Source of the DNA: a virus
DNA length: 49,380 bases
Direction: 5' to 3' (one strand)
Virus record (IMG/VR): IMGVR_UViG_3300021602_000165
Span: 1 to 49,380 of that record
The translations under genes were made by a program, and so were the position numbers. The notes under the pieces are model-generated. The model worked only from the letters and a program-made list of their open reading frames with translations. It was not told the DNA's origin and did not search any database. This document shows, piece by piece, positions 1 to 49,380 of this stretch. Numbering within the stretch: position 1 is the stretch's first letter; each line of letters begins with the position of its first letter.

Positions 1-294
1 GTTTGCCGTACTAGTTATAAAGAAGATGACAAGTATGTACACGCAGAACGTGCCGCAATAGATGCCTGTGGCGAAGTTGACCCGGACTGTATGATTGTCA
101 CTACCTTAAGTCCTTGTAATCGCCCAATGGATGACCGATATCGTGAAAGCTGTGAGGATTTAATTGCCGAGTATGGTATTAAGCATGTCTATTGTGGATA
201 TAAAGATCCAAGCCAAAAACAAGATACCAGCGTTGAAACAGAAAATACAAAACTTAAAGAGCTTTGTAAAAAGTTCGCAGATACTTTTTTATGA
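1..294 (+). CDS. Zinc-dependent deaminase (dCMP deaminase/RibD-like), 5'-truncated
   Basis: The frame is open from base 1 to the stop at 292-294, so the N-terminus lies outside the window. The visible part holds a cytidine-deaminase-type zinc site: HAE (third to fifth residues of VHAERAAI, coded near base 40) and TLSPC followed by a second Cys 12 residues later. Family knowledge: His and two Cys bind zinc, and the Glu shuttles protons for hydrolytic deamination. The long spacing between the two Cys resembles RibD and some phage dCMP deaminases, so the substrate (dCMP or a pyrimidine precursor) is not settled. The stop overlaps the next start (ATGA), indicating translational coupling. Confidence 0.65.
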   Translation, partial: VCRTSYKEDDKYVHAERAAIDACGEVDPDCMIVTTLSPCNRPMDDRYRESCEDLIAEYGIKHVYCGYKDPSQKQDTSVETENTKLKELCKKFADTFL

Positions 295-893
295 AATCAA
301 GCGAAATACAACCACGTAAGTTAGTTATATTTGATATCGATGATACGCTGGTACATACACAGACCAAAGTCCGCGTTATCAAACACGGTGCTGTTGTTAA
401 TAACTTAAACAGTCATGAATTTACCCATTACAAACTACAACCAGGCGAATCATTTGATTTTGAAAACTTTCGTAACGCACACGACTTCTTTCATAATAGT
501 AAACCTATTATTCCAATGATCAATCAACTCAAGCACGATATCAATACCGGCAATAAAGTTGTTATGGTTACAGCCCGTGCAGACTTTGATGATAGAGAAT
601 TGTTCCTGGATACATTTCGCAAATATGGTGTAGACATGAGTAAAGTACATGTATACCGTGCAGGTAATATGCAAGGTAAGGTACCAATTGAACACAAGAA
701 AAAATCTATAATAAAAAATTTACTGAATCAAGACAAATATACAAAAGCTATTATGTACGATGACGCTAAACCAAATTTGGATCTGTTTGTGAGCCTTAAA
801 CACGAACACCCAACTACTAAATTTTATGCATGGCATGTAAGTTTAGAGGGACAGGCCAGCGAATATCAGCGTTCGGACGAAGAACACCCTTAG
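291..893 (+). CDS. HAD-superfamily phosphatase
   Basis: A 200-residue protein with the HAD core: nucleophile motif FDIDDTLV (D15, D17), motif II VMVTARA, and motif IV YDDAKPNLD. Family role: Mg-dependent phosphate hydrolysis through an aspartyl-phosphate. The layout resembles phage 5'-nucleotidases and the phosphatase half of T4 polynucleotide kinase, but no kinase P-loop is present. It overlaps the deaminase by 4 bases, which suggests nucleotide metabolism. The substrate cannot be read from the sequence. Confidence 0.7.
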   Translation: MKSSEIQPRKLVIFDIDDTLVHTQTKVRVIKHGAVVNNLNSHEFTHYKLQPGESFDFENFRNAHDFFHNSKPIIPMINQLKHDINTGNKVVMVTARADFDDRELFLDTFRKYGVDMSKVHVYRAGNMQGKVPIEHKKKSIIKNLLNQDKYTKAIMYDDAKPNLDLFVSLKHEHPTTKFYAWHVSLEGQASEYQRSDEEHP

Positions 894-966
894 GACCCGT
901 TTAATTACGGTGGTGTAGGTTTTGCCGCTACCTTTCAAATATTATGGAGTCGTGCCCGGAATGTAT

Positions 967-994
967 TTGGAAAAAGCGGCTTTCTCTTTTCCAA
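967..994 (+). terminator. Hairpin, possible terminator after the HAD gene
   Basis: TTGGAAAA (967-974) and TTTTCCAA (987-994) form a perfect 8-bp stem around a 12-base loop. It lies in the 161-base gap between the HAD gene and the next promoter. No clear T-tract follows, so termination is inferred from position. The rest of the gap (894-966) shows nothing recognisable. Confidence 0.4.
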
Positions 995-1002
995 AACTTC
1001 TC

Positions 1003-1031
1003 TTGCAATTTTAAATAAGTAACTGTATAAT
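1003..1031 (+). promoter_or_regulatory. Sigma70-type promoter
   Basis: TTGCAA (1003-1008), 17-base spacer, TATAAT (1026-1031). It sits 24 bases before the DsbA-like gene, with an AGGAG ribosome site in between. Confidence 0.7.
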
Positions 1032-1054
1032 AAATCAATTAACTAGGAGACTTT

Positions 1055-1324
1055 ATGTCATCAAATGGACCGCGCATGTTTAGTGCAGAACAAAAAGCAA
1101 AACTTACACAAATTATTAACGAAGGTATGGGTGTACTTCAAGAAGTTGAAGACCTTAATGCAGGACTTAATGATACCATTAAAGCTATTGCTGAAGAAAT
1201 GGAAATTAAACCAGCTATTCTAAAGAAAGCAATTAAAATTGCCCAAAAGTCTAGACTTGGCGAAATGAATCAGGATCACGAAGAGCTCAATACTATTCTT
1301 GAGACAGTGGGCAAAACGCTTTGA
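1055..1324 (+). CDS. DsbA-like small dsDNA-binding protein (late transcription), tentative
   Basis: An 89-residue helical protein with its own promoter and an AGGAG ribosome site. Length, charge pattern and helix layout (a helix, then AIAEEMEIKPAILKKAIK, then a C-terminal ETVGK helix) resemble the 89-residue T4 DsbA family of double-stranded DNA-binding proteins that assist late transcription. The resemblance is by eye and weak in identity. The position just upstream of DNA polymerase is compatible with a DNA-transaction role. Confidence 0.45.
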   Translation: MSSNGPRMFSAEQKAKLTQIINEGMGVLQEVEDLNAGLNDTIKAIAEEMEIKPAILKKAIKIAQKSRLGEMNQDHEELNTILETVGKTL

Positions 1325-1629
1325 TTAATATGCTTGAAGGGTGGTTTAATACCACCTGGCATTTTGCCAAAACAGATTATCAAGATTGGCCATTGCGGTT
1401 CACTCTTGAAATGGTTGCATGGGCTGTAAGTATTGGCTGTAGTTTAGGTATGATGCTTACTGTACCTAACCCACCGTTGATCTGGCTGTACCCTGCCTGG
1501 ATAACAGGTTGCGTGATTTATTGTTGGGCGGCGTGGACTAGAGGTTCTTTTGGAATGATGGCAAATTATTTGCTATTGAGCACAATTGATTTAATAGCAC
1601 TTGGCCGCATGATAAGTAAAGTAGTATAA
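1321..1629 (+). CDS. Small integral membrane protein
   Basis: About 100 residues with two or three hydrophobic spans (roughly residues 28-47, 52-72 and 80-97) and many Trp. It starts either at TTG 1321, overlapping the upstream stop, or at ATG 1330; neither has a strong Shine-Dalgarno sequence. I do not recognise the family. It is translationally coupled to the DsbA-like gene, and its 3' end carries the polymerase promoter. Confidence 0.6.
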   Translation: MINMLEGWFNTTWHFAKTDYQDWPLRFTLEMVAWAVSIGCSLGMMLTVPNPPLIWLYPAWITGCVIYCWAAWTRGSFGMMANYLLLSTIDLIALGRMISKVV

Positions 1630-1630
1630 T
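1601..1630 (+). promoter_or_regulatory. Candidate promoter for DNA polymerase
   Basis: TTGGCC (1601-1606), 18-base spacer, TATAAT (1625-1630), inside the end of the membrane-protein gene. The spacing is one base longer than ideal. A transcript from here would have a leader of about 65 bases. Confidence 0.5.
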
Positions 1631-1642
1631 GTATCAAGGGTC

Positions 1643-1687
1643 GCTCACTTAACGAGCATGTAGAGTATGTGCGGGCTATAAGTCGCA
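1643..1687 (+). promoter_or_regulatory. Structured leader of the polymerase gene
   Basis: Two short inverted repeats precede the TTG start: GCTC/GAGC (1643-1646 with 1654-1657) and TGCG/CGCA (1670-1673 with 1684-1687). The second abuts the TTGGAG ribosome site (1689-1694). T4 gp43 represses its own translation through a hairpin next to its ribosome site, so an analogous operator is possible. Stems of 4 bp are weak evidence. Confidence 0.3.
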
Positions 1688-1700
1688 TTGGAGATTTTAA

Positions 1701-4367
1701 TTGAGTTACATTGACGCTCTCTTTGATAGAGACAAAGATAGGATTCATGTAGTTGAACGTGTAAATGGTGAGCGGGTATATAAAGAATATCCAGCTAACT
1801 ACACATTCTACTATGATGATCAAAAAGGCAAGTATCGTACCATCTACGATACTCCCGTTTCTAAATTCACCACACGCAACGGTAAAGAATTTCATAAAGA
1901 GATTCGTGTTAATTCCAACAAGAGATTGTGGGAATCGGACATAAACCCAATCTTCCGTTGCTTAGAAGATAATTACTCCGGAATTGAATCTCCAAAACTA
2001 CACACATGTTTTTTTGACATTGAAGTAGACTTTGATCCGGAACGTGGCTACAGTAAGCCCGACGATCCATTTAATGCCATTACAAGTATTTCACTGTACA
2101 TGGATTGGATGGATAAACTTGTAACCCTTGTTGTTCCACCTAAGAGCTATTCTTGGGAGTCTGCTGAAGAAATTTGTAAAAACTTTGACAACTGTTATTT
2201 GTTTGAAAACGAAGCAGACATGCTTAACACGTTTTTAGACTTAATAGATGATGCAGATATATTAAGTGGTTGGAACTCCGAAGGGTACGATATCCCATAT
2301 ACCACAATGCGTATAAATCGTGTATTGAGCAAAGATGACACACGACGCCTATGCCTATGGGGACAATTTCCTAAACAGCGGACATTTGAACGTTTTGGTG
2401 CAGAGAACCTAACATTTGATTTAATTGGTCGTGTGCATATGGACTATATGCAATTGTACCGTAAGTATACATACGAAGAAAGACACTCTTACTCATTAGA
2501 TGCTATCGGCGAATACGAAGAAGTCGGTAGTAAAGTAGCCTATGAAGGCACATTGGATCAACTCTATAATAAAGAGTTTTCTAAATTCATAGACTACAAT
2601 CGCCAGGATACTATGTTGTTGGCCAAGTTGGATAAGAAGTTACGCTTCTTAGATCTTGCAAATGAACTTGCACATGATAATACTGTACTGTTACCAACCA
2701 CAATGGGTGCGGTTGCTGTGACGGAACAAGCTATTATTAACGAAGCTCATCAACGTGGTATGATTACACCTAACCGGAGATCAAGAGATGACCAAGGAAA
2801 TACGCAAGCCGCAGGTGCCTATGTTGCTTATCCCAAAAGGGGCATTCACGAATACATTGGCGCAATCGACATCAACTCGCTCTATCCCTCGGCTATTAGA
2901 GCCCTTAACATGGGGCCAGAAACTATCGTTGGGCAACTCAAACAAACAATGACTGACAAGTATATTGCAGACAAGATGGCCGCAGGGTCGTCATTTGCAG
3001 ATGCTTGGGAAAATATGTTTGGTAGCATAGAGTATCAAGCGGTAATGAATATGGAAATAGGCACAGAGATTACCATTGACTGGGAAGGTAGTAACAGTAC
3101 TGTACATTCAGCCTCTGAAGTATGGCATATGATTTTTGATTCTCGCCAGCCATGGACGTTAAGTGCCAACGGAACTATATTTAAGTACGACATGAAAGGT
3201 ATTATCCCCGGACTATTAGAAAGATGGTATGCTGAACGAAAAGAAATGCAAGCAAAGAAAAAGGCCGCAGAAACTCCTGAAGAAACTGCCTTCTGGGACA
3301 AGCGGCAATTGGTTAAAAAAATTAACCTCAATAGCCTGTATGGCGCCATCCTTAACCCGGGGTGCAGGTTCTTCGATCATAGGATTGGCCAAAGTACGAC
3401 GCTTACGGGGAGGATTATTGCGAAGCACATGGACGCCCATGTCAACGAAGCTATTACAGGTGAATACAACCACGTCGGCGAAGCGATTATCTACGGTGAT
3501 ACAGACTCGGTCTATTTCTCAGCCTGGCCGGCGCTTAAAGAAGAAATAGCCACGGGACGTATGGAATGGAACAGAGAGATCTGTGTCCAACTATACGATA
3601 CTATTGCAGATAGCGTAAATGAATCATTCCCTGGATTCATGGAACGTGCATGCCATGTTCCACGTGATATGGGTACCATTATTAAAGGTGGTAGAGAAAT
3701 GGTTGCCAGCAAAGGTCTGTTTATTAAAAAGAAACGCTATGCTGTATTGATTTACGATCTTGAAAACAATAGATTGGACACACATGGTAAGCCTGGCAAA
3801 GTAAAAGCCATGGGTCTTGACCTTAAGCGCAGTGATACTCCCAAGGTAGTACAAAACTTCCTAAGCGAGATCCTATTAGAAGTACTAACTGGTACTGGTA
3901 ATGTTAAACAAAAGGTAATTGACAAAGTTCGTGATTTTAAATTACTCTTTGCAGAACGACCGGCGTGGGAAAAAGGTACACCTAAACGTGTAAACAATTT
4001 AACCAAGTATACAGCAGAAGAAGCACGTCTTGGTAAGGCAAATATGCCGGGACACGTTCGTGCCGCAATGAATTGGAATAACCTTAAACGTATGCACGGA
4101 GATAATTATTCCATGGCAATTGTTGACGGAATGAAAACTGTTGTGTGTAAACTCAGAGACAACCCACTGGGATATACCAGTGTTGGCTATCCTACAGACG
4201 GAACTCATATTCCACAGTGGTTTAAAGATTTGCCTTTTGACCAAGACAGTATGGAAATGGGAATTGTAGATCAAAAAGTAGAAAACTTACTGGGTGTGCT
4301 TGAATGGCAAATTGCCGAAAGCACAGATATTAAAACAACATTTGATGCATTGTTTACCTTTGAGTAA
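1701..4367 (+). CDS. 43: B-family DNA polymerase (T4 gp43-like)
   Basis: An 888-residue replicative polymerase. The N-terminal proofreading exonuclease has Exo I FFDIEVDF (D106, E108), Exo II in SGWNSEGYDIPY near 190, and Exo III YNRQDT near 300. The polymerase domain has motif A SLYPSAI near 395, motif B KINLNSLYGA near 540, and motif C YGDTDS (598-603) with two catalytic Asp. Length fits T4-like enzymes. The TTG start at 1701 is chosen because TTGGAG lies six bases upstream and the N-terminus matches the family. No intein or split is seen. Confidence 0.96.
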   Translation: MSYIDALFDRDKDRIHVVERVNGERVYKEYPANYTFYYDDQKGKYRTIYDTPVSKFTTRNGKEFHKEIRVNSNKRLWESDINPIFRCLEDNYSGIESPKLHTCFFDIEVDFDPERGYSKPDDPFNAITSISLYMDWMDKLVTLVVPPKSYSWESAEEICKNFDNCYLFENEADMLNTFLDLIDDADILSGWNSEGYDIPYTTMRINRVLSKDDTRRLCLWGQFPKQRTFERFGAENLTFDLIGRVHMDYMQLYRKYTYEERHSYSLDAIGEYEEVGSKVAYEGTLDQLYNKEFSKFIDYNRQDTMLLAKLDKKLRFLDLANELAHDNTVLLPTTMGAVAVTEQAIINEAHQRGMITPNRRSRDDQGNTQAAGAYVAYPKRGIHEYIGAIDINSLYPSAIRALNMGPETIVGQLKQTMTDKYIADKMAAGSSFADAWENMFGSIEYQAVMNMEIGTEITIDWEGSNSTVHSASEVWHMIFDSRQPWTLSANGTIFKYDMKGIIPGLLERWYAERKEMQAKKKAAETPEETAFWDKRQLVKKINLNSLYGAILNPGCRFFDHRIGQSTTLTGRIIAKHMDAHVNEAITGEYNHVGEAIIYGDTDSVYFSAWPALKEEIATGRMEWNREICVQLYDTIADSVNESFPGFMERACHVPRDMGTIIKGGREMVASKGLFIKKKRYAVLIYDLENNRLDTHGKPGKVKAMGLDLKRSDTPKVVQNFLSEILLEVLTGTGNVKQKVIDKVRDFKLLFAERPAWEKGTPKRVNNLTKYTAEEARLGKANMPGHVRAAMNWNNLKRMHGDNYSMAIVDGMKTVVCKLRDNPLGYTSVGYPTDGTHIPQWFKDLPFDQDSMEMGIVDQKVENLLGVLEWQIAESTDIKTTFDALFTFE

Positions 4368-4370
4368 GTT

Positions 4371-5381
4371 ATGGCTCTGTACGATCTAGTTACCTTAAAA
4401 ACACAACTAACCGAAGCGTTAGATGTTGCTCCGTCAATTGAAAAATTAACAGAACTGCGTACGGCTATTTTAAATATTAAGTTACAGGTACAACAGTTAA
4501 CACCAGAACAAATAGAATACATCGATAGCATGGTAGCACATTATGATAATGTAATTGCAATTGCCACTGCCCCTGTTAATAGTAATAAAGAGTTTTTGCG
4601 TAAAATTGATACAGAAATTAACGAAATTACTCACCGTTTATTTGCGGGCAACTATGATTTAGAAAACAGACCCGGTGACGTTCACTTTGTTAGACGCAGT
4701 AGACGCATTAGTATCGAAGGGCAATTTGATGATAACCAACACGTAATTCGACAAAAGATAGCCACTAGAACCAGTTGGAAATATCCATCATTAGAAATTG
4801 GATGTCGTGACGGTGAATGGACTCAGCATTTAATAGCTGCCGACCCTTTATATGTAGTTGATTTCCATCAAGAGTTTCTTGACTTTACCACGGGACGTTT
4901 TCCAACTGAATATCAACGTAGATTGCGTTCATACAGAATAGTCGACCACAATTTAAAAATGTTACCACAAGGAGTGTTTGGTTTTATTTTTAGTTGGGGA
5001 TATTTTAACTATGTTAGTGTAGATACAATGAAACAGTACCTAAAGCAAATACACGATCTTTTGCGGCCAGGTGGTACATTTATGTTTACATACAACGATG
5101 GTGATACGCCAAATGGTGCAGGTATGGCAGAAAACTTTGCACAAACCTATATGCCAAAAAGTCTGTTAATACCATTGGTCAATAGTATTGGGTTTAGTGT
5201 GATTGAGGAATCTAGATTTAGTACTCACATTAGTTGGCTTGAAATTAAAAAGCCCGGAATACTACATACCATCAAGACACATCAAGTTTTAGGTGAAATT
5301 AAAAAGAGAGAAGACTCTATATTATCCTTGACAAATTTCATTGGAAGCACTATAATAGATAATACACAGGAGAAGCTATGA
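4371..5381 (+). CDS. SAM-dependent methyltransferase with N-terminal helical domain
   Basis: A 336-residue protein. Residues 1-100 are predicted helical. A class I methyltransferase domain follows, with motif I LEIGCRDGEW near 141, an acidic residue ending the next strand (VVDFH), and a late LRPGGTFMF strand typical of class I enzymes. No DNA-methylase NPPY/DPPY motif is visible, so a small-molecule, sugar or protein target is more likely. It follows the polymerase by 3 bases and contains the clamp promoter in its 3' end. Confidence 0.75.
   Translation: MALYDLVTLKTQLTEALDVAPSIEKLTELRTAILNIKLQVQQLTPEQIEYIDSMVAHYDNVIAIATAPVNSNKEFLRKIDTEINEITHRLFAGNYDLENRPGDVHFVRRSRRISIEGQFDDNQHVIRQKIATRTSWKYPSLEIGCRDGEWTQHLIAADPLYVVDFHQEFLDFTTGRFPTEYQRRLRSYRIVDHNLKMLPQGVFGFIFSWGYFNYVSVDTMKQYLKQIHDLLRPGGTFMFTYNDGDTPNGAGMAENFAQTYMPKSLLIPLVNSIGFSVIEESRFSTHISWLEIKKPGILHTIKTHQVLGEIKKREDSILSLTNFIGSTIIDNTQEKL
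5328..5356 (+). promoter_or_regulatory. Perfect consensus sigma70 promoter
   Basis: TTGACA (5328-5333), 17-base spacer, TATAAT (5351-5356), all matching consensus. It lies within the methyltransferase coding sequence and 22 bases upstream of the clamp-like gene. Confidence 0.85.
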
Positions 5382-6109
5382 AAGATTATTTGCAAGACAT
5401 CGTACAACATACACATGGACTAGGTACAATTGACTTAGTCAAGATTACCGGAACCGATACAGACACTACTATTAACTCTGTAGCAGAAGATCGTAGCGTG
5501 ATTGTTGAAGCTAAATTTAAAAAAGCACACCCAGATTTCGTTGGAACATTTGGTATGCCAAACTTGGGCAAACTTCATACTATTTTGAATATCCCCGAGT
5601 ATAAAGAAGATGCTAAATTAACAATTACACGCCAAAATCGCAATGGCGAAGATACACCAAATGGTGTTCATTTTGAAAACAAAGCCGGTGACTTTAAAAA
5701 CGATTATCGCTTTATGGATGCCGCAGTTGTTAACGACAAACTTAAATCAGTTAAGTTTAAAGGTGTAACATGGGGTGTTGATATTGTTCCAACAAATCAA
5801 AACATTCAGCGCCTTCGTTTCCAAGCCAGTGCTAACAGCGAAGAAACTACATTTGCCGCTAAAGTTGAGAATGGTAATTTGAATTTTTACTTTGGTGATG
5901 CTTCTAGCCACGCAGGTAACTTTGTATTCCAAGCAGGCGTGAGTGGAACATTGACTACATCGTGGGCATGGCCAGTTAGTGCTGTTATTGCCATCCTGGG
6001 ACTGTCTGGCGACAAGACCTTTAAATTTAGTGATCAAGGTGCATCGATGATCACGGTTGATAGTGGACTTGTTGATTACTCTTACATTATTCCAGCACAA
6101 ACTAAGTGA
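5378..6109 (+). CDS. 45: Sliding clamp-like protein (T4 gp45-type)
   Basis: A 243-residue protein, close to T4 gp45 (228). Clamp-like features are a GMPNLGKLHTILNIPEY segment near residues 60-75 and a C-terminal KFSDQGASMITVDSG strand pattern ending in YSYIIPA. Family role: a trimeric ring that tethers DNA polymerase and, in T4, also activates late transcription. It is preceded by a perfect promoter and AGGAG. The proximity to the polymerase supports the call, which rests on pattern rather than a catalytic motif. Confidence 0.7.
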   Translation: MKDYLQDIVQHTHGLGTIDLVKITGTDTDTTINSVAEDRSVIVEAKFKKAHPDFVGTFGMPNLGKLHTILNIPEYKEDAKLTITRQNRNGEDTPNGVHFENKAGDFKNDYRFMDAAVVNDKLKSVKFKGVTWGVDIVPTNQNIQRLRFQASANSEETTFAAKVENGNLNFYFGDASSHAGNFVFQAGVSGTLTTSWAWPVSAVIAILGLSGDKTFKFSDQGASMITVDSGLVDYSYIIPAQTK

Positions 6110-6732
6110 TAGTAGACGCAGGTTTTTTAAACTCCTGGGAACATAAGGGCCATGTGTACGGAGAATGCATGAGTAAGTCCGACACAGACCTTATGTACGT
6201 ACACATTCCTAAGAATGCCAGCTCGTGGACAAAACCTAATCTACAAGACTTTAAGTGGGAATTTTATAACTATCACACAGACCATTTAAATAAACATGCC
6301 ATTGTTGTATTACGTGACCCAGTTGACCGATGGGTAAGTGGCATTGCAGAATACCTAGCATTATATCATCCAGACTTTATACTACACGACTTAGAAGGAT
6401 TGGCTTTAATATTTGATAGAATATGTTTTGACGACCACACCGAGCGTCAAGTAAACTTTATACACGGACTAGACACAGATCGTTGCACGTTTTTTAGATG
6501 CGATAGTTACTATAGAGAAGACTTTAGCACATTCTTAGATGAACACGGAATGCCTAATCGCTATCACAAATACGAGCCACAGCATGTCAGCGAACTAAGT
6601 CCAGTACGCAGTAAGTTTAAAAATATATTTTTAAAAGAGATACAAAATCCTAAATACCTCAAAGCGGTTAAAGATTATTTTGCCGCAGACTACAATTTAA
6701 TTAATAACATAAAGTTCTATGGATCAAGATAA
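6106..6732 (+). CDS. Sulfotransferase-family protein
   Basis: A 208-residue protein that starts at GTG 6106, overlapping the previous stop. YVHIPKNASSW near residue 27 matches the 5'-phosphosulfate loop of sulfotransferases, and VVLRDPVDRWVSG near 66 matches the 3'-phosphate-binding motif. Family role: transfer of sulfate from PAPS to a hydroxyl or amine acceptor, often a glycan. An APS-kinase-like gene at the far end of the window could supply PAPS. It overlaps the dpdA-like gene by 14 bases. The acceptor is unknown. Confidence 0.75.
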   Translation: MIVDAGFLNSWEHKGHVYGECMSKSDTDLMYVHIPKNASSWTKPNLQDFKWEFYNYHTDHLNKHAIVVLRDPVDRWVSGIAEYLALYHPDFILHDLEGLALIFDRICFDDHTERQVNFIHGLDTDRCTFFRCDSYYREDFSTFLDEHGMPNRYHKYEPQHVSELSPVRSKFKNIFLKEIQNPKYLKAVKDYFAADYNLINNIKFYGSR

Positions 6733-8338
6733 CTTAACCGCTAAACAAAAAGACTACGCTATATTTTTACCTGCTATCAGTGGCTTCTATGCTACCTTTG
6801 TAGGTAAACAGCGAGTCAACAACGACTATGTAGACCCTGCACGTTTTCCGCAGGGTATAACGGATATGGAACAACTTAACTGGCTGAACAACCAGAAAGC
6901 GTTGTTCCCATATAAGTGGTCGCTTTACTCCGGCGGCCACGCCAACCTTGACCTTAATAAGCCAGATATGGCTGAGGACATGGTTCGCAATCGCGACCCA
7001 AACACGCTAGTCTTAGGAGACTCTGGAGGTTTCCAGATTGCCAAAGGACTATGGGAAGGCGATTGGAAAGCCAACTCAGGATGCCCGAAGGCCCAGAAAA
7101 AACGAGAACAAGTTTTAGCTTGGCTGGACGGCATTGCTGACTACGGTATGACTCTTGATATCCCAACTTGGGTTATACATGATAAAAATGCAGGGCAGAA
7201 ATGCGGTATTAGTACATTACAGGAAGCTGTAGACGCTACCAAGTTTAATAATGAATACTTCATGAAACATCGTAAGGGCATTAATAACGGTGGCGTCAAG
7301 ATATTAAATGTGTTACAAGGTGCCAGCCACGATGATGCTGAACAATGGTACCAACTAATGAAAGACTATTGTGATCCTGTAAAGTATCCCGACACACATT
7401 TCAATGGGTGGAGTATGGGTGGTCAGAATATGTGTGATGTTGAGTTGGTATTAAAACGACTAGTATCATTGCGGTATGATAATTTACTGCAAGAAGGTAT
7501 ACATGATTGGATGCACTTCCTGGGCACAAGTAAATTAGAATGGGCTGTATTATTAACTGTTATACAAAGGGCAGTAAGAAAACATGTCAACCCCAAATTT
7601 ACAATTAGCTTCGACTGTGCCAGCCCATTTTTGGCCACAGCTAACGGGCAAGTTTACTTTGAAAACGTCTTTCCTCAAGACGAGAAATGGTCGTATAGGA
7701 TGGCTCCATCAGCTGACAATAAAGCATACGCCCTTGACTCGCGCAAGTGGAGTGACGGAGTTGTACAAGACGGCATATACCCAAGATGGGAGGATAGTCC
7801 AATTAGTAATCTGTTACAGATGAAGGATATCTGTATCTATAAGCCTGGTGTAGCCAAAGCAGGCGTTACGTTAACTGAGCATAATTTTAAAGATCCCGAG
7901 ATGTACGATGTATTACCCGATGCAAATAAAAATGGCAAATGGGGCAAGACATCATGGGATAGTTTTAGTTATGCATTACTAATGGGTCATAATGTTTGGA
8001 TGCACCTAACTGCGGTACAAGAAGCCAACCGCAGATTTGATACGGGCGAGCATCCTGCAATGATGCAATATAGTACCGGAGATTATGCGTACTTTGAAGA
8101 TATCGTTGAAGCGATCTTTGCTGCACCAACTAAAGGAGATAGTCTAGAAATTATCAAATACTATACTAACTACTGGATGGAGATTATTGGTACCAGAGGA
8201 TTCAAAGGCAAGAAAGCATTAAGTGGTCGCACAATGGCCGCAAAGCACGTAGAAATTGAAGGTAACTTTGCTAAAGAGAAACCTAAGAAGAAAGAAAAAA
8301 CCAAACCTATACTGGACCCATCTATTTTTGAGGAATAA
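6719..8338 (+). CDS. dpdA: DpdA-like tRNA-guanine-transglycosylase-fold enzyme
   Basis: A 539-residue TIM-barrel protein of the TGT superfamily. VLGDSGGFQ carries D101, equivalent to the TGT general base, and ISFDCASPF carries D299, equivalent to the nucleophilic Asp of bacterial TGT (FDCV motif). NGWSMGGQN near 230 matches the substrate-loop position. The CxCxxC zinc site of bacterial TGT is not visible. Phage DpdA enzymes replace guanine in DNA with a 7-deazaguanine; FolE, QueD and QueE in this window support that role over tRNA modification. The C-terminus is Lys-rich. Confidence 0.78.
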   Translation: MDQDNLTAKQKDYAIFLPAISGFYATFVGKQRVNNDYVDPARFPQGITDMEQLNWLNNQKALFPYKWSLYSGGHANLDLNKPDMAEDMVRNRDPNTLVLGDSGGFQIAKGLWEGDWKANSGCPKAQKKREQVLAWLDGIADYGMTLDIPTWVIHDKNAGQKCGISTLQEAVDATKFNNEYFMKHRKGINNGGVKILNVLQGASHDDAEQWYQLMKDYCDPVKYPDTHFNGWSMGGQNMCDVELVLKRLVSLRYDNLLQEGIHDWMHFLGTSKLEWAVLLTVIQRAVRKHVNPKFTISFDCASPFLATANGQVYFENVFPQDEKWSYRMAPSADNKAYALDSRKWSDGVVQDGIYPRWEDSPISNLLQMKDICIYKPGVAKAGVTLTEHNFKDPEMYDVLPDANKNGKWGKTSWDSFSYALLMGHNVWMHLTAVQEANRRFDTGEHPAMMQYSTGDYAYFEDIVEAIFAAPTKGDSLEIIKYYTNYWMEIIGTRGFKGKKALSGRTMAAKHVEIEGNFAKEKPKKKEKTKPILDPSIFEE

Positions 8339-8340
8339 TC

Positions 8341-8538
8341 ATGACCATAACAGCACGTATAAAACATTTAGAAAATGAACATCAAAAATTAGATAAGAAG
8401 ATTGATGGTTTAGAAAAGTCCGGAAACTTTCAGGATGAACTACTAAACAAATTGAAAAAACAAAGGTTGCATATTAAAGACGATCTTGTTAAAATCAAAG
8501 AAACAATTGCATTTAATAAGAGTAAAGAAAATGGATAG
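8341..8538 (+). CDS. DUF465 (YdcH-like) coiled-coil protein
   Basis: 65 residues, almost wholly helical and charged, with the DUF465 pattern LENEHQKLDKKIDGLE followed by LKKQRLHIKDDL. The molecular role of the family is unknown. It lies 2 bases after the dpdA-like gene and overlaps the next start by 8 bases, so it is probably co-transcribed with both. Confidence 0.7.
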   Translation: MTITARIKHLENEHQKLDKKIDGLEKSGNFQDELLNKLKKQRLHIKDDLVKIKETIAFNKSKENG

Positions 8539-9046
8539 AATTGGACACGAAAAAGTAGATTTCTTCATTGGCAAGGAAGTTGAACATAGTTCAGCATTTG
8601 GCCATACAACCCTGTTTGTGGTTGGATTACAAAATGAACAAATCGTTTTAAACCTTGCAAAAAACAACAATTGCACTCATGTATATTTTGGTGCTAATCA
8701 AAGTTTCCCCAATCCTGCATTTAATGATGAGCCAACTTGGCGTGGGTGGGAAGATATGATCCAAGAATGTTTACGTGCTGGACTACTGTGTACACTAGAC
8801 TTAGATGTGAGTAGCGTTGAGGGGTTAGCTGAAAGTGGGTTAGCTGACTACAATAACTTTATCCCAATGATTTCGGTGAAATTACCCTATATACAACTAC
8901 TAGGATATAATGCTATAATTAAGCTAGACGACAAGGATTTTGCAAAAACAAATCCTGGTGTTTGGTGTCATAGTTTACATGATTTAAAGGACCGTAAAAA
9001 GTTTACGGATTGGTCGAAGTACACACAAGATGAGATTATTAAATGA
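8531..9046 (+). CDS. Unknown protein linked to dpdA-like gene
   Basis: 171 residues from ATG 8531; an upstream in-frame start would overlap DUF465 further and adds no likely domain. Visible features are TTLFVVGLQ, HVYFGANQSF, LCTLDLDVSS and ending FTDWSKYTQDEIIK. Alternating strands and helices suggest an alpha/beta fold. I do not recognise the family. Its position directly behind the transglycosylase makes a link to base modification possible but unproven. Confidence 0.6.
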   Translation: MDRIGHEKVDFFIGKEVEHSSAFGHTTLFVVGLQNEQIVLNLAKNNNCTHVYFGANQSFPNPAFNDEPTWRGWEDMIQECLRAGLLCTLDLDVSSVEGLAESGLADYNNFIPMISVKLPYIQLLGYNAIIKLDDKDFAKTNPGVWCHSLHDLKDRKKFTDWSKYTQDEIIK

Positions 9047-9069
9047 TTAGGCTTATTTGGAGTTATATA

Positions 9070-9342
9070 ATGAAGTGGGGTTGGGACTATAATCGTAACG
9101 GTCGGTCTATCGGTAACGAACCATACCCATCTAAGCAATTGAGCATCAGTACCGATTCAAATGAATTTGGTGACCCTATTCGTTTTAGTGTGACCCCGGC
9201 AAATGGTGGGGTTGTGGTCACTGTCCGCACATACGATAAATTAAAAGATCGATCAAAAGAAACTGTACACGTAATACCCGATGACACTGATTACGCCAAG
9301 GCAGTTGGAGACCTCGTTGCAATGGAGATTCTAAAATCATGA
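9070..9342 (+). CDS. Conserved small phage protein, paralogue of 28405-28722
   Basis: 90 residues from ATG 9070, chosen because GGAG (9059-9062) lies 7 bases upstream; an earlier in-frame ATG at 9043 lacks such a site. The C-terminal half (RFSVTPANGGVVVTV, then HVIPDD, then AVGDLVAMEILKS) aligns with the same half of the protein at 28405-28722 (KASGGWVVQV, HIIPDD, ELGKIIMMSCLKG). Function unknown. Confidence 0.65.
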   Translation: MKWGWDYNRNGRSIGNEPYPSKQLSISTDSNEFGDPIRFSVTPANGGVVVTVRTYDKLKDRSKETVHVIPDDTDYAKAVGDLVAMEILKS

Positions 9343-9788
9343 ACCAAGAATTAAGAGAAACAATAGACCGCGTTACCCATGCGGCAAAACGAGAAATTTG
9401 GGTTACATTCCGCAAGGAAGGCATTCACTGCTATCCAGCGGCAGCAACTGATCCGTTACTAAATACTAATAATGAATACAACGTTGCGTTCCTTGCTAAT
9501 CCTCATCGCCATATATTTCATTTCAGGGTGTCAATCGATGTGTTCCATAATGACAGGGACATCGAGTTCATCCAGTTCAAACGATGGTGCGAGTCGTTGT
9601 ATAATGGTTCGACTTCCGTTTTAGCTTTAGACTACAAGTCCTGCGAAATGATTGCAGATGACTTGTATATCCAAATTGCCGCACGTTATCCAAATCGTGC
9701 AGTAACAATTGAAGTATCCGAGGACGGTGAAAACGGATGTTCAATTACATATAACCTCACCCGTCCATATCAATCAATCGTAATTTAA
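9339..9788 (+). CDS. QueD/PTPS-like T-fold paralogue
   Basis: 149 residues. The pattern mirrors QueD/6-pyruvoyl-tetrahydropterin synthase: a first His (EGIHCYP, H30), a His pair (PHRHIFHFRV, H56 and H58) where QueD has HGH, SCEMIADDL where QueD has PTxEN, and IEVSEDGENG where QueD has its substrate-binding Glu strand. IEFIQFKRWCESLY replaces the usual DF..LK segment. It is not the canonical QueD, which is at 20767. It may act on a related pterin or be a structural paralogue. The overlap with the upstream gene suggests coupling. Confidence 0.5.
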   Translation: MNQELRETIDRVTHAAKREIWVTFRKEGIHCYPAAATDPLLNTNNEYNVAFLANPHRHIFHFRVSIDVFHNDRDIEFIQFKRWCESLYNGSTSVLALDYKSCEMIADDLYIQIAARYPNRAVTIEVSEDGENGCSITYNLTRPYQSIVI

Positions 9789-9798
9789 AGGAAGCATC

Positions 9799-10065
9799 AT
9801 GGCCCAAGAATGGCTTGCTAAGTATCTGCGTATGAAACCCGAAGTCAGTGAAATTTTTGATGATCTTGAAACTTATCATCAATTTTGTGTGGACTACGGT
9901 TACCCGTTTGATGAATCACATCTTTATAACGAACGTACTCATTATGGTGAGTTTGTTAAGATGACCAAGGGACGCGAACCCTGGGATCAATGGCGTACTC
10001 CCAAGCGTGAGCGCAAAGATTTTGTGCCGCGTAGTGAGTGGAAACCACGCAGGAACAATGCGTAA
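9799..10065 (+). CDS. Conserved small phage protein
   Basis: 88 residues behind an AAGGAAG ribosome site. Visible motifs are MKPEVSEIFDDLETYHQFC in the first half and a basic C-terminus (PKRERKDFVPRSEWKPRR). I recognise the EVSxIFDDLE segment from small phage proteins of unknown function. The basic tail could bind nucleic acid. Confidence 0.6.
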   Translation: MAQEWLAKYLRMKPEVSEIFDDLETYHQFCVDYGYPFDESHLYNERTHYGEFVKMTKGREPWDQWRTPKRERKDFVPRSEWKPRRNNA

Positions 10066-10200
10066 ATGTATAGAGTTAGTTACTACATGGCTGGCGGATC
10101 TAAGGTTCACAAAACGTTTAGCACGTTAGATGAGGCTATTAGATTTTCCATCTCTCCCCAGGTGGGGTTTGAAAACTTTTTTCAAATTATTAAAGAATAA
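10066..10200 (+). CDS. Very small protein (44 aa)
   Basis: An uninterrupted 44-codon frame (MYRVSYYMAGGSKVH...) from ATG 10066, directly after the upstream TAA, ending at a TAA whose last A begins the next ATG. This tight tiling, typical of the rest of the window, is the main evidence that it is translated. The pattern YRVSYYMAGG...FSTLDEAIRF looks like a small beta-hairpin plus helix. Function unknown. Confidence 0.5.
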   Translation: MYRVSYYMAGGSKVHKTFSTLDEAIRFSISPQVGFENFFQIIKE

Positions 10201-11387
10201 TGAAATTATATAAAATGCGTAAATTATGGTACATGGGACTTGAACCCTATAAAGCAAGATATACACTACAGTTACAAGACTGGAATGAAGCGGTATTTAA
10301 ACGTCGCGGAATTAACTACGAACTTGTGACTGGAGAAACAATTAGTAATGATCAGGCTATTGTAACGGGGCAAGTATTAGATGCACACGGACGTACTTAC
10401 TTTGGTATGAGTCAACTAATGAACCTTGTACGTAAGATGAAACAAGGAGAAGTTACGCATGAAGATGTTATCTATTTTGAAGATATGTTCCAGCCCGGTA
10501 TTGAGAGCCTACCTTATATTCTCGATCAAATCGATCCTGCTCATAGGCCTCGCATTGCTGTACGTTGCCTTGCACAAAGTATTGATCCAGATGACTTCGT
10601 TCATGTATGGGGTATGGCTAAGTGGATGGGACTTTATGAGAAGATGGTGGATAGTTTTGCGGATATTGTATTAGCATCAAACGAAGAAATGGTCATGCAC
10701 ATGAAGATTGCAGGCTGGGAAGCCCCCCTATACAACATCTCTGGATTGGCGTTCGGCAAAGATGAAGTACGTGCAAGAGTACCAGGTCCATTAAAACCAT
10801 TCAACGAGCGTACGATGCGTGTGGGTTTTGCGGCACGATGGGATCAAGAAAAACAGCCAGACTTCTTTATGGATCTAGCTGAACGTTTTCATTCGCAAAA
10901 TCCTAACTGTGAGTTTGCTGTATTCTCTGGTAGCAAACTTAAATCAAATAACAATAGTTATATGAACCGTACACGTGACTTGCAGGCACGTGGTGTATTA
11001 AAGATATACGAGGATTTAGAAAAGAATGATTACTATACTCTCCTTAACGATACTCGTGTGTTGTTTAATTGCGCCCTACAAGATTGGGTATCTAACACAG
11101 TTTCCGAAGCTGATACTTTGGGTGCTAATGTGTTGTATCCTGCTTATCGCAGTTTCCCCGAGACATTTGCAAACGATCCAGAACGACTTTATGTTCCTTG
11201 GTCATTGGATGATGCCAGTGGAAAATTAACTAAATTATTAGCGGCACCCCATGTAAATCAAGGACGGATTAGCGAGTGGACTGATGGTACAATTGATAGA
11301 ATAGTAGATATCCTTGAAGGCAAGGGTGAACAATGGAAACGTATGAATACCGATTATCGTAAACATACACATGAAAGCAAGTATTAA
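10200..11387 (+). CDS. Glycosyltransferase, GT-B fold (GT4-like)
   Basis: 395 residues. The C-terminal domain starts at MRVGFAARWDQEKQPDFF near 200, the usual beginning of the nucleotide-sugar-binding half of GT-B enzymes. It has LEKNDYYTLLNDTRVLFNC and SNTVSEADTLGANVLYP, matching the region with the conserved acidic residue that contacts the donor. The N-terminal half carries a Rossmann-like acceptor domain. It precedes the GalE and ADP-heptose genes, so it could use one of those donors. Target (DNA, virion or host surface) unknown. Confidence 0.7.
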   Translation: MKLYKMRKLWYMGLEPYKARYTLQLQDWNEAVFKRRGINYELVTGETISNDQAIVTGQVLDAHGRTYFGMSQLMNLVRKMKQGEVTHEDVIYFEDMFQPGIESLPYILDQIDPAHRPRIAVRCLAQSIDPDDFVHVWGMAKWMGLYEKMVDSFADIVLASNEEMVMHMKIAGWEAPLYNISGLAFGKDEVRARVPGPLKPFNERTMRVGFAARWDQEKQPDFFMDLAERFHSQNPNCEFAVFSGSKLKSNNNSYMNRTRDLQARGVLKIYEDLEKNDYYTLLNDTRVLFNCALQDWVSNTVSEADTLGANVLYPAYRSFPETFANDPERLYVPWSLDDASGKLTKLLAAPHVNQGRISEWTDGTIDRIVDILEGKGEQWKRMNTDYRKHTHESKY

Positions 11388-11406
11388 TTTAACTCAGGAG
11401 ATGAAA

Positions 11407-11619
11407 ATGGCAACAGCAAAAACAGTAAATAAACTCAACGATAAGTTGACAAAAATTAACGAAAACTTTACAATTAATATGTACGACAATGGCTTCATGG
11501 TAGAAGCTGGCGGTCGCAATAAAAAAGGCGACTATGTTAATGCCAAGATTCTATGTAACACATTAGATGAAGTATTGTCTTTGGTTAAAGAAGCTGGCGA
11601 AATGGATCGAGACGTTTAA
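11407..11619 (+). CDS. Small unknown protein
   Basis: 70 residues from ATG 11407, six bases after AGGAG (11396-11400); the ATG at 11401 would be too close. Features are a Lys-rich helix, then NMYDNGFMVEAGGR and a helix LDEVLSLVKEAGEMD. No family recognised. Confidence 0.6.
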   Translation: MATAKTVNKLNDKLTKINENFTINMYDNGFMVEAGGRNKKGDYVNAKILCNTLDEVLSLVKEAGEMDRDV

Positions 11620-11633
11620 GGAGATTAATAATC

Positions 11634-12044
11634 ATGGCACATTGGACTGTATCTACTGCGGAAAAGAAATCCTGTGAAGAGCGGGAGATTTGGACTAAAG
11701 GTAACAAAACTATTGTTCGTATTAACGGATTTCGTTGGGGTACATTTAGTGTAGAAACCAATGATGATAATCCGCCGGACGGAATTACTGCTGAGAACGA
11801 AGACAGCATTGATATGTATAGTCACTGCGGAGACAACATTGATACTATTGACCTAATATCAATGGACGATGGCTGGTACGGTGATTTTGAGTTTATTGGG
11901 TTTGAAGGAGACGAAGAACAAGAGATCCTTGATGCTATAGACGAAGCAGATGACTATTACGAATACCTAGAGGAAAACGGTTGGTCTAATGACGACACCG
12001 AAGGCTGGTTGCATGGTTCACTTGAAATCACAAAGGACGCATGA
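11634..12044 (+). CDS. Acidic small phage protein
   Basis: 136 residues, strongly acidic, especially residues 75-125 (GDEEQEILDAIDEADDYYEY). It has a GGAG site and overlaps galE by 4 bases. Strong acidity is seen in DNA mimics and in small phage regulators, but there is no motif to support either. Unknown function. Confidence 0.6.
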   Translation: MAHWTVSTAEKKSCEEREIWTKGNKTIVRINGFRWGTFSVETNDDNPPDGITAENEDSIDMYSHCGDNIDTIDLISMDDGWYGDFEFIGFEGDEEQEILDAIDEADDYYEYLEENGWSNDDTEGWLHGSLEITKDA

Positions 12045-13012
12045 AAAAAGTTATAGTAACAGGCGGATGTGGTTACATTGGTAGCCACATCGCTAGAGCC
12101 TTTAAATATAACTGTGATCAAGTAAACATTATTGATCAAGTCTTTCGCGAGCATACAGTCAAAGGTATAGATGGATACTTGATTGATGATTTTTCAAGCG
12201 ACTCTGCATTGGCATATATTATCAACACAGCACCCGATGTAATTGTGCATTGCGCTGGTACTAGTTTAGTGGGACCGAGCATGACCGACCCTGCTGAATA
12301 CTACGAAAATAATATTGTCAAGACCATTAAGCTATTAAATGTTATTAAGAATATGCCTAATCCGCCAATTATTCTTTTTAGTAGTAGTGCCAGTGTATAT
12401 GGTATTCCGGACTCGTGGCCTATTACCGAAGATAATGATGTTCAACCTATTAGCCCTTATGGTCGTACTAAAGCAATGACCGAAACTATACTGCGTGATT
12501 ATTTTACTGCGTATAATATTAATAGTATGTGTTTTAGATATTTCAATGCCGCGGGTGCAGAACCGTTCAGTTTTAATCTTGGGCAAGAACCAAAAGCAAC
12601 ACATATAATTGCACAAGCACTAGAAGCTAGTTTATCTAAACGTGCATTTTTTATTAATGGTGATGATTTTGATACCGAGGACGGAACATGTGTTCGTGAT
12701 TATATTCATGTATGGGATATTGCGACAGCCCATATCAAGGCCGTTAACTTTTTCTTTGAAGATTATCCGCAAAGCGGAGCATACATTTATAATCTTGGTA
12801 CTAAGACTGGTATCAGTAACAAACAAATCGTTGATTACGTGGCAAACAAATATGGATTACTCTTTGTAAAATATAGCCCACGTCGGATGGGAGACCCTGA
12901 TCTCCTAATAGCAGATTCCACTCGAGCGCAAGTTGAGCTTGGATGGAAACCCGAGCACAGCTCAATTGAATCTATAATTGATTCAGCATACACATGGTAT
13001 TGTCAAAAATGA
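12041..13012 (+). CDS. galE: UDP-glucose 4-epimerase-like (GalE)
   Basis: 323 residues of the extended SDR family. NAD-binding TGGCGYIGSH at 7-16, Ser of SSSASVYG, the YGRTK catalytic Tyr-Lys, then YFNAAGA and ATHIIAQALEA, which are GalE-typical, and a C-terminal GWKPEHS segment. Role: interconversion of UDP-Glc and UDP-Gal (or the N-acetyl forms), in the cytosol. It opens a run of overlapping sugar-nucleotide genes. Confidence 0.88.
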   Translation: MKKVIVTGGCGYIGSHIARAFKYNCDQVNIIDQVFREHTVKGIDGYLIDDFSSDSALAYIINTAPDVIVHCAGTSLVGPSMTDPAEYYENNIVKTIKLLNVIKNMPNPPIILFSSSASVYGIPDSWPITEDNDVQPISPYGRTKAMTETILRDYFTAYNINSMCFRYFNAAGAEPFSFNLGQEPKATHIIAQALEASLSKRAFFINGDDFDTEDGTCVRDYIHVWDIATAHIKAVNFFFEDYPQSGAYIYNLGTKTGISNKQIVDYVANKYGLLFVKYSPRRMGDPDLLIADSTRAQVELGWKPEHSSIESIIDSAYTWYCQK

Positions 13013-13380
13013 GATTAAACGGAATGGTTAAAAAGGGATGGGGCCATGAGCTGATATGGGCCACTAACGATCTCTACTGTGGTAAACTTATGCACTTTAA
13101 CAAAGATGCTAAGTTCAGTATGCATTTTCATTCTAACAAAGATGAAACATGGTTAATACTAGAAGGTAAGTTTGAACTACGTTATATTGATACCAAGGAT
13201 GCCAGCACCCACAGTAAAATACTAAAAGAAGGCGATACATGGCGCAATTATCCACTTGAACCACATCAATTGATATGCATTGAAGAAGGTATTGTTGTTG
13301 AAGTATCAACGCCGGATAGTGTCGAAGATAATTACCGTGTGGGTAAAGGTGACAGCCAGGCCAAAACGGAGAAGACATAA
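13009..13380 (+). CDS. Cupin-domain protein
   Basis: 123 residues from ATG 13009, overlapping the galE stop. Cupin motif 1 is seen as MHFHSNKDETWLILEGKFEL and motif 2 as LEPHQLICIEEGIVVEVS. Single-domain cupins of this type resemble the phosphomannose-isomerase C-terminal cupin and sugar epimerases or isomerases. Placement between galE and heptose genes supports a sugar role, but the substrate is unknown. Confidence 0.72.
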   Translation: MRLNGMVKKGWGHELIWATNDLYCGKLMHFNKDAKFSMHFHSNKDETWLILEGKFELRYIDTKDASTHSKILKEGDTWRNYPLEPHQLICIEEGIVVEVSTPDSVEDNYRVGKGDSQAKTEKT

Positions 13381-13865
13381 TGAAAACACTATATTTAGAC
13401 ATGGATGGCGTGGTAGCAGACTTCAATGCCTATGCTATAAAAACATTAACCAGGAAGATTGATGGTGACGAACGCTGGGCACCGGGCGAGTGGCGGAAAC
13501 TACGGGACAACCAACGACTATATAGGGATCTTGAACAGACTCCCGAAGCAGATCAATTGGTTGAATTTTGTCGCAATTTTTGTTTACAAAAAGAATATGC
13601 ACTATTATTTCTGACAGCAATTCCCAAGAAGAATGATGTACCCTGGGCATTCTATGATAAAGTATTATGGGCACAATTACGGTATCCTGACATTCCAGTT
13701 ATGTTTGGTCCATACAGCCAGGACAAACAACATCACTATTGTGCTGGCGACATTTTAATTGACGATCGTACAAGCAATATTGAACAATGGCGAGCCGCAG
13801 GCGGCTTTGGTATATTGCATAAGGGTAACCTGGCATCAACTATAGGACATCTACAATGTCTTTAG
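13380..13865 (+). CDS. HAD-superfamily phosphatase (possible GmhB-role enzyme)
   Basis: 161 residues with HAD motif I YLDMDGVVADF (D7, D9), motif II LLFLTAIP, and motif IV GDILIDDRTSNIEQW. By sequence it looks like the deoxyribonucleotidase (NT5C) type. It lies directly before the adenylyltransferase and kinase of an ADP-heptose pathway, which needs a heptose-1,7-bisphosphate 7-phosphatase (a HAD enzyme, GmhB). Its position suggests that job; its sequence does not prove it. Confidence 0.72.
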   Translation: MKTLYLDMDGVVADFNAYAIKTLTRKIDGDERWAPGEWRKLRDNQRLYRDLEQTPEADQLVEFCRNFCLQKEYALLFLTAIPKKNDVPWAFYDKVLWAQLRYPDIPVMFGPYSQDKQHHYCAGDILIDDRTSNIEQWRAAGGFGILHKGNLASTIGHLQCL

Positions 13866-14254
13866 TTGTAGTCAACGGTACGTTTGACATTTTGCATGTT
13901 GGCCATATTATGCTTCTTAATACTGCACGTAGTATGGGGGATTACCTTTTAGTATGCATCGATACCGACCGTAGAGTTGCAGAACTAAAAGGTGTAGACC
14001 GACCTATTAACAATCAAAGTGATCGCAGAGCTATGCTTAGTAATATTAAAGCCGTGGATCAAGTTGAATTGTTTGACACCGACCAAGATCTAATAGAGTT
14101 ATTAAAATTATATAAACCTACCATTATGGTCAAGGGCAGTGACTATAGGGGCAAACATATTGTTGGTGCTGAATATTGTAAAAGTATAGAATTTTTTGAA
14201 AGAACAAATGATTATTCCACAACAAAAACAATTCACAATATTATTAATCGGTGA
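13856..14254 (+). CDS. HldE C-terminal-like heptose-1-phosphate adenylyltransferase
   Basis: 132 residues of the cytidylyltransferase-like family. NGTFDILHVGH holds the HxGH nucleotide-binding signature, VKGSDYRGK follows near 95, and the end has STTKTI, matching the xSTT motif. Size and motifs fit the adenylyltransferase half of HldE/RfaE. Here it is a separate gene placed before the kinase, the reverse of the usual kinase-adenylyltransferase fusion. A glycerol-3-phosphate cytidylyltransferase (TagD) is the main alternative; the neighbours favour heptose. Confidence 0.78.
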   Translation: MSLVVVNGTFDILHVGHIMLLNTARSMGDYLLVCIDTDRRVAELKGVDRPINNQSDRRAMLSNIKAVDQVELFDTDQDLIELLKLYKPTIMVKGSDYRGKHIVGAEYCKSIEFFERTNDYSTTKTIHNIINR

Positions 14255-14972
14255 TTATTGCACTGACATATATCAATACGGAACAGTAGACCGCATTAGC
14301 CCAGAAGCACCAGTACCTGTATTTAAATTCAATTATGAAGAACAACGTCCCGGAATGGCGGGCAATGTATATCAAAATCTAATCGCACTTGGTTGCGATG
14401 TGCAATTCTTACATGGAAATACTTCAATCAAAACACGGCTAATTGATAGCCGTAGCAAACAACATATTGTACGAATTGATAATGATGTAGTATCAATGCC
14501 GCTAGAACTTGAGACTGATGTACCACCGGTATACGATGCAATTGTAATTAGTGATTACAATAAGGGGACTGTTAGTTACGAATTAATTGAAAAACTAAAG
14601 CACCAAGGTATTCCTGTTTTTATTGATACAAAGAAAACAGACCTAGCCAGGTTAGAAGGTTGCTACGTTAAAATTAACAGTTTAGAATATAGTCTTGCTA
14701 AAACATTTCCCACAGAGCTAATAGTTACTACAGGGAAAGACGGGGCGATGTATAAGGGTCAAACATATCCTACTCCTGTGGTTAGTATAACCGACACATG
14801 CGGCGCCGGCGATACTTTCTTAGCGGCACTAGTATATCAACAGCTAAGTACTAGTAATATACATCAAGCCATTGAATTTGCCAATGTAGCATCATCAATA
14901 ACCGTACAACATAGCGGTGTATATGCACCCACCTTAAAAGAAATAAATGAAAATATTACTAACCGGACATAA
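14208..14972 (+). CDS. HldE N-terminal-like heptose-7-phosphate kinase (PfkB family)
   Basis: About 254 residues. ATG 14208 is taken as start; a TTG at 14196 is in frame. The N-terminal pattern LLIGDYCTDIYQYGTVDRISPEAPVPVF is cited here by its core ISPEAPVPV, typical of RfaE/HldE. The ATP/catalytic motif DTCGAGDTF lies near 200 with the catalytic Asp. Role: phosphorylation of D-glycero-D-manno-heptose 7-phosphate at C1. It overlaps the adenylyltransferase by 47 bases and HldD by 26. It is shorter than the E. coli kinase domain by roughly 60 residues. Confidence 0.8.
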   Translation: MIIPQQKQFTILLIGDYCTDIYQYGTVDRISPEAPVPVFKFNYEEQRPGMAGNVYQNLIALGCDVQFLHGNTSIKTRLIDSRSKQHIVRIDNDVVSMPLELETDVPPVYDAIVISDYNKGTVSYELIEKLKHQGIPVFIDTKKTDLARLEGCYVKINSLEYSLAKTFPTELIVTTGKDGAMYKGQTYPTPVVSITDTCGAGDTFLAALVYQQLSTSNIHQAIEFANVASSITVQHSGVYAPTLKEINENITNRT

Positions 14973-15720
14973 TGGATTTATCGGTAGCCACATGCTTAAG
15001 GCCTTATCTGGCCACGAAGTTGCTACATACGAATGGGGCGATACATATCGTCATGGCGTTATGGGGTTTGATTGGGTTATACACCTGGGTGCAATTAGCT
15101 CAACTACAGAACGAGATATAGAAAAAGTACTCACACAAAATTTAGATTTTAGTATCAATCTATATGATGAATGTAAAACTTTTGGAGTCAACTTCCAATA
15201 TGCATCATCGGCTAGTATATATGGGCTAGTAAGTACGTTTAGCGAAGATGCTCCCCCGGATCCACGCACTCCGTATGCTTGGTCTAAGTATTTGTTTGAA
15301 CGATATGTACGTACTCACCCAAGTGGTAGTATTGTACAGGGCTTTAGGTATTTTAACGTGTACGGTCCCGATGGCGAAGGTCACAAAGGGTCACAAGCAA
15401 GCCCATACTACCAATTTGCTAAACAAGCAAAAGAAACCAATAGCATCAAACTGTTTAAAAACAGTGATAAATATCTTAGGGATTTTATTCACGTTGATGA
15501 ATTAGTGGCTACTCAGTTAAAATTTTTAAATGTTAAAGAATCCGGTATATGGAATGTTGGCACCGGGAACACAAAAAGTTTTGCTGATGTGGCAAAAACA
15601 TTTAATGTGAAACTAATCGAAATCCCAATGCCTGCTATATTAACAGACAGTTATCAAAAATATACTTGTGCGGATCGTACTAAATTAAATGAAACGTTAG
15701 CGAAATTAAATGAGTTTTAA
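14947..15720 (+). CDS. hldD: ADP-L-glycero-D-manno-heptose 6-epimerase (HldD)
   Basis: 257-residue extended SDR with diagnostic HldD segments: LLTGHNGFIGSH, HLGAISSTTE, YASSASIYG, the YAWSK catalytic pair, GFRYFNVYGP followed by GHKGSQAS, and RDFIHVDEL. Role: NADP-dependent inversion at C6 of ADP-D,D-heptose to ADP-L,D-heptose, the donor for inner-core LPS. It is about 50 residues shorter than the E. coli enzyme. Overlaps on both sides place it in one operon with the kinase and the DegT gene. Confidence 0.88.
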   Translation: MKILLTGHNGFIGSHMLKALSGHEVATYEWGDTYRHGVMGFDWVIHLGAISSTTERDIEKVLTQNLDFSINLYDECKTFGVNFQYASSASIYGLVSTFSEDAPPDPRTPYAWSKYLFERYVRTHPSGSIVQGFRYFNVYGPDGEGHKGSQASPYYQFAKQAKETNSIKLFKNSDKYLRDFIHVDELVATQLKFLNVKESGIWNVGTGNTKSFADVAKTFNVKLIEIPMPAILTDSYQKYTCADRTKLNETLAKLNEF

Positions 15721-16288
15721 CGCACTATTTGAATTTGAAGAAGCATTGGCCAAGTATACCGGGGCGCCATATGCCGTTGTGACCGATGGTGGGACTCATG
15801 CAATTGAACTATGTCTGCGATACAAAAAAGTTACCACATGCGAATTCACAGCACATACGTATCTTAGTATACCCATGCTTATGCATCACTTAAACATCAA
15901 GTATAGACTAATCAACGAAGATTGGCTTGGTGAGTATTGTTTTTATAATACAAATATATGGGATAGTGCCCGCAGATTGCAACCAGACATGTATAGGGAA
16001 AAACAAATGCAATGTCTGAGCTTTGGATATTCTAAACCGCTAGAGTTGGGCAAAGGTGGTGCAATACTACTTGATAATGTTGAAGCATACAAAGAGTTAA
16101 GCATGATGAGGTCGGATGGCAGGGACCTACACATCAATCCTTGGGAAACACAAACAACATTTAAGCCAGGATATCATTACTGCCCTACATTAGAATTATG
16201 TAACGAAGGTATCAAGAAACTTTCTGTTACCAACAGCGTACAGGATGTGGCATATCCAGACTGCCGTTTACTTAATATAACGAATTAA
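15710..16288 (+). CDS. Compact DegT/DnrJ/EryC1-type aminotransferase
   Basis: 192 residues against about 370-400 for the family. TDGGTHAIELCL matches the phosphate-binding N-terminus, NIWDSARRL carries D85 (pairs with the pyridine nitrogen of PLP), and SFGYSKPLELGKGGAIL carries K109 (Schiff base). It ends after a GYHYCPTLELCN segment corresponding to the GYNYRM motif, so the small C-terminal domain is missing. It may be a reduced functional enzyme, a subunit or a remnant. Its end overlaps the opposing ligase gene by 17 bases. Confidence 0.65.
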   Translation: MSFNALFEFEEALAKYTGAPYAVVTDGGTHAIELCLRYKKVTTCEFTAHTYLSIPMLMHHLNIKYRLINEDWLGEYCFYNTNIWDSARRLQPDMYREKQMQCLSFGYSKPLELGKGGAILLDNVEAYKELSMMRSDGRDLHINPWETQTTFKPGYHYCPTLELCNEGIKKLSVTNSVQDVAYPDCRLLNITN

Positions 16289-17348
16289 GAAGAGTCCTAG
16301 ATACTTTACCTGTGGCGTTGAGTGGTATTGCATCCACTTGTTCTACCAAGCTAGGTCTACAATGCTTACCCAGGCTAGATAAAAATACGCTAATACTGTC
16401 AGCATCGCAGGTGCCAACAAACAAACATTTAACAGTATCGGTACCAAATACAGCACATTCCACCAATCCATTGATTGATTGTAATAACTGTCGTTCTAGA
16501 CTGACTGGATTTAATTTTGATCCGCGAACATTTATTTGATCTTTGTGCCGGCCAAGTATCTTATAATATCCAGCATCGTCTTGCTCCGCCAAATCTCCGG
16601 TATCATACCATCTACTGCCCAATGTAACACCACTAAGGTGTAAGCGACCGTGTTCAATCTTGGCGATAACCCCATCTGGTAATCCAACTGTACCTATACG
16701 TTGTTCACCATGTAACGGGTTTGTGAAGCAATGGCTCATTGCTTCTGTCATACCAAATGCTTCTATTACAGGTACATTAAACTTATCCTGTAGTTTTATA
16801 TAAGTTTCGTTTGGTAGTGGCGCACTAGCAGATCTAATAAATCGTAAATGATCAAAGTTTAATCCGCCAATTGCATTAAGTATATCAGGAATAGCAGTAA
16901 TAAAGGTTGGCTTATATTCAGGCATTGTGCGTAGATCTTTAACTGTTATAAAATGAGTTTCACATTTGGCCATTTGTGTTGCCCAATAAAAGCCTTGGCC
17001 GTGTGCATGCCATAAACTCATTACACTAACATACCTATCGTTTGCTGTAAGGTCGTAAGAGTTAATGATAGTTTTAGCCATGTGATCTAATTGTGGTTGA
17101 CTAAAGCTACAAAATTTGCTATCCCCAGTGGTGCCAGACGTATACCAAAGCACACGTTCATTTGGGTATTTCTTCCCTTCTCTTGTTTTTTCCTCGGTCG
17201 CTGTTATAAGTAAACTCCAATCGGAATTTTCTAAAAGGTATCGATTCCGTGCGGCAGTTGCATTTGGGTTTAGAACCATAATGCTATAGTTGGGTAGGGT
17301 GGGAATGTAGTCTTGTGGATTGTCCACACACAGCACAGCACGTTTCAT
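16272..17348 (-). CDS. Minimal acyl-adenylate-forming ligase (AMP-binding family)
   Basis: 358 residues against 500-600 for typical members. All core motifs are present: A3 YTSGTTGDSK (69-78), A5 EAFGMTEAM near 196, A7 YDTGD (248-252), A8 GRHKDQINVRG near 266, and the catalytic Lys of A10 PLNATGKVSRT (K348). The missing part is the N-terminal region before A3. Family role: activates a carboxylate with ATP and passes it to a thiol or amine. There is no carrier-protein gene nearby, and the substrate is unknown. It opposes the DegT gene, so it could N-acylate an amino sugar (inference). Confidence 0.85.
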   Translation of the reverse strand: MKRAVLCVDNPQDYIPTLPNYSIMVLNPNATAARNRYLLENSDWSLLITATEEKTREGKKYPNERVLWYTSGTTGDSKFCSFSQPQLDHMAKTIINSYDLTANDRYVSVMSLWHAHGQGFYWATQMAKCETHFITVKDLRTMPEYKPTFITAIPDILNAIGGLNFDHLRFIRSASAPLPNETYIKLQDKFNVPVIEAFGMTEAMSHCFTNPLHGEQRIGTVGLPDGVIAKIEHGRLHLSGVTLGSRWYDTGDLAEQDDAGYYKILGRHKDQINVRGSKLNPVSLERQLLQSINGLVECAVFGTDTVKCLFVGTCDADSISVFLSSLGKHCRPSLVEQVDAIPLNATGKVSRTLLNSLY

Positions 17349-17394
17349 TTTGAGTAAACTTTATTTGAATTTATCACGTATTTATTCATAACTA

Positions 17395-17423
17395 TTGACA
17401 CTTAGATCTAAATACTATACAAT
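17395..17423 (+). promoter_or_regulatory. Sigma70-type promoter for folE
   Basis: TTGACA (17395-17400), 17-base spacer, TACAAT (17418-17423), in the 119-base gap between the divergent ligase and folE genes. CGGAG at 17457-17461 is the ribosome site. No clear promoter for the leftward ligase gene was seen in this gap. Confidence 0.8.
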
Positions 17424-17467
17424 AGTAAAATATTAAAGACATCCACGTCATTAACTCGGAGAAAACA

Positions 17468-18373
17468 TTGCAAAAGAAATTCGTTCCTATTTACACAGAT
17501 GTAGTAGATCGAACATTTAAACCACATCCAGTTTTGCATCCTACTCAACCAACCGAAGGCGAGAAGCAGGCGGCCGCATGGTTACAGGACGAGTTTTATG
17601 ACTTGGATAAAGATGAACCAACACAGGAGAGCACTTTGACAGAATCAGTAACATACCAAAACATAGACGAAAAGGGCTATGAAGAATGTAATCTAGCGGA
17701 TGCTATTCGCTTTAAGATGAAACGTGATAAGAAACGTTTTTGGGCAGGAGACAATATTAGTGATTACCTACACGAAGGTGACAAAGAAAAACTAATCAAT
17801 GAAGCAACTGAAGCATTTGAAAAAGTATTAGACACGTTGCTCATTGATCGCGAAAACGATCCTAACAGCAAGGGCACAGCCAAGCGACTGGCCAAGATGT
17901 ATTTCAACGAAGTAATGGGAGGTCGATATGATCCAGCACCAAATGCAACGGCTTTTCCAAATGATAGTGAAGGTAGATATGAAGGTATGTTGGTGGTACG
18001 TAGTGAGTTACGAAGCATGTGTAGCCATCACCATCAGCCTGTATCTGGTGTGGCTTATATCGGTATCATCGCTGCTAATAAATTAATTGGTCTCAGCAAG
18101 TATACTCGTATTGCTCAGTGGTGTGCTCGCCGTGGTACGTTACAAGAAGAACTATGTAACGACATTGCAAGAGAAATAATGAAGGCCACAGAAAGCGAAA
18201 ACGTAGCGGTTTATATCCAAGCGACCCATGGTTGTTGCGAAAACCGAGGCATTATGGCACATAGTTCGCTAACACAGACTACTGTACTTAAAGGTGCTTT
18301 CCAAACAGACTCTGGTACCAAGAAAGAGTTTATGGATAATATTAAACTACAGCAGGAATTTGCTCCAAGATAA
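17468..18373 (+). CDS. folE: GTP cyclohydrolase I (FolE)
   Basis: 301 residues; starts at TTG 17468 behind CGGAG. The catalytic domain (about 105-285) has MCSHHHQP with C185 and H188 as zinc ligands, IGLSKYTRI, QEELCNDIA, and a second Cys in THGCCENRG (C256/C257). Role: GTP to 7,8-dihydroneopterin triphosphate, the first step to 7-deazaguanines. About 100 extra N-terminal residues precede the core; E. coli FolE is 222 residues. Its own promoter and the distant queD/queE suggest separate control of pathway entry. Confidence 0.94.
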   Translation: MQKKFVPIYTDVVDRTFKPHPVLHPTQPTEGEKQAAAWLQDEFYDLDKDEPTQESTLTESVTYQNIDEKGYEECNLADAIRFKMKRDKKRFWAGDNISDYLHEGDKEKLINEATEAFEKVLDTLLIDRENDPNSKGTAKRLAKMYFNEVMGGRYDPAPNATAFPNDSEGRYEGMLVVRSELRSMCSHHHQPVSGVAYIGIIAANKLIGLSKYTRIAQWCARRGTLQEELCNDIAREIMKATESENVAVYIQATHGCCENRGIMAHSSLTQTTVLKGAFQTDSGTKKEFMDNIKLQQEFAPR

Positions 18374-19110
18374 TGAAAGTCCTAGTAAATGGTTCATGTT
18401 TTAACCGGGGTGGTATCCACGGCGAAGAATCGGGCTGGGTCGATCTACTACGTGATCAAACCGCATTTGAGATAGACAATTATAGTATGCGAAGTGCGGG
18501 TATTGATTATACAGTTGAATCAACTGTATCCATACTCACTAAACAAAAATACGATGCTGTTATTATAGTATGGCCGCAGATACATAAAGTCGATTTAAAA
18601 ACCGTCGATCCCATAAACTTTCCAAAGCACGAACGAACATCATACTATATTAGTAGACAAATAGAAAGAGCCAGTCTGATTAATCCAACCAGACAACATA
18701 TTGATCATTTACAATTTGATCAGCACTGGGTCTTTAATCAATACCCCAGTATAAGAACCAAGAATATAATCGATACTTGGTATAGTTTTTTACTATATAC
18801 CGATCATAAACAGGTGTTCACTGAAAATTTATTAAAAATATATATGCTCCAGCAACATCTAAAATCATTGGATATTCCGTTCTTGTTTTATTTTGGAAAG
18901 TACAGTTCGTTTGCCGCGGCGTATCAAAAACAAAATAAATTGTTCGATGAGAGATATGTTGATTTACAGTATAGTTTTATGGGTGTTGCAAAGAAAACAA
19001 AAGCATGGAATAAAAAATTATGGAAGTCTGGTATTAAAGGGCATCAAATGTTTTCAAAGATCGTGCAATATGGATTAACAAACTTACTAAAACAGAATGG
19101 ATTGATCTAA
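18373..19110 (+). CDS. SGNH-hydrolase-like protein (tentative)
   Basis: 245 residues beginning MKVLVNGSCFNRGG. This matches the opening strand and block I loop of the two SGNH-like proteins at 24079 and 24791, with the Ser preserved in GSC. YDAVIIVWPQIHKVD near 57-70 corresponds to the central strand. A C-terminal DxxH block is not evident, so hydrolase activity is uncertain. It overlaps folE by one base (TAATG). Confidence 0.4.
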   Translation: MKVLVNGSCFNRGGIHGEESGWVDLLRDQTAFEIDNYSMRSAGIDYTVESTVSILTKQKYDAVIIVWPQIHKVDLKTVDPINFPKHERTSYYISRQIERASLINPTRQHIDHLQFDQHWVFNQYPSIRTKNIIDTWYSFLLYTDHKQVFTENLLKIYMLQQHLKSLDIPFLFYFGKYSSFAAAYQKQNKLFDERYVDLQYSFMGVAKKTKAWNKKLWKSGIKGHQMFSKIVQYGLTNLLKQNGLI

Positions 19111-19111
19111 C

Positions 19112-19447
19112 ATGATTAAAGGATTACGAGGCGACCAAGGTATTACGGTTAGTGGTGGCGATACTGCTGTTCCTTATATCTACCCAAATACTACCATACC
19201 TATGACAGGTATGATGCGAGTCTGGGGGTCAGACATGCAGGTATTTGATGGTAGCCATTGGCTTAATATGAATTCCAGTTATGCCACCGCAAGTTTAGGT
19301 CCAGAATTACAAGTATTATTAAATTGGATACGACGCAAGATGATACAAGAACAAGACCTACAATCGCTCATGGAGAAACATCCAGGCCTTAAAGATGCCA
19401 AAGATCGCTATGAGATTATGTTAAAATTAGTCACGGATCATAACTAA
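19112..19447 (+). CDS. Conserved phage protein with virion-like motif
   Basis: 111 residues. The N-terminal half (GLRGDQGITVSGGDTAVPY, MRVWGSDMQVFDGSHWLNM) resembles short repeats in phage tail-associated proteins of the type VFDGSxWLNM. The C-terminal half is helical. Not clearly structural; function unknown. Confidence 0.55.
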   Translation: MIKGLRGDQGITVSGGDTAVPYIYPNTTIPMTGMMRVWGSDMQVFDGSHWLNMNSSYATASLGPELQVLLNWIRRKMIQEQDLQSLMEKHPGLKDAKDRYEIMLKLVTDHN

Positions 19448-19770
19448 TGATCCCGTTGCCGCCCGGGTGTAAGGTATCGTACGAAATACGTTTTTTAGTA
19501 CCAGAACTAACAGATGAAATAGGTGAATGGTTTAATATGATTGGTGGTCATGCCGGTGCGATCGAAGAGTTTGACTATCGAGGTCGCAAACATATAGTAA
19601 AACAAGTACAATACGGTAAGGCAAAACCAAGCTACGTTACTAAAGATGGTACTGGACTTACCTTAATTCGTTTTACTGGCGAAGATGCAAGCACAGCCAG
19701 TGTATTTTTATTAAAATTTATGGAAAAGATTCAGAGTCACAATTTTAACATATATAAGGATGGAAAATAG
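19447..19770 (+). CDS. Unknown small protein
   Basis: 107 residues, starting on the last A of the upstream TAA. Features are YEIRFLVPELTDEIGEWF and a C-terminal helix VFLLKFMEKIQSHNFN. Mixed alpha/beta. No family recognised; tiling with both neighbours supports translation. Confidence 0.6.
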   Translation: MIPLPPGCKVSYEIRFLVPELTDEIGEWFNMIGGHAGAIEEFDYRGRKHIVKQVQYGKAKPSYVTKDGTGLTLIRFTGEDASTASVFLLKFMEKIQSHNFNIYKDGK

Positions 19771-19771
19771 C

Positions 19772-20341
19772 ATGACTATTAATAAAGTGTACTACACAGA
19801 TAAAACAATTAAAAGCTGGATGCACGACATTATTCAAACAATGTACGCTGACGATTTTAAACCCGATTACATTGTGGGTATCACTCGCGGCGGCCTGACT
19901 CCTGCATCTATGCTTAGTTACTACTTAAGAACGCCAATGGTTGCGCTAGATGTTAGTTTCCGAGAAGACTCCGAAGTAGGACAAGAAAGTAATTTGTGGT
20001 TAGCCGAAGAAGCGTTCGGATATGTTTCTTCCATTGATCAAGATGGCATGGAAGATCCAGGTGACAAACCAAACTATGCGTTAAATGCTAAAAATATTCT
20101 TATCGTTGACGACATCAATGATACCGGACGTACACTACAATGGATTAAAGATGATTGGGAAAGTGGTTGTCTTCCAACTAACGAAAGATGGGAAGGCGTC
20201 TGGCACAATAATGTAAGATTTGCTGTAATGATTAATAACGAAGCAAGTGAGTTCAAAAATATTGACTATGCAGGGTTGCATATCAATAAACTTGAAGAAC
20301 CAATTTGGTGTGTATTTCCGTGGGAAGAATGGTGGCGTTAA
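19772..20341 (+). CDS. Phosphoribosyltransferase-family protein
   Basis: 189 residues from ATG 19772 (an in-frame ATG at 19760 has no space for a ribosome site). The PRPP-binding signature is NILIVDDINDTGRTL near 107-121, and YIVGITRGGLTPASML near 30 matches the pyrophosphate loop. Type I PRTases exchange a base for pyrophosphate on PRPP. Acceptor base unknown; a purine or deazapurine salvage role would fit the neighbours but is inference. Confidence 0.82.
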   Translation: MTINKVYYTDKTIKSWMHDIIQTMYADDFKPDYIVGITRGGLTPASMLSYYLRTPMVALDVSFREDSEVGQESNLWLAEEAFGYVSSIDQDGMEDPGDKPNYALNAKNILIVDDINDTGRTLQWIKDDWESGCLPTNERWEGVWHNNVRFAVMINNEASEFKNIDYAGLHINKLEEPIWCVFPWEEWWR

Positions 20342-20676
20342 AAGAGTTTTACTTAGACGAAAGTCTTGAGTGGAATGTAACCACTCACACCGAATACAAT
20401 AGTTATATAGATAAAGATATTGTTACGAACGAAGATTTGATTGAAGTACTTAAAGGCAAAGGTATCATCCGTACAATTGGCAGTGACGATGGCCCGGAAT
20501 TTAAAGCACTACGCAATCAACTAGAAGAACTAGGTTACATTAAATGTCAGCGTGGTTGGTGGAATGGTGATCGTGTTGTAAAACCATTTCAGTTAAATGG
20601 ATTAAAGTTTAAAAAGAACGAGCAATTTTTATCAGGAGCAGCAATGAAGTCTCATTTAGAATTTTTAAGGAGATAA
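20329..20676 (+). CDS. Unknown small protein
   Basis: 115 residues from ATG 20329, overlapping the phosphoribosyltransferase by 13 bases. Lys-rich C-terminus (LKFKKNEQF...HLEFLRR). A LGYIKCQRGWWNGDRVV segment suggests a winged-helix-like turn, but no family is recognised. Confidence 0.6.
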   Translation: MVALKEFYLDESLEWNVTTHTEYNSYIDKDIVTNEDLIEVLKGKGIIRTIGSDDGPEFKALRNQLEELGYIKCQRGWWNGDRVVKPFQLNGLKFKKNEQFLSGAAMKSHLEFLRR

Positions 20677-20689
20677 ATAGTTATATCCC

Positions 20690-20732
20690 CAGAATAGCGG
20701 TCTTCGGCGTTCATCCCGCTTTACAAATTCTG
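20690..20732 (+). promoter_or_regulatory. Bulged hairpin upstream of queD
   Basis: CAGAAT+AGCGG (20690-20700) pairs with CCGCT (20716-20720) and, after a 6-base bulge, ATTCTG (20727-20732). It overlaps the -35 box of the queD promoter, so it is either a weak terminator for readthrough RNA or a DNA-level operator. Confidence 0.3.
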
Positions 20733-20748
20733 CCGCCTATGCTACACT
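20720..20748 (+). promoter_or_regulatory. Sigma70-type promoter for queD operon
   Basis: TTTACA (20720-20725), 17-base spacer ending TGC, TACACT (20743-20748). Then AGGAG 18 to 14 bases before and ATG at 20767. Confidence 0.65.
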
Positions 20749-20766
20749 TAACATAGGAGAATAGTT

Positions 20767-21246
20767 ATGGCAAAGAAATATTTTAGTACTAAAACGTATA
20801 GGCAAATTGGTCCAGTTGCATACCGACAGTGGAGAGCAGATAGCCATTGTAATCAGATTCACGGATATGCAATGAGTTTCCATTTTGAATTTGAAGCTGA
20901 TACACTGGATGCCCGTAATTGGGTTACTGACTTTGGTGGACTAAAGCCGCTAAAGGAACATTTAGAAGATTGGTTTGATCATACATTGCTAGTTGCACAA
21001 GATGATCCAATGCGTGAACATTTGCTGGAACTTGGTAGACTTAAACTTGCCAAGATCACAGAAGTTGAAAAGACTGGTTGCGAAGGCATCGCAGACTTCT
21101 TGTACGAATACATTAATACAATTTTTTTACCAAACTGTGGTGCGGAAGAAGCTAAACGTGTTTGGTGTTGTAAGGTAGAAGTAAGAGAAACCGACAGCAA
21201 TATGGCTGGACGTAAAGGTCACAGGGAAGATCGAGAATTTGATTAA
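20767..21246 (+). CDS. queD: 6-carboxy-tetrahydropterin synthase (QueD)
   Basis: 159-residue T-fold enzyme of the phage type. ADSHCNQIHGY gives zinc-site His residues (H27, H32) and C28, WVTDFGGLK is the family strand, FDHTLL supplies the catalytic Asp-His pair (D71, H72), GCEGIADFL has the PTxE-like Glu (E106) and VEVRET the substrate-anchoring Glu (E141). The usual HGH is HGY here. Role: dihydroneopterin triphosphate to 6-carboxy-tetrahydropterin. First gene of an operon leading to QueE. Confidence 0.88.
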   Translation: MAKKYFSTKTYRQIGPVAYRQWRADSHCNQIHGYAMSFHFEFEADTLDARNWVTDFGGLKPLKEHLEDWFDHTLLVAQDDPMREHLLELGRLKLAKITEVEKTGCEGIADFLYEYINTIFLPNCGAEEAKRVWCCKVEVRETDSNMAGRKGHREDREFD

Positions 21247-22097
21247 TGGAATCCTCTGATATAAATTGGTTACATGTAGAGGCTAGTTCAAGGTGCAATG
21301 CATGGTGCCCGGCATGTCCACGTAACAAATCCGGTTACGGACTTGCTGATGGACTAGTTGAAACAGACTTGACTGTAGACCAATTTAAATCAGTTCTGGC
21401 TACGTTACCCAATTTAACTAGTATACAATTTTGTGGTAATCATGGTGATCCAATTATTTCAAAAAATATATTAGAATTGATTGACGTTGCAATAGATTAT
21501 TCTAAACAAATACAGATACAAATACATACCAATGGCAGTTTACGTTCTAAGTCGTGGTGGGCTAATCTAGCAAATATGTTATCTAAGGTCAAACATGAAG
21601 TTTGGTTTGGATTAGATGGACTACTGGGTGTACATGAAATCTATCGGCAAGGAACGTCGTTTAACAAAGTTATAGAAAATGCCACTAGCTTTATTGATAA
21701 CGGAGGTTATGCTGTTTGGCAATTTATACCCTATGGGCATAATGAACATCAGACTAAAGACTGTCATCGTATGAGTCAAAAATTAGGATTTAAAAAATTC
21801 CAATTGGCTAAACTACATCGTCGAAATACTGTTGCAAAACACTTTCAAACAGGCAATGAATTTATATTAGAAGCACCTAAACAATTTCAAGATATCATTC
21901 GTGTGGTTAAGGATTACAAAACGGTTGATGTTAAAAATTGTATGCATTTTTCATATCCAAGTGTGTATTTGTCGGCCCAGGGCAAACTTAGCACCTGTTG
22001 TTATCAATCTAAAAATAACGTTGACAATGTAAATGATTTGTTATATACTATGCAAGACTTATCAAATCGTATTTGTCTATATAGCTGTGGATCTTAA
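21246..22097 (+). CDS. Radical SAM protein with SPASM-like C-terminus
   Basis: 283 residues. RCNAWCPACPR gives a CX3CX2C cluster site near 17-24. GNHGDP near 63 occupies the place of the GGEP motif, and IHTNGS near 97 is a typical radical SAM strand. Late Cys residues in NCMHF, STCCY and CLYSC suggest a second Fe-S site as in SPASM proteins. The substrate is unknown. It lies between queD and queE and overlaps queD by one base, so a tailoring step on a deazapurine or a peptide is possible. Confidence 0.82.
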   Translation: MESSDINWLHVEASSRCNAWCPACPRNKSGYGLADGLVETDLTVDQFKSVLATLPNLTSIQFCGNHGDPIISKNILELIDVAIDYSKQIQIQIHTNGSLRSKSWWANLANMLSKVKHEVWFGLDGLLGVHEIYRQGTSFNKVIENATSFIDNGGYAVWQFIPYGHNEHQTKDCHRMSQKLGFKKFQLAKLHRRNTVAKHFQTGNEFILEAPKQFQDIIRVVKDYKTVDVKNCMHFSYPSVYLSAQGKLSTCCYQSKNNVDNVNDLLYTMQDLSNRICLYSCGS

Positions 22098-22119
22098 TAA
22101 ACGAATATAAAGAGGCCAA

Positions 22120-22392
22120 ATGAACAATAAGATTAAAGAAGCACTGGGAATACTCCAGGAAGAATGCGCCGAAGTTATTGTAGAAGTTAGTAAATGCAAT
22201 CGCTTTGGTATGGATAGTAATCACTATAAAACTGGATTGAAGCATAGTATTATGCTTGAAACAGAAATTGGTGATATGTTAGCATTAGTTGATATCCTAA
22301 TTGAGCAAGGCGTACTTGATGTAGATGGATTGGAAGTAGCCAAGGAAAATAAGAAGCAAAAACTTAAACAATGGTCAAGCATATATGAGTAA
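22120..22392 (+). CDS. MazG-like NTP pyrophosphohydrolase
   Basis: 90 residues, all helical. The metal-binding pattern is seen as LQEECAEVIVEVSK (ExxE-type) and LETEIGDMLALVD (ExxD). All-alpha NTP pyrophosphatases hydrolyse (d)NTPs to NMP and pyrophosphate. In phages they are proposed to adjust nucleotide pools. AGAGG ribosome site; overlaps queE by 8 bases. Confidence 0.78.
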   Translation: MNNKIKEALGILQEECAEVIVEVSKCNRFGMDSNHYKTGLKHSIMLETEIGDMLALVDILIEQGVLDVDGLEVAKENKKQKLKQWSSIYE

Positions 22393-23245
22393 AATTAAAG
22401 TATCAGAACTATTTTATAGTTTACAAGGCGAAGGGCGATTTATCGGAGTACCAAGTGTATTCCTTAGAACCTATGGTTGTAATTTTACTTGTAGTGGGTT
22501 TGGTTGCAAGCCCGGGGAAAAATCAACTGAAGCAGATGAAGTTGCTAAAGTAGTTAACAAGTACGATACATTCTTGAGTTTGCCATTGGTTAATACTGGA
22601 TGCGATAGCTATGCAAGTTGGCATCCAGGATTTAAACATCTCAGTCCAACTGTAACAACAGAAGACCTAGTAAATCAAATGTTGGCGTTAACCCCAAATA
22701 ATAAATGGGTGCAGAATAACGGCAATGATGTACATCTTGTTATAACAGGTGGTGAGCCATTGCTAGGTTGGCAACGTGCTTATCCAGAGTTATTGTCGCA
22801 TCCTAAGATGGCCGATTTAAAGAACATCACATTTGAAACAAACGGCACCCAGGAATTGCACGAAGACTTTAGGGACTACTTAATTGATTGGGCAGAAGGC
22901 CCCGGGCGAGAAGTTACGTTTAGTGTCAGTGCCAAGTTAAGTGCGTCAGGTGAAACATGGGAAGATGCTATCAAGCCAAAGATTGTTAATATATATCAGA
23001 CATATGGCCATGTTTATCTTAAGTTTGTTGTTGAAACACAAGACCATGTTAACGAAGCAGTCAAGGCAGTTGATGCCTTTAGACATGATGGATTTAAGGG
23101 TGTGGTATACTTAATGCCGCAAGGTGGAGTTGTTGACCCATACGAATCTAACAAACTAAACATTGCCAATATTTGTGTTGAGCATGGATTTAACTATAGT
23201 CCAAGACTGCATGTTGATTTGTGGGGCAATGGTTGGGGTAAATGA
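22385..23245 (+). CDS. queE: 7-carboxy-7-deazaguanine synthase (QueE)
   Basis: 286-residue radical SAM enzyme. FYSLQGEGRFIGVPSVFLR is the QueE opening, followed by GCNFTCSGFGC (C32, C36, C41), TGGEPLL near 121 and FETNGT near 149. The spacing CX3CX4C departs from the canonical CX3CX2C; C73 (TGCDSYASW) is an alternative third ligand, as in QueE variants with extended cluster loops. Role: 6-carboxy-tetrahydropterin to 7-carboxy-7-deazaguanine using SAM and Mg. Confidence 0.9.
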   Translation: MSKIKVSELFYSLQGEGRFIGVPSVFLRTYGCNFTCSGFGCKPGEKSTEADEVAKVVNKYDTFLSLPLVNTGCDSYASWHPGFKHLSPTVTTEDLVNQMLALTPNNKWVQNNGNDVHLVITGGEPLLGWQRAYPELLSHPKMADLKNITFETNGTQELHEDFRDYLIDWAEGPGREVTFSVSAKLSASGETWEDAIKPKIVNIYQTYGHVYLKFVVETQDHVNEAVKAVDAFRHDGFKGVVYLMPQGGVVDPYESNKLNIANICVEHGFNYSPRLHVDLWGNGWGK

Positions 23246-23511
23246 TGGGCGCAGGATATCACGGCAAAGTTCTATTGGCAAATGACCGATGGAATGACGA
23301 AGCATTCCATAGTCGTGCGTATTGGCGATTACGTTTTATGTGGCTTCCAAAACGTAGTGCTATAACTGGTCGTCGGCTATGGTTGCGTTTTGTATACGAA
23401 GGTACTGCAATGTGGGCAGGGCCCGGCGATCCTGTTTTTGAGTTTAGATACCACGAGCCCACCGAACATATTATTTGGCAACTAAAAGGAAATTACAATG
23501 GGAATATTTGA
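23242..23511 (+). CDS. Unknown small basic protein
   Basis: 89 residues, rich in Trp and Arg (YWRLRFMWLPKR, LWLRFVYEG). It overlaps queE by 4 bases (ATGATG gives two possible starts) and the next gene by 14. Mostly beta by eye. No family recognised. Confidence 0.55.
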   Translation: MMGAGYHGKVLLANDRWNDEAFHSRAYWRLRFMWLPKRSAITGRRLWLRFVYEGTAMWAGPGDPVFEFRYHEPTEHIIWQLKGNYNGNI

Positions 23512-23887
23512 TCGATTTAAAAAGAAGCCAGCTATAGTCAAGATAACAGAAACACCAAAGGCTAAAAAGTCTGCAAAAACAGACAAAGAAATTGCCACAG
23601 AAAAAGGATTGCCTTGGGTTGCTGTACTAAGTGTAGATCTTGATCCTGAAAATATTGGCAATGGCGCATTTGAGCTAGATTGGAACGATAAGTTTATCAC
23701 TAACTTAGTACGTGCTGGTTACGAAGGTAAATCAGATACCGACATGGTTGATCGTTGGTTTGCAGAAGTTTGCCGTAATGTAATTGCAGAAAATTACGAA
23801 CAATGGGAAGCCAATCAACCAATGGATGCTAGACCAAGAATTATTGACCGCAAAGATATTGGCGGCGGAAAAACGGAGGTAAGTTAA
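23498..23887 (+). CDS. Conserved T4-like/cyanophage-type hypothetical protein
   Basis: 129 residues with an AAGGAA site. A Lys-rich N-terminus is followed by KEIATEKGLPWVAVLSVDLD, NGAFELDWNDKFI and GYEGKSDTDMVDRWFAEVCR. I recognise this arrangement as widespread in T4-superfamily marine phages; role unknown. Confidence 0.7.
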   Translation: MGIFDRFKKKPAIVKITETPKAKKSAKTDKEIATEKGLPWVAVLSVDLDPENIGNGAFELDWNDKFITNLVRAGYEGKSDTDMVDRWFAEVCRNVIAENYEQWEANQPMDARPRIIDRKDIGGGKTEVS

Positions 23888-24075
23888 TGACTAATAAACC
23901 AGATACAACAACAGACGAAGCTCTTGCAACATTTTTAGCCAACGGCGGGGTTATTCAACAAATTGAACGCAATGTTAGCGGACATGTTGAAGGACAAACA
24001 TATTGGGGTATGCCAAAGAAAGCTGGTAGACCGCCAGCTGGTAATATCAATGATAAGGCTCCCAAGGAAGAGTAA
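23887..24075 (+). CDS. Small unknown protein
   Basis: 62 residues, starting on the A of the upstream TAA. EALATFLANGGVIQQIERN is followed by a flexible tail with KKAGRPPAG, an AT-hook-like GRP core, so DNA binding is conceivable. No family assigned. Confidence 0.55.
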   Translation: MTNKPDTTTDEALATFLANGGVIQQIERNVSGHVEGQTYWGMPKKAGRPPAGNINDKAPKEE

Positions 24076-24078
24076 GTA

Positions 24079-24810
24079 ATGATACTCTATGTAAATGGCG
24101 ATAGCCATAGTGCCGGTGCAGAGGCTGTGAATAATTATGCATTTGCTGAAGATGATCCGTTGTATTGGCGCTTGGGAAGACGGCCACATCCAGACAACGA
24201 ACGAGTTAGTTACGGATGTGAACTAGCAAATATGCTTGGGTATGTATTCGTATGCGATGCAGAAAGCGCCAGCAGTAATACACGAATACTACGGACAACC
24301 AAAGAGTATCTTAAAACAAATAAGCCCGACTTGCTGGTAATAGGATGGTCTACTTGGGAACGAGAGGAGTGGCCACTAGACGATGTGTATTATCAAGTTA
24401 CAGCAAGTGGTACTGATAGTGTACCGTTGGTATTTGCCGAACGGTATCGTGATTGGGTTATAGAACAAAACGAATGGTCTAGAGAAAATAAAATGTTAGA
24501 CTGGCATAAAATCATTTATGAGCTACATTTAGAATTATCTTCAGCAAATATTAAGCATATATTTTTTAATACCTATTCTAACTTTTCAGCAATTAAAGAT
24601 ACCAGATTAAAGACAGAAAATTTAACTGCCGCTAATGCACAATGCCTTGATTGGAACAACTCGTATATCGGTCCATACGAACAAGAGTTGACATACTACA
24701 ACTGGTTAAAGAAGTCTGGGTTTGTAACAGCATCACCAACAAGCTATCATTTTAAAGACGATGCTCATAGAGCATGGGCAAACTTATTATATGAATCACT
24801 GGGCTCATAA
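24079..24810 (+). CDS. SGNH/GDSL-family hydrolase-like protein
   Basis: 243 residues. Block I is LYVNGDSHSAGAE with the candidate nucleophilic Ser, LLVIGWSTWERE is the central strand, and the C-terminal YHFKDDAHRAWANLL gives a DxxH catalytic pair. The family removes acyl groups from sugars or lipids. Its 3' end overlaps a second member, a tandem arrangement. Deacylation of a glycan is plausible given the sugar genes. Confidence 0.62.
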   Translation: MILYVNGDSHSAGAEAVNNYAFAEDDPLYWRLGRRPHPDNERVSYGCELANMLGYVFVCDAESASSNTRILRTTKEYLKTNKPDLLVIGWSTWEREEWPLDDVYYQVTASGTDSVPLVFAERYRDWVIEQNEWSRENKMLDWHKIIYELHLELSSANIKHIFFNTYSNFSAIKDTRLKTENLTAANAQCLDWNNSYIGPYEQELTYYNWLKKSGFVTASPTSYHFKDDAHRAWANLLYESLGS

Positions 24811-25483
24811 GCAACTACCGTTTAGTTGGCAACCAAAAGATATTACGTTGCAATGGTCCGGGTCCGACCACGCCGATAGTCTATATAACAATTCACAAAA
24901 AGATGCGTGGAACAATATTGATATAAGTTATCAATATAATGCACAAGGATATCGCACCAAAGATTTAATTAGTATGTACGATAAGAAAGTAGACATAGCA
25001 TTAGGTTGTAGTTTAACTGAGGGTATTGGTTTGCCTATTGGGGGTACATGGCCTAGTCTAGTAGAAGAAAGTCAAGATTACCCTATGTTAAATCTTGGAA
25101 TTCAATGCGGAAGTACTGATACTGTTGCACGTATGTTGACTAACTGTATGGGACTATTTGATATACAACAGGTATTCATACTATGGCCAGATTTTTCTAG
25201 GTTTGAAATTTATCATGAAGACCATGTGGAACCAGTGATTCCATCAACTGCTTCAACCAAACATGTTTGGTTTATGGATAAAGAAACTTCCCAAAATAGA
25301 TTTTATAAAAACCAATTGCTCATACATTCAATGGGTGTTAATGTAGTTGAATTGATTGCTGAAACGGTTTTTAACCCAAAATCTCGTGGTGCACCAGATA
25401 AAGCTCGAGATGGACAACATTATGGATATCAAAGTCAACGAATAGTGTCCTGGGAGTTCATTAAAGCATTGACAGCTAAATAA
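24791..25483 (+). CDS. Second SGNH-like protein
   Basis: About 230 residues from ATG 24791; ATG 24761 is also in frame but overlaps the upstream gene by 50 bases. DIALGCSLTEGIGLPIGGTW is the block I region, and NLGIQCGSTDTVARML supplies a GxxxD-type segment. FILWPDFSRFEI is the central strand. The C-terminus has HYGYQSQRIVSWEF, with a His but no clear DxxH. Confidence 0.55.
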   Translation: MNHWAHKQLPFSWQPKDITLQWSGSDHADSLYNNSQKDAWNNIDISYQYNAQGYRTKDLISMYDKKVDIALGCSLTEGIGLPIGGTWPSLVEESQDYPMLNLGIQCGSTDTVARMLTNCMGLFDIQQVFILWPDFSRFEIYHEDHVEPVIPSTASTKHVWFMDKETSQNRFYKNQLLIHSMGVNVVELIAETVFNPKSRGAPDKARDGQHYGYQSQRIVSWEFIKALTAK

Positions 25484-25497
25484 TAATATGCTACTAT
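25469..25497 (+). promoter_or_regulatory. Promoter placed for a leaderless exonuclease mRNA
   Basis: TTGACA (25469-25474), 17-base spacer, TACTAT (25492-25497). The expected start of transcription, 6-8 bases further, falls on or next to the ATG at 25505. No Shine-Dalgarno sequence precedes that ATG. Confidence 0.55.
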
Positions 25498-25504
25498 TAC
25501 TACT

Positions 25505-26494
25505 ATGAGATACCTACTAGTTGATACCGCAAATACATTTTTTCGAGCAAGACATGCCGCCCATCGTCAGAGTGACACCTGGGATAAATTAGGTTTTGCT
25601 ATCCACGTCACACTTGCCAGCGTAGGCAAAGCGTGGCGGGAACAGAAAGCCGACCATGTTGTATTCTGTTTAGAAGGGCGTAGCTGGCGCAAGGACTTTT
25701 ACGAGCCCTATAAAAAGAATCGTGCTGTGGCACGTGCGGCACTTACTGAAAAAGAAGCAGAAGAAGATCAATTGTTTTGGGATTCGTTTGACGAACTTAA
25801 AACATTCTTAGTTGACAAGACCAACTGCACCGTACTTCAGCATAACGCATTAGAAGCAGATGATTTGATTGCTGGCTGGATACAAGCACACCCAAATGAT
25901 CATCACACTATTGTTAGTAGTGATAGCGACTTTCATCAACTACTTGCAAACAACGTAAAACAATATAATGGAATAGCAGATGAGCTACACACAATTGAAG
26001 GTATCTTTGACAAAAAGGGTGCCCCAGTCAAAGATAAAAAAACAAAGGAACCTAAAAAAATCCCAGAGCCAGCCTGGATCCTCTTTGAAAAATGTATGCG
26101 TGGCGACCCTTCGGACAACGTCTTTTCCGCTTATCCGGGTGTACGTACCAAAGGCAGTAAAAATAAAATTGGACTGGAAGAAGCGTTTAAAGACAGAGAT
26201 TCAAAAGGCTTCAGTTGGAACAATCTAATGTTGCAACGCTGGACGGATCACAACGGTCTAGAACATCGTGTGTTAGATGATTACAATCGCAATGTGCAGT
26301 TAGTTGACTTGTCGGCACAGCCAGATCATATTAAAGTAATGATTGCTGAATCTATTGCTACAAATAGTGTTGTAAAGAATACTGCACAGATTGGCACTAA
26401 GTTTATGAAGTTCTGCGGCAAATACGAATTGAATCGCATTAGCGATAATATTCAAAACTATGTAGACTTTTTATCAGCAGGATATCCAGAATGA
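25505..26494 (+). CDS. rnh: FEN-family 5'-3' exonuclease / RNase H (T4 Rnh-like)
   Basis: 329 residues. YLLVDTANTFFRA (D6) opens the metal site, ALEADDLIAGW and SSDSDFHQLL give the acidic clusters, and MRGDPSDNV the third with the helix-hairpin-helix region after it. Role: removes RNA primers and flaps from lagging strands. It belongs with the polymerase and clamp although 20 kb away. Candidate promoter just upstream. Confidence 0.88.
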   Translation: MRYLLVDTANTFFRARHAAHRQSDTWDKLGFAIHVTLASVGKAWREQKADHVVFCLEGRSWRKDFYEPYKKNRAVARAALTEKEAEEDQLFWDSFDELKTFLVDKTNCTVLQHNALEADDLIAGWIQAHPNDHHTIVSSDSDFHQLLANNVKQYNGIADELHTIEGIFDKKGAPVKDKKTKEPKKIPEPAWILFEKCMRGDPSDNVFSAYPGVRTKGSKNKIGLEEAFKDRDSKGFSWNNLMLQRWTDHNGLEHRVLDDYNRNVQLVDLSAQPDHIKVMIAESIATNSVVKNTAQIGTKFMKFCGKYELNRISDNIQNYVDFLSAGYPE

Positions 26495-26796
26495 GTACAT
26501 ACACACCAGACCGATGGGTAATTGTTGAATTTGATTACCAAGAAGAAAAACTACGCAAGGTACTTGCAAGTTGGTATGGTGGATATCTTGGCAGCGATAG
26601 TTGGAAGCTGAGTTCCGGCATTACTGAAACTATCGAGCACGAAGACCGTTATGAATTTACAAACTATTCCGGTAGTCTGTACGTTTGTCGTAAAGGCTCA
26701 CACGGAATGAGTGTATATACTGCAAGCATATACGAAGGTTGGGTCCGGCAGTTAGAAGGATCCGGTGATACTATTACTTTGTTAGAGGGTGTATGA
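26491..26796 (+). CDS. Unknown small protein
   Basis: 101 residues, overlapping the exonuclease stop (ATGA). Mainly beta strands: RWVIVEFDYQ, VLASWYGGYLGSDSWKLSSG, YEFTNYSGSLYVCRKG. Looks like a compact beta domain. Function unknown. Confidence 0.62.
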   Translation: MSTYTPDRWVIVEFDYQEEKLRKVLASWYGGYLGSDSWKLSSGITETIEHEDRYEFTNYSGSLYVCRKGSHGMSVYTASIYEGWVRQLEGSGDTITLLEGV

Positions 26797-26963
26797 AAGA
26801 CCTAATGATACTTGGCGTGGTGTTTGGTGTTATCTGTGCATGTGTGTATGTATTACCACCGCATGGTACAATTATATACAATTGTACTTGGTCTGAGATC
26901 AGTCCTGATATACCAATTGCAGTTAAAGAAGAATGTCGTAGACTTAGATCGGAAAAGAAATGA
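26793..26963 (+). CDS. Small membrane-anchored protein (56 aa)
   Basis: ATG 26793 overlaps the upstream stop and the TGA at 26961-26963 overlaps the next ATG, so the frame tiles exactly. Residues 5-22 (MILGVVFGVICACVYVLP) form a signal anchor. The tail YNCTWSEISPDIPIAVKEE is a pattern I recognise from many T4-superfamily marine phages. Two Cys flank the SEISPDIP motif region. Role unknown, probably at the inner membrane. Confidence 0.68.
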   Translation: MKDLMILGVVFGVICACVYVLPPHGTIIYNCTWSEISPDIPIAVKEECRRLRSEKK

Positions 26964-27214
26964 GCAAAGAAAAACATAAACCTTATCAATGGATTGATGG
27001 TGAAACTGCTGATCGTATTACCAGTCTAAATCTCAAAGACTATCGTGCGTATCTTAAAAAAGAATTAAAAGAATGGAAGAAGAACCCAAAGAGTGATGCT
27101 AACCCTAAGGGCAAATGGATGCATCCAGAAGATGTAGGCATCAATATGCAGACCATTGCGGCTTTGGATTTAATCATTAGCCATTTTGTAGTAACAGAGG
27201 ACGATATAAAATGA
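26960..27214 (+). CDS. Small unknown charged protein
   Basis: 84 residues with overlaps on both sides. Lys-rich helix LKDYRAYLKKELKEWKKNP followed by MHPEDVGINMQTIAALDLII. No family recognised. Confidence 0.6.
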   Translation: MSKEKHKPYQWIDGETADRITSLNLKDYRAYLKKELKEWKKNPKSDANPKGKWMHPEDVGINMQTIAALDLIISHFVVTEDDIK

Positions 27215-27453
27215 CATTACCTGACGAGCGATATCGTGCTGTTCTTATGACACAAAAATTTCTATTAGAGATTTTAACTACGCCGCGTGTTCCTAAAGCC
27301 GTTAAAGATAAAGCAAGGTGGTGTTTACGCCATTATCCAAGCGAATGGGATATGCAACGAGCTGCTGAAGATGCATCAGATGTATTTGCAGTAAAAATGG
27401 AACCTGTTTACAGAATGATTAAACAGTACGAGCAGGACAAGGAACAAGAATGA
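27211..27453 (+). CDS. BPSL0761-family protein
   Basis: 80 residues. LPDERYRAVLMTQKFL, TPRVPKAVKDKARWCLRHYPSEWDM match the pattern of the BPSL0761 family of small helical proteins known from Burkholderia and relatives. Biochemical role unknown. This is one of the few hints at the host group. Confidence 0.65.
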   Translation: MTLPDERYRAVLMTQKFLLEILTTPRVPKAVKDKARWCLRHYPSEWDMQRAAEDASDVFAVKMEPVYRMIKQYEQDKEQE

Positions 27454-28046
27454 AACAAACACTAGACAAATTGTTGTGCGAGAAGTATCCAAAGATGATG
27501 GTCAACCGTAACAAGCCCATGCAAGAAACTTGTATGTGTTGGGGCTTTGAATGTGGCGACGGTTGGTTCAATATCTTGGATCAGCTTATGGGCAATATAC
27601 AACATCATATTGACTGGAAGGAGAAACAGCGCAAGTGGGCCATGGAATATAACGAAATGGCCGCACAGGCTAAAGCAGGTAACTTTGATTTGTTTGAAGA
27701 AAACATGAAAGATACTGTTAGTCTTGAGTATAAAGAAAAACGGCTTGGTGAGATTGTTGCCGGGGACTTTAGACAAGTACCAGAGTCTATTCCACAAGTA
27801 ACACTGGACCAAGTTAAAGAAAAGTTTGGTACACTGAGATTTTATTACTCGGGTGGGGATGAATACATCGACGGACTTGTTAGCATGGCAGAAAGTATGT
27901 CGGCTGTTACTTGTGAGGAATGTGGTAATCCTGGTACACAAACAAGTGGTGGTTGGATTAAAACTATCTGCGAGCCGTGTGTTGAAGAACATGCTAGAGT
28001 GCAAGAAGAAACGTTGGAAACTTATCGATCAAAAGGAGTTCTGTAA
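27450..28046 (+). CDS. Conserved phage protein with Cys-rich C-terminus
   Basis: 198 residues. The N-terminus has CMCWGFECGDGWFNILDQL, the middle a long helix, then QVKEKFGTLRFYYSGGDEY, and the end TCEECGNPGT...ICEPCVEEH, which can form a zinc ribbon (two CxxC pairs). I recognise this arrangement in many phage proteins of unknown function. Confidence 0.7.
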   Translation: MKQTLDKLLCEKYPKMMVNRNKPMQETCMCWGFECGDGWFNILDQLMGNIQHHIDWKEKQRKWAMEYNEMAAQAKAGNFDLFEENMKDTVSLEYKEKRLGEIVAGDFRQVPESIPQVTLDQVKEKFGTLRFYYSGGDEYIDGLVSMAESMSAVTCEECGNPGTQTSGGWIKTICEPCVEEHARVQEETLETYRSKGVL

Positions 28047-28408
28047 TGTCAACTGTAATAATTTTGTTGGCGCTATTTGGCATTAAACATTTTATTTGTG
28101 ATTTTGTATTACAGTATCCGTATATGCTTGCGGAAAAAGGCACATATGGTGCGGCTGGTGGAATACATCATGCAGGATTTCATGCACTTGGCACTATGCT
28201 AGTTCTATTGATATGTGGCTTGGCCATAGTTGATGTTATTTTCTTATCGCTAGTTGATGGAGTGGCACATTATCACGTTGATTGGGTTAAGCAACAACTA
28301 AACAAGGGATTAACCCCAGCCGACAATAAGTTTTGGATTATATTAGGAGGAGACCAAGCAATGCATTATTTAACATACGTCTTTATCATTGGGTTGATTG
28401 TAGCATGA
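28046..28408 (+). CDS. DUF3307 membrane protein
   Basis: 120 residues with three hydrophobic spans (about 1-20, 48-72, 100-119). KHFICDFVLQYPYMLAEKG is the DUF3307 signature. Inner-membrane location is predicted. Family function unknown. Confidence 0.75.
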   Translation: MSTVIILLALFGIKHFICDFVLQYPYMLAEKGTYGAAGGIHHAGFHALGTMLVLLICGLAIVDVIFLSLVDGVAHYHVDWVKQQLNKGLTPADNKFWIILGGDQAMHYLTYVFIIGLIVA

Positions 28409-28722
28409 GTTATTCTATTGCCAATGGTGGGACTCAGACTATAACTTTAGGAGGAGCCGGTGGTGGAGGTGGCGGAGGTGCTGGTGGGTTCTTTACCAAT
28501 ACCCCACAAATGCGTCAACCAACAACATCAATGTCTCTAGACCAAGACGGCATTAATCTTAAAATAGTCAAGGCCAGTGGCGGTTGGGTTGTACAGGTGT
28601 ATCAGCTAAATGATAGTGTCTCCGGAGAATATAAAAAACCAGAGTTACACATTATACCCGATGATGTAGATTTTGATAAAGAGTTAGGTAAGATTATAAT
28701 GATGAGCTGTTTGAAAGGATAA
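28405..28722 (+). CDS. Conserved small phage protein with Gly-rich stretch, paralogue of 9070-9342
   Basis: 105 residues from ATG 28405, overlapping the DUF3307 stop. A Gly-rich run (residues 16-28) precedes a domain with INLKIVKASGGWVVQVYQL, HIIPDDVDFDKELGKII. The domain matches that at 9070-9342. Widespread in T4-like phages; role unknown. Confidence 0.65.
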   Translation: MSYSIANGGTQTITLGGAGGGGGGGAGGFFTNTPQMRQPTTSMSLDQDGINLKIVKASGGWVVQVYQLNDSVSGEYKKPELHIIPDDVDFDKELGKIIMMSCLKG

Positions 28723-28723
28723 T

Positions 28724-29206
28724 ATGACAGAGACCATTGCAAGACCAGTAGTAAAAAATAAGTTTTGGATTGTAGAAGAGGGTGGCGAGAAGATTGCCAC
28801 TATCCAAGCAATCGGAGAAGGCGGAGGATTTGTTTATGTACATAACAACGAACGTAAAATATATCCATCAATTAAACTCCTGAGTAAAGAGTGTAATGTC
28901 GAATTTGCCAAGGTTGAAAAACCCAAGAAGGACAAGGTTGAAGTAAACGAGGTATACGGATATCCAACTACCAGCAGTCGAACGCATAACCAAGTGCTTG
29001 ATGTTCAACGGTATTTGCCTATCTTTACAAAAACACCAAAGTCTAAAAGTTTCTTTTGTGCAGGACATTATATCATTAAATTTAGTAGCACTTGGGTACG
29101 TGCTTTTTGCCCAAAACTTATTACGTTAAATCGATATGAGTACCAAGGTCCGTTTAAAACACAGGAACGTATGCAAGAAGCGATGAAGGAAGCAAATGGC
29201 AACTGA
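28724..29206 (+). CDS. Conserved T4-superfamily hypothetical protein
   Basis: 160 residues. FWIVEEGGEKIATIQAI, VYGYPTTSS, LPIFTKTPKSKSFFCAGHY, and WVRAFCPKLITLNRYEYQGP are segments I recognise from a family common in T4-like marine phages. Two conserved Cys occur in the CAGHY and FCPKL segments. Function unknown. Confidence 0.7.
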   Translation: MTETIARPVVKNKFWIVEEGGEKIATIQAIGEGGGFVYVHNNERKIYPSIKLLSKECNVEFAKVEKPKKDKVEVNEVYGYPTTSSRTHNQVLDVQRYLPIFTKTPKSKSFFCAGHYIIKFSSTWVRAFCPKLITLNRYEYQGPFKTQERMQEAMKEANGN

Positions 29207-29414
29207 AAATTTGCCATTTCATATTAAACTCTTTAATGATAGGGTAAGGGGCATGAATCAAAGTAACGGTAAGATTCTAACCTTAAACCAACAAGAAGCT
29301 CGTAGTTTACACGCCGAAATCTTTGATTTGATGGCCACAATTGCACATTTAAGCAAAGTGTCTGATACCTCACCAGTAGTAACTGCAAGCATGGATGGCG
29401 GGGCATTTAAGTAA
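29196..29414 (+). CDS. Small helical protein
   Basis: 72 residues, 11-base overlap with the upstream gene. Two helices around LNQQEARSLHAEIFDLMATIAHL. Similar small proteins occur in T4-like phages. Function unknown. Confidence 0.6.
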   Translation: MATENLPFHIKLFNDRVRGMNQSNGKILTLNQQEARSLHAEIFDLMATIAHLSKVSDTSPVVTASMDGGAFK

Positions 29415-29464
29415 ATATGCGTATATAACTTAGCTAAATAAACAGTATATCAAGGATTAATGAA

Positions 29465-29752
29465 ATGAGTCGACCTAAACCAACTGTGTTGTTGGACCAC
29501 GTAAATAAAACTACCTATAAGAGTGAGCAGGTATTAAACTCTGAAGGTATCTGGGCGGTTTTCTATGACAAGTCTCCAATCAATTTAAAAACGCATAATA
29601 TACTTGTGAGCTATCCAGGGCCTAAATATAAAAAAGTAAGTTTCTCTAATCCCGGACATGCAATTAACTTGGCCAAGAAACTAAACGTATTATTTAAGAG
29701 CGACAAGTTTAGCGTTGTGCTCTTACGTGCCGGTGACCAAATCTTCCCCTAA
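29465..29752 (+). CDS. Small conserved phage protein
   Basis: 95 residues, beta-rich start (TVLLDHVNKTTYKSEQVL) then IWAVFYDKSPINL and SYPGPKYKKVSFSNPGHA. AAGGA ribosome site. No enzymatic motif. The 50 bases before it hold no convincing promoter. Confidence 0.62.
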   Translation: MSRPKPTVLLDHVNKTTYKSEQVLNSEGIWAVFYDKSPINLKTHNILVSYPGPKYKKVSFSNPGHAINLAKKLNVLFKSDKFSVVLLRAGDQIFP

Positions 29753-30122
29753 GCGGCACACTCAACGTCAGCTTACAAAAATATTTTGTATCCAAGCTGA
29801 GATACCTATAGCAAAAATTTCAGAAATGCAAAGATCTTGGTGGACTAATCCCACTGACTCTAATAGCCTACGACTAAGTTTAACTGGATTACAGTTTGTC
29901 AAGGCCAATCTTAAATTGCAAGGATATGAATTTCCATTAAATGATGAATTGACTAATTTTCATATCCTACAACTAGAACGATTATTCCAGGGTATGTATT
30001 ATCTGCTTCGTAGACAAAAAATAATTCTATTTGAAGAAGAAGAAGCTGTGATGATGGCGTTGTATGGAAACGATCTAAAAACTTACCTAACACATCTTGA
30101 ACTAACTCAGCAGTCAAGTTAG
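29733..30122 (+). CDS. Unknown helical protein
   Basis: About 130 residues. The start is probably GTG 29733 or 29727; both overlap the upstream gene. The body is helical (LSLTGLQFVKANLKLQGYEF, LQLERLFQGMYYLLRRQKI, EEEAVMMALYGNDLKTYL). No family recognised. Confidence 0.5.
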   Translation: MTKSSPKRHTQRQLTKIFCIQAEIPIAKISEMQRSWWTNPTDSNSLRLSLTGLQFVKANLKLQGYEFPLNDELTNFHILQLERLFQGMYYLLRRQKIILFEEEEAVMMALYGNDLKTYLTHLELTQQSS

Positions 30123-30162
30123 TACCTACTAACCTTTTGTTGTTTTATCGCAACATCCTTGG

Positions 30163-30192
30163 TTGACCCAAAAATACACTCCGCGCTATACT
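30163..30192 (+). promoter_or_regulatory. Sigma70-type promoter for endolysin
   Basis: TTGACC (30163-30168), 18-base spacer starting CAAAAATAC, TATACT (30187-30192), in a 104-base gap. A small TGTTG/CAACA hairpin lies about 10 bases upstream of the -35 box. Confidence 0.65.
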
Positions 30193-30226
30193 AGTAGTTA
30201 CGTTAATAACTACGATTGGATATTCT

Positions 30227-30763
30227 GTGAATAATAAATGGTTGTCGCTAGTGGCCGTGCTGATACTAGTATTATTAGTGCGAATGGATTATAAAAACCA
30301 AGAACTGTCCGAGCGCATTGATCGTATTGAACACATTATTATTAACACCGGTTATCGTGTTACATACACTAAACACGATGTTGAATGTTTGGCTAAGAAT
30401 ATATACTACGAAGCTGGTATTGAAAACGACCTTGGCAAATATGCTGTGGCTCAGGTCACTATTAATCGTCTCAAGGCTGGGTATTGGGGCAAGACTGTAT
30501 GCAAGGTTGTATATGCCAAGGCGCAATTCTCATGGACTTTGAAAAAGAAGCTACCAAAACCTGATGTAAATTTATATGAAAAATGTCATGATATTGCTGT
30601 GGCCGCATTAGAAGGCAAGGGTATTAAAGGCCTGGACCGTAGTTTATTCTACCATGCTGATTATATTCCCACCCCAAATTGGGTTGATATTAACCATTAT
30701 GCTACACAACTGGGAAAGCACATTTTTTATAATCGGGCCCGGGGTAGTAATTTAGAAATTTAG
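30227..30763 (+). CDS. Membrane-anchored SleB-type cell-wall hydrolase (endolysin)
   Basis: 178 residues from GTG 30227. Residues 4-20 (KWLSLVAVLILVLLVRM) form an N-terminal signal anchor, then a short coiled coil. The Hydrolase_2/SleB domain has AKNIYYEAG (catalytic Glu E62), VAQVTINRL, TVCKVVYAKAQFSW and a C-terminal LGKHIFY. Role: cleavage of peptidoglycan glycan strands at lysis. The uncleaved anchor suggests a SAR-type endolysin exported by the host Sec system. It has its own promoter; no holin was recognised nearby. Confidence 0.85.
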   Translation: MNNKWLSLVAVLILVLLVRMDYKNQELSERIDRIEHIIINTGYRVTYTKHDVECLAKNIYYEAGIENDLGKYAVAQVTINRLKAGYWGKTVCKVVYAKAQFSWTLKKKLPKPDVNLYEKCHDIAVAALEGKGIKGLDRSLFYHADYIPTPNWVDINHYATQLGKHIFYNRARGSNLEI

Positions 30764-30766
30764 AGG

Positions 30767-30795
30767 TTGACGTAAAAGAAGTGTTGTAGTATATT
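30767..30795 (+). promoter_or_regulatory. Sigma70-type promoter for the 30.8-34.9 kb cluster
   Basis: TTGACG (30767-30772), 17-base spacer, TATATT (30790-30795). A leader of about 60 bases with AGGGG before the ATG follows. Confidence 0.65.
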
Positions 30796-30861
30796 ATTAA
30801 GTATTGCCGATGGACATGTCATAGGGGCTACGCCGGAGGGAATCACAACTAGGGGAATATT

Positions 30862-32064
30862 ATGGCAACAGCCAATTTTATCGCAGTACAACCGCAGTCA
30901 TATGCGGCACAGCAAAATGCCCAGTATAACCACTCGGGCTCAAAGTTCGTAGATCTTGGCACAAGATTTAACGACACAATCTCAAACCTTCCACGCATTA
31001 AACAAACCGGCGCTCGAAGCATGATCACAAATGCCTGCAACGAGTTTATAAAAAAGCACAGCTACCTGACTTGCTTTGAAGATATGGATCTTGCTATTGC
31101 TGGCGAGACTTATATGTCAGATATCTTGATTGATATTACCATTCAGCGTATTCTTAATTTGCCTTGGTGTGCAGAAATTTTAACTAATTTCCGCGAAGTG
31201 CAAGCTGATCCAATTAAACTATACGAGGTTGTTGCTGGCGGTGATCTAGCAGATCGGTATCCTGTTGGTACTATACTGTTTGCCAGCTGGGACGCTCAAC
31301 ATACCGCTATTGTTTATTGGATCATTGCAGTAATGATCTTTAAGCAAGATCCTAAAAAAGTCAAGGTACCTAGTATTTTGTACAAAGTTAAAAACCGTGC
31401 AGACATCCGCATGAACTTTGTTGGCGGTAACAGCGACAAAGGAAAACTTACACTAGACAAAATTGATTTGTTCCGTCAAATGGTATTAGGTGTGCGACTT
31501 GACGGTAATACTGAACCAAAATGGGTCGAAGCTGAACTTAAACAACAACATCTCGAGGGTGCTGATTTGTTTGTAACAGCAGAAAAGTTCGGTGATACCC
31601 ATATGCCTGGGGCAATCAGTCGTATGGCAGAAATTGACAAGTACAGTAGCGATATTATCCGTAAGTTTGCCCTGTATACTACAACCATTCCTACACCACG
31701 TTCAATAGATTCGCAGGAAATTGAAATCATGTGTGCATGGTTTAACCTTGCCAAAGAAGATGGTATTGACTATACAGACAACGAAGTAGTTAGTATTGGC
31801 AATCATCTACATAGTCTTTTCAATGCCGACTTCCACGAATCTAGTCCGTTTTGGGGCAAAGTACGTACAGCATACGAGCATTGGCATAAAAAGTACTATG
31901 GCGGGTTGCCGTCTACTCATCAACCTAAGCATATGAAAATGAATAAGAATTGGAACACAGGTGGTACGTTCTTGTGGCACCAACTTAGCAAAACATGGGG
32001 CGGTCGTATTCCGCCACTTAATGCTAGTACACCGTTTATGCCTGCAGTAAAGGACTTGTACTAA
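30862..32064 (+). CDS. Unknown 400-residue protein, first gene of nuclease/methylase cluster
   Basis: 400 residues, behind AGGGGAA. I do not recognise the family. A segment VGTILFASWDAQHTAIVYWI near 140-159 looks like a degenerate DGQHR motif of ParB/DndB-type domains (strand, D-x-QH, helix). Residues 190 onwards hold helical segments, and the C-terminus is Trp/His-rich (TFLWHQLSKTWGGR). Size and promoter proximity suggest strong expression. A DNA-binding or gatekeeper role for the downstream enzymes is only a hypothesis. Confidence 0.75.
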   Translation: MATANFIAVQPQSYAAQQNAQYNHSGSKFVDLGTRFNDTISNLPRIKQTGARSMITNACNEFIKKHSYLTCFEDMDLAIAGETYMSDILIDITIQRILNLPWCAEILTNFREVQADPIKLYEVVAGGDLADRYPVGTILFASWDAQHTAIVYWIIAVMIFKQDPKKVKVPSILYKVKNRADIRMNFVGGNSDKGKLTLDKIDLFRQMVLGVRLDGNTEPKWVEAELKQQHLEGADLFVTAEKFGDTHMPGAISRMAEIDKYSSDIIRKFALYTTTIPTPRSIDSQEIEIMCAWFNLAKEDGIDYTDNEVVSIGNHLHSLFNADFHESSPFWGKVRTAYEHWHKKYYGGLPSTHQPKHMKMNKNWNTGGTFLWHQLSKTWGGRIPPLNASTPFMPAVKDLY

Positions 32065-32065
32065 T

Positions 32066-32662
32066 ATGGATATCTTAGAACAAAATTTAAAAGAAATTAG
32101 GCCTAAACGTAAGTCTAATGTTAAACGTAACGACAAGTCCTATGCAGATTGTTTAACCACAACTACATCAGAGCTCGAGCGCCTACTAGAACTATATCGT
32201 ACTACAGTTTTTGACGAAGATATGCGAGCGAGGCTACTACGTGATAGCATTGATCACCATATCCGTCGATATCATGGATACGCTATCCAAGGCAAGATTA
32301 ACTCACACTACCATCAAAGGGGTGTTAGTTTAAAAGCCAAGGATACAATCTTTGAACACGTTATCCCAGCGGCACAGGTTCGTGATTTATTAATCGAAAA
32401 CAAACTATCAATAAATCAAGCTCTTAACGTGCCTACATGCCGTGTATCACGCAAAGGTAACAGTTTGCTCAATGCCCGTGGTATGCACGATCGTAATACA
32501 GATCCTTGGAACTTTTTTAAACGCTACAAAACAGGCATGGCAGAATTAGACAAAGATGGTAATACAGTATTTCCCGAGTTTGAAGCATACAACGGACAAG
32601 GAATACCCAACCTAGATACGTGGACTTTGCGTGATCATTTTAACTTGTTTGCGATAATTTAG
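32066..32662 (+). CDS. Unknown 198-residue protein
   Basis: Starts one base after the 400-residue protein's stop. Basic N-terminus (EIRPKRKSNVKRNDK), helical centre with SELERLLELYRTTVFDE, then HIRRYHGYAIQGKINSHYHQRG and TIFEHVIPAAQVRDLL. The His/Arg-rich centre, with an EHVIP segment, is reminiscent of HNH-type nuclease surroundings (xxEHVxP), but no full motif is visible. Confidence 0.65.
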   Translation: MDILEQNLKEIRPKRKSNVKRNDKSYADCLTTTTSELERLLELYRTTVFDEDMRARLLRDSIDHHIRRYHGYAIQGKINSHYHQRGVSLKAKDTIFEHVIPAAQVRDLLIENKLSINQALNVPTCRVSRKGNSLLNARGMHDRNTDPWNFFKRYKTGMAELDKDGNTVFPEFEAYNGQGIPNLDTWTLRDHFNLFAII

Positions 32663-32670
32663 AGGACAAT

Positions 32671-33072
32671 ATGACAAATTTATGGGCACCCGAATGTGCA
32701 TTACCGGATTGCAACGAACAAGTGGGATACCACAAAAAATATAATAGGACAGGGCAACAAGCACCAGGATACAAGTGGAAGATGTTTTGCAATTATCACA
32801 GAGGAAAAGGAAAATTTATTGTTGATAAATGGAAACTCGATCAAGGGTGCTCTAACACCGATACACATCACAGTTTTATCTGTACCTCGTATATTACCAA
32901 ATCAGATCAACTTGATGTAAATCACATAGATGGTAATCGTCATAATAGCGATCCAAAAAATCTCGAGTTGCTTTGTCGAGTATGCCACCAGCGTGTGACC
33001 ACAGATAACGGACATCACTTAACTAGATACAGCAATCAAGTCAATCTAGATCCTGCATTGTTTGAATTTTAA
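32671..33072 (+). CDS. HNH endonuclease
   Basis: 133 residues behind GAGGA. The nuclease motif is LDVNHIDGNRHN (H85, D87), NLELLC (N97) and CRVCHQR (CxxC plus H106). Extra Cys at 9, 14, 40, 60, 71 suggest a further zinc site. Role: metal-dependent DNA cleavage; it could be a homing nuclease or part of the cluster's function. No intron or intein is seen around it. Confidence 0.82.
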   Translation: MTNLWAPECALPDCNEQVGYHKKYNRTGQQAPGYKWKMFCNYHRGKGKFIVDKWKLDQGCSNTDTHHSFICTSYITKSDQLDVNHIDGNRHNSDPKNLELLCRVCHQRVTTDNGHHLTRYSNQVNLDPALFEF

Positions 33073-34218
33073 ATGATAGACGCTTACTACGATCAAATAT
33101 GTCAGGAGTGGGGAGTAATTCCCTCTTCCGATGTATGTACTGGATACGAATCGGTGTTGCCCAGCCTACAAGCATTAAGTAAAGAAGCATGGTTACTTGC
33201 CAACGACGCTGGCAAGGAACAAATACAACAAGAAGTATTTGACATCTATCGCCAGGTAAACATTGTTCCTGTTACTTACTACAGCCTTGAAGGTTGCCGC
33301 AAACAATTAGTCGAATTATCAAATAAAAAGAAATTAGTCCAAGATCGCACACTTGGCGTTGGCAACAACGAAGGACTGGCTTTTGGCAGATTCTGGTTTC
33401 CAAATATGCAAGATGCAAAATGGAATACCAATGCAACTGTAAGCATACGTGCCCGCTTCAATCATGATAATAAACTTAAACGTGCAATTAAGTTATGCTA
33501 TGTACATCGTGACGAGGGCATTGATAGTGTCATCCCAAAGAATCTACGTAGAGCATTGGAACTAGTCAACGGCGGCACAATACAAAACTTTAAGCCAATG
33601 AATGCCAGAGCCATTTGGGAATACATCTGTCCTAGCTTTATGGGTAGTGTGTTAGACTTTTCAAGTGGTTATGGCGGACGTATGATGGGTGCAATGACCA
33701 GCCGTATGCGATATCATTACACTGGCATAGATCCAAACACCCAAACATACCAAGGTCTCAATGCCCTTGGGTCGTTGCTACATACATCTGGGTTGGGCTT
33801 AGGTTACGAAATGCACAATATACCTAGCGAAGAATTTAATCCAGTTGAGGGCGCATACGATGCGGCTTTTTCAAGTCCGCCATACTTCAATCTTGAAACG
33901 TACACAGACGAACCAACACAATGTATGAATCGTTACCCTGGATTGGATTTATGGTTTGAAGGTTATGTAGTGCCTACATTAAAGATGATCTACAAAGGGT
34001 TAGCAAGCGACGGCATTTATGCTGTTAACATTGCCGATTATAAGAACGGTAAAGATCAGTTTGCCATTGTTGATCGTTGGAAAGCGATTAGCGGGCAAGT
34101 GGGATTTAAATATGTGGAACAGATAGATATGCTACTAAATGTTCGTCCCGGTGTTGGTAATAACAAATTAGAAAAGGCCTACAAGTCAGAAGGTATTTAC
34201 TTATTTAGAAAAGTGTAG
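33073..34218 (+). CDS. DNA methyltransferase (N6-adenine/N4-cytosine type)
   Basis: 381 residues, starting directly after the HNH stop. Motif I VLDFSSGYGG lies near 194-203 and the catalytic motif IV SSPPYF near 267-272, followed by IYAVNIADYKNG. The order I then IV fits alpha- or gamma-class amino-methylases. The 190-residue N-terminal region is unassigned and may hold recognition functions. Flanked by two nuclease genes. Confidence 0.8.
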   Translation: MIDAYYDQICQEWGVIPSSDVCTGYESVLPSLQALSKEAWLLANDAGKEQIQQEVFDIYRQVNIVPVTYYSLEGCRKQLVELSNKKKLVQDRTLGVGNNEGLAFGRFWFPNMQDAKWNTNATVSIRARFNHDNKLKRAIKLCYVHRDEGIDSVIPKNLRRALELVNGGTIQNFKPMNARAIWEYICPSFMGSVLDFSSGYGGRMMGAMTSRMRYHYTGIDPNTQTYQGLNALGSLLHTSGLGLGYEMHNIPSEEFNPVEGAYDAAFSSPPYFNLETYTDEPTQCMNRYPGLDLWFEGYVVPTLKMIYKGLASDGIYAVNIADYKNGKDQFAIVDRWKAISGQVGFKYVEQIDMLLNVRPGVGNNKLEKAYKSEGIYLFRKV

Positions 34219-34230
34219 TATACTGATAGC

Positions 34231-34878
34231 ATGTCAAAATTAGCCAGAATACTTGCACAAAATATTAGATCCGGATCCGGCAACCACGGATTAACAGAAG
34301 ACCAATTATACGAAATATTCCATCCAGTTAATAACGTTGACCAATTGGCCTACAGTCTATACAAATGTGCCGAAGTAAGTGGCAAGAGTGCATTTACCAC
34401 GCAGTTGGTTACGTTAAGTAGGCCATTGTTATCAGACTTTACAGCATGGCATCAAATTGACGAACCATGGAACGAATCATGGAACTTTGATAAAGCTCAC
34501 CCAGGATGCTACATATATGGATTGTTTGAAACTGTAGTGCCAGCTGGGCCAGCTGATTTTTTAGACAGTAATGTATTTTACATTGGCGAATCACGTGCCA
34601 CCAGTAGGCATAGTATGTTGGGGAGACGCACAGATTTTAAAGGTACTGTACGCAATGATCGATTGAGTCCATATGGTTGTGGTACAGCATTTAAAATGCA
34701 CTTTGGCAAAGATAAGATTAATTACGTGCATCAAGCATATCTGCCAATGCACCCAAGTTACTGCAAAACCACAGAGTTAGATTTGTTAGCAGAATACTAC
34801 AAAAAATATCAGCAAATACCAGCATGTAACCCACCTCTTGATTCCACTAAAGTAATAAAGCACTTAAAAAATCAGTAA
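34231..34878 (+). CDS. GIY-YIG nuclease-like protein
   Basis: 215 residues. The GIY part is GCYIYGLFE (near 92-100), the YIG part VFYIGES (115-121), followed by an Arg-rich LGRRTDFKG and a later acidic TTELDLLAEYY that can supply the metal-binding Glu. Residues 1-85 are an extra helical region. A TATACT box (34219-34224) with TTTACT 17 bases before it would give a leaderless transcript; no ribosome site is seen. Confidence 0.65.
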   Translation: MSKLARILAQNIRSGSGNHGLTEDQLYEIFHPVNNVDQLAYSLYKCAEVSGKSAFTTQLVTLSRPLLSDFTAWHQIDEPWNESWNFDKAHPGCYIYGLFETVVPAGPADFLDSNVFYIGESRATSRHSMLGRRTDFKGTVRNDRLSPYGCGTAFKMHFGKDKINYVHQAYLPMHPSYCKTTELDLLAEYYKKYQQIPACNPPLDSTKVIKHLKNQ

Positions 34879-34958
34879 AATCAATGACTTACGTAGCCTA
34901 TATTTTGGTTGTCCAATAAATCCATTTCGTTTACAATAGCTTCATACAGTTAGATAAC
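34878..34958 (+). repeat. Promoter-leader cassette, copy 1
   Basis: AAATCAATGACTTAC (34878-34892), then a promoter, then CATACAGTTAGATAAC (34943-34958). The same three elements recur 326-327 bases downstream at 35204-35285 with the same internal spacing. Confidence 0.75.
34909..34937 (+). promoter_or_regulatory. Sigma70-type promoter with CCAATAAATC extension
   Basis: TTGTCC (34909-34914), 17-base spacer, TACAAT (34932-34937). The sequence overlapping the -35 end, CCAATAAATC, recurs at three other promoters in the window. Confidence 0.75.
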
Positions 34959-34967
34959 GGAGCAAAA

Positions 34968-35201
34968 ATGCAAAATTATGTGCAAATGACAGTTGGTGGA
35001 ATGCAAGCGATGGTTCCAGTCGAACATGCTAAAAAAGTGCAAAAAAAGCAAGAACTAGTGGCACAAGCGATGCGCCTGCAAACAGGTATGGAATCTTGCA
35101 CCGGCGTCGCCCACACGATTTTGCAAGAGCAGTTGATGGAAACCATGGGTAAAATCCGTAATTTAAACCGTCGTATTCCCCCGTGCGTTAAATTTATCTA
35201 A
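34968..35201 (+). CDS. Small unknown helical protein
   Basis: 77 residues behind CGGAG and its own promoter. Gln/Met-rich, with a helix VEHAKKVQKKQELVAQAMRL and a basic end (KIRNLNRRIPPCVKF). No family recognised. It lies between the two copies of a duplicated promoter cassette. Confidence 0.62.
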   Translation: MQNYVQMTVGGMQAMVPVEHAKKVQKKQELVAQAMRLQTGMESCTGVAHTILQEQLMETMGKIRNLNRRIPPCVKFI

Positions 35202-35203
35202 TG

Positions 35204-35285
35204 AAATCAATGACTTACAACGTCTTTATTTTCGGTTGACCCGAAATTCAGGTCCGTGTATAATGTATACATACAGTTAGATAAC
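35204..35285 (+). repeat. Promoter-leader cassette, copy 2
   Basis: AAATCAATGACTTAC (35204-35218) and CATACAGTTAGATAAC (35270-35285) frame a promoter, matching copy 1 at 34878-34958. Confidence 0.75.
35236..35264 (+). promoter_or_regulatory. Sigma70-type promoter
   Basis: TTGACC (35236-35241), 17-base spacer, TATAAT (35259-35264). Near-consensus; drives the gene at 35297. Confidence 0.82.
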
Positions 35286-35296
35286 AGGAGAAACAA

Positions 35297-35632
35297 ATGG
35301 ATAAAAGCACGTTAGATTTTGCAGTAAAAAATGAAACTAAATTTTACATTGACGAAACTGATAGCAAGTCCGGTCCTGTGGTTCGTTGGAACACCAGCAA
35401 TAATATCCCGTTTCAAGACATGTTAGAAGCTTTTGTTAGCCTGGGCTACATTGGCCAATTGGAATTGCAGAACAGTTTGGATCAACGCAAAATTGAAGAC
35501 CGTATTGCGATCGAAGCATATCGCAAGAATTTTAAGGGCTATGATTCCGAGACATTAGCGGAGATGCGTAGCGAATTTGGTTCTGGTGCTAAGGTAGTGA
35601 ACGTGCTAACCGGTACGGTAACCCAACTGTAA
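35297..35632 (+). CDS. Unknown small protein
   Basis: 111 residues behind AGGAG and a near-consensus promoter. Features are NETKFYIDETDSKSGPVVRW and a helix LELQNSLDQRKIEDRIAIE. No family recognised. Likely highly transcribed, possibly early. Confidence 0.65.
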   Translation: MDKSTLDFAVKNETKFYIDETDSKSGPVVRWNTSNNIPFQDMLEAFVSLGYIGQLELQNSLDQRKIEDRIAIEAYRKNFKGYDSETLAEMRSEFGSGAKVVNVLTGTVTQL

Positions 35633-35644
35633 TTGGAGATGCAA

Positions 35645-35884
35645 ATGATTACATCAGTCAAACTGCAAGAGATAATTTCCCATACTCCGCAGACATTAGC
35701 CACTGTATTAGATTTTTCAGGTTATACTGGCGCACAATTTAAGAGCGCGGAGTTTATAGGTATCACCAATAGTGGTGAATTTTGCTACAAGGTTGTGTAT
35801 CACGATGAGTGTGGTACGGGTGAGGCTGTGGGCAAAGTATTTTTGGCTTATAAAAAAGATGGCACAGTGGTTGCTGATTATTAA
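35645..35884 (+). CDS. Unknown small protein
   Basis: 79 residues from ATG 35645, six bases after TTGGAG. Beta-rich with EFIGITNSGEFCYKVVYHD and VGKVFLAYKKDGTVV. No family recognised. Confidence 0.6.
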   Translation: MITSVKLQEIISHTPQTLATVLDFSGYTGAQFKSAEFIGITNSGEFCYKVVYHDECGTGEAVGKVFLAYKKDGTVVADY

Positions 35885-35897
35885 TTAAGGAATAAAA

Positions 35898-36089
35898 ATG
35901 GATATTACATTGCGTAAGATAACAGCAACAGAAGCAGAAGATTTGTCGTATAGCCAGGAGTATGCAGAATACATCATGGAGCATAGTGCAGGTGATCGAC
36001 TTATCTGTAACGGCGACACTTTACTAGAAGCGCAAGAAGATGGATACTTGTGGGAGAGTTTTTTAGATAGCATGGGATTGGAAGAATAA
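35898..36089 (+). CDS. Small acidic protein
   Basis: 63 residues behind AAGGA. DITLRKITATEAEDL then an acidic helix. No family recognised. Last gene before a new promoter. Confidence 0.6.
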   Translation: MDITLRKITATEAEDLSYSQEYAEYIMEHSAGDRLICNGDTLLEAQEDGYLWESFLDSMGLEE

Positions 36090-36096
36090 TTTTTGG

Positions 36097-36125
36097 TTGT
36101 CCAATAAATCCGTTTACCGTATAAT
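36097..36125 (+). promoter_or_regulatory. Sigma70-type promoter with CCAATAAATC extension
   Basis: TTGTCC (36097-36102), 17-base spacer beginning AATAAATCCG, TATAAT (36120-36125). Confidence 0.82.
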
Positions 36126-36155
36126 ATGTGTATAGTTAATAACAAGGAGTAGTTC

Positions 36156-36611
36156 ATGAAGACGTTCCAATTTGCAGGTTTTAGTCGTGTAGCCGGTGAA
36201 CTTAAATTTCGCACCGCAATGAGTCAAGCCCGTGCTCAGCAATTGGCCAAGCTCGGCGACACTGATGTCAATATGACTATACTTCCTACACTAATGTCTA
36301 AAACAGAAGCCGCTAAATGGTGCTTGACTTCACCTGTGTTTGACAAGTGTGGCGAAGATGTGTTGGCATTGTTTACTACCAATGCAGTGGATGAGAATCC
36401 GTTTGTTGCCAAGGCACCCAAGGCAGTTAAAAAGCCAAAGACCGTTAAGGTTACTGTCCCGGCCGCAAAGGTCCAAGGACTCGTCAAAGCTAAGACAGTC
36501 ATCTATGAGGATGTTGCACCATCACAATCCTCAAAAGATAAAGCAAAGGCACGTGCCGAGTTTATGAAGATGCTCGCGGAAGTGCGCGACGAAGTTGAGC
36601 GTGGCGTATAA
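36156..36611 (+). CDS. Unknown protein with basic Ala/Lys/Val linker
   Basis: 151 residues with its own promoter and AAGGAG. N-terminal domain to about residue 85, then a low-complexity KAPKAVKKPKTVKVT linker and a helical C-terminus AEFMKMLAEVRDEVERG. Histone-like Lys/Ala/Pro linkers often bind nucleic acid; otherwise unrecognised. Confidence 0.65.
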   Translation: MKTFQFAGFSRVAGELKFRTAMSQARAQQLAKLGDTDVNMTILPTLMSKTEAAKWCLTSPVFDKCGEDVLALFTTNAVDENPFVAKAPKAVKKPKTVKVTVPAAKVQGLVKAKTVIYEDVAPSQSSKDKAKARAEFMKMLAEVRDEVERGV

Positions 36612-36616
36612 TACAG

Positions 36617-36645
36617 TTGACCAATAAATCGTAACATCGTATAAT
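36617..36645 (+). promoter_or_regulatory. Sigma70-type promoter with CCAATAAATC extension
   Basis: TTGACC (36617-36622), 17-base spacer beginning AATAAATCG, TATAAT (36640-36645). Drives the MoxR-like gene. Confidence 0.85.
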
Positions 36646-36674
36646 AGTTTTACATTAACAAAAAGGAGTTTTAA

Positions 36675-37778
36675 ATGGCCGTGACTGAAAACCGTAGTGT
36701 AACCCCAAACGAAGCACGTAGTCGTGTTTTGCGTTGTTTTAAAAATAAGCGTCCTGTTTTCTTGTGGGGTCCTCCGGGAATCGGCAAGTCAGAATTGGTT
36801 GCTGGTTTGTGTGAAGATCTCGGCGGGCATATGATTGATATGCGACTGGGACAATGTGAGCCAACTGACATCCGTGGTATCCCGTTCTTCAATAAAAATA
36901 AAGAGGTAATGGATTGGGCTCCCCCAATTGAATTGCCTAGCGAAGAACTCGCTAAAAAGTATCCTATCATTGTGTTGTTCTTGGATGAGCTGAACTCAGC
37001 GGCTCCGGCTGTGCAAGCGGCAGCTTATCAATTGATTTTGAATCGTGGTGTCGGTACTTATCGCTTGCCGGACAATGTTGTTATGGTTGCCGCAGGTAAT
37101 CGCGAATCTGACAAGGGTGTTACTTATCGTATGCCAAGTCCTTTGGCGAATCGTTTCGTTCACTTGGAAGTGCGGACAGATTTCCAATCTTGGGAACAGT
37201 GGGCTGTCAATCACAAAATCCACAAGGACGTTGTTGGTTACATCGGTTTTGCTAAACAGGACTTGATGGACTTTGATCCTAAATCGTCAAGCCGTGCGTT
37301 TGCTACTCCGCGTAGCTGGTTCTTTGTGTCACAGTTTCTTGAGGACGATGAAGCAACCGATGCAGAGCTTGTAGATTTGATCTCAGGTACTATTGGCGAA
37401 GGACTTGCTATTAAGTTTATGGCACACCGCAAAGTGTCTGGGCAGATGCCAAAAGCAGAAGATATTTTGGCCGGTAAAGTCAAGGAACTCAAAGTTAAGG
37501 AAGTGTCAGCGATGTATTCGCTTACTATTAGCCTGTGCTACGAGCTCCAGGAACAGTTTAAGAAACTCGGTAAAGATAAACTGTCCGACTGGCACGCTCA
37601 AGCGGATCACTTCCTACGTTTTATGATGGATAATTTTACTACAGAGCTCGTTGTTATGGGTGCTCGTGTTGCGCTAACCACGTATAACTTGCCCATGGTT
37701 CCAGGTAAGATGAAATCGTTTGATGAGTTCCATCAGCGTTTTGGCAAATACATCATTGCCGCAAGTGGCAAGAACTAA
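36675..37778 (+). CDS. MoxR-type AAA+ ATPase
   Basis: 367 residues. Walker A GPPGIGKS (32-39), Walker B VLFLDELNSA (D104, E105), sensor 1 MVAAGNRE near 137, then PSPLANRF with an arginine finger region. MoxR ATPases act as chaperones for partner VWA proteins. The VWA/metallopeptidase gene is one lipoprotein gene downstream under its own similar promoter, the usual MoxR-VWA pairing. AGGAG ribosome site. Confidence 0.9.
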   Translation: MAVTENRSVTPNEARSRVLRCFKNKRPVFLWGPPGIGKSELVAGLCEDLGGHMIDMRLGQCEPTDIRGIPFFNKNKEVMDWAPPIELPSEELAKKYPIIVLFLDELNSAAPAVQAAAYQLILNRGVGTYRLPDNVVMVAAGNRESDKGVTYRMPSPLANRFVHLEVRTDFQSWEQWAVNHKIHKDVVGYIGFAKQDLMDFDPKSSSRAFATPRSWFFVSQFLEDDEATDAELVDLISGTIGEGLAIKFMAHRKVSGQMPKAEDILAGKVKELKVKEVSAMYSLTISLCYELQEQFKKLGKDKLSDWHAQADHFLRFMMDNFTTELVVMGARVALTTYNLPMVPGKMKSFDEFHQRFGKYIIAASGKN

Positions 37779-37807
37779 GAATCCGTTAGTCACGGTCGGG
37801 GGCATTC

Positions 37808-38134
37808 GTGAGATATAAGTCCTCCGTTTTTATAGTGCTACTGCTACATGGTTGCGCGGCACCAGTTATGTTCGGTGTAGGTGCTACCAGTATAGCAGTA
37901 ACAGAAACTACTGGAAAATCTGTAACCGACCATGTTGTTAGTACAGCAAAGGAAAAAGATTGCAGACTCTCAAGATATTTTAAAGGTGAGCAAGTGTGCC
38001 AAGAAGTAGAAACTGTACGATCATCTGTTACTGTTAGTAGTCCAACAAGACCTATAATAATTGATTCAAACTCAACGATTAAATCGTATGAAGAGGTATT
38101 GGTAAGGCGGCGAAACACGTCTTACGTTAAATAG
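37808..38134 (+). CDS. Small lipoprotein
   Basis: 108 residues from GTG 37808. Hydrophobic signal FIVLLLHGCAAP with lipobox LHGC, so lipid attachment at C16 is predicted. The middle (TGKSVTDHVVSTAKEKDCRL, EQVCQEV) resembles small lipoproteins of Proteobacteria. The TTGK/DHVVS pattern could have been acquired from a host. An outer-membrane spanin partner role is possible but no inner-membrane spanin is seen. Confidence 0.6.
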   Translation: MRYKSSVFIVLLLHGCAAPVMFGVGATSIAVTETTGKSVTDHVVSTAKEKDCRLSRYFKGEQVCQEVETVRSSVTVSSPTRPIIIDSNSTIKSYEEVLVRRRNTSYVK

Positions 38135-38140
38135 TATTAG

Positions 38141-38170
38141 TAGACCAATAAATCAAAGTCGTGCTATACT
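38141..38170 (+). promoter_or_regulatory. Promoter with CCAATAAATC extension
   Basis: TAGACC (38141-38146), 18-base spacer beginning AATAAATCA, TATACT (38165-38170). The -35 is poorer than its relatives. Confidence 0.65.
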
Positions 38171-38199
38171 ATGTATATAAATTAATCAAAGGAAGAAAA

Positions 38200-39483
38200 A
38201 TGGCAAATCACGTAATCCATAATGTTGCAGTAGCAGAACCCGAAGCTACCGCACCGGTTCGTAAGCCCACAGATCCTAAAGTTGATGCCGCGGCACGTGA
38301 AAAATTGATTACTGCACGTATTGGACTCTTGCTCAAGGCACCGTTCTTTGGTAACCTTGCAACACGTATGACTCTAGTAAACGGTGACGACTGGTTGCCC
38401 ACCGCCGCAACAGACGGACGTAAATTTTACTACAATTCGGAATTCGTCAACAACATGCCTTTGAAGCAGGTTGAGTTTTTGGTTGGGCATGAAGTATTAC
38501 ATGCCGTATATGATCATATGGGACGACGCGGCGAACGTAATCCTAAAGTGTGGAACATTGCAGATGACTTTTGCGTTAATGCAGATTTGATTGAACAAAA
38601 GATTGGCGAAAAGATTACCGTATGCGGCGTATTGTATGATCCCAAATACAAAGGTATGTCAGCAGAAGAAGTATACGATGACCTAATGAAGAATGCCAAC
38701 AAAATTAATTTTGATGATCTTGCTAAATTGTTGCTGGACGAGCACTTAGATGGTGACGGTGACGGTGACGGTAAAGAAGGCGACAAAGATGGTAAGGGTC
38801 GTCCTAAATTGTCCGATGCTGAGAAAAAAGCCATCCGCGATGAGATTAAAGAAGCAGTAATCTCAGCTGCCAATGCTGCTGGCGCAGGTAACTTGCCAAG
38901 TGGCGTCAAGCGTCTTATTAAGGACATGACGGAACCACAAATTAGTTGGAAGGAATTGTTGGAGCAACAAATCCAAAGCACCATTAAAAATGATTTTTCT
39001 TTTGCTCGTCCAAATCGTAAGGGCTGGCACATGGATGCTATTCTTCCGGGAATGAAGCCAGGCGACACCATTGACATTGCTGTTTGTATTGACCAATCGG
39101 GTAGTATTAGCGGAGAAGATAGCAAGTGTTTCCTAAGTGAGATCCGTGGCATCATGGAAGCATACGATGAATACAAGATTCGCTTGTGGTGCTTTGATAC
39201 TGAAATTTACAACGATCAAGAGTTTAACAGCGACAATATGAAAGACATCGCCGAATACGAACCAATGGGCGGTGGCGGTACTGACTTTATGGCAAATTGG
39301 ACTTACATGAAAGAACATGGTATCGAACCCAAGAAGTTTATCATGTTTACAGATGGTATGCCGTTTGGTGAATGGGGCGATGAAAATTATTGTGATACCG
39401 TTTGGATTATTAAAGGTAATCCCGGATGTGAGCCACCATGGGGCATTTGGGCGCACTACGAAGAAGAGGCTAAAAAGAAATGA
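38200..39483 (+). CDS. Metallopeptidase-like plus VWA-domain protein (DUF2201 type)
   Basis: 427 residues from ATG 38200 behind AAAGGAAG. The N-terminal domain has VGHEVLHAVYDH with zinc-protease HExxH (H97, E98, H101). A flexible Asp/Gly linker (DGDGDGDGKEGDKDGKG) lies near 185-200. The C-terminal VWA-like domain has MIDAS CIDQSGSIS (D298, S300, S302), a Thr in GGGGTDF, and FTDGMP. Family knowledge: VWA partners of MoxR ATPases. The catalytic role in phage is not established. Confidence 0.88.
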   Translation: MANHVIHNVAVAEPEATAPVRKPTDPKVDAAAREKLITARIGLLLKAPFFGNLATRMTLVNGDDWLPTAATDGRKFYYNSEFVNNMPLKQVEFLVGHEVLHAVYDHMGRRGERNPKVWNIADDFCVNADLIEQKIGEKITVCGVLYDPKYKGMSAEEVYDDLMKNANKINFDDLAKLLLDEHLDGDGDGDGKEGDKDGKGRPKLSDAEKKAIRDEIKEAVISAANAAGAGNLPSGVKRLIKDMTEPQISWKELLEQQIQSTIKNDFSFARPNRKGWHMDAILPGMKPGDTIDIAVCIDQSGSISGEDSKCFLSEIRGIMEAYDEYKIRLWCFDTEIYNDQEFNSDNMKDIAEYEPMGGGGTDFMANWTYMKEHGIEPKKFIMFTDGMPFGEWGDENYCDTVWIIKGNPGCEPPWGIWAHYEEEAKKK

Positions 39484-39674
39484 GAATTACTAACCAACAA
39501 GCATACGAAACTTATCAGCAGATACAGGACATAAAGAAACTTGAGCGTAGACACGAAGCTCTCCAAGTCGAAGAACGACGTATACACGACCAAATTAAAG
39601 CCAACGATGCGGCACGTACCGAATACAATCGCCGTATGGGACGCAATGGACAAAACGTAGATGTACTCGCATAA
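39480..39674 (+). CDS. Small coiled-coil protein
   Basis: 64 residues, overlapping the VWA gene stop (ATGA). Almost entirely helical and charged (IKKLERRHEALQVEERRI). Possibly part of the MoxR/VWA operon. No family recognised. Confidence 0.58.
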   Translation: MRITNQQAYETYQQIQDIKKLERRHEALQVEERRIHDQIKANDAARTEYNRRMGRNGQNVDVLA

Positions 39675-39682
39675 AGAAAACT

Positions 39683-40012
39683 ATGAAAACTATATTGCAT
39701 AATGTAAACACCACTGCTGTTCCTGAAAAAGATTTGCCTCTTACTCCCGAAGTAAAACTAATCAATGCTCCGGAGGATCTCGATACAGCAATTAAACGTA
39801 TCATGGCACTGGAGATGGCGCTTGAGGATATTTCAAGGGCCGCAGAAATTGTTAGTATTACAGGGCAGTTGAGTATTTTAGATAGCTTTAAAAGAGCCGC
39901 GGACACAACTCTGGAGTCTAAGATCCAAATTGAGCAACCAGATATGAATGAGAATTTTAAACTTACTGTTATCACCGACAAAGAAGAAAGCACTAGTGCT
40001 GAAACTAAATGA
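39683..40012 (+). CDS. Unknown small protein
   Basis: 109 residues. N-terminus of about 30 residues unstructured, then a helix LDTAIKRIMALEMALEDISRA. The A-rich upstream AAAGAAAA offers only a weak ribosome site. Function unknown. Confidence 0.58.
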   Translation: MKTILHNVNTTAVPEKDLPLTPEVKLINAPEDLDTAIKRIMALEMALEDISRAAEIVSITGQLSILDSFKRAADTTLESKIQIEQPDMNENFKLTVITDKEESTSAETK

Positions 40013-40283
40013 TGTAAATCCACTGTCCGTTTTTGGGTTGCGACAAGTTGATCATTGTCCCCCGCATTTTGTTGTATTTCGATTTGAAGTATATACCCAA
40101 GAAAAAACAATTACAGATTGGATTTGGGAGAACCTCGAAGGGAGGTTCTTTTTTGGTGACGACTATATAAGCACTACTGGGGGAAGTGTGGCAATGCAAA
40201 AAATGGTTGGGTTTGAGATTCCGGGAGAAGCTAGTTATTTTACCCTATTGCTGAGCACGTTTAATAGTCCAGAAAACTGGTAA
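39996..40283 (+). CDS. Conserved small phage protein
   Basis: About 95 residues with probable GTG start 39996, overlapping the upstream gene by 17 bases. FVVFRFEVY, ITDWIWENLEGRFFFGD and GFEIPGEASYF are segments I associate with a small phage family of unknown function. The start is uncertain. Confidence 0.6.
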   Translation: MLKLNDVNPLSVFGLRQVDHCPPHFVVFRFEVYTQEKTITDWIWENLEGRFFFGDDYISTTGGSVAMQKMVGFEIPGEASYFTLLLSTFNSPENW

Positions 40284-40350
40284 GAAAAAATTTTTCCACT
40301 CTGACTGTAGGTAGTAAATATATGCATAGTTTATATTTATTGGAGATACT

Positions 40351-40602
40351 ATGTCAGACACAACACAAACAACAGAGCAAGTTCAGTCAACTGATTCCGT
40401 CCCAGCGCAATTACAGTTAGCTGATATTTTGTTGGCAGCACAAGCAATTAGTCTTGCTAGCCAACGCGGCGCATTTAAGGCCGAAGAATTCACACAAATA
40501 GGTGGTTGTTTTGATCGCATTACTGCATTCCTCAGGGATAGTGGTGCGCTCAATACGGCTCCTGCTAGTGAACAAACAGCTGACCAATCATCAGCTGAAT
40601 AA
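40351..40602 (+). CDS. Conserved small phage protein
   Basis: 83 residues behind TTGGAG. Core LQLADILLAAQAISLASQRGAFKAEEFTQIG resembles a small helical protein common in cyanophage-like genomes; Ser/Thr-rich ends. The 67-base gap before it has no convincing promoter. Confidence 0.65.
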   Translation: MSDTTQTTEQVQSTDSVPAQLQLADILLAAQAISLASQRGAFKAEEFTQIGGCFDRITAFLRDSGALNTAPASEQTADQSSAE

Positions 40603-40613
40603 AGGAAAATAAA

Positions 40614-41312
40614 ATGATCAAACATGTCGGAAAACACAACAACAAAAAGATAGTATTACTATGGCGTCAGGTTCCCAACGATGCTCATATGGCTTTAGTG
40701 GCCTATAGCGATACATTACCACGTATGATACACGACGAAGTAATGAAATGCTTAGAGAGTGCTGTTGGACAGAATGCCAAGGATTTGTCGGATGTGTTAT
40801 TCCGCACTATTATGTCCGATGGACGTAATGCCCTTGAAGTAATGCACAAAGAAGGATTTATTAAGAAGGTTCCTACAAGTCAAATTTTGATTACACCGAC
40901 TGCAAAGTCAAGTGTGCGATTAGACGAATTAAACAACATTCTTGATGAAATGGAAAAGGGCGAAGAGGCCGTGAAGCGTATGGCAGACCTTGACAACAAT
41001 TCTGGATTACAAACAAAGAAGCGTCGTACAGAAGGCCGTGAAGTTGGCATGCCGCCAAACAATTCTAGTGTTAGCAGAACTAACATTGATGTTGAAGGCA
41101 CAGACTCCGCAGCAGCGTATCTTAAAGGTACATTGAGCGATACTGACTTAGCAGAACAACGCATGAGTCAAGCTGAAAAAATGAAGGACCAAGCCAAGAT
41201 ATTAATGGCTGAAGCCGAACGCTTAATGAACGAAGCCAAACAATTTACTCCTGCTAAAAATGTCAACACAAAAACCAAAAAAACCACGGCAGCAAAAAAG
41301 CAGGCGGCTTAA
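40614..41312 (+). CDS. Conserved T4-superfamily protein (unknown role)
   Basis: 232 residues behind AAGGAAA. The N-terminal domain (MIKHVGKHNNKKIVLLWRQV, LPRMIHDEVMKCLES, DGRNALEVMHKEGF, VPTSQILITPT) is strongly patterned and I recognise it from T4-like marine phages. The C-terminal third is a Lys/Ala-rich coiled coil (AEQRMSQAEKMKDQAKILM). Role unknown. Confidence 0.75.
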   Translation: MIKHVGKHNNKKIVLLWRQVPNDAHMALVAYSDTLPRMIHDEVMKCLESAVGQNAKDLSDVLFRTIMSDGRNALEVMHKEGFIKKVPTSQILITPTAKSSVRLDELNNILDEMEKGEEAVKRMADLDNNSGLQTKKRRTEGREVGMPPNNSSVSRTNIDVEGTDSAAAYLKGTLSDTDLAEQRMSQAEKMKDQAKILMAEAERLMNEAKQFTPAKNVNTKTKKTTAAKKQAA

Positions 41313-41604
41313 TTTAAACAGTAAAGAGAAATGGGAACGCTTGCTCAAGGAAGTACACAAAGAGCAAGTCCCTGTTGGTGTATTACTCTCTATTACTGTT
41401 AATCTCAAAGACGGAACTGCTGTAGATGTTAATGTTGCTGAAATGCTAGAAGAAGGCCAAGATCCCGATTTTGTTGAACATGTTATTAACGAAAAGTTAA
41501 AAGCACTGGGAGATATTATTGCGGATGTTGACTTTCATATTAGCGTTGATGCAGTATCAAAAGTAATTCAACCCTTTACAGATAACCTCCTAAAAGACTT
41601 ATGA
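41260..41604 (+). CDS. Conserved T4-superfamily protein (unknown role)
   Basis: 114 residues, overlapping the previous gene by 53 bases in another frame. VPVGVLLSITVNLKDGTAVDVNV, DPDFVEHVINEKL, IADVDFHISVDAV, IQPFTDNLLKDL form a pattern seen in related phages. The Lys-rich start is the part within the overlap. Confidence 0.7.
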   Translation: MSTQKPKKPRQQKSRRLNLNSKEKWERLLKEVHKEQVPVGVLLSITVNLKDGTAVDVNVAEMLEEGQDPDFVEHVINEKLKALGDIIADVDFHISVDAVSKVIQPFTDNLLKDL

Positions 41605-42107
41605 TAAATGCTATATTTGCCGTAGACCATTATGGCGGTATGGGATTCAATGGCACATTGCCTTGGCCCCATAATGCCGCAGATTTGGCTAACTTTAAAA
41701 AAGCAACAACCAACCACGTTGTGGTAATGGGACGGAATACATGGGACGATCCAAAAATGCCCAAGCCATTGCCAGAACGAATTGTGTACGTGGCCAGTAA
41801 GCATCCTGTTACTAAAGCAGGTCGTGTAGAAGGTGATATTGTAGAACGAGTATTGGCATTAGAAAAACAACACCCGGATCGTATTATTTGGGTAGTAGGT
41901 GGCCCTGCAATACTTGAAGCGTGTGTCGATATATTTGATCAAATTCACTTGACACATTTCAAAGGTTCGTATAAAATAGATACTAAGATAAACCTTAAAT
42001 CCTTCTTAACAGGATTTAGTATCAGGCACGCTACAGTAGCACCTGACTTTAAATCAACTTTTATAAGATATGAACCATTATTTAGCCGCGTTAAAACAAG
42101 TACTTGA
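41601..42107 (+). CDS. folA: Dihydrofolate reductase
   Basis: 168 residues. INAIFAVDHYGGMGFNGTLPWP is cited by its core GGMGFNGTLPW, the substrate/cofactor loop; VVVMGRNTWDD is the NADPH-binding turn; WVVGGPAILEAC the second glycine-rich motif. Role: NADPH reduction of dihydrofolate, regenerating the folate consumed by the adjacent thymidylate synthase. Overlaps the upstream stop and, by 38 bases, thyA. Confidence 0.92.
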   Translation: MINAIFAVDHYGGMGFNGTLPWPHNAADLANFKKATTNHVVVMGRNTWDDPKMPKPLPERIVYVASKHPVTKAGRVEGDIVERVLALEKQHPDRIIWVVGGPAILEACVDIFDQIHLTHFKGSYKIDTKINLKSFLTGFSIRHATVAPDFKSTFIRYEPLFSRVKTST

Positions 42108-42978
42108 GCAAGGAACCCAGAAGGGTGATCGTACCGGTGTAGGTACTATTAGCCTGTTTGGTATGCAACAACGATATAACCTTGCAGAATCATTCCCCGC
42201 AGTAACAACTAAAAAATTAGCCTGGAAATCATGTGTAGGTGAACTACTATGGATGATTGAAGGTAGTGGTGACGAACGTAGACTTGCGGAAATCACACAT
42301 GGTACTAGAGATGGTGTAGTAACTATCTGGACGCCCAATGCTCTCGCACATTACTGGAAACCCAAGGCACAGTTTGAAGGTGACCTAGGTCGTGTGTACG
42401 GAGTACAGTGGAGACACTGGCGCAGTTCACAACATGTTAAAACTGGTAGTATTAAAAACGACTGCGGAAGTTACTTTAGTGTGCAAGGCGGTATTCAAGA
42501 AGTTGAAATAGATCAACTTAAACAATTAATAACCGATATTATTAGAGACCCACACGGACGACGACATATACTATCAGCATGGAACCCCGGCGAATTAGAA
42601 GCCATGGCCCTGCCACCGTGTCATGTTTTAGCACAGTTTTACGTAGCAGACGGCAAGTTATCTTGCCAAATGTATCAGCGTTCCTGCGACATGTTCTTAG
42701 GCGTGCCTTTCAACATAGCATCCTATTCCTTACTCACACATATGATTGCTCAAGTGTGCGGTCTTGAAGTAGGAGAGTTCGTTCACGTGCTCGGCGACGC
42801 ACACATTTATATGACCCATATAGAGCAGGTTAAAGAACAGTTAAATCGTGAACCATTACCTGCCCCGCAACTATGGCTTAACCCCGATATAAAAGATATT
42901 ACTAAATTTACAATGGCAGATATTAAACTTGAAGGCTACACTAGCCACGGTGCCATTAAAGCGGAAATGGCTGTATGA
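42070..42978 (+). CDS. thyA: Thymidylate synthase (ThyA)
   Basis: 302 residues. GDRTGVGTISLFG at the N-terminus binds dUMP phosphate; the catalytic Cys is in LPPCHVLAQFYV (C184); QRSCDMFLGVPFNIASY and GDAHIYMTH complete the site. Role: dUMP methylation with methylene-tetrahydrofolate. Tandem with DHFR, as in T4 (frd-td). No intron seen. Confidence 0.96.
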   Translation: MNHYLAALKQVLEQGTQKGDRTGVGTISLFGMQQRYNLAESFPAVTTKKLAWKSCVGELLWMIEGSGDERRLAEITHGTRDGVVTIWTPNALAHYWKPKAQFEGDLGRVYGVQWRHWRSSQHVKTGSIKNDCGSYFSVQGGIQEVEIDQLKQLITDIIRDPHGRRHILSAWNPGELEAMALPPCHVLAQFYVADGKLSCQMYQRSCDMFLGVPFNIASYSLLTHMIAQVCGLEVGEFVHVLGDAHIYMTHIEQVKEQLNREPLPAPQLWLNPDIKDITKFTMADIKLEGYTSHGAIKAEMAV

Positions 42979-43955
42979 AATTTTTAGTAACTGGTGGTGC
43001 TGGATTTATTGGGCACAATGTAGTACGGCAATTAGAACAAGCAGGACATGAATGCTGTGTACTTGATTGTGTAACAGACTATGGGTTTGTACCACAAGAC
43101 GAATTAGCGTATCTATATCGTGAACGTGTAAAGCGTATCCAGGCACACATATACCATGTGGATTTGCGAAATGCAAGTGGTGTTGCAAACTGGTTTGCTC
43201 ACTACAGCCAAGGTGCCGATGCTGTTATACATCTAGCAAGTTTCCCAAGGCAAAAAGTAGTCAGTGCTAACCCGGTGTGGGGTGCAGAGGTTATGGGAAC
43301 TGGACTTGTTAACCTATTAGAGTTAACTAAGCAATACAATATTCCAAAGTTTGTTTACATTAGTAGTTCAATGGTGTACGGCAACTTCGATGATGATGTA
43401 AAAGAAGATTACAATTGTAAACCGCAGGGCCAATATGGCATTATGAAGCTAATGGGAGAAAATCTTGTTAAAGACTATACTCGTCGGAATGTGTTTGATC
43501 ATGTTATTATCCGCCCTAGTGCTGTATACGGAGAGTACGACGTCGAAGACCGAGTTGTGTCTAAATTTGTACTCTCCGCAATGCGAGGAGAGACACTTAA
43601 AGTTAATGGAGCAAATGAAACTCTTGATTTTACGTATGTCGAAGACGCCGCCGCAGGTATTGTTGCCGCAACATTAAGTAATAACGCAATCAATAATACG
43701 TACAACATTACCAAGAGTCATAGTACATCACTACTACAGGCCGCTAAACTTGCAATTAAAATTGCTGGTAGTGGTAAGGTACATGTGGGATTCAAAGATG
43801 CAGATTTCCCAAGTCGTGGCGCATTAAACATTGATGCCGCACGTAAAGATTTTAACTTTAATCCAAAAGTAGATGTTGAAGAAGGTTTCCAAAAATATGC
43901 CAACTGGTTCAGTGATAGCGTTTACTGGTCTACCAAGACAGTACCAAACGCTTAA
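42975..43955 (+). CDS. NAD-dependent nucleotide-sugar epimerase/dehydratase
   Basis: 326-residue extended SDR: LVTGGAGFIGHN, VIHLASFPRQK, YISSSMVYG, and catalytic YGIMK. IRPSAVYGEYDVEDRVVSKF and LDFTYVEDAA are typical of UDP-sugar 4-epimerases and 4,6-dehydratase relatives. Substrate not determined. It overlaps thyA by 4 bases and the aminotransferase by about 59, forming the second sugar island. Confidence 0.85.
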   Translation: MKFLVTGGAGFIGHNVVRQLEQAGHECCVLDCVTDYGFVPQDELAYLYRERVKRIQAHIYHVDLRNASGVANWFAHYSQGADAVIHLASFPRQKVVSANPVWGAEVMGTGLVNLLELTKQYNIPKFVYISSSMVYGNFDDDVKEDYNCKPQGQYGIMKLMGENLVKDYTRRNVFDHVIIRPSAVYGEYDVEDRVVSKFVLSAMRGETLKVNGANETLDFTYVEDAAAGIVAATLSNNAINNTYNITKSHSTSLLQAAKLAIKIAGSGKVHVGFKDADFPSRGALNIDAARKDFNFNPKVDVEEGFQKYANWFSDSVYWSTKTVPNA

Positions 43956-45021
43956 ACACGAATTACTAGAAGCCACTGATAAAGTATTATCAAGTGGGCA
44001 GGTTCTTGACGGCCCGTATACAATGGCATTTGAACAGGAAATTGCCAATAGGTGTGATAGAGCCTATGCCATTTCTGTTAATAGTTGCACACAGGCATTA
44101 ATATTTGCCCAGGGTGTATTGGGCATTGGCGATAGTAAAGTTCTTATTCCAACACAAACATTTATTGCCACATTGAATAGTGTAGTGTTAGCAGGCAACG
44201 AGCCTGTATTCTGCGATGTAGATGATAATGCATTATTAGATATTGATTCATGTGATGTGGCTCTTGCTGGCGCTGGTGTAGAGGCAGTGATGTATGTAAA
44301 TTTGTTTGGTAACATACTTGATTACGATAAACTAAAGTTAGCCTGTAAATTCTTTAACCCCAACAATGACATTGCTATTATTGAAGATGCGGCTCAAAGT
44401 TTTGGAGCATCATACAAAGGCAGACCGTCCGGTAGTCTAGGTGACATTAGTGTTTTAAGTTTTGACCCCACAAAGAATTTACCTAACTATGGATCAGGTG
44501 GTATGATACTAACAGATGATCCGGATATAGCACAACGATGCCGCGATCTCAAAGACAATGGTAAATTCCTTGGTAATATAATTGCTGGCACTAACAGTAA
44601 AATGAGCGAAGTAGATTGTGGTCACATGCTAGTTAAATTAAATTATTTCGACGCATGGCAAGCACGGCGTACTAAAATTGCAGATTTTTATACAGAGCAT
44701 CTAAGTGCGTATGTAGATCCCATGCTACCAAACGATAATGTTATTCATGCCTGGCACAAATATGTTATACGTGTACACAGTCGACATAATTTAGAAACGT
44801 ACCTGAGTAAACACGGTATTGAGACCAAAGTACACTACGAAAAAGCACTACACGAATATGATTTAGCCTATGATTATAACAATAATTATAACTACGAAGC
44901 TTTTAGAAGTGCTGTTGCACATAGCAAAGAAGCACTGAGTTTACCGATATACCCAGAGATGACTGATGCCGAAGTCGAAACAGTAGCAGAAACTATTGTT
45001 GAATATTATGCAGGCGAGTAA
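43897..45021 (+). CDS. DegT/DnrJ/EryC1 sugar aminotransferase, full length
   Basis: About 375 residues. ATG 43897 or GTG 43912 gives the usual start just before TGLPRQYQTLK. NSCTQALIFA binds PLP phosphate, IIEDAAQSFGASYKG carries the ring Asp, and SFDPTKNLPNYGSGGMIL the Schiff-base Lys. Role: PLP transfer of an amino group to a keto-nucleotide sugar, a natural partner of the preceding epimerase/dehydratase. Its end overlaps the opposing gene by 29 bases. Confidence 0.88.
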   Translation: MPTGSVIAFTGLPRQYQTLKHELLEATDKVLSSGQVLDGPYTMAFEQEIANRCDRAYAISVNSCTQALIFAQGVLGIGDSKVLIPTQTFIATLNSVVLAGNEPVFCDVDDNALLDIDSCDVALAGAGVEAVMYVNLFGNILDYDKLKLACKFFNPNNDIAIIEDAAQSFGASYKGRPSGSLGDISVLSFDPTKNLPNYGSGGMILTDDPDIAQRCRDLKDNGKFLGNIIAGTNSKMSEVDCGHMLVKLNYFDAWQARRTKIADFYTEHLSAYVDPMLPNDNVIHAWHKYVIRVHSRHNLETYLSKHGIETKVHYEKALHEYDLAYDYNNNYNYEAFRSAVAHSKEALSLPIYPEMTDAEVETVAETIVEYYAGE

Positions 45022-46834
45022 ATCGTGTATTGAGCCAATCCCACTCGAAGCTTAGTTTTAACTTTTCGTAGTCTCCCCCAACTTCATTGTAGTAATCCAC
45101 AGCATCGTTTGCACCTTGCAAACAATATTCAGCATACATACCTTGTGCAACTGTACACCAAACACGTAGACGTTCTTCTGTTTCTAATGTAGGCTCTGTG
45201 GCCATTGAGTATTTTAGCTTGACTACTTCACGGAAAGCAGTACGCCAAGTCATCCACGCACTTTGATTAAAATGTGCTGTTCCGCTTAGAATAGGAACTA
45301 CTTCGTGTGCTTGACTAAGAGTGAAGTCAATGCCGGGTGTATTGTTTTCTAACACCAATCTTTTGTTGTAGGCAATCATACCTTGATGTCCGTATTCCAA
45401 CCCATTTACAGGATTACGGCTATTAAAGATATAATGTTTTGGTTCTTGGAAGTAATCCGGTGACCAAGTAAACCACGGAAAGTCACTGCCCAGAACTTCT
45501 AGTTTAGCAAACACCGCAAAGAACCAAGGTGTTGTGCTCTGTCGTGCGGCTTCTTGATATGCGGCAACTCGTCCATTTACCCCACGTACCCATTTTGCAC
45601 TAGTATTGCTCATATAACACAAATGTTCGTACCACTTTTCTTCATCAGGTTCGCCATTGGATATATAGACTATGTCTAGGCAATCACGGCCTCCTAAGTT
45701 GTCGTTTAACAGTAGATTCGTCTCCTCAACGTAAGGATAATCGTAGATTTGCGACACTAAATCTTCCTTGATATCTCGAGGTACTAGTGCGGTCGCACCT
45801 GCTACACTTGCACGTATTACAGTACGATCTTTTTTAGTCCATAAGCAAGGACAATCAGCAAACATCAAATCCGGTAACGTTGTAAACATTACGTAAGGAG
45901 TTTTAAATTCATGGTTCTTAATTTCGGTTACTAGATCATCGGTGTCGTAAACATGGACCGGCGTATCAAACCTGGACAGCACTTGATCATCACAATAATT
46001 AATTACATTAAACCAATCTAGTAACTCTAAGTCTACCATTTGTTGAGCAAAACTAGGAACGTGTATGTAGAACGTATCTCCACGTTTTTGATTACCACTT
46101 GGAAAACAATGGATCATTTCTTTTTGAGCTTCACTTGGATGCCAAGTAAAGTCAAATTGCGTATAGTCACATACGCTACTGATAATCCACACGTATTCTG
46201 TTGTGGCCAAATTCATAATGCGCTTGAATACATTAAGATGGTTGTCTACGTAGCGGGTACTCTTTATAGTAGGATGGTCACATTTCAACACATCAAATTG
46301 ATGACGATTGATTGTGGTATTCATAAAGTCCATGTAAAAGATTTGCGTGGAGCCAGCTTTGATCTTTTGATTTGTCATGTACTTTACACCTGCTGTGCCC
46401 GGGTATACTGGACCGCCTTCACGTTGCCACTGAGTGGGAAAACGATATTCGTATTCAGGTTCAGTTCGATCTGGGTGCCAACTATAATCAAACTCACTAT
46501 CATCTATATTGTCGGGTACTGCCCATTTATCTCTATTTGGTAATCTTATAACTTTTTGTTCTGTACAGAAATTCCATTCACGATTTTTTACAGTATCTTT
46601 ATTTGCAAAATATACTTCTCCGTTACGTTGCCATTGGCTGGCAAATACGTGTACGTAGTTATCTTCCCACGGAGGATTAAGCCAATCAAAATCAAATCCG
46701 GTGTAGTCATTGCCCCCATAAATATACCAGTAGCGGCCAGTACGGCACAACTCTGCTGCGTGTTCTAAACTATCAGCAGGTCTTTCAAATTCAAATAAGT
46801 TTGGCTTTGGGCCAAAGTAAAAAACATCAAACAT
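44993..46834 (-). CDS. Repeat-containing phage glycosyltransferase-like protein
   Basis: 613 residues. The C-terminal part from about 386 (LDIVYISNGEPDEEKWYEHL, GRVAAYQEAARQSTTPWFF, RNPVNGLEYGHQGMIAYN, WMTWRTAFREVVKL, ETEERLRVWC) matches a phage GT-A-like family I recognise only by pattern. A module of the form FDF.W.P...HxFxSxxQRxGxxY recurs at about 47-76, 115-145, 227-257 and, degenerate, 453-482. Adjacent to an epimerase, a DegT enzyme and another glycosyltransferase. Activity inferred. Confidence 0.6.
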   Translation of the reverse strand: MFDVFYFGPKPNLFEFERPADSLEHAAELCRTGRYWYIYGGNDYTGFDFDWLNPPWEDNYVHVFASQWQRNGEVYFANKDTVKNREWNFCTEQKVIRLPNRDKWAVPDNIDDSEFDYSWHPDRTEPEYEYRFPTQWQREGGPVYPGTAGVKYMTNQKIKAGSTQIFYMDFMNTTINRHQFDVLKCDHPTIKSTRYVDNHLNVFKRIMNLATTEYVWIISSVCDYTQFDFTWHPSEAQKEMIHCFPSGNQKRGDTFYIHVPSFAQQMVDLELLDWFNVINYCDDQVLSRFDTPVHVYDTDDLVTEIKNHEFKTPYVMFTTLPDLMFADCPCLWTKKDRTVIRASVAGATALVPRDIKEDLVSQIYDYPYVEETNLLLNDNLGGRDCLDIVYISNGEPDEEKWYEHLCYMSNTSAKWVRGVNGRVAAYQEAARQSTTPWFFAVFAKLEVLGSDFPWFTWSPDYFQEPKHYIFNSRNPVNGLEYGHQGMIAYNKRLVLENNTPGIDFTLSQAHEVVPILSGTAHFNQSAWMTWRTAFREVVKLKYSMATEPTLETEERLRVWCTVAQGMYAEYCLQGANDAVDYYNEVGGDYEKLKLSFEWDWLNTRFTRLHNIQQ

Positions 46835-48002
46835 GTATAATATCGCTCAGCATTATGAAAACATTTATCAATACTTAAAAACTATTATAACAGATCCACG
46901 GGTTGCATATCTACATCCTTTTGGGTCAACTCAACCAGAAAACTTAGAAATCATTCGCGATGATGATAGCGGGTATAAACGTAAAGATCCATTGTTTATT
47001 TTTTATGATCAGGAACCATTAAATTTTGTATATAATAAACCATTATTTGATTACATAAAGCAAAACACAATGGGTCCTTATATACTAGTTAGCACAGAAA
47101 AACATAGTGCCGAAAAAGAACGTATATGCCAAGAATATAATTTTGCCAACTTGGATTATTTCTTTCATATCTTTGCTGCCACTGATTGGTACCGAGGACA
47201 CCAGTACATTCCAAATATAGTTCTACCATCTAAACGAAAAATACAAAAAACATATATCACATTTAACAGGCTTACTAGCGGTGAACGTATATATCGTAGT
47301 TTGTTTATTAACGAGTTATATAAAAGCGATCTATTAGAATCTGGATACATTAGTTATAGTAAAGAATGCCCTGATGGCGGAAACTTTGCAGACAACTTGC
47401 GTATGGGTGTAACCAATCAAAAATTAAATCCAACAATAGTAGAAGAAGCAATTACCAATATCAGTAACATTAATTCTTTAAGAATTGATTTTGCCAAGGA
47501 TGAATATATCCCAAATCAAAGCATGGTGTTAAGCCCTATTAAAGAGCTAATGGAAAGTTTTGTTTTTGTAGTAACCGAAACATGTTACTGGCAAGACAAA
47601 ACACATTTAACTGAAAAAATATTTAAACCAATAGTGTTACGTATGCCTTTTATATTAGTTGGGTGTGTTAACAATCTGGCATACTTAAGAGACTACGGCT
47701 TTAAAACATTTAACGAATACTGGGACGAAAGTTACGACACAATAGCTGACCCTATACTACGGTTGCAGGCCATAACTAAAATTATAAAATCATTGAGCGA
47801 ACTTAGTAGTGATCAGTTACAGTATATGCTAAACAAAATGAGTCCAATACTAGAACATAACTACAAATTATTTAATAGTCCAGACTTTGTTAAAAACGAA
47901 TGGGACCACTTAACTAACTCATTAACTGCTATTTCAAAGCTGTATAAGTTTGAACCACCGTATTCATTGAATCCTAGACTAGGGCAAGCGATTCCATGCT
48001 GA
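46833..48002 (+). CDS. Glycosyltransferase-like protein (GT10/exostosin-like)
   Basis: 389 residues. DPLFIFYDQEPLNF near 52, ILVSTEKHSAEK, and a C-terminal ESFVFVVTETCYWQDKTHLTEKIFKP followed by MPFILVG (cited by its core TEKIFKP). That C-terminal block resembles the donor-binding region of GT10/GT47 enzymes. The start codon overlaps the opposing gene's start codon (CATG at 46832-46835). There is no clear Shine-Dalgarno sequence. Confidence 0.65.
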   Translation: MYNIAQHYENIYQYLKTIITDPRVAYLHPFGSTQPENLEIIRDDDSGYKRKDPLFIFYDQEPLNFVYNKPLFDYIKQNTMGPYILVSTEKHSAEKERICQEYNFANLDYFFHIFAATDWYRGHQYIPNIVLPSKRKIQKTYITFNRLTSGERIYRSLFINELYKSDLLESGYISYSKECPDGGNFADNLRMGVTNQKLNPTIVEEAITNISNINSLRIDFAKDEYIPNQSMVLSPIKELMESFVFVVTETCYWQDKTHLTEKIFKPIVLRMPFILVGCVNNLAYLRDYGFKTFNEYWDESYDTIADPILRLQAITKIIKSLSELSSDQLQYMLNKMSPILEHNYKLFNSPDFVKNEWDHLTNSLTAISKLYKFEPPYSLNPRLGQAIPC

Positions 48003-48200
48003 TTCGTGTATGTAGTACAAGATAGTATTGGCAATTATCTGTGCAATAGCAATGCTGGTAGCAATAAAAAATTGCCCAGTGACCAAGTAACTTATTAAGA
48101 ATGTACTAGTTGACCCAACTAAGCGCCAGGTCAACGTTTTCCATAATGTGCGATACTTACTCAATTCCAAGACTTTTTCTAATCTTTGTGGACTGTTCAA
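47979..48200 (-). CDS. DUF2061 membrane protein
   Basis: 73 residues. KTLTWRLVGSTSTFLISYLVTGQ and IANTILYYIHESAWNRL match DUF2061, a small two-span membrane family. Members can be found next to or fused with APS kinase (CysC), and a CysC-like gene lies two genes upstream on this strand. It overlaps the homing endonuclease by 4 bases and the opposing glycosyltransferase end by 24. Confidence 0.8.
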   Translation of the reverse strand: MNSPQRLEKVLELSKYRTLWKTLTWRLVGSTSTFLISYLVTGQFFIATSIAIAQIIANTILYYIHESAWNRLP

Positions 48201-48811
48201 TTGATGTCACAGTTATCAAAGTGCTTCTTTTTCATACTACCTAAGTATCTGCCTGTAGCCTTACAATGAGGGCATACAACATTAGGAGTATTTTTAATAG
48301 TAGCCGCAGATTTTGATCTAGACTCTTTAGTAATAACTTGATTTGCTCTTGCTAATCTTATTTTTTCTTTGGTTTCATCAGTCATTATTTGTTGTTTTGC
48401 TTTTTCACTTTGTAACTTACGGCGTTCAGGATTTTTAGCCCACTGTGCCCGTGTGCGGTCTGCTTGTGCTTTGCGATACTCAGGATTCTCGCCACGTTTT
48501 AGTGCCGCGGCCTTTAACTTAGCACGAACTTCGTCATTGAGATTAAACATCAAATTGTTTCTATTATTGTAGATATTGTCAGAAGTAATATCTACGCTAT
48601 CTAGTAGTTGCGATTCAAGTAGCTGGCATTCAGGCATTGTGCCCTTAAGTAATATTTCTCGTTGCCATTTGTAAGCAGGATTATTGTAATCATCCCAGAA
48701 CTGGTCAGACGCAGATGAGCAAATATATCCGTCATTCTCTGCGCCTTTGTGCCATCCAGTGTAAGTTTTATTAAGTGTTAAGTTAGTCCAACGATAAACA
48801 AATGAGTCCAT
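48197..48811 (-). CDS. GIY-YIG homing endonuclease with NUMOD-like repeats and zinc finger
   Basis: 204 residues. FVYRWTNLTLNKTYTGWHKG (residues 4-23) is the GIY-YIG start in variant form. Lys/Arg-rich helices such as ENPEYRKAQADRTRAQW and NPERRKLQSEKAKQQ resemble NUMOD DNA-binding modules. The C-terminus CPHCKATG...HFDNC is a CCHC finger. Such free-standing nucleases spread between phages and interrupt operons; here it sits between the DUF2061 and nucleotidyltransferase genes. Confidence 0.78.
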   Translation of the reverse strand: MDSFVYRWTNLTLNKTYTGWHKGAENDGYICSSASDQFWDDYNNPAYKWQREILLKGTMPECQLLESQLLDSVDITSDNIYNNRNNLMFNLNDEVRAKLKAAALKRGENPEYRKAQADRTRAQWAKNPERRKLQSEKAKQQIMTDETKEKIRLARANQVITKESRSKSAATIKNTPNVVCPHCKATGRYLGSMKKKHFDNCDIN

Positions 48812-48843
48812 ATGTTTATTTATCGTGCCACCGTCCTAACATT

Positions 48844-49380
48844 TTATTTTAACCCCATTGCCTTACGGATATTAGTAGCAGAGATAGAGTGTATTGAATC
48901 ATCAAATACTTCTTGTTCAATCTTGTAGCCAACATCTCTTCCGTAAGTAATATTTGTAATATTAGGCACTAACATTACTTCATATTGACCTTGGTAAATA
49001 GGATCTAAATCTCGTTTAATAAACTTAACAACTTTTTCAAACTCAAACGGATTACTACCATTCCAACCTTGGCAGTCACGTATTTGAATAATAACTTGTC
49101 CTGTTTTTGCTAAGGCCCGTTCAAACAATGCACGGTGACCTTCGTGCCAAGGTTGATATCTACCAAGAAGCAAGGTGCTTTCTTTTTTCCAATCAAACAC
49201 AGGCCGGCGGCGATTGTCTACAATATGCTCAGAAATAAAGTCTGCCCACTTCTCTGCATTTTGTTCGTTAATGCGGAAGTCATATAACTCGGGCTCAACA
49301 AACATTGCATTTGTATCCGCATAACGGCCTTCGCGTATGGTATCTACCCAAATAGTCCAGTCTGCTTTAAAGTTGTTACG
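48844..49380 (-). CDS. APS-kinase-like / nucleotidyltransferase fusion, 5'-truncated
   Basis: The frame remains open to the window edge, so an internal Met at 49303-49305 is not the true start. The visible N-terminal piece (WTIWVDTIREGRYADTN) resembles the C-terminal end of adenylylsulfate kinases. The C-terminal domain has LLLGRYQPWHEGH (HxGH) and SISATNIRKAMG (ISxTxIR), the signatures of the NadM-like nucleotidyltransferases. The likely reaction is PAPS synthesis plus transfer of a nucleotide to an unknown phosphorylated substrate. Kinase identity rests on a short stretch. Confidence 0.65.
   Translation of the reverse strand, partial: RNNFKADWTIWVDTIREGRYADTNAMFVEPELYDFRINEQNAEKWADFISEHIVDNRRRPVFDWKKESTLLLGRYQPWHEGHRALFERALAKTGQVIIQIRDCQGWNGSNPFEFEKVVKFIKRDLDPIYQGQYEVMLVPNITNITYGRDVGYKIEQEVFDDSIHSISATNIRKAMGLK

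Follow-up and report, generated by a model that had tools for sequence, protein, structure and literature searches.

The window, which is the whole stretch of DNA that was analysed, is a complete record of 49,380 bases and derives from a metagenome. It is a piece of a giant phage represented by a 136-kb IMG/VR contig, with which it shares 99.995% identity across 20.8 kb. The closest matches to the DNA polymerase of this virus were found in jumbo phages, e.g. Sinorhizobium phage Phosso and Agrobacterium phage Atu_ph07. Between positions 12994 and 15720, genes for a cupin, a HAD phosphatase, an HldC-like enzyme, an HldA-like kinase and an HldD-like epimerase follow one another in the same orientation, their ends touching or overlapping (Table 1). 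A sequence-only reading of this DNA had described overlapping genes for a HAD phosphatase, an HxGH adenylyltransferase, a PfkB kinase and HldD. These open reading frames could be confirmed, each overlapping the next. The cupin gene, omitted from that reading, overlaps the GalE-like gene upstream and the HAD gene downstream. The GalE-like gene is a neighbour that is dispensable for ADP-heptose and is probably co-transcribed. The open reading frame of the kinase is listed from a TTG at 14196; the ATG given in the table is the likelier start.

Table 1 Genes at the heptose locus of the window with coordinates, strand and profile matches
Feature	Coordinates	Strand	Profile matches
GalE-like UDP-glucose 4-epimerase	12041..13012	+	TIGR01179 293 bits (cut-off 262.3, exceeded)
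Cupin, 128 aa, phrog_7851 / T4-GC307 family; predicted sedoheptulose-7-phosphate (S7P) isomerase	12994..13380	+	Cupin_2 29.7 bits (cut-off 27.2)
HAD phosphatase, NT5C / deoxyribonucleotidase type, 161 aa; predicted GmhB step	13380..13865	+	PF06941 (NT5C) 31.6 bits (gathering score 24.8, exceeded); phrog_2643 88.5 bits
HldC-like heptose-1-phosphate adenylyltransferase, 132 aa, HxGH	13856..14254	+	TIGR02199 122.4 bits (cut-off 181.5, not reached); phrog_7878 163 bits
Short HldA-like heptose-7-phosphate kinase, 254 aa, PfkB family	14208..14972	+	TIGR02198 144.3 bits (equivalog cut-off 345, not reached); phrog_8133 296 bits
HldD-like ADP-glyceromanno-heptose 6-epimerase, 257 aa	14947..15720	+	TIGR02197 203.3 bits (cut-off 274.6, not reached)

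For the kinase, TIGR02198 was the best family by far, compared with 54 bits for ribokinase. The protein carries GTVDRISPEAPVPVF, the substrate-side motif RISPEAPVPV and the catalytic motif GAGD within DTCGAGDTF. Its AF2 model (pLDDT 93.4) has the HldA fold; ranks 1-7 of the Foldseek search in the PDB were all Burkholderia HldA (B. cenocepacia), with a best E value of 5e-21. The nucleotidyltransferase carries VNGTFDILHVGH with the HxGH motif, and N7, G8, F10, D11, H14, G16 and H17 are invariant in the alignment. The short epimerase scored far higher with the HldD profile than with GalE (78 bits). Our own HldD profile (A4) retrieved E. coli HldD (PDB 1eq2) with an E value of 1.7e-72. The catalytic residues Y140, K144 and K178 of the E. 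coli enzyme correspond to Y110, K114 and K147 of the phage protein and are invariant in A4. Strong purifying selection was detected, with median dN/dS values of 0.12 for the kinase, 0.05 for the cupin, 0.07 for HldC and 0.09 for HldD. The ADP-heptose pathway claimed by the sequence-only reading is thus backed by profiles, the HldA fold, the HldD residues, selection and occurrence in many phages, with the restriction that all three proteins score below the NCBI equivalog cut-offs. Hence they are named HldC-, HldA- and HldD-like.

The two halves of HldE are encoded separately, with the adenylyltransferase before the kinase, as had been described. As a novelty this did not hold, since HldA and HldC as separate proteins are ordinary and the same gene order is found in cyanophages. 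Stand-alone bacterial proteins are known for HldC (BpHldC, PMC7993394) and for HldA (PDB 4e84). Nucleotidyltransferase and kinase follow each other in the same order, together with a small HAD, a cupin and HldD, in P-SSM2, S-CAM1, Sf-FS3 and S-SSM7. The co-occurrence of T4-GC 304, 305, 307 and 308 as 'LPS genes' of no known use was described by Sullivan et al. (2010, PMC3037559). The sugar-making gene set and its order are already known in cyanophages published by 2010. In the cyanophage T4-GC 304-308 cluster (P-SSM2 PSSM2_309-313, S-CAM1, S-SSM7; PMC3037559), as here, HldC overlaps the kinase behind it, and a small HAD, a cupin and HldD are present. In contrast to that cluster, the window has an NT5C-type HAD, placed between cupin and HldC, and HldD is encoded in the same direction. 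A scan gave 195 relatives of the kinase in viral contigs. Among 54 non-redundant phage loci, HldC was present in all 54, HldD in 50 and the cupin in 48; the genes of HldC and kinase overlapped in 53, and in relatives this overlap measures about 46-115 nt. The same chemistry is predicted as for the bacterial pathway of GmhA, HldE (HldA and HldC), GmhB and HldD, and HldA, HldC and HldD are homologous to the phage proteins. Unlike the bacterial pathway, the phage has a cupin in the place of GmhA (SIS fold), an NT5C-type HAD for GmhB and a short kinase and epimerase.

The HAD phosphatase shows the conserved motif residues DxD, T, K and DD. No match was obtained with NCBIfam, including the GmhB models TIGR00213 and NF006506, at E values up to 0.1. 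Membership of the GmhB family was not borne out, the protein being of the NT5C type; the operon position still supports a GmhB-like role. Three kinds of HAD follow the cupin in phage operons: a GmhB relative (HAD-IIIA; NF006506 141 bits, TIGR00213 89 bits), a mini-HAD (about 100-115 aa, DxD and DDK motifs) that resembles EcbF/BcbF, and the NT5C type. The phosphatase gene starts at the 3' end of the cupin gene in 24 of 26 cases within operons (GmhB relative 12/14, mini-HAD 8/8, NT5C 4/4). Because they share this slot, the three kinds are presumed to perform the same step, and the NT5C HAD would act at the GmhB step by removing the 7-phosphate. A quite possible, although less favoured, alternative is that the HAD is a 5'(3')-deoxyribonucleotidase of nucleotide salvage, placed in the operon by chance, with a host enzyme as 7-phosphatase. 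NT5C and phrog_2643 are its best families, jumbo phages including Atu_ph07 and Phosso encode homologues, and five other phage loci have NT5C HADs outside the operon. This alternative is opposed by the four loci in which the NT5C HAD holds exactly the position of GmhB relatives and mini-HADs. For 24 of the 54 phage loci the stretch examined per locus yielded no phosphatase. Thus, the 7-phosphatase step may often be left to the host.

No SIS-type GmhA was detected in the 136-kb contig or in 19 other IMG/VR contigs (20 in total, 45-357 kb, including contigs of 280, 345 and 357 kb), nor with the same searches in seven cyanophage records; these searches were positive in 14 of 14 control genomes. 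A hidden GmhA in the virus was rejected, as PF13580 and TIGR00441 gave no hit in the 136-kb contig and its relatives. TIGR00441 matched in one of 25 phage records, SynMITS9220M01, where it weakly hit a divergent SIS protein; in this phage the cupin and the SIS protein occur together, which counts against a replacement. GmhA was not found in the single Prochlorococcus genome covered, too small a sample for a conclusion on hosts. The cyanophage protein annotated as 'phosphoheptose isomerase' is not GmhA, its size and its DxD and DDK motifs identifying it as the mini-HAD. The cyanophage cupin is labelled 'nucleotidyltransferase' or 'cysteine dioxygenase', and the sequences contradict these labels as well. 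Altogether, the search for GmhA, GmhB and heptosyltransferases proposed by the sequence-only reading gave no SIS-type GmhA, a HAD that is not GmhB and no GT9 in the 136-kb contig. The assumption of that reading that GmhA is absent and may be supplied by the host is probably wrong, as the adjacent cupin, which it overlooked, is the probable isomerase.

The cupin has the beta-barrel and the metal site HxH(x4)E...H of the superfamily, formed by H44, H46, E51 and H91. Residues K14, G15-W16-G17, E19, H46, H91, E103, D112 and R115 are conserved in all 61 aligned sequences, H44 and E51 in 60. The resulting pattern KGWGxE ... ExST ... EDxxR is similar to that of phosphomannose isomerase. Foldseek neighbours of the AF2 model (pLDDT 92.4) include D-lyxose isomerase and Thermococcus phosphomannose isomerase, which share the fold and the HxH...E...H metal site. 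In contrast to these cupin sugar isomerases, with which identity is only about 16-19%, the phage cupin would have a C7 ketose phosphate as substrate. Oxalate decarboxylase and quercetinase are also among the fold neighbours; therefore the fold alone is no proof of an isomerase. Cupin sugar isomerases yield an aldose of manno or lyxo configuration, as GmhA does.

Each of the 31 phage records that encode this kinase, many of them near-duplicates, also encodes the cupin. In the 345-kb contig it lies apart from the kinase, elsewhere on the contig. In the cyanophages Bellamy and SynMITS9220M01 it is located between HddA (279 and 287 bits) and an HddC-like gene, i.e. in the GDP-heptose route. To our knowledge, the isomerase and the phosphatase are the only steps that the ADP- and GDP-heptose routes have in common. 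Of these two enzymes, the phosphatase is a HAD.

Furthermore, when cellular genomes were searched with the cupin profile, operons of Woesearchaeota and Nanoarchaeota were found that encode all ADP-heptose enzymes except GmhA, with the cupin gene first. These DPANN operons (GT9, cupin or GmhA, HldD, HldA, GmhB, HldC) have a cupin of the same family, about 40% identical to that of the phage, beside HldA, HldC and HldD; unlike in the phage set, the kinases are of full length, GmhB is a true GmhB and gene fusions are frequent. In a survey of 237 genomes of this DPANN phylum, neighbours within 6 kb were determined for 52 HldA-kinase loci with at least 200 bits. GmhA was near the kinase in 27 loci, the cupin in 11, both in none and neither in 14. 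At the genome level the mutual exclusion of GmhA and cupin was significant (Fisher p = 0.0003, uncorrected for relatedness). Operons with the order GT9-GmhA-HldD-kinase-GmhB/HldC (L225, L226) and GT9-cupin-HldD-kinase-GmhB/HldC (L200, L201) differ in the first sugar gene only. Kinase-GmhA fusions were seen in L196-L198 and kinase-cupin fusions in L192-L195; further fusions are GmhB-cupin-HldC (L204) and cupin-HldD (L130). On the kinase tree six changes between GmhA and cupin are needed, and well-supported branches make at least four of these unavoidable. With four to six changes, the association of the kinase with one or the other is not a single inherited event. The cellular loci come from incomplete MAGs, and some contigs are of uncertain origin.

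On the basis of operon swaps, fusions and the association with two pathways, the cupin is probably an S7P isomerase unrelated to GmhA. The host could instead supply heptose-7-phosphate by its own GmhA and the cupin could have another role in the pathway, e.g. later nucleotide-sugar epimerisation or regulation; we regard this as unlikely. Sugar epimerases and isomerases of the RmlC and FdtA type are cupins, and of the 13 archaeal-type genomes that carry the cupin operon, four retain GmhA elsewhere, sometimes beside a further GmhB. Moreover, for 27 of 55 cellular cupin relatives, some about 60% identical to the cupin of the window, neither HldA/HldE nor HddA lies within 6 kb, and some relatives adjoin other sugar genes. 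As about half of the cellular relatives lack a nearby heptose kinase, the cupin family may comprise other activities. Another role in the pathway is opposed by the archaeal loci, where GmhA and cupin never stand beside the same kinase and take each other's place both within the operon and as fusion partners of the kinase, and by the presence of the cupin in the GDP-heptose route.

Very probably, judged from the sequences, the five-gene set builds ADP-heptose from a common metabolite. We consider it likely that S7P is converted to ADP-heptose by the cupin, kinase, HAD, HldC and HldD together, all activities being predicted from gene content, conservation, motifs, selection and the archaeal exchange. 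The cupin would isomerise S7P to heptose-7-phosphate in place of GmhA, the short HldA-like kinase would form the 1,7-bisphosphate and the HAD would take off the 7-phosphate. Addition of AMP by the HldC-like enzyme and epimerisation at C6 by HldD would follow. Most likely the product would serve phage-directed glycosyltransfer, with the virion or the host surface as presumed acceptor. No GT9 heptosyltransferase was found in the 136-kb contig, and GT9-like genes occur in nine of 20 related contigs. No clear heptose-consuming glycosyltransferase was detected in the virus; the protein encoded at 10200-11387 gave only a weak glycosyltransferase match.

Activity of kinase and nucleotidyltransferase on another sugar or polyol (TagD-type CDP-glycerol, CDP-ethanolamine or similar) is very improbable. 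With the HldC profile, structures of TagD and Pcyt2 are retrieved as well, the fold being common to the whole family; yet the nucleotidyltransferase scores twice as high with TIGR02199 as with TagD TIGR01518 (63.3 bits). By both profile and structure, the kinase belongs specifically with the HldA family and the epimerase with the HldD family, and HldD constantly co-occurs. A TagD-type or other sugar specificity, which would have spoken against the sequence-only reading, was rejected on profile scores and folds; the HldA and HldC families scored higher. Even less credible is that these genes without known phenotype are non-functional stuffer DNA, as was raised for the cyanophage 'LPS' clusters (PMC3037559), given the median dN/dS of 0.05-0.12 for four genes and catalytic residues that are invariant across many phages.

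The new content is the cupin prediction; the split and reordered genes are ordinary. In the literature, glycero-manno-heptose synthesis is said to begin with GmhA, which is also a drug target (PMC11056994, PMC5387315). In the open-access literature searched, cupin, heptose and GmhA were not found together in any paper, and a single paper names both cupin and sedoheptulose-7-phosphate isomerase, each one time. Judged on this literature, the assignment of the cupin as S7P isomerase is likely new. We are reasonably confident that the phrog_7851 / T4-GC307 cupins form a new family of S7P isomerases unrelated to GmhA, which in many phages would catalyse the entry step of ADP- and GDP-heptose synthesis, would have been exchanged repeatedly with GmhA in DPANN archaea and would make the phage self-sufficient from S7P. 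If the cupin is this isomerase, the phage pathway is complete from S7P onward. A second, unrelated entry enzyme would alter the recognition of heptose pathways in genomes and would explain the 'incomplete' heptose pathways of phages and DPANN archaea. The cyanophage annotations 'phosphoheptose isomerase' for the mini-HAD and 'nucleotidyltransferase' or 'cysteine dioxygenase' for the cupin would be corrected. The old question whether the cyanophage 'LPS' clusters do anything (PMC3037559) would become answerable by one assay.

In seven phage loci (L018, L040 and relatives), a GT9/heptosyltransferase III-like gene and a gene for a NodU-type carbamoyltransferase adjoin the heptose genes. These two genes are candidates for the use of the heptose and for a decoration. 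The cyanophage SynMITS9220M01 (L219) was found to carry, in addition to its cupin set, a second, divergent HddA-like kinase adjoining a divergent SIS protein (TIGR00441, 47 bits).

For archaea, fused proteins were identified. GmhB, cupin and HldC domains are combined in one protein of 475 aa (L204), and one operon (L197, L198) has two adjacent heptose kinases, one of them fused to GmhA. The archaeal-type operon cupin-HldD-kinase-GmhB-HldC was also detected on a Nomurabacteria contig (L142), whose cupin is 84% identical to a cupin of Woesearchaeota. A phage-like heptose cluster is located on a contig of a 'Bifidobacterium breve' MAG (L118). Misbinning or gene transfer would account for these two contigs.

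Database labels of cyanophage genes look like misannotations. The EcbF/BcbF-like mini-HAD is named 'phosphoheptose isomerase' (L002, L003, L006 and other cyanophages), the cupin 'nucleotidyltransferase' or 'cysteine dioxygenase'.

Features of the window and of the comparison loci
Feature	Locus	Position	Strand
DegT aminotransferase-like ORF, short	window	15710-16288	
AMP-binding ligase-like protein	window	16272-17348	-
FolE (GTP cyclohydrolase I)	window	17468-18373	
Phosphoribosyltransferase-like protein	window	19760-20341	
QueD-like	window	20767-21246	
Radical SAM protein	window	21246-22097	
QueE-like	window	22385-23245	
Full-length DegT plus epimerase	window	42975-45021	
GT9-like and carbamoyltransferase genes	L018	154-3619	
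GT9-like and carbamoyltransferase genes	L040	6820-9637	
Second HddA-like kinase and SIS protein	L219	12556-14003	
GmhB/cupin/HldC protein	L204	605-2032	-
Mini-HAD	L002	6740-7084	
Mini-HAD	L003	6728-7051	
Mini-HAD	L006	7670-8005	

In the window, HldD is directly followed by the short DegT-like ORF (192 aa vs. 360 positions of the family); a full-length DegT (282 bits) is encoded elsewhere. The ligase-like gene (PF00501, 94 bits), uncommon for a phage, adjoins the sugar genes on the opposite strand. FolE and the phosphoribosyltransferase-like, QueD-like, radical SAM and QueE-like genes probably serve preQ0/7-deazaguanine synthesis, perhaps for the purpose of DNA modification.

What the first reader, a model, noticed from the sequence alone, without database searches (positions are those of the whole stretch)
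30767..34878. Separately promoted cluster: two unknown proteins, HNH, DNA methyltransferase, GIY-YIG
Five genes run head to tail behind one good promoter. A methylase flanked by two different nuclease folds and two novel proteins is an unusual set. It could be a restriction-like or anti-competitor system acting on host or rival phage DNA, self DNA being protected by methylation. Nothing like a helicase or Type I/III subunit is seen.
Basis: partly seen in the sequence, partly recalled or inferred. Interest (0 to 1): 0.65.

Follow-up and report, generated by a model that had tools for sequence, protein, structure and literature searches.

The report
Phage ParB-like protein plus nuclease cassette
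A virus of bacteria carries a two-gene unit (a ParB-like switch protein followed by a likely DNA-cutting enzyme) with a DNA methylase and another nuclease beside it; the same pairing, with different cutting enzymes swapped in, recurs in dozens of distinct environmental phage lineages and looks like a phage-owned restriction system, though no activity has been tested.

Summary
The five genes are real and intact, but form three units, not one. (1) Gene 1 (400 aa) has a ParB/sulfiredoxin core (VIA Z 10.9) with the QR, D-x-QHT and FxxxN motifs of the DGQHR/GmrS domain; gene 2 (198 aa) is His-Me-finger-like (EHxxP...N). They are an obligate pair: in loci fetched with gene 1 alone, all 54 non-redundant copies with a downstream gene are followed by gene 2 (22) or an HNH nuclease (32); distant relatives use GIY-YIG-like proteins. 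Partners co-vary (r 0.76, 0.67); purifying selection is strong. (2) HNH and methyltransferase are exchangeable and loosely inherited (gene 2-MTase r -0.02); a close relative keeps genes 1-2 and lacks HNH-MTase-GIY as a block. (3) The GIY-YIG-like gene is mostly stand-alone elsewhere. Profile comparison picks GmrS as best outside match of gene 1, and GmrD (tied with one short match) for gene 2. Best reading: a phage-borne, GmrSD/SspE-like interference nuclease with swappable nuclease subunits, self DNA perhaps spared by methylation or 7-deazaguanine. No relatives of genes 1-2 were found in named phages or, for gene 1 by pattern scan, in bacterial genomes. Function is inferred.

The parts
30767..30795 (+). 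sigma-70-like promoter TTGACG-17-TATATT ahead of the cluster (putative)
   Evidence: 10 of 12 matches; frequency in the region not above shuffles. Close homology to relative L085 begins just downstream, at about 30803.
30862..32064 (+). A400: ParB/sulfiredoxin-fold protein with QR (95-96), D-A-Q-H-T (144-148) and FxxxN (186-190); predicted NTP-binding, DNA-sensing subunit
   Evidence: AF2 model pLDDT 91.5; VIA Z 10.9 Noc, 10.8 ParB, about 8 sulfiredoxin, 4.5 SspE for residues 78-197; motif columns; dN/dS 0.02-0.04
32066..32662 (+). B198: His-Me-finger-like putative nuclease (E97-H98-x-x-P101, N121-x-P-T), partner of A400
   Evidence: invariant motif columns; strand, helical insert, strand, helix arrangement in AF2 model, pLDDT 90; GmrD tied best of 62 profiles, aligned on EHxxP; no significant Foldseek match
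32671..33072 (+). HNH endonuclease with CxxC zinc sites; family recurs beside A400/B198/MT
   Evidence: Pfam HNH E 3.7e-5
33073..34218 (+). MT: amino-methyltransferase (N4-cytosine or N6-adenine class) with a conserved N-terminal domain of unknown function
   Evidence: invariant DFSSGYGGR and SSPPYF; phrog_12517 E 8e-10; PADLOC MTase_II E 6e-4; Vibrio phage homologue annotated N-4 cytosine-specific DNA methylase
34231..34878 (+). GIY-YIG-like protein; probably an independent mobile nuclease next to the cassette
   Evidence: motif reading in 7 sequences; relatives mostly away from A400/B198/MT; no profile support
32651..34903 (+). HNH-MT-GIY block, replaced in the close relative L085 by one TOPRIM-like gene
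   Evidence: nucleotide identity 93% up to 32651, resumes at 34903

Best explanation
Genes 1 and 2 are the two subunits of a phage-encoded interference nuclease that works like GmrSD/SspE. Gene 1 is a ParB/sulfiredoxin-fold (DGQHR-type) switch that binds a nucleotide and senses DNA; gene 2 is a His-Me-finger nuclease that it licenses. The adjacent HNH nuclease and methyltransferase are exchangeable members of the same cassette family: the HNH adds or substitutes a cutting activity, and the methyltransferase (elsewhere an ABC-ATPase/GNAT gene) modifies DNA. The likely target is host or rival-phage DNA that differs in modification from the phage's own. The GIY-YIG-like gene is probably an independent neighbour. 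Shown computationally: intact genes, ParB/Srx fold and motifs, the obligate pairing with a nuclease-type gene, covariation and purifying selection. Inferred: nuclease activity of gene 2, nucleotide control, target, self-protection and role.
For: Fold and motifs: A400 residues 78-197 align to Noc/ParB at Z 10.9-10.4 and to sulfiredoxin at about 8, with the three DGQHR-domain motifs (QR, DGQH, FxxxN) that PMC4619093 lists for GmrS. Pairing: in A400-fetched loci, 54 of 54 non-redundant copies with a downstream gene are followed by HNH (32) or B198 (22). Over all 89 non-redundant A400 relatives nearly every downstream gene is HNH, B198 or GIY-YIG-like. All 81 HNH/B198 hits among 1671 genes lie within two genes of A400, none elsewhere. 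Covariation: A400-B198 r 0.76, A400-HNH 0.67, 0 of 2000 permutations, against A400-MT 0.20. B198 occurs with two separate A400 clades. Profile comparison with 62 targets: GmrS is the best match of A400 outside its own family (p 9e-4 and 4e-4; next 0.04); GmrD is tied best for B198 (p 1.3e-3) on the EHxxP motif. dN/dS about 0.03 and 0.05. Third slot: MT, HNH, PD-(D/E)XK-like or ATPase-GNAT genes.
Against: GmrS/GmrD matches are weak (probabilities 19-34%), and a short c12 match ties with GmrD for B198. B198 has no significant structural neighbour and lacks GmrD's NxxFxxKK motif. Most A400-HNH pairs have no adjacent methyltransferase, and the MT family was found in only 15 of 43 large records chosen for A400, B198 or MT, so MT is not an obligate partner. 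Patchy distribution also fits a selfish homing element. No experiment exists.
Confidence: 0.5

Rival explanations
1. The A400-nuclease pair is a selfish homing module: the nuclease cuts the cognate empty locus in co-infecting phages and the ParB-like protein helps target or regulate it. MT and GIY are chance neighbours in an accessory hot spot.
For: Patchy distribution and diverse upstream neighbours; HNH and GIY-YIG are the usual homing folds; the GIY gene is stand-alone elsewhere; blocks swap cleanly between relatives.
Against: Known free-standing homing nucleases travel alone (established knowledge), whereas here a ParB/Srx protein is coupled to a nuclease-type gene almost without exception and the nuclease fold changes while the ParB-like protein stays. 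Modification-type genes share the slot.
Confidence: 0.22
2. A400 is a DpdB-like helper for putting 7-deazaguanine into phage DNA together with the TGT-like protein at 6719-8338; the nucleases are restriction partners of that modification.
For: DpdB is DndB/ParB-like (own knowledge); the TGT-like gene is in 32 of 43 records chosen for A400, B198 or MT; FolE, QueD and QueE are in the window.
Against: The TGT-like gene is present in large records without a detected A400 (345, 354 and 220 kb) and in at least 598 viral contigs against 192 for A400; the two genes lie 22 kb apart.
Confidence: 0.06
3. All five genes are unrelated accessory genes that happen to lie side by side.
For: HNH-MT-GIY is exchanged as a block; MT does not covary with B198 (r -0.02).
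Against: A400-B198 adjacency, covariation and exchange of one nuclease for another at the same position; HNH-B198-MT and B198-MT adjacency recurs in other contigs.
Confidence: 0.1
4. A400 is a CTP/ATP-dependent DNA clamp for genome organisation, host takeover or regulation, and the nuclease acts in phage DNA metabolism (host genome breakdown or packaging).
For: ParB/Noc are the closest solved folds; phage ParB-fold proteins bind CTP or ATP (PMC12704722).
Against: Accessory, patchy genes are unlikely to be core DNA metabolism; swapping of nuclease folds suggests conflict rather than housekeeping.
Confidence: 0.12

Closest known systems
GmrSD (GmrS = PF03235/DUF262, GmrD = DUF1524; type IV restriction)
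   Same: ParB/Srx-fold partner with QR, DGQ(H/Q) and FxxxN motifs plus a His-Me-finger-like partner with (E/D)HxxP, as separate adjacent genes; best profile matches outside the family
   Different: No Pfam family match; DxQHT instead of DGQQR; B198 lacks NxxFxxKK; the nuclease is exchangeable with HNH or GIY-YIG-like proteins; phage-borne, sometimes beside a methyltransferase
SspE (ParB/Srx-like N-domain plus HNH nickase)
   Same: NTP-binding ParB/Srx-like domain coupled to an HNH-type nuclease; SspE appears in the structural list (Z 4.5)
   Different: Two genes, no fusion; no phosphorothioation genes identified in the window
DndB/DpdB (DGQHR domain, PF14072)
   Same: Motif set and ParB/Srx-like core
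   Different: No PF14072 match; obligate nuclease-type partner; not tied to the TGT-like gene
Phage ParB-CTPase-fold proteins (PMC12704722), including DUF6551
   Same: ParB/Srx fold in phages, some fused to methyltransferases (bacterial ones to HNH); two A400 relatives brush DUF6551 (E 0.013)
   Different: That survey used the PF02195 model, which this family does not match; operon pairing with exchangeable nucleases was not seen in the passages read
Type II restriction-modification
   Same: Methyltransferase next to nucleases; MT relatives abut B198, PD-(D/E)XK-like and GIY-YIG-like genes
   Different: MT does not covary with the nuclease and is often absent; no recognition sequence known

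Membership tests
ParB/sulfiredoxin fold (A400) | ParB/Srx core domain | tested here: met
   residues 79-197, Z 10.9 to Noc, rmsd 2.6 over 96 residues
DGQHR/GmrS domain (A400) | QR, DGQ(H/Q)(R), FxxxN motifs | tested here: met
   Q95, R96, D144, Q146, H147, F186 and N190 at least 90% conserved; last residue T in one clade, R in another
GmrSD type IV restriction | GmrS subunit recognised by PF03235/DUF262 | tested here: not met
   no match at E 10 in the window and none among 51 A400 relatives; profile-profile only p 4e-4 to 9e-4
GmrSD type IV restriction | GmrD motifs (E/D)HxxPQ, L(G/A)NLxLL, NxxFxxKK | tested here: inconclusive
   EHxxP and N met, NxxFxxKK not seen; weak profile match on EHxxP
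GmrSD type IV restriction | cleavage of glucosyl-hmC or otherwise modified DNA, NTP dependent | not testable with these tools
   needs biochemistry
DndB (PF14072) | match to the family model | tested here: not met
   no match
DpdB-like 7-deazaguanine helper | obligate co-occurrence with the TGT-like gene | tested here: not met
   TGT-like gene without detected A400 in large records; records may be incomplete
HNH endonuclease (gene 3) | HNH motif and Pfam model | tested here: met
   PF01844 24.2 bits, above cut-off 21.4; N-H...N...H with CxxC
DNA amino-methyltransferase (gene 4) | SAM motif I and (S/D/N)PP(Y/F/W) motif IV | tested here: met
   invariant in 29 relatives
Type II R-M system | obligate, co-inherited MTase and REase pair | tested here: not met
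   B198-MT r -0.02, n 13; MT family absent from most A400/B198-bearing large records
GIY-YIG nuclease (gene 5) | GIY...YIG, R, E, N motif set | tested here: inconclusive
   motif residues conserved in 7 sequences; no Pfam or PDB profile support

The most novel reading that the evidence does not exclude
A previously undescribed class of phage-owned interference systems: one ParB/sulfiredoxin-fold switch family operating with interchangeable nuclease subunits (His-Me, HNH, GIY-YIG-like) and optional DNA-modifying genes, used by environmental phages against rival phage or host DNA.
Probability: 0.35. Interest if true: 0.8.

Novelty: new variant of a known kind. Interest (0 to 1): 0.6.

Why it matters
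If the reading holds, many aquatic phages carry their own GmrSD/SspE-like nucleases, built as a fixed ParB-like sensor with a swappable cutting subunit. That would give a testable handle on virus-virus competition in one cell and on how ParB-fold switches license nucleases. The core pair was not recognised by the Pfam, PHROGs, NCBIfam or PADLOC models used, nor found in named phages by sequence search, so it is missed by standard annotation.

Tried and rejected
DNA-level search of named phages found nothing; protein searches with A400, B198, GIY and two distant A400 relatives found nothing in 50,697 named phages. The pattern scan for A400 in genome contigs gave no relative; it reaches only copies that keep one of two short motifs. 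Profile searches of the PDB with A400, B198, MT and GIY alignments gave no convincing hit. Foldseek and VIA with B198 gave only helical-bundle look-alikes; the best viral hit, a 175-aa protein of Synechococcus phage S-T4 (E 0.019), is most likely AXQ70418, which has a DH...SP...N pattern, but a motif scan of that genome found no DGQH-type protein and no FEHxxP-type ORF. B198 against the zinc HNH family by profile gave nothing. The DpdB idea was tested through co-occurrence with the TGT-like gene and lost support. The idea that all five genes are one unit was dropped after the L085 comparison. The assignment of c55, c181, c92, c131 and c205 as PD-(D/E)XK, and of c21, c28 and c137 as GIY-YIG, is by motif reading only (Pfam hits weak or absent).
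Full report
The observation. Five + strand ORFs run from 30862 to 34878 with gaps of 1, 8, 0 and 12 nt: A400 (400 aa), B198 (198 aa), HNH (133 aa), MT (381 aa) and GIY (215 aa). A promoter-like site lies at 30767-30795, but such sites are as frequent in shuffled sequence. The same genes, at 100% identity, are in a 136.5-kb IMG/VR contig. The phage has a T4-type DNA polymerase, nearest among named phages to large phages of Sinorhizobium and Agrobacterium (47-51% identity).

What the genes are. HNH passes the Pfam cut-off. MT carries invariant DFSSGYGGR and SSPPYF motifs in 29 relatives, a weak match to Type II methyltransferases and distant homologues annotated N4-cytosine methylase in Vibrio phages. 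GIY has the GIY-YIG residues by eye but no profile support. A400 and B198 match no family.

A400 has a ParB/sulfiredoxin core. Its AF2 model (pLDDT 91.5) aligns at residues 78-197 with Noc (Z 10.9), ParB (10.8), PadC, KorB and sulfiredoxin (about 8), and with SspE at 4.5; Foldseek ranks the same folds first. The columns at least 90% conserved include Q95-R96, D144-x-Q146-H147 and F186-x-x-x-N190, the three motifs that a published analysis of GmrS lists for the DGQHR domain (PMC4619093). One A400 clade reads DGQHT, another DGQHR, a third EGQQ.

B198 is a probable His-Me-finger nuclease. Twenty-one sequences share invariant E97-H98, P101 and N121; the model (pLDDT 90) places EH at the end of one strand, with a second strand and helix after a helical insert. 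Structure searches give no significant relative, so this remains an inference.

Genome context is the strongest evidence. Viral scans gave 192 A400 and 178 B198 relatives, of which the best 80 each were kept. Counting only loci fetched with A400, and one copy per 90% identity, all 54 copies with a downstream gene are followed by HNH (32) or B198 (22). In those loci all 81 HNH and B198 genes lie within two genes of A400 and none elsewhere among 1671 genes. Over all 89 non-redundant A400 relatives the downstream gene is HNH 36, B198 35, GIY-YIG-like 11, another HNH type 2, and a few others. A tree puts B198 with two separate A400 clades, HNH with others and GIY-YIG-like proteins with still others (branches to the most distant clades are long). 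A400 and its nuclease covary (r 0.76 and 0.67, no permutation as high); MT does so only weakly (0.20 with A400, -0.02 with B198). These correlations also reflect shared phage ancestry; the controls with other phage genes are small (n 5-18, r 0.21-0.90).

The slot after the pair holds MT, HNH, ABC-ATPase/GNAT (c12), or PD-(D/E)XK-like genes. MT also occurs without A400: beside B198 alone, behind GIY-YIG-like or PD-(D/E)XK-like genes, or behind a helicase-like gene and an M-like protein. Of 43 non-redundant MT genes, 21 have A400, B198 or a predicted nuclease within three genes, 7 the helicase type, 15 neither. A natural experiment sharpens this: in L085, whose DNA is 93% identical across A400-B198, the block 32651-34903 (HNH-MT-GIY) is replaced by one TOPRIM-like gene. 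So A400-B198 is the core, HNH and MT are add-ons, and GIY is a loose neighbour: of six other records with a GIY relative, five show no A400, B198 or MT nearby and one does.

Selection keeps the core: dN/dS is 0.02-0.04 for A400 and 0.05-0.07 for B198 against close relatives (dS is near saturation, so the values are rough).

Relation to known systems. I collected 126 DGQQRLTT-containing proteins from bacterial genomes and compared profiles. Among 62 targets, GmrS was the best match of A400 outside its own family (p 9e-4 and 4e-4; next 0.04-0.05), aligned on the stretch around FxxxN; GmrD was tied best for B198 (p 1.3e-3), aligned on EHxxP. The GmrS and GmrD sets were picked by motif, not by Pfam scan. 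The match is specific but weak, and the Pfam test for GmrS fails, so I do not file the pair as GmrSD; I say it works like it. Searches of the held paper library found no description of this phage operon type.

Self-protection. The window has a TGT-like gene (DSGGFQ motif, read by eye; no family match) with FolE, QueD and QueE, suggesting 7-deazaguanine in DNA, which is known to protect phage DNA (PMC6884629, listed). It is present in 32 of 43 large records chosen for A400, B198 or MT, but also where no A400 was detected, so it looks like a background feature of these phages and not a partner. Methylation by MT is the other candidate.

Verdict. The unit is the ParB-like/nuclease pair rather than the five genes. 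Mechanism, target and role remain untested.

Noticed in passing
window 6719-8338: 539-aa protein with a TGT-like DSGGFQ motif; no Pfam, NCBIfam or PHROGs match; 39% identical to a hypothetical protein of Pseudomonas jumbo phages PA5oct and Paride; at least 598 viral contigs carry it. With FolE (17468), QueD (20767) and QueE (22385) it suggests 7-deazaguanine DNA modification.
   Followed up: partly
L027, L028, L030, L034, L035, L039, L048: The same methyltransferase family sits behind a 740-aa helicase-like gene (c19) and a 400-aa M-like protein (c18), an apparently different restriction-type set.
   Followed up: no
L084, L086, L089, L092, L106, L116, L205, L238: ABC-ATPase fused to a GNAT domain (about 350 aa, phrog_11143) sits directly or one gene after A400-B198 in place of the methyltransferase; possibly a Mom-like DNA modifier.
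   Followed up: partly
window 34884-34965 and 35203-35296: Two near-identical intergenic promoter modules (AATCAATGACTTAC ... TACAGTTAGATAAC) before the next two small genes; a similar one occurs in L085.
   Followed up: no
L085 7878-8414: TOPRIM-like 178-aa gene occupies the position of HNH-MT-GIY in a close relative.
   Followed up: no
window 36675-39483: MoxR-like AAA ATPase (phrog_1297) followed by a 440-aa protein that PHROGs calls 'HNH endonuclease' (phrog_1314) but which reads like a metallopeptidase/VWA protein; the pair is conserved in many relatives.
   Followed up: no
Synechococcus phage S-T4 (MH412654), AXQ70418: 175-aa protein that probably is the best viral structural match of B198 (E 0.019); shows a DH...SP...TKxxN pattern, a possible distant cousin.
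   Followed up: partly
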